24,396 nt of DNA from a virus: IMG/VR virus record IMGVR_UViG_3300038696_000018, positions 1-24,396 of that record. One strand, written 5' to 3'. Under the pieces are notes generated by a model. It had not been told where the DNA came from, did no database searches, and was given only the letters and a program-made list of their open reading frames with translations. A program made the position numbers and the translations under genes. This document shows positions 1-24,396 of the stretch, in pieces. Every line of letters starts with the position of its first letter. Within the stretch, counting starts at the first letter, position 1.

Positions 1-231
1 CGCGCCCGCGCGCTACTCGGAGACGAGGCGTTCACAAGCGAAATGAAATCTCCCACCCAGTTAGAAAAGATACTGGGCGGCGATGTCTATGAACTGCTAT
101 TCGCGGATTTTCTCGAAGAGAGAACCCTCGGAAAACCAGCCATAGTGGATTCAGCCCATCCAAAACTGGCGCTACCCACCACACTCGATATATTCGATAC
201 GTTGATACAAGAAAGAAACGACCATGAGTGA
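1..231 (+). CDS. DUF2800 family protein, C-terminal fragment
   Basis: The reading frame is open from the first base of the window, so only the last 76 residues are visible and the real start lies upstream. The fragment reads as the C-terminal end of the DUF2800 family: a short helical segment (SPTQLEKILGGDVYELLF, where family members have a 'lgk..f..ll' pattern) followed by GKPAIVDSAHPKLAL, which resembles the family's typical GKPTLVPESDKRPAL ending. DUF2800 proteins are phage-encoded and thought to be Cas4/RecB-like PD-(D/E)XK nucleases, but the catalytic part is outside the window, so activity cannot be judged. It overlaps the next gene by 8 bases (ATGAGTGA), which suggests translational coupling. 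The pairing of DUF2800 with DUF2815 and a phage DNA polymerase is a recurrent phage gene order and supports the call. Confidence 0.75.
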   Translation, partial: RARALLGDEAFTSEMKSPTQLEKILGGDVYELLFADFLEERTLGKPAIVDSAHPKLALPTTLDIFDTLIQERNDHE

Positions 232-826
232 TACTGAAAAAACCGAAGTGCCTGCTACTAACGTAGTTGTGCAAGGCCGATTGTCCTACGCGGACATTCA
301 CAAACCCCGCGCATTTGCTGAAGGCGTCAAAGCCCGATACAAAACACTGGTCTTGATTCCGAAAGATACGGAGCAGGGTAAGAAAGATTTCGCGGCGCTA
401 CAAGCTGCGTCAAAAGTCGCTAAAACAGAAAAGTGGGGCGAAAAAATCCCTAAACTCCAAGCAGACAAACTGTGCGTCAAAGACGGCGACCAGATGGAAG
501 GTGAAGAGACTGACGGCTGCTGGGTCCTTTCGGCGTCCGAAGAAAACGCACCGCAGGTGTTGGATCGCGATGGCAAGACTCGTTTGGTCGAAGCCGACGG
601 TAAAATCTATTCCGGCGCGAACGCTCGCGTTCTCGTCAATCTCTGGGCGCAGGACAACAAATACGGCAAGCGTATCAACGCGAACCTATATGCGGTCCAA
701 TTCGTCGCCCACGGCGAAGCGTTTGGCAAAGGCCGCGTTGACGCGGAAAGCATGTTCGGCTCCCTCGACGACGAGACCGTTTCGGGTTTCGGCGACATGG
801 ATGCCGACGACGACATTCCGTTTTAG
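224..826 (+). CDS. DUF2815 family single-stranded DNA-binding-like protein with SSB-type acidic tip
   Basis: This 200-residue protein matches the DUF2815 pattern: an N-terminal V-V-V-QGRLSYADIHKP strand region, then KTLVLIPKD near residue 40, a central charged helix, and the YSGANARVLVNLWAQDNKYG block near residue 127. DUF2815 proteins are regarded as phage OB-fold-like ssDNA-binding proteins acting in replication or recombination. The last eight residues, DADDDIPF, are almost those of the C-terminal tip of bacterial SSB, the segment that recruits host repair and replication proteins. That tip supports an SSB role more strongly than the fold match alone. It sits between DUF2800 and the DNA polymerase, and the ATG overlaps the upstream stop. 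A hairpin with a T-rich tail follows, which could limit read-through into the polymerase gene and allow higher expression of this binding protein. Confidence 0.85.
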   Translation: MSDTEKTEVPATNVVVQGRLSYADIHKPRAFAEGVKARYKTLVLIPKDTEQGKKDFAALQAASKVAKTEKWGEKIPKLQADKLCVKDGDQMEGEETDGCWVLSASEENAPQVLDRDGKTRLVEADGKIYSGANARVLVNLWAQDNKYGKRINANLYAVQFVAHGEAFGKGRVDAESMFGSLDDETVSGFGDMDADDDIPF

Positions 827-850
827 TCCTTCAACGGAATAGCTAACTTG

Positions 851-882
851 GACGGGGCCGCTTTGCGCGCCCCGTCTCTTTT
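851..882 (+). terminator. Rho-independent terminator-like hairpin after the DUF2815 gene
   Basis: Perfect 8-bp arms (gacggggc / gccccgtc) enclose a 10-base loop and are followed directly by tctctttt, with a second T run (ttttt) at about 889-893. It lies in the 79-base gap between the DUF2815 gene and the polymerase gene, where it could reduce polymerase expression relative to the binding protein. No clear promoter is visible between it and the polymerase gene, so it is probably only partly effective. Confidence 0.65.
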
Positions 883-905
883 CCGACCTTTTTAATAACG
901 AGCCG

Positions 906-3047
906 ATGCCCAGCCCTTTTGATACAAAAATGTTGAAACGCATAAAAGACATGTTCGGAGTCGAGCGCGTCCTATGGTGGGACTACGAGTCGTTTAGCCA
1001 TTGCGACTTGAAGGCTCACGGCGCGGCAGTATATTCAGAACACCCATCCACTGAAGTTTTTCTCGGGGCGTGGTCTTTTGATAACGACGACGTAAGCCTT
1101 TGGGACATCTACGCCGCCGAGTTAGGCGATTTCGATGTGGACAGTGGACCGCCCCAAGAGTTCCTAGACGCGCTAGTCGATCCTACGATCTTAAAGATCG
1201 CATGGAACGCGCCGTTTGAGTATCTAATGTCTCTGAACGTGCTTGACGTTACGATACCCCACGACCAGATAATTGACCTTATGATCGCGGCCTACTACCT
1301 GTCATTCCCCGGCCAGCTAGGGAAAGTCGGCAAACTGGTCGGCCTGCCCGAAGACCAGCAAAAAGACAAAAACGGCAAGCGCCTTATCCGCAAGTTCTCT
1401 ATCCCTGCCAAACCCACGAAGCGTATGCCAGATCGCATACGAATCATGCCGTGGGACGCCCGTGAAGATTGGCTAAAGTTCCGAGACTATAACGGCCAAG
1501 ATGTCTCCTCAATGCGCGACATCGCGTATCGGCTATTCCAGTACCCGATGCCCTTATCCGAGTGGCGCAACTGGCAGATGGACCTCGCTATCAATCAGCG
1601 TGGCATACCCGTTAATTACGAAATGGCCGTTTCAGCGTGCGATATGTACGACGAGTACCAGACGGAAAACCTAGCCAAACTGGGCGACATAACAGGACTC
1701 GAAAATCCCAATAGTCGTAACCAGATTTTAGGTTGGCTCAAAGAGACGGGCGAATACGTTTTCGATAATCTCACTAAGGCCGCTATCGCGAACACTTTGC
1801 GCGAAGACAGGCTGCGGCCAACGACTCCTCACGTCCTAGAAGCCCTTAAACTCCGGAGCGAATTGTCCAAAACCTCTGCAACAAAATTCCGCCGTTTTCG
1901 TGACTGTATGTCAGCGGACGGCACCATCAAGGGCGCGCTACAGTTTGGCGGCGCGCAGCGGACATTGCGTTGGTCGGGGCGTTTGATCCAGCCCCAAAAC
2001 CTGAAGAAACCACGAGACGAGATCGCCGAGCAAATGCCGTTTATGGCCAACCTTGTCGAACACGGTACACGCGACCAACTGGAACTTATGCACGGCGACG
2101 CCATGGGCGTTCTTTCGGAGTGTGTACGCGGGACGATCCAAGCCCCGCCCGGGAAAATCCTTATTGACGCCGATCTTTCGGCTATCGAAAATGTGGTCCT
2201 CGGCTGGGTATCGGGCGATGAAAAAATCTTAGAGGTTTTCCGCAGCGGCAACGATCCGTATATCTCGTTTGCGCAATACATGTACGACGCGGATTACGAA
2301 ACACTGTTCCACGAGTTCAAAGTCTTAAAAATCAAAAAGAAACGCACGGTCTGTAAGCCAGCGGTTCTCGGCTGTGGCTATCGCCTCGGGGCGGGGCACC
2401 GCTATATCGACGAGCGAACGGGCGAGGAAGAGGCTACGGGTTTGATCGGCTATGCCAAGGCCATGTATATCAATTTGTCTGACGAAGAGGCCAAACAGTC
2501 AGTCGATGTCTGGCGCGCCACCTATCGCGACGCCGTAGCGTTCTGGTACGCCCTAGAACGCGCAGCCATGGAGACGCTTCGCACAGGTCGCCGCGTGGAC
2601 GTAGGCCCAGTGTCGTTTGACATATCCGGCCCGTTCTTACGAATCCGACTACCCAGTGGCCGCCATCTACACTATTATAAAGCCCACATTCGCAAGGTTA
2701 TGCCCCCATGGGGTAAAAAGCAAAGCGACATGATCGACAACGTGGCGTATTATGGCCTGAAAGAGTCTAAGTGGTGCCTACAAACCACGCACGGTGGTAA
2801 GTTCACCGAGAACATCTGCCAAGCCATTGCTCGCGATATTCTCCAGCACGGCATAACCGCCGCTATGCAGAACGGGCTTGACGTTTTTATGCACTGCCAT
2901 GACCAGATAACGGCGCTTTGCGATTTATTGGACGCCGATGACAAATTAGCAATACTAGAAGCATGTATGCAAGAACGCCCAAGCTGGGCACTAGATATTC
3001 CCTTGTCTACCGGGGGTTTTGCCACTACACACTTTTCCAAGGATTAA
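906..3047 (+). CDS. Family A DNA polymerase with 3'-5' proofreading exonuclease
   Basis: This 713-residue protein is a phage DNA polymerase I. The N-terminal exonuclease shows Exo I as WWDYES (D26, E28), Exo II as WNAPFEY, and Exo III around YNGQDVSSMRDI. In the polymerase domain, motif A is DLSAIE (D423, E428), corresponding to DYSQIE of Pol I. Motif B is R480-x3-K484-x7-Y492, with the spacing of R754, K758 and Y766 in E. coli Pol I. Motif C is MHCHDQI (H665, D666, Q667). Most family members have HDE there, so the second acid is replaced by Gln; the metal-binding Asp is kept. There is no 5'-nuclease domain, as is usual for phage members. The chosen ATG has only a weak ribosome binding site; M9 at 930 is a possible alternative start. 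The VRR-NUC gene begins 12 bases after the stop. Role: replication of the phage genome. Confidence 0.95.
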   Translation: MPSPFDTKMLKRIKDMFGVERVLWWDYESFSHCDLKAHGAAVYSEHPSTEVFLGAWSFDNDDVSLWDIYAAELGDFDVDSGPPQEFLDALVDPTILKIAWNAPFEYLMSLNVLDVTIPHDQIIDLMIAAYYLSFPGQLGKVGKLVGLPEDQQKDKNGKRLIRKFSIPAKPTKRMPDRIRIMPWDAREDWLKFRDYNGQDVSSMRDIAYRLFQYPMPLSEWRNWQMDLAINQRGIPVNYEMAVSACDMYDEYQTENLAKLGDITGLENPNSRNQILGWLKETGEYVFDNLTKAAIANTLREDRLRPTTPHVLEALKLRSELSKTSATKFRRFRDCMSADGTIKGALQFGGAQRTLRWSGRLIQPQNLKKPRDEIAEQMPFMANLVEHGTRDQLELMHGDAMGVLSECVRGTIQAPPGKILIDADLSAIENVVLGWVSGDEKILEVFRSGNDPYISFAQYMYDADYETLFHEFKVLKIKKKRTVCKPAVLGCGYRLGAGHRYIDERTGEEEATGLIGYAKAMYINLSDEEAKQSVDVWRATYRDAVAFWYALERAAMETLRTGRRVDVGPVSFDISGPFLRIRLPSGRHLHYYKAHIRKVMPPWGKKQSDMIDNVAYYGLKESKWCLQTTHGGKFTENICQAIARDILQHGITAAMQNGLDVFMHCHDQITALCDLLDADDKLAILEACMQERPSWALDIPLSTGGFATTHFSKD

Positions 3048-3058
3048 AAAGGATTCCC

Positions 3059-3349
3059 ATGGCCAAGAACCGAGAAGTACAAATCGAAAACACCGTAGTC
3101 GGCCTAGCCGAAAAGGCGAATATGCTAGTGCGCAAGTTGCAGTATCCGGGCCGCCGAGGCGCACCCGACCGCATGTTTGTTGGCAACGCTATCGGCGTGG
3201 TGTTCATAGAGTTCAAACGCCCCGGGGGCGTCCGTACGGGAATCCAGAAACGCGAAGGCCAAGCCCTGAAAGAACGAGGCGCGAATTACCATTGCGTAGA
3301 CAACGTGGCTAAAGCGTGCGAAATCCTTGGATTACATTACGAGGAATAG
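3059..3349 (+). CDS. VRR-NUC domain nuclease
   Basis: This 96-residue protein is a stand-alone VRR-NUC domain of the PD-(D/E)XK nuclease superfamily. An N-terminal Glu (E10 in REVQIEN), GAPDR (D37) and FIEFKRP (E51, K53) form the expected catalytic set, followed by the typical C-terminal part with Q-x-L-x-x-x-G and CVDNV. Stand-alone VRR-NUC proteins often cut branched or flap DNA such as Holliday junctions, and many phages pair them with a SNF2-type helicase, as here. I chose the ATG at 3059 because aaaaggatt lies just upstream and the domain begins at once. A longer in-frame extension upstream overlaps the polymerase C-terminus and lacks family-like sequence. The length is normal for phage single-domain members. 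The helicase gene begins 3 bases after the stop. Confidence 0.92.
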   Translation: MAKNREVQIENTVVGLAEKANMLVRKLQYPGRRGAPDRMFVGNAIGVVFIEFKRPGGVRTGIQKREGQALKERGANYHCVDNVAKACEILGLHYEE

Positions 3350-3352
3350 ACC

Positions 3353-4849
3353 ATGGCTCGTATCTGGTACCCAGACGCCGAAGTGCGCGATCTCATAGAG
3401 GGTCCGCCCAAGCGTATTCTTACAGAAAAAGATTTTGACCTGCATCAAATTTGGATGGCCGACCTGACATTGCGCAGGAAGGCGGCGATTCTTGCCGCCG
3501 AAATGGGCCTCGGAAAAACGGGCGCGGTTCTCCACGGCATGATAGAATTGCTCAAACGCGGCCATATTAAAAAGTGGCTTGTTATAGCGCCTTTGCGCGT
3601 GGCCGAGGAAACATGGCCCGACGAAATGTGGAAATGGGACTTCGCCCGGGAATACACGTATCGCCCGATACTCGGCAACGCGGCCCAACGTACCGCCGCC
3701 CTGTCCGATCCAGCCCCGATACACTTTATCAACCGAGAAAACCTTAAATGGTTGTGGGTAAAGCTGCGCAAAGATTGGCCGTACGACGGGCTAGTGTACG
3801 ACGAATCGTCCCGGCTAAAAGCGGGCAAGAAACGATCCGCCATAACTAAACGGACTGACAATAACGGAACTGTTACAACTTCGGGCGGTAAACTTAATGA
3901 GTTCGGGTCACTGGCGCAGGCCCGCGAGGCGGGCAAGTTTAAGCGCGTTATCGAAATGACCGGGACACCCGCTGCTTCCGGCCTCGCCGATCTCTGGGGT
4001 CAAATGTATCTGATCGACGGCGGGCACCGCCTTGGCGCAGATCGTAAATCTTTCATGTCGCGATGGTTCGACGAAGGTAAGTATGACCGAAAGATAACAC
4101 CCAAGGACGGTGCCGAAGAGGAAATCATGGACTTGATAAAAGACGCCATGTTCTCTTTGAAAGAGGAAGACCACCTGACAGGTAAACTGCCGCCGCTTAT
4201 GAAGCACGAACGATGGGTCACGCTACCTGAAAAAGCTATGGCCACGTATCGCGAACTATCCAAAGAATTTTGCCTAGAAGAATACGACGTAGCGGCTGTA
4301 AATAACGGCGTTCTGGCTAACAAGCTGCTACAGCTTTCGAACGGTTCTATCTACGACGTTGACGGCAACGATTGCCATATCCATGATCGGAAGCTGGAAG
4401 AGTTAGAGGCGATCCACCACGGCGCGGGTGGCCGCCCTATGCTTATCGCGTACAGCTTCCAGTTCGATAAAAAGAGAATCCTAGAGAGGTTTCCCAAGTT
4501 CCGGGTCTTCGGCGAGACCGATCACGACATGCGCGATTGGAACGACGGCAAGATACCCGGTCTGTTGGTTCACCCGGCAAGCGCCGGGCACGGAATGAAT
4601 TTTCAGTTTGGCAGTAACATAATGGTCTGGTACGGTCTAACTTGGAGCCTAGAACTGTTTTTACAATTCAACAAACGAATCCACCGCCGAGGCCAAGAGG
4701 CCGACCGCGTTCACCAGTATTTTATATTGGCCAAGGGGACGTATGACGAAAGGCAGTTCGAAGCCCTGTACGAAAAAGGTGTGAACCAGACGAGCATAAC
4801 GGATCGGGTCCGCGTCATGCAGGACGATATGAAAAAGGCATTAAGATAA
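3353..4849 (+). CDS. SNF2-like superfamily 2 DNA helicase/translocase
   Basis: This 498-residue protein has the full superfamily 2 motif set. Motif I (Walker A) is AEMGLGKT with G54-K55-T56; motif II is YDESS (D150, E151), a DEAH-like box; motif III is TGTP (residues 203-206); motif VI is RIHRRGQ (R442 to Q448), the SNF2/RapA-type arginine finger region. The order N-terminal ATPase lobe then C-terminal helicase lobe is complete with no truncation. Such phage proteins act as DNA translocases or branch-migrating helicases in replication and recombination. The direct neighbourhood of the VRR-NUC nuclease suggests they process the same DNA structures. The start has gagga upstream (gaggaatagaccatgg). 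The stop overlaps the next gene's start (TAATG), suggesting coupled translation with the small terminase. Confidence 0.93.
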   Translation: MARIWYPDAEVRDLIEGPPKRILTEKDFDLHQIWMADLTLRRKAAILAAEMGLGKTGAVLHGMIELLKRGHIKKWLVIAPLRVAEETWPDEMWKWDFAREYTYRPILGNAAQRTAALSDPAPIHFINRENLKWLWVKLRKDWPYDGLVYDESSRLKAGKKRSAITKRTDNNGTVTTSGGKLNEFGSLAQAREAGKFKRVIEMTGTPAASGLADLWGQMYLIDGGHRLGADRKSFMSRWFDEGKYDRKITPKDGAEEEIMDLIKDAMFSLKEEDHLTGKLPPLMKHERWVTLPEKAMATYRELSKEFCLEEYDVAAVNNGVLANKLLQLSNGSIYDVDGNDCHIHDRKLEELEAIHHGAGGRPMLIAYSFQFDKKRILERFPKFRVFGETDHDMRDWNDGKIPGLLVHPASAGHGMNFQFGSNIMVWYGLTWSLELFLQFNKRIHRRGQEADRVHQYFILAKGTYDERQFEALYEKGVNQTSITDRVRVMQDDMKKALR

Positions 4850-5517
4850 TGGCAGACGAATTAGCCGATCTACTCGGCGGCGAGCCAGAGGTAGAACACG
4901 TTACAAGCCGTCGGACCGCACGACTGGAGCGCGCCCGCGCAACGCTTGATTCCCCGCCAAGCTACGACCCTATGACTCTGGAACACGCTATGAAAGGCTG
5001 GTCTGCCACACAGATTAGTAAGGTCTTGCGCATGGACCTCGCACAAGTTAAACGCCGCCTAGCCCACGTCACGCCGATGTCGGGCGCTAAGAACGCCGCC
5101 AAGTACGATATTAAAACGGCCATGCCGCACCTCGTCGATCCCGTTGTCAGCGTCGAAGAGTATATCAAGGGCATGGACCCCAAGAACCTACCTGTCCAGA
5201 TGACCGAGGGTTTCTGGCGCGGCGAAGAGAAGCGTCTAAAGACACTGGCGCTGGCCGCGCAGTTGTGGCCGACCCCCACGGTGCTAGAGGGGTACGCGAC
5301 CATATTCAAAATAGTGCGCGACCAAATGGCCCTCTGGCTGGATACAATGGATGAGTCCGACGCGATGTCAGATAAACAACGCCAGACCGCCGCCCAACTT
5401 ATAACGGCTCTGCAAGAGGAAATTATGAAGGAACTCCGGGTTTTCACCGAGAATAACGCGACTCGATCCGAACTCGCTTTCCTAGAGGGGCGCTTAGATG
5501 CAATTCAGCCCGATTAA
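4849..5517 (+). CDS. Putative terminase small subunit (DNA recognition, Nu1 position)
   Basis: This 222-residue protein lies immediately before the large terminase gene and overlaps it by 20 bases, the usual place for the small subunit. Residues about 44-74 (TLEHAMKGWSATQISKVL, then RMDLAQVKRR) read as a helix-turn-helix, as expected for a protein that binds the packaging site. Residues about 110-220 look mostly helical and charged, consistent with an oligomerisation or large-subunit-binding region. I do not recognise close sequence similarity to lambda Nu1, so the call rests on position and the helix-turn-helix. Its start codon overlaps the helicase stop, so the packaging genes seem to be read from the same transcript as the replication module. 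An alternative is a phage regulatory DNA-binding protein. Confidence 0.65.
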   Translation: MADELADLLGGEPEVEHVTSRRTARLERARATLDSPPSYDPMTLEHAMKGWSATQISKVLRMDLAQVKRRLAHVTPMSGAKNAAKYDIKTAMPHLVDPVVSVEEYIKGMDPKNLPVQMTEGFWRGEEKRLKTLALAAQLWPTPTVLEGYATIFKIVRDQMALWLDTMDESDAMSDKQRQTAAQLITALQEEIMKELRVFTENNATRSELAFLEGRLDAIQPD

Positions 5518-8500
5518 CTTTACGGATGAGTTGACTATGGAGCAACTAATGCTTCAGGTCGCCGAGGAGTCGCGCCCGACCGAGCAGTTGACAGTTATTG
5601 GCGCTGCCGAAAAATACACGAGGATTAACAACCCCGGATCGTACGTCGGCCCCTTTGACGGCGGGTTTACGCCGTACATGGTAGAGCCTACGAATCTCAT
5701 GGCCAGCCGTGAGTTTACACAGATGTCTTTGGTTGGCCCGGTCCAGTGTGGGAAAGCCTTAGACGTAGATACGCCTCTTCGGACGATCTCCGGGTGGACG
5801 ACCATGGGGAAAGCCCGAGTCGGGGACTGCGTGTTTGCGCCTAACGGCCAGACGACTAAAGTGGTTGCGGCTACCGAATACCAATATGGCCGATCTTGCT
5901 ACCGAGTAGCCTTTAGCGATGGCTCGGAACTTGTGGCTGACGCAGACCATCTCTGGGTTGTGAGAAGCATACACCGAACCGACTTCGAAACTCTGACCAC
6001 TTCTGAAATACTAGCCCGGGGCGTGGTCTCTCGGAAACAGTCGGTTTTTACTCTGCCGCCACACGGGCCTTTACAGACTCGCAATTCTCGACCCCTTTAC
6101 GCGGACCCATATCTCCTAGGGTATTGGCTCGGCGACGGGTGCAGGCAGTCCGGGTATTTGACAATTGGCCGGGATTACGTGGCCGATGCCACGAGGCAAT
6201 TGACTAAACGCGGCGTGTCTCTAAAAGAGATTGCGAACACAGGCCAACGCGCCCCGCGTTTTTACGTCCAAAAGACACGTCAAACTAAACATTTCCTATG
6301 GCAGCTACAGGCGCTTGGTTTGCGCGAAAACCTAAGACGGGCCGAAAAGCGCATACCTACTCAATATCTCGACGCCGATGTCGAATCTCGGCGAGAACTT
6401 TTGCGCGGCCTAATGGATTCAGACGGCACTTGTCGGGGACGCCGCGCCGTCTTTTCAAGCTGCGAACACGAATTGTCGCTACAGGTTTTTAGATTGGCGC
6501 AGTCTCTTGGGTATCGGCCTAGCCTAAAAACAAACAGAGCGTCGTTAAACGGGGTTCGTAAGAAAGACCGTCACCGAGTATCGTGGACTTTCGAATGTTC
6601 GCGCGACGTATTCGCACTAGATCGAAAAATCTCCAGAGGACAGACCGCGACTACGCCTCGCATTTCCCAAACACAGTGTTTGCGAATCACATCTATACGG
6701 CCAGTGGAGTCCCGCCCCGTGAAGTGCATACAGGTTGATTCACCTGACAGTATGTATCTAGCGGGCCGTGGCCTAGTTCCCACGCATAACACGCAAATGT
6801 TTAGTTCGGGGCTTACATACACTGTTAAAGTGGAGCCCAAAGACATCACACTATACCAGATGACTCGCACAGCGGCGGGCGATTTCGCGATCTCGAAAAT
6901 TGATCGTCTGCACAGAGACAGCCCTGCCGTCGGGCAGATGCTTTTACCGGGTAGCGCTAGCGATTCCCAGTTTCGTAAGATGTATCGCAACGGCGTTCTG
7001 CTTCGCGTGTCATGGCCTGCGCCAACAGAACTCGCGGGTAAGTCCGTCCCCTTTGTGTTTCTGACAGACTACGACCGTATGCCGCAAGACATCGGCGGCG
7101 AAGGCCCGCCGTTCGATTTGGCGGCTAAACGTACGACCACGTACCGCCGCAACGGCATGGCCGTGGCCGAGTCGACTCCGTCATTTCCCGTCACCGATCC
7201 ACGTTGGCAGCCGAACGCGGATCGACCGCACGAAGCGCCGCCGTGCCAAGGTATTATCGGCCTCTACAACCGTGGCGACCGCCGCCGCTGGCTCTGGAAA
7301 TGCGTCAGTTGCAAACTGCCGTTCGAACCCGATTTTAGTCTGCTAAAGTATCCCGCCTCTACCGATTTTATGGAAGCCGCAGAGGCCGCGTACATGGGTT
7401 GTCCGCACTGCGGGCAGATATACGAACACGGTGAAAAGAACGACATGAACCTCGACTATGCCCGTTGGATAATCGAAGGCCAGAAGTGGCTAGAGGATGG
7501 CTCCGTCGTGGGCAAAGCCCGCCGATCAGACATGGCTTCGTTTTGGATTAAAGGCCCAGCGGCCCGGTTCCTAGAGTGGAAGACCCTAGTGTTTGAGTAT
7601 TTGACGGCCATGGACGAGTTCACCCGCACGGGTAACGAGAAGCCGCTGCAAACTACGGTCAACACGCAGCAAGCCTTGCCGTATATCCCGAAAAGCCTAG
7701 AGAGTCTCCGCGTGCCCGAAGACTTAAAGACTCGCGCCACAGACCTCGGCGAGAGAGTTGTCCCGCCGACAGTCCGTTTTCTAGTCGCCACAGTCGATAT
7801 TCAGAAGCACCGCTTTGTTGCCCAAGTTCATGGCCTAAGCGAAGGCGGCGACATCACAATTGTAGATCGTTTTGATATACGTTATTCTAAGCGACCCGAA
7901 ACGGAAGGTGGCAAAGGTTTCTCGTGGGTCAAGCCGGGCGCGCACCCCGAAGACTGGAATTTGCTAATCGAAGGGGTGCTTTTGAAGACGTACCCGCTGG
8001 CCGACAATTCTGGACGGCACATGCAGATCAAAATGACCCTGTGCGATTCAGGTGGCCAAACAGGTGTGACCGCCAACGCGTACAGTTTCTATAAGCGCTT
8101 GCGATCTCCGCCAGAAGCAAACGACCAAATACCCGAGACCCTTATGCCAGACATGCCCCCCGGTTTGCACAATCGCTTCCTACTTGTCGCGGGCCGTCCG
8201 ACGGAATCAGCGCCGCGTTTGCGCATTACTTGGCCCGATTCAGGTCGTAAAGACCGTAACGCGGGCGCTCGCGGCGAAGTGCCTTTGGGTATCCTAAATT
8301 CGGACCGTCTGAAGGATCAACTTGATAAACGCCTAGACCGTACGACGCCGCGCGGCGGGCGTATCAACTTCCCGCTTTGGCTCGACCATAATTTCTACGC
8401 GGAACTTTGCGTCGAGATCAGAGACGATAAGGGCAAATGGGGCAACCCTAACAACTACCGGAACGAGAGTTTCGATCTGTTGACTTATTGCCTCGCGGCC

Positions 8501-8677
8501 TGCATACACGACTCGATTAAGATGGAGAGACCTGATTTTTGGGGCGATCCGCCAAGCTGGGCCACGGAATGGGACGCGAACGATTTAGTGTTCAACCCCG
8601 TTACGGACCCAGACCGGATGGGCGGCGTCAAAAAAGAGAGTTTTGACTTTAGTAAACTCGGCGAGGATTTAGCGTAA
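5498..8677 (+). CDS. Terminase large subunit (GpA family) interrupted by an in-frame intein
   Basis: The precursor is 1059 residues. Removing the intein (residues 87-431) leaves 714, within the normal range for GpA-type large terminases. The motor domain has its P-loop split: QCGK (ending K86) before the intein and TQMF (from T432) after it, rejoining as GPVQCGKTQ. The Walker B region reads VFLTDYDRMP, followed by GGEGPPFDLAAKRTTTYR, a GpA-family signature. Four cysteines (C602, C605, C635, C638 of the precursor) form a probable zinc ribbon between motor and nuclease parts. The nuclease part shows ATVDIQ and LCDSGG, both with candidate metal-binding Asp residues. Role: ATP-driven packaging of DNA into the procapsid and cutting of the concatemer. 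It overlaps the small terminase gene and ends in TAATG with the W-like gene. The protein cannot bind ATP normally until the intein is spliced out. Confidence 0.95.
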   Translation: MQFSPINFTDELTMEQLMLQVAEESRPTEQLTVIGAAEKYTRINNPGSYVGPFDGGFTPYMVEPTNLMASREFTQMSLVGPVQCGKALDVDTPLRTISGWTTMGKARVGDCVFAPNGQTTKVVAATEYQYGRSCYRVAFSDGSELVADADHLWVVRSIHRTDFETLTTSEILARGVVSRKQSVFTLPPHGPLQTRNSRPLYADPYLLGYWLGDGCRQSGYLTIGRDYVADATRQLTKRGVSLKEIANTGQRAPRFYVQKTRQTKHFLWQLQALGLRENLRRAEKRIPTQYLDADVESRRELLRGLMDSDGTCRGRRAVFSSCEHELSLQVFRLAQSLGYRPSLKTNRASLNGVRKKDRHRVSWTFECSRDVFALDRKISRGQTATTPRISQTQCLRITSIRPVESRPVKCIQVDSPDSMYLAGRGLVPTHNTQMFSSGLTYTVKVEPKDITLYQMTRTAAGDFAISKIDRLHRDSPAVGQMLLPGSASDSQFRKMYRNGVLLRVSWPAPTELAGKSVPFVFLTDYDRMPQDIGGEGPPFDLAAKRTTTYRRNGMAVAESTPSFPVTDPRWQPNADRPHEAPPCQGIIGLYNRGDRRRWLWKCVSCKLPFEPDFSLLKYPASTDFMEAAEAAYMGCPHCGQIYEHGEKNDMNLDYARWIIEGQKWLEDGSVVGKARRSDMASFWIKGPAARFLEWKTLVFEYLTAMDEFTRTGNEKPLQTTVNTQQALPYIPKSLESLRVPEDLKTRATDLGERVVPPTVRFLVATVDIQKHRFVAQVHGLSEGGDITIVDRFDIRYSKRPETEGGKGFSWVKPGAHPEDWNLLIEGVLLKTYPLADNSGRHMQIKMTLCDSGGQTGVTANAYSFYKRLRSPPEANDQIPETLMPDMPPGLHNRFLLVAGRPTESAPRLRITWPDSGRKDRNAGARGEVPLGILNSDRLKDQLDKRLDRTTPRGGRINFPLWLDHNFYAELCVEIRDDKGKWGNPNNYRNESFDLLTYCLAACIHDSIKMERPDFWGDPPSWATEWDANDLVFNPVTDPDRMGGVKKESFDFSKLGEDLA
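5756..6790 (+). mobile_element. Class 3 (WCT-type) intein with LAGLIDADG homing endonuclease, in the TerL P-loop
   Basis: The intein is 345 residues, from Ala (gcc at 5756) to the terminal Asn (aac at 6788), with Thr as the first C-extein residue. The start, ALDVDTPLRTISGWTTMG, is a standard splicing block A with Ala in place of the usual Cys/Ser. Class 3 residues are all present: Trp at the end of block B (DADHLW, intein W67), Cys in block F (VKCIQVDSPD, intein C324), and Thr before the last His-Asn in block G (GLVPTHN, intein T343). The endonuclease part has two dodecapeptide motifs, LLGYWLGDG (intein D127) and RGLMDSDG (intein D223), both with the catalytic acid intact. The reading frame is unbroken, so both splicing and homing look functional. 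The insertion lies exactly between Lys and Thr of GKT, the most conserved point of the ATPase. Confidence 0.93.
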
Positions 8678-8898
8678 TGGCCCAGACTATGACCCTTCAA
8701 CAACAATTGGACTTCGCTCGTGCGAAATACTTCGAAATGATTTCGGGCCAGACCGTTCGCGTCTTCGTGGACCAGAACGGCGAACGCGTGGAATACAAGG
8801 CGGGCGACATTGACAAACTAGCTTCGTATATTCGGCAACTGGAGTTCAAAGTGGACCCAACCTCGCAAGCTGGACCAATGGGAATCGCGCTATGCTAA
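8677..8898 (+). CDS. W: Head-tail joining protein, lambda gpW family
   Basis: This 73-residue protein matches lambda gpW in length and pattern: an N-terminal helix (LQQQLDFARAKYFEMISG), a short beta hairpin (VRVFVDQNGERVEY) and a second helix (DIDKLASYIRQLEF), then a tail with GPMGIA comparable to RGPAGF of gpW. In lambda, gpW binds the portal after DNA packaging, stabilises the DNA and creates the site for FII and the tail. Its place between the large terminase and portal genes is the lambda position. It starts within the terminase stop (TAATG), and its end overlaps the portal start by 7 bases. Confidence 0.92.
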   Translation: MAQTMTLQQQLDFARAKYFEMISGQTVRVFVDQNGERVEYKAGDIDKLASYIRQLEFKVDPTSQAGPMGIALC

Positions 8899-10541
8899 AA
8901 AAACCAGAGACCGACGCCGTCGCAGACCTGCTTGGAGTCGCTAACCCGTCTAAAGATTCAGCGCTTATGGGCGGGTACGAGGGTGCAGATTTGTTCGACC
9001 GAACGCTGACCCAATGGCAGCCGCCTCGTCAATCCGCCGACATGGTCGTATTACCCGCTAAGTACATTGCCGAGGGCCGCGCCCGCGACTTGTCGCGAAA
9101 TGACGCGTACGTCGCCGCAGGCAGTGAGTTTCACCGAGACGCGGTAGTCGGTTCACGCTTGCGCCTTATGTCGGAGCCAGTTCATCTGCGCCTCGGCCAG
9201 AGCGAGGCATGGGCCGAAGAATTTGCCGAAGAGGTCGAAGACAAATGGGAAGTTTACGCCGAAAGCGAAGAATGTTTTATTGATGCCCAAGCGAAACTGA
9301 CTTTCACCGGAATGTGCCGATTGGCGGTCATAACGTACGTGACCCACCAAGAGGTTTTGGCCACCGCCGAGTGGAAACGCTCTAATCGCCGACCGGCGAA
9401 GACGGCGATTATGCTGATTGACCCAGACCGCCTCGCTACGCCGCAAGAAAAATTTTATATGCGAATGTCGGGTAAAATTCGAGGCGGAATCGAGCGTGCG
9501 AACAACGGCGAGTTTACGGCTTTCCATATCCACGAAGGCTACCCCCATGAATCGTTGTTTACAGGTATTTACGATTCCAAACGGATCGCGGCGCGCAAAC
9601 CGTGGGGCCGCCGACAAGTTATTTACATTTCGGAACCGACGCGGATCGACCAGACGCGAGGTATTTCACAATTGGTCACGGCGCTCAAAGAGACTAAAAT
9701 TGCGCGGCGATACCGCGATGTCGTCTTACAAAATGCAGTTATAAATGCGACGTATGCGGCCACAATTGAATCCGAATTACCGAGCGAACAGATTTATGCC
9801 ATGATGGGCAACGGCTCGACGACGGACCCGACGACCGAGTTGGTCAATTACGTGGGCCAGTATATGAAAGCAATGGCTGGGTTTAGCAGCGGGTCTAAAC
9901 GCCTTCAGATTGACGGTGCGAAGATTCCCCATTTGCCCCCCGGCACTAAATTGAATATGCAAAACGCGGGTACGCCCGGTGGCGTCGGCACGGATTTCGA
10001 AGGATCGCTTTTGCGGTATTTGGCGGCGTCTCTCGGCACGACGTATGAAGAACTTACGCGCGACTTGCGCAACACAAACTACTCGTCTATCAAAGCGGGC
10101 ATGGCGATGACGGATCGCACAATGCAAGCCCGTAAAACCATGGTCGTGGACCGTTTCGCCAATCAGGCTTACCAACTCTGGCTAGAAGAAATGATAAGTT
10201 CCGGTTCGTTGGAGACGGTTACGAGCCGTATGCCGAGCATCTACGAGGGCACTAACCTACAGTATTACGCCCGCGCGGAATGGCTTGGCTCGGGTCGCAC
10301 TCAAATCGACGAACTCAAAGAAACGCAAGCGGCGCTTTTGCGTATTAAAGGCCGTCTTTCGACGTACAAGAAAGAACTAGCGCGTCTGCACGGAGCCGAT
10401 TGGCGTAAAGTCTTCCGCCAGATTGCAGTGGAGCAACGTATGATGGAAGACCTCGAAATTAAAATTGAGGAAGACGCCGCCATGAACGCCGCAACTGGTG
10501 CCAAAGGCGAAGCAAATGAAACGACTTCACAAAAGGATTAG
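8892..10541 (+). CDS. B: Portal protein, lambda gpB family
   Basis: This 549-residue protein has the length of lambda gpB (533) and its recognisable blocks: an N-terminal R-A-R-DLSRNDAYVAAG segment, a central GRRQVIYISEPTRIDQTRGI block, an NATYAATIESELPSEQIYA block that is close to the lambda one, and LRYLAASLGTTYEELTRDLR followed by NYSSIKAGM, typical of lambda-type portals. The portal is the dodecameric ring at one capsid vertex through which DNA enters and to which terminase and then gpW bind. The start overlaps the W-like gene, so translation is probably coupled. The C-terminal part is acidic and helical (residues about 510-549). The protease gene follows after 6 bases. Confidence 0.95.
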   Translation: MLKKPETDAVADLLGVANPSKDSALMGGYEGADLFDRTLTQWQPPRQSADMVVLPAKYIAEGRARDLSRNDAYVAAGSEFHRDAVVGSRLRLMSEPVHLRLGQSEAWAEEFAEEVEDKWEVYAESEECFIDAQAKLTFTGMCRLAVITYVTHQEVLATAEWKRSNRRPAKTAIMLIDPDRLATPQEKFYMRMSGKIRGGIERANNGEFTAFHIHEGYPHESLFTGIYDSKRIAARKPWGRRQVIYISEPTRIDQTRGISQLVTALKETKIARRYRDVVLQNAVINATYAATIESELPSEQIYAMMGNGSTTDPTTELVNYVGQYMKAMAGFSSGSKRLQIDGAKIPHLPPGTKLNMQNAGTPGGVGTDFEGSLLRYLAASLGTTYEELTRDLRNTNYSSIKAGMAMTDRTMQARKTMVVDRFANQAYQLWLEEMISSGSLETVTSRMPSIYEGTNLQYYARAEWLGSGRTQIDELKETQAALLRIKGRLSTYKKELARLHGADWRKVFRQIAVEQRMMEDLEIKIEEDAAMNAATGAKGEANETTSQKD

Positions 10542-10547
10542 AGGACT

Positions 10548-11876
10548 ATGTCTAAGAAAAAATACGAGTATTGGCTGATTGACCCTGAGTCTTTAGAGCA
10601 GGCCGAGATTGTTCAGGTACAGGCGTTTAACGAAGTCAAAGAGGTGGCGAAAAGCCTCTCTATGCAATCGCCGACCGCGAGCGAAGGCACCTTGGGTTTC
10701 TGGGGCGACCCGCGCATGGCGTGGCTTCGCCCGTACGACGTGCAAGACGGCGTCTTGCGTATCCCCGTTCAGGGCACACTACTTAATAAATTTCCGTATC
10801 AGTATATGTCGTACGCCACAGGTTACGAGTATATCCATGAGGCTATGAAACGGGGCATGGGCGACGAGGCGGTAGAAGAGATCGCGCTTATCGTTGATTC
10901 GGGCGGCGGCCTAGTTGGCGGGTGCTTTGAACTGGTTGACGCCATTTACGAAATGCGCGGCGACAAAAAAATTACCGCGTATGTTGAAGGCGGCGCGTAT
11001 TCTGCGGCTTATGCGTTGGCGTCTGCGGCTGACGAAGTTGTCGTAGCCCGCATGGGTGGGACAGGTTCGGTGGGCGTCGTGACGACACATTTTGACCTCT
11101 CGGCCATGGCCGACAAACAAGGTATCAAAGTGACATTCATTTATGCGGGTAAGCATAAAGTCGATGGCAACATGTACGAAAGTTTATCGGACGAAACCAA
11201 AAAACGTATTCAGAAACGTATTGACCGAACGTACGCCGTCTTTACGGAGACCGTTGGACGTAATCGCGATATGGAGCAATCTGCGGTAGAATCAACCGAG
11301 GCGTTGACGTTCTCGGCAGAAGAGTCTATCGAACTTAAATTCGCTGATCGCGTTGGGCACTTAGGGTCTGACAAATTAGCACGCCAAGGTACGGATGGTG
11401 ACGAAAATTCCGACGAAGAGACTGTAGCCAATAACGGAGATTCCACCATGGCCGACGAGACAAAAACAATGACCCACGATCAGGCTGCGGTTGACGCCGC
11501 TGCCGCGACTGCCGCTTCGGCAGCTAAGACCGCCGAACGCGAGCGCTTTGCCGCCGTTCACGCCAGCGCAGAGTTTGCGGGTCGTGAGGCTTTGGCGAAC
11601 CACCTATTGGCTAACACGGACATGGCCGCCGACGTGATTATCGCCACGCTGGCAGCGGCCCCCGCGCCTGTTGCGGCTACTGCCGTCGCCGACGATGCCG
11701 CTAAAGCTAAAGCGGACGCAACGGCCACGGCTTTCGATAAAGCCATGGAAACCGGCAACCCCGATATTAAAGCGACTGGTGACGAAGTCTTGACAGACGA
11801 CCAAGTTGTCCAAACTCGACTCGGCGACGCTATGAAAGCTACCGCACCCCGCCGCCGCGCAAACGCTTCCAAGTAA
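10548..11876 (+). CDS. C: Capsid maturation protease (S49 family) fused to scaffold domain, lambda gpC type
   Basis: This 442-residue protein parallels lambda gpC (439). Residues about 50-265 are an S49 (SppA-like, ClpP-fold) serine peptidase: DSGGGLVGG, then EGGAYSAAYALASAAD with the probable nucleophile S152, GGTGSVGVV, and AGKHKVDGN with the probable general base K204. From residue 301 the sequence becomes an Ala-rich, charged, helical region like the lambda scaffold, and an internal start there probably gives a separate scaffold protein. Role: the protease acts inside the procapsid and removes scaffold before DNA enters. The ribosome binding site is aaaggattagagg. It lies in the lambda position between portal and decoration protein. 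Confidence 0.93.
   Translation: MSKKKYEYWLIDPESLEQAEIVQVQAFNEVKEVAKSLSMQSPTASEGTLGFWGDPRMAWLRPYDVQDGVLRIPVQGTLLNKFPYQYMSYATGYEYIHEAMKRGMGDEAVEEIALIVDSGGGLVGGCFELVDAIYEMRGDKKITAYVEGGAYSAAYALASAADEVVVARMGGTGSVGVVTTHFDLSAMADKQGIKVTFIYAGKHKVDGNMYESLSDETKKRIQKRIDRTYAVFTETVGRNRDMEQSAVESTEALTFSAEESIELKFADRVGHLGSDKLARQGTDGDENSDEETVANNGDSTMADETKTMTHDQAAVDAAAATAASAAKTAERERFAAVHASAEFAGREALANHLLANTDMAADVIIATLAAAPAPVAATAVADDAAKAKADATATAFDKAMETGNPDIKATGDEVLTDDQVVQTRLGDAMKATAPRRRANASK
11436..11455 (+). promoter_or_regulatory. Internal ribosome binding site and start cassette for the scaffold (copy 1 of a 20-base repeat)
   Basis: The 20 bases ggagattccaccatggccga occur here inside the protease gene and again at 15464-15483 at the start of the tail tube gene. 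The match is exact, covers the ribosome binding site, spacer, ATG and the next codons, and is the main reason to accept an internal start at 11448. Confidence 0.8.
11448..11876 (+). CDS. Nested capsid scaffold protein (Nu3-like), in-frame internal start in the protease gene
   Basis: An ATG at codon 301 of the protease gene has a strong ribosome binding site (ggaga, 8 bases before it). The 20 bases around it are identical to those at the tail tube gene start. Translation from here gives 142 residues, MADETKTMTHDQAAVDAAAA onward: an Ala-rich helical middle, a Pro/Ala stretch, and a basic C-terminus (TAPRRRANASK). Lambda makes its scaffold Nu3 (132 residues) in just this way, from an internal start in gene C at a similar point. 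Scaffold guides assembly of major capsid protein and portal into the procapsid and is then degraded. The internal start is inferred from sequence; no competing in-frame start has a similar ribosome binding site. Confidence 0.8.
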   Translation: MADETKTMTHDQAAVDAAAATAASAAKTAERERFAAVHASAEFAGREALANHLLANTDMAADVIIATLAAAPAPVAATAVADDAAKAKADATATAFDKAMETGNPDIKATGDEVLTDDQVVQTRLGDAMKATAPRRRANASK

Positions 11877-11946
11877 ATCCCTTTATAGGTCTTGCGCTGC
11901 GACGTAACACAGGTTACTAGCGATCCAAGGTATCAGGAGTACAGAC

Positions 11947-12357
11947 ATGACAAACACTTTCATAAATACCGGTATCGCCGGTTTCAAAACAGCCGAAGCC
12001 GTAGCCGATGCAACGCTTCTGTTCTCACACGTTCCACCTCTCGGGAACCAAGAACGAGTCGCGGTTACTGCCGCGTTGCCTCAATACAGTTTGATTAAAG
12101 CCGACGGCACACTTGCCGAAGCTACTGAAACAGCGGTTGGCGTTACGTCGGTCGAGATTACCGCCGCACGCGTCGCCAAAGCGGCAGCCGACAGTACGAC
12201 GATTTACGCGACGTATTACAAGTCGGGTAACTTCCTATTGGAAGGTATCAACGTGGACACGTCCTTGACTACGCTCGCACTCGCCAAGGCGACGGTAGCG
12301 GCGTCTGCCACTCTCGCAATCAATTCTAACACGTACGCAGCGGCAGACCAAGCCTAA
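11947..12357 (+). CDS. D: Head decoration protein, lambda gpD-like
   Basis: This 136-residue protein lies between the protease/scaffold and major capsid genes, the lambda D position, and has the look of that family (lambda gpD is 110 residues): small, Ala/Thr-rich, few aromatic residues, a short ordered middle (ALPQYSLIKADGTLAEA, then GVTSVEITA) and a FLLEGINVDTSLTTLA segment. Decoration proteins bind as trimers on the expanded capsid and stabilise it against the pressure of packaged DNA. The start is well supported by tcaggag before the ATG. A 70-base gap separates it from the protease gene; it holds no gene and no clear terminator. The call rests on position and composition more than on strong motifs. 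Confidence 0.8.
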   Translation: MTNTFINTGIAGFKTAEAVADATLLFSHVPPLGNQERVAVTAALPQYSLIKADGTLAEATETAVGVTSVEITAARVAKAAADSTTIYATYYKSGNFLLEGINVDTSLTTLALAKATVAASATLAINSNTYAAADQA

Positions 12358-12389
12358 GTCGGACAAACTATCCTGAAAGGATAAAGACC

Positions 12390-13481
12390 ATGGAAAACTT
12401 TCCAATCTATACACCAGTCCAGCTTCTCGGCACGTTTAGCGAGGATGCTGCACTGCCCATGTTCTGGAAGACCCTCGGGTTCAACCAGACGCCGATCTAT
12501 TCCGACGACCGCAGCATTGAGTTTAGTAAGACAAACACACTCCGCAAGGTCGCACCGTTCGTGTCGCCGAAGTCGGAAGGCCGTCCTATTTACAGCAAGC
12601 GTGAAGCGGTTAGCCGCGTCACGACTGCGTATATCAAGCTGAAGGATTCGGTTAGCCCGTCAGACTTCACAGGCAAACGTGAAATCGGCGCAGGTGAACT
12701 CGGCGCTGCCGGGCAACGTGCCCCGCTTACGCCGCAACAGCGTTACGATTACCGCGTCGCGGAAATTACACGTCAGCACACGGTCGCTATCGACAACCGT
12801 ATCGAAATCATGTGTTTCGAAGCGATTGCCAACGGCGTTGTGGAAGTTCGCGATGACGAAACCAACACGGTAGATGTCGTCGATTTCGGTCGCGATCCGT
12901 CGCACACCATCACGCTCCTAGCTGGCGCGCGCTGGAACGAAGCCGGGGTTAATCCGCTCGACAGCTTCACCGCTTGGAAGCGTCTAGCCCGTCGTCCGAA
13001 AGGCAACGAGTCTTCGCAGCGTCACGGCGCAGCGGCTACTCTCTGGGTTATGGGCCGCGAGGCTGCCGAAGCGTTTCGTAAGAATGAAGAGGTCCGCAAG
13101 GAACTCGACACGAACTACGTGCGTGCAAGCCAGACAGTTATCAACACTGGCGCACTCGAAGGTCTCGACATCGAATATATCGGCAAGCTGAACAACGGCG
13201 ACGATGTTTGGATGTATAACGAGTACGTCGAAGACGAAGACGGCAACCTGATCGAAATTATGGACCCGCGCGATGTCATCGGCATCAACGCGCCTGCCAT
13301 GAATGGGCAGCTTGCGTACGGCACTATCGAAAACTTCAAAGCAAACCTTGGTTCGCTTGACCGTTTCCCGAGCATGTTCGCGAACACTGACGGCTCGGCC
13401 CACTTCCTTCAGAACGAAGCGGCACCGATGGTCTTCCCTGTGAATCCTAATGCCACGCTCCGGGCTCGCGTGATCGCATAA
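12390..13481 (+). CDS. E: Major capsid protein, lambda gpE family (HK97 fold)
   Basis: This 363-residue protein has the length of lambda gpE (341) and its pattern: an N-terminal FPIYTPVQLLGTF segment, VAPFVSPKSEGRPI (compare LYVSPIVSGEVI in lambda), a YIKLKDSVSPSDFTGKRE segment, a Gln/Arg-rich stretch with QQRYDYRVAEI that corresponds to the E-loop/spine helix region, and an A-domain-like C-terminus. It forms the icosahedral shell. The ribosome binding site is aaagga. Codon usage seems more uniform than in the flanking minor genes, as expected for the most abundant product. A strong hairpin follows 4 bases after the stop, which could protect or end the capsid message. Confidence 0.94.
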   Translation: MENFPIYTPVQLLGTFSEDAALPMFWKTLGFNQTPIYSDDRSIEFSKTNTLRKVAPFVSPKSEGRPIYSKREAVSRVTTAYIKLKDSVSPSDFTGKREIGAGELGAAGQRAPLTPQQRYDYRVAEITRQHTVAIDNRIEIMCFEAIANGVVEVRDDETNTVDVVDFGRDPSHTITLLAGARWNEAGVNPLDSFTAWKRLARRPKGNESSQRHGAAATLWVMGREAAEAFRKNEEVRKELDTNYVRASQTVINTGALEGLDIEYIGKLNNGDDVWMYNEYVEDEDGNLIEIMDPRDVIGINAPAMNGQLAYGTIENFKANLGSLDRFPSMFANTDGSAHFLQNEAAPMVFPVNPNATLRARVIA

Positions 13482-13485
13482 GGTA

Positions 13486-13518
13486 GAGAGGCCCAGTCTC
13501 CCGCAGATTGGGCCTCTC
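13486..13518 (+). terminator. Strong hairpin after the major capsid gene
   Basis: The arms gagaggcccagtct (13486-13499) and agattgggcctctc (13505-13518) pair over 14 bp with a single G-T wobble and a 5-base loop. There is no T run afterwards (gtctaacta), so it is not a classical intrinsic terminator. It may act as a partial terminator, as an RNA-stabilising 3' structure, or as an attenuator lowering expression of the minor genes downstream. The rest of the gap to 13575 contains no gene and no convincing promoter. Confidence 0.6.
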
Positions 13519-13575
13519 GTCTAACTACCTACTATTGACCCCGGATAGTACAAACCAACAGAAAAGGGCCTTCAC

Positions 13576-13893
13576 ATGGCTAAAGATACCAAAATTCAAA
13601 TGGTTGCGATCAACACGCTCGTTCGACCTCACCCGAAAACGAAGGGCGCGTTCCAAGATGTTATGCCCGGTACGCGTTTCGAAGCACGCGACGAAACCGA
13701 GCGCGACGAACTACTGGGTATGGCGGCTGCGAAACTGTACTCTCGCGAGACCGCAGAGCCTAAGAATATCGACGCTGACGAACCATCGACTCCGACGAAA
13801 AAGGCTGCCCCGAAAAAGGCTGCCCCGAAAAAGGCGTCTGACGACACGTCTGACGACACGTCTGGCAATGACGTAGACAACCTCGCGGGATAG
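13576..13893 (+). CDS. Small protein in FI position with Lys/Ala/Pro and Asp/Ser/Thr repeats
   Basis: This 105-residue protein follows the major capsid gene, where lambda has FI. Residues about 1-70 are a compact domain (MVAINTLVRPHPKTKGAFQD, then VMPGTRFEARDETERDELLG) that reads as a short phage domain often found behind capsid genes: a valine-rich first strand, a P-G turn, then an Asp/Glu-rich helix. From about residue 74 it becomes a low-complexity tail: KKAAP repeated, then SDDT repeated, and an acidic end. The basic then acidic tail looks disordered and could contact DNA or capsid. The ribosome binding site is aaaaggg, a little far from the ATG. No direct sequence match to lambda FI can be claimed; a role in packaging or head completion is inferred from position only. 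Confidence 0.75.
   Translation: MAKDTKIQMVAINTLVRPHPKTKGAFQDVMPGTRFEARDETERDELLGMAAAKLYSRETAEPKNIDADEPSTPTKKAAPKKAAPKKASDDTSDDTSGNDVDNLAG
13798..13864 (+). repeat. Two adjacent short tandem repeats inside the FI-position gene
   Basis: A 15-base unit (aaaaaggctgccccg) occurs twice and then partly a third time at 13798-13835, encoding the KKAAP repeats. A 12-base unit (tctgacgacacg) follows twice, plus 4 bases, at 13837-13864, encoding SDDT repeats. Both units are multiples of three, so copy-number change would lengthen or shorten the tail without a frameshift. Confidence 0.9.
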
Positions 13894-13897
13894 GCAA

Positions 13898-14368
13898 TTG
13901 ACCCACCCACGCGAAATACGAAACGCACCACGGCGGGCTCTCCATGCAACATTGGCAGAGCCCGCCTACGTGTACGTCAAAGGGTGCCCAACACCGGTTG
14001 GTTGCACGGTTCGCGTACATGACGAAAACAGACTTATCGGCGACGTGAAGGGTACGAGTTACGACTTCGCAGAGCGCCATGAAAACACCCCTATCGCTAT
14101 TTTTCTTTTAGAAGAGTTTTCTTTTTTGACAAACGAAAGTTTTGTCGAATCAGGTTTTGAGACTTTTGACGAAGTAATTCGTCGCGGGTCGGTTATCCGT
14201 ATCCAAGATGACCCCGTTACAGGCCCCGCTGCATTTGAGATAGACGCGGTTGATCCTACGCACGGCGTGACCCAAAATGTTAGCCTTACCCGCATACCCA
14301 AATCAGAGATATACGGCTACGCGCCCCCACCAGACGACCCTGTGACATGTCCGATAACTACGTTGTAG
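13898..14368 (+). CDS. Putative head-tail joining protein (FII position)
   Basis: This 156-residue protein occupies the lambda FII position between the FI-position gene and the Z-like gene. It probably starts at a TTG 4 bases after the previous stop, with gggatagg just upstream; no in-frame ATG occurs early in the frame, and TTG at 13952 is an alternative. The middle is acidic and aromatic (FLLEEFSFLTNESFVESGFE), and the end has a beta pattern (GSVIRIQDDPVTGPAAFEID, then THGVTQNVSLTRI) such as head-tail connector proteins show. Such proteins cap the portal/gpW complex and provide the tail-binding surface. The fold match is weak by eye. It overlaps the next gene by 22 bases. Confidence 0.65.
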   Translation: MTHPREIRNAPRRALHATLAEPAYVYVKGCPTPVGCTVRVHDENRLIGDVKGTSYDFAERHENTPIAIFLLEEFSFLTNESFVESGFETFDEVIRRGSVIRIQDDPVTGPAAFEIDAVDPTHGVTQNVSLTRIPKSEIYGYAPPPDDPVTCPITTL

Positions 14369-14943
14369 CCATCGAAGGGCTGGATATTCAGATCGAAGAC
14401 CTTTCGGACGCCGAGCCTAATATCAGAAGCGCGGCCAGCCGGGCAATCAACGGCGCGTTACGCCGTGCTAGAACACGCTCTGATCGCGAGATACGCGCGC
14501 AGGTGAATTTCCCGGGAAACTATCTAAACCCGTCTACTGGCCGTCTCACGGTGTCTCAAAACGCCGCGCCGACCAGTTTGGAAGGTGCCGTCACGGCCCG
14601 GCAACGCCCCACGTCATTGGCCCGTTTTGTTAAAGGCAACCCAAAGCGCGGACAGCCCGTACGGTTAGAAGTGAGTCCCGGCAAGACGACGGTTTTACCG
14701 AGAGCCTTCCTAATGCCTTTGCGGTCTGGTAACGTGGACACTAAATCCAATCTCGGTCTCGCTATCAGGCTCGGCCCCGGCGAACGACTCCAAAACAAGC
14801 GCCGATTTAAGCGGATTGCATCGGGACTGTATTTGCTGTATGGCCCATCGGTAGACCAAGTCTTCCGGACGGTAGCCGCTGACGAAGCAGAACCCACGGC
14901 GGATTTTTTAGAGACTGAATTTTTACGTTTGTTGGATTTATAG
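14347..14943 (+). CDS. Minor tail protein Z-like
   Basis: This 198-residue protein is close in length to lambda gpZ (192) and lies in its place. It begins with a short strand and helix (VAIEGLDIQIEDLSDAEPNI), then SAASRAINGALRRARTRSDREI, a helical segment with the RAIN motif seen in gpZ-type proteins (AMAINRVA in lambda). Next are FPGNYLNP, PTSLARFV and a basic beta-rich region, and FLMPLRSGN. The protein is strongly basic. In lambda, gpZ is needed for correct joining of head and tail and DNA positioning. It overlaps the preceding gene by 22 bases with no strong ribosome binding site, so it is probably translationally coupled. Three bases (tag stop then at) separate it from the next gene. Confidence 0.72.
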   Translation: MSDNYVVAIEGLDIQIEDLSDAEPNIRSAASRAINGALRRARTRSDREIRAQVNFPGNYLNPSTGRLTVSQNAAPTSLEGAVTARQRPTSLARFVKGNPKRGQPVRLEVSPGKTTVLPRAFLMPLRSGNVDTKSNLGLAIRLGPGERLQNKRRFKRIASGLYLLYGPSVDQVFRTVAADEAEPTADFLETEFLRLLDL

Positions 14944-14945
14944 AT

Positions 14946-15440
14946 ATGCCAGAAACACCTATGCAAGTTCGAGTCTTAGAGGCCCTACAGGTTAAACTCG
15001 AATCCATTACCAAGGGCGATTGCTATTCTTACACACTTAAAGGGCACGTCCACATTGGACGAACCCTGTTCGACGAGCAAGACCCTTTGCCCATCGTGTC
15101 GATACTAGAAGTCCCGCTACCTGCCGAACAACGCGCCGTTCCGCGCGGGGCCGCAGGGGTTAGCGGACCGTGGGAAATGTTTATACAGGGCTGGGTAACG
15201 GAGCCAAATCGCACGGCTAAGTTTATGACTCGGCAAGCGTACTACCTTAAAAACGACATCATACAATGTCTGACTTCCGAACGTCAAAAATTTAACGACC
15301 TTATGAACTCTGCGCCCATTTTAGGTATTAGAGAGATAACCGATATACAAGTGGATCGAGGCGTGGTACGCCCTGATGACGAAAGATCATCCACTGCTTT
15401 GTTTTGGGTGCCGTTGACAATAGGTCTCGCGGCAGGATAA
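14946..15440 (+). CDS. Putative tail terminator protein (U position)
   Basis: This 164-residue protein lies between the Z-like and tail tube genes, where lambda has U (131 residues). The pattern fits tail terminators: an N-terminal helix (VRVLEALQVKLESI), a strand with LPIVSILEVPL, a conserved-looking PWEMFIQGWV strand, a helix-rich middle (AYYLKNDIIQCL), and an end with ALFWVPLTIGL. Tail terminators form the ring that stops tube growth at the length set by the tape measure and dock the tail to the head. I recognise the general pattern and the gene order, not close identity with gpU. Confidence 0.68.
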   Translation: MPETPMQVRVLEALQVKLESITKGDCYSYTLKGHVHIGRTLFDEQDPLPIVSILEVPLPAEQRAVPRGAAGVSGPWEMFIQGWVTEPNRTAKFMTRQAYYLKNDIIQCLTSERQKFNDLMNSAPILGIREITDIQVDRGVVRPDDERSSTALFWVPLTIGLAAG

Positions 15441-15463
15441 AGAACTACGACAGCCATCATACA

Positions 15464-15483
15464 GGAGATTCCACCATGGCCGA
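15464..15483 (+). promoter_or_regulatory. Ribosome binding site and start cassette of the tail tube gene (copy 2 of a 20-base repeat)
   Basis: These 20 bases are identical to 11436-11455 at the internal scaffold start. The caggaga element 8 bases before the ATG at 15476 decides this start over a TTG 72 bases upstream in the same frame, which lacks a ribosome binding site and would overlap the preceding gene. Confidence 0.8.
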
Positions 15484-16273
15484 AACACAAAATTCAACTA
15501 GCCTCGTACTGGGCCGAGGCCAACTGCTTCTAGCCCCTTGCCCAGTTGGCGGAACTCTTCGCGATGCAAACGAGTTTATTTACATTGGTAATTCGCCGGA
15601 GTTCTCGCTGAACTTCGAAGAGGACACACTGGACCATTATGATTCTGATAACGGTATCAAAGAAAAAGACGAGTCGATTACACTGCAAGTCAATCGCACG
15701 GGCTCTCTGACAACCGATAATGTGGATCGCACGAACCTCGGTCGTTTCTTTCTCGGTTCGGCCAGCACACTTACCCAGACAGCTTCGACTGGGAACACCG
15801 AGACGTTTACGGGCGTAACCTTGGGGCGCTTCTATCAACTCGGTAAGTCGCTGACCAACATCACTGGTCTGCGCGGCGTTGCAGTGACAAGCGTGACCGA
15901 TGTTGGCGCAAACACGACGTATGTGGCGGGTGTCGATTACAAAATCAACGCGCAAGCAGGTCTTATCGAAATTCTTTCGACTAGCACTGAAATTTCTACG
16001 GGCGACGACCTCGTCGTAACCTATAATGTTTCGGCGCAGACACGCGACCGCGTAATCTCTGGTAATAAACCAGTCGAGGGCGGGCTTATGTATGTTGAAG
16101 CCAACTCTGTCGGCGCAAACAAAATCTATAAGATGCCGCGTGTCAAGATTCGTGCGAACGGCGATTTCAATTTGAAATCCGACGATTGGCAAATGTTGCC
16201 GTTTTCTCTGGAAATCCTGAAGTTCGCCAATTACGAAGCGATCTACGTGGATGGCGCACCGCTGGTAGTCTAG
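15476..16273 (+). CDS. V: Major tail tube protein (V position)
   Basis: This 265-residue protein fits a siphovirus tail tube protein: an N-terminal arm (MAETQNSTSLVLGRGQLLLA), strands around FIYIGNSPEFSLNFEEDTLD, the loop with HYDSDNGIKEKDES, and RTGSLTTDNVDRTNLGRFFL, a pattern common to tube proteins, and a C-terminal strand pair (MPRVKIRANGDFNLKSDDWQ, then LPFSLEILK). A central segment (about residues 120-190, with VTSVTDVGANTTYVAGVDYK) looks like a small inserted beta domain, perhaps the tube's outward decoration. Hexameric rings of this protein stack around the tape measure. It is preceded by the strong 20-base start cassette and followed by a good terminator, both fitting a highly expressed gene. 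Confidence 0.88.
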   Translation: MAETQNSTSLVLGRGQLLLAPCPVGGTLRDANEFIYIGNSPEFSLNFEEDTLDHYDSDNGIKEKDESITLQVNRTGSLTTDNVDRTNLGRFFLGSASTLTQTASTGNTETFTGVTLGRFYQLGKSLTNITGLRGVAVTSVTDVGANTTYVAGVDYKINAQAGLIEILSTSTEISTGDDLVVTYNVSAQTRDRVISGNKPVEGGLMYVEANSVGANKIYKMPRVKIRANGDFNLKSDDWQMLPFSLEILKFANYEAIYVDGAPLVV

Positions 16274-16301
16274 CAGCGCGGTAGCCAGAGTTTAGTAAAA
16301 A

Positions 16302-16332
16302 CCGGGGAGCCACACGGTTTCCCGGCTTTTTT
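16302..16332 (+). terminator. Rho-independent terminator after the tail tube gene
   Basis: The arms ccggggagcc and ggtttcccgg form a 10-bp stem with two G-T wobbles and an ACAC loop, followed by c and six T residues. An A run before the left arm could make it act in both directions. It lies in the 93-base gap between the tail tube and chaperone genes and probably lowers expression of the minor tail genes. Confidence 0.82.
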
Positions 16333-16366
16333 ACCCTTACAACCTTAAACTATCAAAGAGCCCGAC

Positions 16367-16837
16367 ATGTCTAAAAAAATCACCTTTAATATCCCGACCG
16401 AGTCAGTTAAGATTCCCGCGTCGGGTAAGAACAAAGAACAGTCTTTCGAAGTCCGGGGCGCGTCGCTGCCTGACGTGTCCAAAGTTATGCAGGAACACGG
16501 CGAGGCCATGGCCATGTTGTACGCACGTTTTTCGGACGATAGCATGGACGTGTCCGATAAGAAATTGGCGGGGGCTATAGCCACCCTATTGGCGGATATG
16601 CCTAAGTTGTGCGCGACGGTAATTTCGCTTTGCGCGGATAGCGCAGTGGAGCCCGAAGTCGCTTTACGTTTACCGCTGCCAGTGCAGGCAGAATCTCTTA
16701 TGCAGATCAGCCGTCTTACGTTCGTAGGCGAGGGGGCGGTGGGAAAGTTTATAGCCGTCGCAACCGAAATGCTAAAAGGCGTAGCGGGGGCGATGGCCGA
16801 GATAAAGGCTCCGCCGGACAACGGCCAAACGACTTAG
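16367..16837 (+). CDS. G: Tail assembly chaperone, short form (gpG-like)
   Basis: This 156-residue protein lies between the tail tube and tape measure genes, the constant place of the tail assembly chaperone pair. It has an N-terminal beta part (KITFNIPTESVKIPASG, then QSFEVRGASLPDVSKV) and a helical remainder (AGAIATLLADMPKLCATVIS and ISRLTFVGEGAVGKFIAV), fitting gpG-like proteins (lambda G is 140 residues). The chaperones coat the tape measure before tube protein polymerises around it and are absent from the finished phage. Codons 126-127 (GGA AAG) with the preceding G form a GGGAAAG slippery heptamer for making the longer fusion form. The ATG has only aaagag as a ribosome binding site. Confidence 0.87.
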   Translation: MSKKITFNIPTESVKIPASGKNKEQSFEVRGASLPDVSKVMQEHGEAMAMLYARFSDDSMDVSDKKLAGAIATLLADMPKLCATVISLCADSAVEPEVALRLPLPVQAESLMQISRLTFVGEGAVGKFIAVATEMLKGVAGAMAEIKAPPDNGQTT

Positions 16838-17070
16838 CCGAATGGTACGTTAGCCACAAGGAAGACGCCAGTTTGCTACAGTCTAATGGGCACGCAGATG
16901 TCGGCACGTACCCCCTTTGGGCTTTGTCGGAAGAGGCCGCTATCGTTCGCCGCCGCACAAATCAAGATCGCGGCAGCGAAATGTCCCTATTGCATAAAGC
17001 CGTAGGGGCTGTATTAAGTCAGAAAGCCTTTAAGGGATTCGCCAAGGACTTAAAGATGTTATCGGAGTAA
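16367..17070 (+). CDS. GT: Tail assembly chaperone, long frameshift form (gpGT-like)
   Basis: Slippage at 16741-16747 would join residues 1-127 of the short form to 107 residues read in the -1 frame from 16747, giving a 234-residue fusion (lambda gpGT is 279). The first part of the -1 segment is Arg-rich because it overlaps the G frame. After the G stop it turns into ordinary protein-like sequence: NDLAEWYVSHKEDASLL, then PLWALSEEAAIVRRRT and LLHKAVGAVLSQKAF. The T part has no ATG start and only a poor TTG candidate at 16873, which favours frameshifting over independent translation. In lambda, the T part binds the tube protein and the G part binds the tape measure, so the ratio of the two forms matters. 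The tape measure gene begins 6 bases after the stop. Confidence 0.82.
16741..16747 (+). other. -1 ribosomal frameshift site (GGGAAAG) for the G-T fusion
   Basis: The heptamer GGGAAAG stands in the zero frame as G GGA AAG, the X XXY YYZ phase needed for simultaneous -1 slippage, and is the same heptamer as in the lambda G-T frameshift. The -1 frame is open from upstream of this point to the stop at 17068. No other canonical heptamer was seen in the overlap. A G-rich tract (gaggggg) lies just upstream; whether it stimulates slippage is unknown. Confidence 0.85.
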
Positions 17071-17076
17071 AGCGCC

Positions 17077-20000
17077 ATGTCGAACCGCGATGTAAATTTA
17101 GTAGTCAAGGCTAAAGACCAAGCGTCTAAGGCGGTAGACGCGGTCAACGATGCGCTAAAAGCCCTTAACAGCACCCAGAAAAGCGCTGCGTCCGGCGCGG
17201 AAAAAACCTCAACAGGTCTTTCCGAGTTTGGCGCAGCGCTCGCGCAGTTGCAAAAACAAATCCGTTCAGATAGCATCGGCACCCGGATCGAAGCCGAGTT
17301 CGCCAAAGCGCGCCGGGGCGTAGAGCGCTTAGACAAATCTATCACTGAGTCGCGTGAATCCCAAACTCGATATGCGCTAGAGGCTGATAAAGCCGCGCGC
17401 AGCGTAGACAAAGAGCGCCAAGCGGTGCAGAGGTTGACAGCCACACTGGATCGCGAGCGCGCGGTATTGCGTGAACTTAAAAAAGAACGCACAGCGGCCA
17501 ACCGCCCCGTCGCCCGCGCCACGACCACTGGCGGCGTCGCCGACCCTGCCGACGTACAAAAACTAAAGCAAGTCACGGACGCTATCCAAGAACAGGAATC
17601 GGCGGTCCAAGGTCTGAAAGACAAATTGACTACGCAACGCCAAGCGGCCCGATCCGTTGAGCGTGAGTCTATTAAAATGGCCGACGCGAGTATCGCCGCT
17701 GGGCAAGCGGTCGAGAAACAAACAGCCTCGCTGGGCGACGCGCAAGCGGAAATGTTACTACTCGCAAAAGCTGCTGGTAAGTCGGAAGACGCTCTCCGCG
17801 ATCTTGGCGCAGCGGCTACAAGAGAACTTCGTTTGGCCGTAGGCGCACAAGCCCGCATTGTGCAGCAGGCCGCCTCTCAGTTTCGCGAAAGCCAACCGGG
17901 CGTGGCCGTGGCCGCTACCGAATTTAAGGCTGCCGAAAAAGCGGCAAACGAATACGCCGCCGAACTTGGCGAAAGTGCGTCCGAGACCAAACAGGCCCGT
18001 GCCGAGGCCGCCCGTTTAGAGGCTACGTTCAAAGCGTTGCGCGGTGAATCGGCGGGGCTCAAGGCCGAGTTTTTGCAACAGCAAACGACTCTCGGGCAAC
18101 TGCGCAACGTGTCCCGGGAAGCCGCAGGCGACCTTGGCCAGCTAGAAGCGCGCCAGATAAAGTTTACGCAGGCACAGCGGGCTGGGCAACAGGCCGTCGC
18201 GGAGACACGGGCCGGTACAGACCGCTACCGCGCTTCGCTAGACAAGTTGGCTACCGAGGCCCGCGAGGCTGAAGCCCGTCAACAGAAGTTAAACACCGCA
18301 ACGCGCGGATCGGCAGGCGCTTTCCGTTCAGGCGCAGGCGGTGCAAACTCTATGCGCGAAGCGCTACGCCAGTTCTACGGCGAGGGCCGCCGCGCGCTAT
18401 CTATCACACAGCGTTTACGCGGCGAAGTCCTGTCGCTGGCGACCACGTATGTAGGTTTCTTTGCGGCGTTCCAACAGGTCGGAGAAGTCGTCAACGCGTA
18501 CATGGCGCTCGAAGGCGCGCAGAGCCGTTTGAACGCGGTGTTTGACGGCGACCAAAACGCGGTAGCCGAAGAACTAGACTTTATGCGCCGAAACGCTGAC
18601 CGGCTCGGTATCGAGTTCGGCACGTTGGCGGACCAGTACACGCGCTTTGCAGCGGCAACGAAAAACACCGCGATTGAAGACGAGACGCGGGGCATCTTTT
18701 TGGCGGTAGCCGAAGCGGCGCGCGTCAATAAACTGTCTGGCGACCAGTTGAACGGCACGCTGAACGCCTTGGCGCAGATCAGTTCTAAGGGCGCTGTGCA
18801 AATGGAAGAATTGCGCCAACAGCTTGGCGACAGGCTGCCGGGCGCGATCCAGATTATGGCTGACGGCCTAGGCGTCGGCACGGAAGAACTTATTAAGATG
18901 ATGGAACAGGGCGAAGTTACGTCCCAAGCCCTCGTCAACTTCGCTGGCGAATTGAACAACCGCTTTGGCGGCCAGCTAGGCTCGGCGCTGGAAACGGCGA
19001 CGACCCAATTCGGACGCTTCCAAAACGCAGTCTTCACCGCGCAACTGGCTTTTGCCGAAGGCGGGTTTCTCGACGCGCTTGCCGAATTGTCAGCGACGGC
19101 AACCGACCTTCTAGGTAGCGCCGACTTCCTAGCTTTTCTCGACGACCTGTCTACGGCGGTCGCCGGAATCATTAAGATTGTAGCGGTCGCGGTTGAAAAC
19201 TTTAGCACGACTCTGACCGTGTTGGTCACTCTGTTCGCGCTTAAACTCTCACCCGTAGTCGTGGCCGCCGTGGCGGGGTTTATGAACTTCACACGGGCGA
19301 TCCGGGGGCAAGCGACGCCGACAATGGGTACGTTCAACAAAACGCTTGTACTGACAACCGGCGCTATGAAAACGACCGGCAGCGCAGCCGTCGGCCTGAT
19401 ACCTCGCATAAAGTTGCTAGGCGTTGCGTTCAAAGGTCTTTTAGCGTCCACAGGCATCGGCTTAGTTTTCGTAGCACTGGTAACGGTGTTCACGGCCCTA
19501 GCTACGCGTGCGAACGCCGTAGAAGCCGCGCTGACTAACCAACGCAAGACCATCGACACGCTGAAAGACGTATACGACAAAGGCGCGCGATCTATAGACG
19601 ATTACTCGGAAGCGTTAGGGAACCTTAACGCGGTCGAAGCGACTCGCAATCTGCGCGATTTACGCAAAGAATTGAACCAGACCGAGCGCGACCTAGATTT
19701 ACTTTTACAGGAAAAAGGCAATATCACCGACGGGTTTATGGCCTCGCTTTCTGCCGTCGGCGCAGGTTTCTCCCAACCTATCCAAGACGAACTCGAAAAA
19801 ATTATGAAGGCATTTGCTCGCGGAGAAATCAGCCTTCAAGACTTCACGAACAAGATGCAAGCGGTTGGCGAGACGAACGCGTTTAACGACCGTGAGTTGG
19901 CTAAACTAGAAGCCACTGTCGCTAAGACTTTGGACTATGTGGGCACACTGGATCAAGTCCGTAAGGCCCAAGCCCTCGTGACTTTGTCTTCAAACGCGGC

Positions 20001-21867
20001 GACGGACGCCCAGCGCGAACAAGCCCTTGCCGTTTTACAACTCGGCACGGCGTCTTCGCAACTAGGCGAAGGTTTCGTAGTTGGCCGCCGAGAAGCCCAA
20101 GGTTTTTCTGCCGTAATTACGGAGATCAGCAAAGGTGTTCCAGCACTATCAAATGAAATAAAACGGCTGGAAGAGTTAAAAAACCTAAAGGAAGTTTTAG
20201 AAGCGGACGGCTTACCTACGACGGTCGCCGAAATCACTGCCGAAATTCAAAAACTGCAATTAGCTTTGACCGCTACCCAACTTCTGGGCGGGCTATTCGG
20301 TGCCGACGAATCTATAGCTGCCAAAATCGCCGAGTTGGAAAAACTGGCAGATGTCGTCGGCAAAAGAATTGCGACTATCAATACCCCAGCCCGTACTTCC
20401 CGCGCAGCAGCCGACCCCGTAAAGGCGGCCATCGAGCGTTTACAAGAATCTGTTGCAAGCGATGAACTTAAAGTGGTCACGGATACCCTACGCGCGCAGG
20501 GGGACGATCTTGGCGCGGCGGTTCGTGAACGCGAAGCCTTTATCGACGACTTGTTTGACGGACTCAAACTGTCCCCGGCGCAGGCGACGCAAGTAGACGC
20601 GCTAAAGGAATCCTACGTCGCGCTCGGCGCGTCTTTCGTACAGGCCGAGAACGTCGCCGAGGCTAAAAAGTCTTTGGGCGAACTAAGCGACGCGGTGGTT
20701 TCCGCGCAGCGTGAATTGTCGTCCTTGCAGGCGGGTGACGCTACACCGGAAGCCCGACTAGTGCAATTTCGTCAAGAGCAAACAGATTTCTTAGAAGATA
20801 TTCGAAAGGGCACCGACCTGACTCTGTTTACGCCAGAACAAATGGCCGAGTTCGACCGACTTAACGCGTTGTATGTGTCAGCGACCAACGCCGCCTACGA
20901 TCTAGGCGAGGCCGAACGCCAGCTTTCCGATCAGCGCGCACAGGCCGAACAGGCCACGGCCCGCGTCAACACTTTGCTACAGACCCGCCGTGACCTAATC
21001 GAACAACTGAAGGTCCAGACCCAGCAAGGCGATTCAGCAGGGCTAGAGGCGAGCCGTAATCAAATCGCCGAGATCGACGCGAGCCTAAAGGGTGCGAGAC
21101 AGAGCGCTATTGGTTTCTGGACCGCATTAGCGGGTTCAAGCGACGACGCTACGGCGGAGAACGCACGGGCCCAATTGGCGTCAATCGGCGCTAGTATGGT
21201 GGAGTTTCAGCAGCGCGCCGCTGGCACCGACGTAACCATGGAAGACCTCGGGCGCACGATTGGCACTAATCTTGCAAGCGCTTTCAACGGGTTTGCGGAA
21301 GCTATTGCTAACGGCGAAAACGGTTTCAAAGCGCTCGGCGATGCTATCGCGAACTTCGTATCTCAAACGCTTATCCAAATTGGGCAGGCTATAGTACAGG
21401 CGCTTATTATGCAGGCTGTTTTCACGGCGCTAGGGATACCCACGGGCGGCGGCGGGGGTGCTCCAATTTTATCGTTCCTTGGCGGCGCGCAGACCCCAGC
21501 AGCGGTAAACCACTCGGGGCGCAAAGGTGGCCAAGGTTCCAATCGGTCACGTTCAGTATCAGCGGACACTTTTTTTGGCGCGCCGAAGTTCCACTCGGGT
21601 AAGCTAGGTAATGGCGAAATGCCCGCAATTATAGAGAAGTCTGAAGACGTGCTGACCGACGACAATCCGTTCCACTCTAAGAACTTGTCCAAAACCGTAG
21701 CGGGTATCTCGGGCGCGGGCGGCGCGGGCATGGACTTAAAAATCGTAAACGCGTTCGACCCAGCGGAGACTTTGGAAATGGCCGTTTCAAGTCGGGCTGG
21801 TCAAAAAGTTCTTTTGAATGTAGTACGGGCTAACAGTAAAGAGTTCCAAGCGGCGCTCGACTCATAG
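17077..21867 (+). CDS. H: Tape measure protein (lambda gpH position)
   Basis: At 1596 residues this is the largest product in the window. Residues about 1-430 are Ala/Gln/Glu/Lys/Arg-rich heptad-like sequence, predicted coiled coil. Residues about 430-620 match the conserved N-terminal tape measure domain (RGEVLSLATTYVGFFAAF, then NALAQISSKGAVQMEELRQQ and LPGAIQIMADGLGVGTEEL). Hydrophobic segments at about 709-735, 787-808 and 1428-1454 could cross the host inner membrane during DNA ejection. A second coiled-coil stretch covers about 860-1370. A Gly-rich hinge (PTGGGGGAP) follows the last hydrophobic segment, and the end (DLKIVNAFDPAETLEMAVSS) looks like the conserved tail-tip-binding part. 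It sets tail length and joins the DNA channel on ejection. The ribosome binding site is cggag. It directly follows the chaperone genes, as in other siphoviruses. Confidence 0.96.
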   Translation: MSNRDVNLVVKAKDQASKAVDAVNDALKALNSTQKSAASGAEKTSTGLSEFGAALAQLQKQIRSDSIGTRIEAEFAKARRGVERLDKSITESRESQTRYALEADKAARSVDKERQAVQRLTATLDRERAVLRELKKERTAANRPVARATTTGGVADPADVQKLKQVTDAIQEQESAVQGLKDKLTTQRQAARSVERESIKMADASIAAGQAVEKQTASLGDAQAEMLLLAKAAGKSEDALRDLGAAATRELRLAVGAQARIVQQAASQFRESQPGVAVAATEFKAAEKAANEYAAELGESASETKQARAEAARLEATFKALRGESAGLKAEFLQQQTTLGQLRNVSREAAGDLGQLEARQIKFTQAQRAGQQAVAETRAGTDRYRASLDKLATEAREAEARQQKLNTATRGSAGAFRSGAGGANSMREALRQFYGEGRRALSITQRLRGEVLSLATTYVGFFAAFQQVGEVVNAYMALEGAQSRLNAVFDGDQNAVAEELDFMRRNADRLGIEFGTLADQYTRFAAATKNTAIEDETRGIFLAVAEAARVNKLSGDQLNGTLNALAQISSKGAVQMEELRQQLGDRLPGAIQIMADGLGVGTEELIKMMEQGEVTSQALVNFAGELNNRFGGQLGSALETATTQFGRFQNAVFTAQLAFAEGGFLDALAELSATATDLLGSADFLAFLDDLSTAVAGIIKIVAVAVENFSTTLTVLVTLFALKLSPVVVAAVAGFMNFTRAIRGQATPTMGTFNKTLVLTTGAMKTTGSAAVGLIPRIKLLGVAFKGLLASTGIGLVFVALVTVFTALATRANAVEAALTNQRKTIDTLKDVYDKGARSIDDYSEALGNLNAVEATRNLRDLRKELNQTERDLDLLLQEKGNITDGFMASLSAVGAGFSQPIQDELEKIMKAFARGEISLQDFTNKMQAVGETNAFNDRELAKLEATVAKTLDYVGTLDQVRKAQALVTLSSNAATDAQREQALAVLQLGTASSQLGEGFVVGRREAQGFSAVITEISKGVPALSNEIKRLEELKNLKEVLEADGLPTTVAEITAEIQKLQLALTATQLLGGLFGADESIAAKIAELEKLADVVGKRIATINTPARTSRAAADPVKAAIERLQESVASDELKVVTDTLRAQGDDLGAAVREREAFIDDLFDGLKLSPAQATQVDALKESYVALGASFVQAENVAEAKKSLGELSDAVVSAQRELSSLQAGDATPEARLVQFRQEQTDFLEDIRKGTDLTLFTPEQMAEFDRLNALYVSATNAAYDLGEAERQLSDQRAQAEQATARVNTLLQTRRDLIEQLKVQTQQGDSAGLEASRNQIAEIDASLKGARQSAIGFWTALAGSSDDATAENARAQLASIGASMVEFQQRAAGTDVTMEDLGRTIGTNLASAFNGFAEAIANGENGFKALGDAIANFVSQTLIQIGQAIVQALIMQAVFTALGIPTGGGGGAPILSFLGGAQTPAAVNHSGRKGGQGSNRSRSVSADTFFGAPKFHSGKLGNGEMPAIIEKSEDVLTDDNPFHSKNLSKTVAGISGAGGAGMDLKIVNAFDPAETLEMAVSSRAGQKVLLNVVRANSKEFQAALDS

Positions 21868-21877
21868 GGATACACAC

Positions 21878-22852
21878 ATGGCTTTTATTACGGGCACCGC
21901 GACTGACCACAACGGATTTTGGTCTACGCTAATAACTTTTCTTACAACCGATTCGGATTTGGTCTCTGCGGGGGAAGAGTGGACTTCGGTATGGTCTGCA
22001 AACACAGGTCTTAGCCGCGTCCTAGTCGGCCCCGGATTAGCCGACCAAGACCAAGTGTATGTGGGACTTGAACTTATAGCTGATACCGCCAATAGCCGAT
22101 ACCATATTCGTGTTTACGGCATGACGGCGGTGATTGCGTCGGCCACGCGAATGAACGAACACGTCAACGTATCAGACTACTCAAAAGTGTTTCTCGATAA
22201 CACCGCTATGCCGTACTGGATCGTCGCCAACGGGCGGCGCATGGCATGGGCTAACAAGGTCAGCACGGTGTACCAAAGCGCGTACGCCGGGCTCCTGACG
22301 CCGTTTGCGTTACCGACATCGTACCCGTACCCCCTTTTTATTGGCGGCATGGCTTCGGGCGACCCAGACACAATTCCCGATTGGCGCTCTACTTCGGCAG
22401 GGCACGCCGACTATTTACACGCGCGCTATCAAACGCTGAACCCGACAACCGCATCGCAGGCTCGGCTATTGACGCCCGCAGGCGCGTGGATAGAAGTGAT
22501 TTCGCAAAGTGCCAGCAATACTGATTTTCCGACAGGGCACGCAGTGACTTGGCCTTACGGCGACCAAGGGATCGAAGGTAACGCGCAGACCGCGACTTCA
22601 AACTTTCGCCCGTTTCGGGTGCTACAATTCCAAAAAGAATCTTTCGGCGGCGACTTCGTTTTAACACCTGTTATTTTACATGCGCGCACGCCTGCCGAGC
22701 AAGTTTACGGTACTCTGGACGGTGTGTCGGCAGTGCAGGGAATCGGCAACTCGTCCGAAAACCTTGTGACCATCGGCGACGACGACCACGTATGTATCCA
22801 AAACGCTTTTCGCACAAGCGGTTCTGACTATTACGCTTTACGTCTGGAGTAA
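21878..22852 (+). CDS. Phage structural protein, probably tail tip or fibre component (first of a related pair)
   Basis: This 324-residue protein starts 10 bases after the tape measure gene, where lambda has M and L, but it does not resemble either. I recognise the type as a structural protein of unknown exact role found after the tape measure in some siphoviruses of proteobacteria. Readable segments are an N-terminal helix (STLITFLTTDSDLV), beta-rich sequence with GPGLADQDQVYVGLELIAD, then FLDNTAMPYWIVANGRRM, STVYQSAYAGLLTPFALP and YPYPLFIGGMASGDPDTIPD. It is rich in aromatic residues, Ser and Thr, with no signal peptide or transmembrane segment, fitting a beta-structured virion protein. The next gene has a similar layout. 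It ends with an ordinary stop just before the next gene's ribosome binding site. Confidence 0.7.
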   Translation: MAFITGTATDHNGFWSTLITFLTTDSDLVSAGEEWTSVWSANTGLSRVLVGPGLADQDQVYVGLELIADTANSRYHIRVYGMTAVIASATRMNEHVNVSDYSKVFLDNTAMPYWIVANGRRMAWANKVSTVYQSAYAGLLTPFALPTSYPYPLFIGGMASGDPDTIPDWRSTSAGHADYLHARYQTLNPTTASQARLLTPAGAWIEVISQSASNTDFPTGHAVTWPYGDQGIEGNAQTATSNFRPFRVLQFQKESFGGDFVLTPVILHARTPAEQVYGTLDGVSAVQGIGNSSENLVTIGDDDHVCIQNAFRTSGSDYYALRLE

Positions 22853-22856
22853 CCAC

Positions 22857-23852
22857 ATGGCCTTTTCTCAAATTGCAATTACTGCGATCTCGCAAATCCC
22901 CGCCTTGGTCGGGACGTTTGCCGTAGCGCGCGGTTGGACCGTAGCTTTGGCGGGCTCTAATCGAGTGCTAACCGTACCGGGCGCAGAGGCTTTCCAAGTT
23001 GGCGTGCAGTCCGAAGTTAGCACGTTCGCCACGGCTGCTTTGCGCCTAGTTGCGGACCCTTTGAATAGCACGCCGCCGGGTTTCAGCAGTGTAAGCCTTT
23101 CGCCTCGCTTACTTGGCGTGGAAGACACGCCGTCAGTTGCCACGCCGACCAATCTTTTTCTTTTCGGCGGGACGGAAAACAGCGCGCCGTATATAGCGGG
23201 GGTCATAGAATTTTCATCGGGAAACTATCGACATTTCTATATTGGCTCACTCGTGAAGTACGGCACGTATGATGGCGGGGAAATCGTTAGTAGCAATAAC
23301 CACTTTACCCGCCAAGATGATTCGCGTTTTACGTTCTCGGCGACTAGCAACCGGTACATGTTCAACGGCTATCAAGATTTGAACCTCGCAGCCGAATCTG
23401 GTTTTGTCCACGTACCAGATTCGCGAGTCGGCGCAGACTATCTGCCGTTTTACCAAGACCCAATTAGAAACGCGCGGGATGAAACACCTCTCGACGAACA
23501 TGTAATGGGGGGTAATCGGGATCGCGTCGGGTCAGTCTACCAGTCGTTTTCATCGCAACACTTCGCAGCGGCTACCCTTTTAGGCGCAGTCAACGTATAT
23601 CTTACCGAGACTGGGCCAACGCGATACACTCCGCTAGGCTACGTGCCCGGCGCGCGCATGGTGAACGTGGGCAACATAGCGCCCGGCGCGCGTATCGACA
23701 TCGGCGGCGTGTTTTACCGGGTCTACCCCGAAATGCGCCGTACGGGCTCCGCCACGGGGGCGGGCGGCGCGACGGGTGCAGACGGGTACGGTTGGCTAGA
23801 CTCTGAAGCCAGCTACAAGTGGGGCATGGCTTACGCGGAGAACGCTGCATGA
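22857..23852 (+). CDS. Phage structural protein, probably tail tip or fibre component (second of a related pair)
   Basis: This 331-residue protein starts 4 bases after the previous stop, and its ribosome binding site (tggag) lies in the end of that gene. Its order of blocks resembles the first: MAF start, a V-A-R-GW strand region, F-Q-V-G-V-Q followed by a LRLVADPLN segment (compare VGLELIADTAN in the neighbour), then NLFLFGGTENSAPYIAGVIE, GNYRHFYIGSLVKYGTYDGG and an aromatic C-terminus with VFYRVYPEMRRTG. A Gly-rich loop (GSATGAGGATGADGYGW) comes before the end. Distant paralogy with the preceding gene is inferred from this shared pattern. Function is unknown beyond a likely place in the tail tip. 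It overlaps the next gene's start in ATGA. Confidence 0.68.
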   Translation: MAFSQIAITAISQIPALVGTFAVARGWTVALAGSNRVLTVPGAEAFQVGVQSEVSTFATAALRLVADPLNSTPPGFSSVSLSPRLLGVEDTPSVATPTNLFLFGGTENSAPYIAGVIEFSSGNYRHFYIGSLVKYGTYDGGEIVSSNNHFTRQDDSRFTFSATSNRYMFNGYQDLNLAAESGFVHVPDSRVGADYLPFYQDPIRNARDETPLDEHVMGGNRDRVGSVYQSFSSQHFAAATLLGAVNVYLTETGPTRYTPLGYVPGARMVNVGNIAPGARIDIGGVFYRVYPEMRRTGSATGAGGATGADGYGWLDSEASYKWGMAYAENAA

Positions 23853-24396
23853 CCGATGGTGTAATTTCACCCAGCCCGCTCTCGTCAGGTGAGTTGTACG
23901 AGTCGCACGGCTACCGGGCGCGTCGTTCTATACAGGAGCCGCAGTCGCTACTAGCGTTTGACCTAGTTGGGTCGGGGTCGTTCGATAACGAATTACCAAT
24001 TTTAGAGAACGCGATTTCTGTATCTGGTTTGACGGCTCGTGGTTTTGAGGACGATTTTTATGATTACTTGTACGTCATCCCGGCGGAGATCAAACTAAGT
24101 GAACAAAGCAATCTATCCGACATACCTGTTTTACTCTGGAACGCGTTTAGGTCTGCGCAAACTCTAGCTACTATAGCTGAAACGGAATTTGACGGCCTGT
24201 CCTTTACGGGGCCCCCGACGCCGTTAGCTATGCGTGCCCTCGGTCTATACGAATACCTTTTGGCGGTTTCACCCTTCAATGATTCAGGGACCGTTTCAGC
24301 CGCTCTATCCTTTCAACTCTCGACCGGGTTATCTGTAAATTTGCCGATTACGGGGCAGGCTAGCGGCACAACGCCGTTTATCTCTATCCCTAATTG
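23849..24396 (+). CDS. Putative tail structural protein, cut by the window end
   Basis: The ATG overlaps the previous stop (ATGA), and the frame stays open for 182 codons to the last base, so the C-terminus lies outside the window. Visible sequence starts MTDGVISPSPLSSGELYES and includes SLLAFDLVGSGSFDNELP, FEDDFYDYLYVIPAEIKL, DIPVLLWNAFRSAQTL and SAALSFQLSTGLSVNLPITG. The Ser/Leu-rich alternating pattern suggests a beta-sandwich virion protein. It shows no similarity I can recognise to lambda M, L, K, I or J. Its position as the third gene after the tape measure, translationally coupled to the pair before it, suggests a tail tip or baseplate-like component. Confidence 0.75.
   Translation, partial: MTDGVISPSPLSSGELYESHGYRARRSIQEPQSLLAFDLVGSGSFDNELPILENAISVSGLTARGFEDDFYDYLYVIPAEIKLSEQSNLSDIPVLLWNAFRSAQTLATIAETEFDGLSFTGPPTPLAMRALGLYEYLLAVSPFNDSGTVSAALSFQLSTGLSVNLPITGQASGTTPFISIPN

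Follow-up and report, generated by a model that had tools for sequence, protein, structure and literature searches.

A class 3 intein with a LAGLIDADG endonuclease domain in the P-loop of a gpA-family phage terminase, as assigned from sequence

The P-loop of a phage large terminase should be needed whole, and in the locus described here it is parted by 345 residues. What is this insert, and how might the terminase be restored? The locus lies in the window, i.e. the whole stretch of 24,396 nucleotides analysed, which comes from the contig of an uncultivated virus with no isolate. In the translation of the window, one ORF (5498-8677, plus strand, 1059 codons) runs through the locus without stop or frameshift, and the insert takes up residues 87-431 of its 1059-aa product (codons 5756-6790, 345 aa). 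On its N side stands ...LVGPVQCGK, and its own end PTHN is followed by TQMF. Lys86 is the last residue before the insert and the Walker A Thr the first after it; the two exteins when joined give 714 aa. The earlier note on this DNA had placed the insertion between Lys and Thr of the P-loop (GPVQCGK/TQ) and had expected a 714-aa terminase and a 345-aa intein as products; its coordinates are exact and both lengths agree with the sequence. Table 1 lists the features of the locus.

Table 1. Positions of the terminase and predicted intein features in the window.
Feature	Position	Strand	Basis
Small terminase subunit gene, directly upstream, 20-base overlap with the terminase ORF	4849..5517	+	phrog_141 terminase small subunit, DUF1441
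N-extein, terminase residues 1-86, ending ...LVGPVQCGK (Walker A to Lys)	5498..5755	+	Gapless alignment to empty-site terminases
Class 3 intein, 345 aa, with LAGLIDADG homing endonuclease	5756..6790	+	
Block A, beginning with Ala1, without N-terminal Cys/Ser nucleophile	5756..5797	+	Ala in 93/100 relatives
Cys48, equivalent of redox-active Cys48 of M. smegmatis DnaBi1	5897..5899	+	Same residue number, alignment to 6bs8
Block B, Asp62-x-x-His65 and Trp67 (W of WCT)	5921..5962	+	
LAGLIDADG homing endonuclease domain (about residues 116-304)	6101..6667	+	Pfam LAGLIDADG_3 and Hom_end above cut-off; PI-SceI top fold match
First LAGLIDADG motif (DPYLLGYWLGDG)	6104..6139	+	
Second LAGLIDADG motif (LLRGLMDSDG)	6398..6427	+	
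Block F, Cys324 (F:4, class 3 branch-point nucleophile)	6710..6760	+	Cys in 100/100 relatives
Block G, Thr343 (G:5), His344, Asn345	6767..6790	+	
C-extein, from Thr+1 (Walker A Thr); GpA ATPase and GpA nuclease domains	6791..8677	+	Pfam PF05876, PF20454

The exteins match the GpA ATPase (PF05876, E 2.5e-52) and the GpA nuclease (PF20454, E 1.3e-53) of Pfam, as well as phrog_15, terminase large subunit. By these matches the host is a lambda-gpA-family large terminase with a Walker A motif; the earlier naming of a large terminase is upheld by the two domains and by the alignment with empty sites. The terminases of S-ESS1, AchV4, PS6 and YSD1 (S-ESS1 and chi-like phages) run gapless across K86/T87, so the insert is precise and the empty site scarless. 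Since the intein itself aligns within the phrog_15, phrog_36964 and phrog_19299 profiles, these terminase families already include intein-bearing members.

Judged by gene order, the virus is a Casjensviridae-like siphophage. The local order is SNF2 helicase, TerS, TerL, putative joining protein, portal and S49 protease, which is also found in S-ESS1 and YSD1. The isolates nearest in C-extein are Casjensviridae, among them Synechococcus virus S-ESS1 (50%). Between terminase and portal, positions 8680-8892 give a weak match, below cut-off, to a phage head-tail joining protein family.

Class of the intein and its proposed splicing route

Class 3 inteins, a minority class, are defined by the WCT residues at B:12, F:4 and G:5 (PMC3196547). 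In the window the triplet is complete (Trp67, Cys324 and Thr343); position 1 is Ala1, without a Cys or Ser nucleophile, and the intein ends in His344-Asn345 followed by Thr+1. When compared over 100 relatives, His65, Cys324, His344 and Asn345 are invariant, while Thr343 is found in 99 and Trp67 in 98. A tblastn search with the intein gave matches in 777 phage records, 630 of which cover at least 80% of it. The AlphaFold2 model (pLDDT 91.4, pTM 0.90) consists of a HINT splicing domain and a LAGLIDADG endonuclease; PI-SceI is the best fold match for the whole model, and 6bs8/6rix best match the splicing domain with TM about 0.84-0.89 depending on the target. The Pfam Intein_splicing model gave no match on the window, and therefore it misses this intein. 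Taken by residue set, family and predicted fold, the insert is a class 3 intein.

Fold alone does not separate the intein classes (PMC7664689), and so it could be asked whether the intein belongs to class 1 or 2 and has its W, C and T residues by coincidence. We regard this as extremely improbable. Ala1 excludes class 1 chemistry, block B reads Asp62-x-x-His65 and not TxxH, and the block F Cys does not vary in any relative. Also, the phmmer matches to the solved class 3 DnaB inteins 6bs8, 6rix and 6riy range from E 9e-30 to 1e-27, whereas the class 1 intein gp41-1 scores only E 6e-4, which places the window intein closer to class 3.

Almost certainly, then, the locus holds a class 3 LAGLIDADG intein in the P-loop of a gpA-family terminase that splices to a 714-aa product and spreads by homing, with its chemistry, splicing and endonuclease activity read from its class. 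Following the class 3 reaction steps in PMC5222942, Cys324 in block F would attack the Lys86-Ala1 peptide bond after translation to give a branched thioester, and the N-extein would then be handed to Thr+1. Asn345, aided by His344, would cyclise and free the intein, and ligation of the exteins would yield the 714-aa terminase with its P-loop intact. With Lys and Thr of Walker A held apart by the insert, the unspliced protein would be expected to have no ATPase activity, and packaging to depend on splicing; the same argument was made for mycobacteriophage TerL (PMC5050341).

This route would fail if the insert were a HINT element that has decayed, or can only cleave, so that splicing is lost and the terminase is left broken or cut in two. 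There is a precedent in one published class 3-like intein that is a pseudogene, though that one is without the block F Cys (PMC3196547). In the window all catalytic residues are kept in a single open frame with a confident predicted fold, and the exteins are full-length and conserved on either side. The C-terminal splicing segment is also 78% identical to that of the closely similar IMG/VR intein L003. A degenerate element is thus very unlikely, if a little less so than a different splicing class.

Endonuclease domain and distribution of filled sites

The domain within the intein keeps the acidic residues Asp127 and Asp223, has neither stop nor frameshift, and matches PI-SceI and I-DmoI in fold. 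Between L003 and the window it is 56% identical with both Asp kept, and the N-extein is also 56% identical. Synonymous sites between the two are saturated, which precludes dN/dS; together with the equal identities of endonuclease and N-extein, this points to constraint and not decay. From its sequence, the endonuclease is apparently intact. In terminase alleles that have no intein it would cut close to the P-loop codons, and the intein would spread by homing. LAGLIDADG domains occur in 82.5% of published class 3 inteins (PMC7891396), and the presence of such an endonuclease inside the intein explains its presence at the P-loop site. The earlier account was right as to class, site and host, with W67, C324, T343, His-Asn and Thr+1 all present and exactly numbered, but it overlooked this endonuclease.

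A search for class 3 relatives at the same terminase site had been proposed, and such inteins do exist there. Acidovorax phage ACF1 has an intein at the GpA site, as do the IMG/VR contigs L003/L004, L008, L022, L087 (partial), L097, L099/L100 and L141. Related inteins thus break about eight GpA-family terminases in IMG/VR, and that of ACF1, at the identical codon boundary. The site is also filled in the more distant GpA terminases of L016, L035 and L080 in IMG/VR. Of 56 terminases retrieved from IMG/VR with the C-extein, the majority have an empty site. Among phage records, a single match covers 80% or more of the precursor, and ACF1 is the only such case among the matches listed. When IMG/VR was searched for exact matches to a degenerate DNA pattern of the intein-free allele (GPVQCGKTQ), none was obtained. 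For nearly all class 3 inteins collected from terminases, DnaB and other ATPases, the preceding residues are GK and the next one is T or S.

The identities of inteins and exteins disagree among the GpA hosts, as would be expected for lateral movement. For example, L022 and L035 have inteins 52.5% identical and exteins only 28.4% identical. Two separate invasions of the GpA site were considered: the tree splits the window and L003 from ten other GpA-hosted inteins, but the AU test does not reject one clade (p 0.28). Trees built separately from the splicing domain and the endonuclease favour neither one nor two invasions.

Paired inteins were observed in other hosts. Two class 3-like inteins, three residues apart, occupy one terminase P-loop in L172-L174, L176 and L184 (on the same contigs as L051, L052, L072, L062 and L055). 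The first is a 147-aa mini-intein with a Pro start and a Met-Asn end (PRQ|PLEDNT...PTMN|CGK), and the second is a LAGLIDADG-bearing class 3 intein (CGK|ALALDT...PTHN|ST). The mini-intein is found alone in L175 and L177-L183. The DnaB of L164/L186 and of L163 carries two inteins, one of class 3 in the P-loop and, downstream of it, one that starts with Cys and resembles class 1, as in M. smegmatis.

Cys48 and a possible redox switch

In M. smegmatis DnaBi1, H2O2 links Cys48 to the catalytic Cys118, and Cys48 was termed 'non-conserved' (PMC6195587). The window intein has its equivalent outside the splicing blocks. Of the 100 class 3 inteins in the sample, 92 have this Cys; when the sample is thinned at 60% identity, 59 of 67 have it. 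By source, the counts are 70/71 in viral contigs, 16/16 in genomes and 6/13 in phage records, the last being inteins mostly picked to span divergence. The search patterns behind the sample do not include Cys48. At position 48, the class 1 intein gp41-1 has Ser, and by eye the DnaBi2 of L164/L186 and that of L163 have Val and L187 has Thr. The conservation is to be taken as a lead and not a rule, since the 100 inteins over-represent those akin to the window intein and four sequences serve as class 1 control; in AceL NrdHF, which splices, the sole other Cys is at position 81.

It is conceivable that, beyond splicing, the intein is retained as a regulator: oxidation would form a Cys48-Cys324 disulfide, and splicing and packaging would pause. 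Cys48 and the block F Cys of M. smegmatis DnaBi1 behave in this way (PMC6195587), and the wide occurrence of Cys48 in the window intein and its relatives would fit. On the other hand, Cys48 may be structural, as all Cys48 mutants of DnaBi1 are splicing-deficient (PMC6195587); it is missing from seven of the 13 phage-record inteins, AceL NrdHF splices as described, and an intein with a homing endonuclease can persist without any regulatory role. Retention as a regulator is therefore unlikely, and we are equally doubtful that Cys48 is an additional feature common to class 3 inteins, forming a built-in redox switch with the block F Cys. If it were, oxidation could pause the maturation of a phage terminase, and of P-loop ATPases with such inteins generally. 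As Cys48 is widespread in the class 3 inteins sampled, the generality of the DnaB redox switch becomes testable.

Comparison with known inteins

The novelty attached to this intein by the earlier note was overstated. Inteins at the K/T site of mycobacteriophage TerL were published in 2016 (PMC5050341), about 1,701 class 3 inteins were published in 2020 (PMC7891396), and ACF1 and several IMG/VR contigs have the same site of the GpA family occupied. One literature collection gave no paper pairing inteins with Casjensviridae or an Acidovorax phage. In mechanism the window intein is ordinary, one more of the known P-loop class 3 inteins. What it adds is a clean and full-length example of class 3 in the catalytic P-loop of a terminase from the gpA family, hosts that lie outside the survey of mycobacteriophages. 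With it one could ask if DNA packaging is gated by class 3 splicing.

When compared with its closest counterparts, L003/L004 in IMG/VR, the window intein differs in sequence only: the intein is 62% and the terminase 63% identical, with identical flanks GPVQCGK/TQ. The ACF1 intein (MZ547449, QXV72285) shares with it the GpA terminase, the K/T site, the WCT set and the LAGLIDADG domain. It is about 41% identical to the window intein, has Cys in place of Ala at position 1, and reads WLGNG (Asp to Asn) in its first LAGLIDADG motif. With Cys at position 1 and a complete WCT set (L002 460-1512), the ACF1 intein has the nucleophiles of class 1 and class 3 both present.

The mycobacteriophage TerL1-a inteins likewise stand in a large terminase between the Walker A Lys and Thr, but their host belongs to the terminase_1 family while that of the window is GpA; in that survey, terminase inteins were found only in terminase_1, terminase_6 and a terminase-like protein (PMC5050341). 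The closest solved structures are two class 3 inteins with matching catalytic residue positions, M. smegmatis DnaBi1 (6bs8, E 9e-30), which also occupies a P-loop site, and M. chimaera DnaB1 (6rix/6riy). Both differ from the window intein in being mini-inteins without endonuclease, in their host DnaB, and in a +1 Ser. The M. chimaera intein has the triad C124-H65-T143 and W67 in 145 residues (PMC7664689), and the window has C324-H65-T343 and W67 in 345 residues, with the same distances from either end (Cys -21 and Thr -2 from the intein end).
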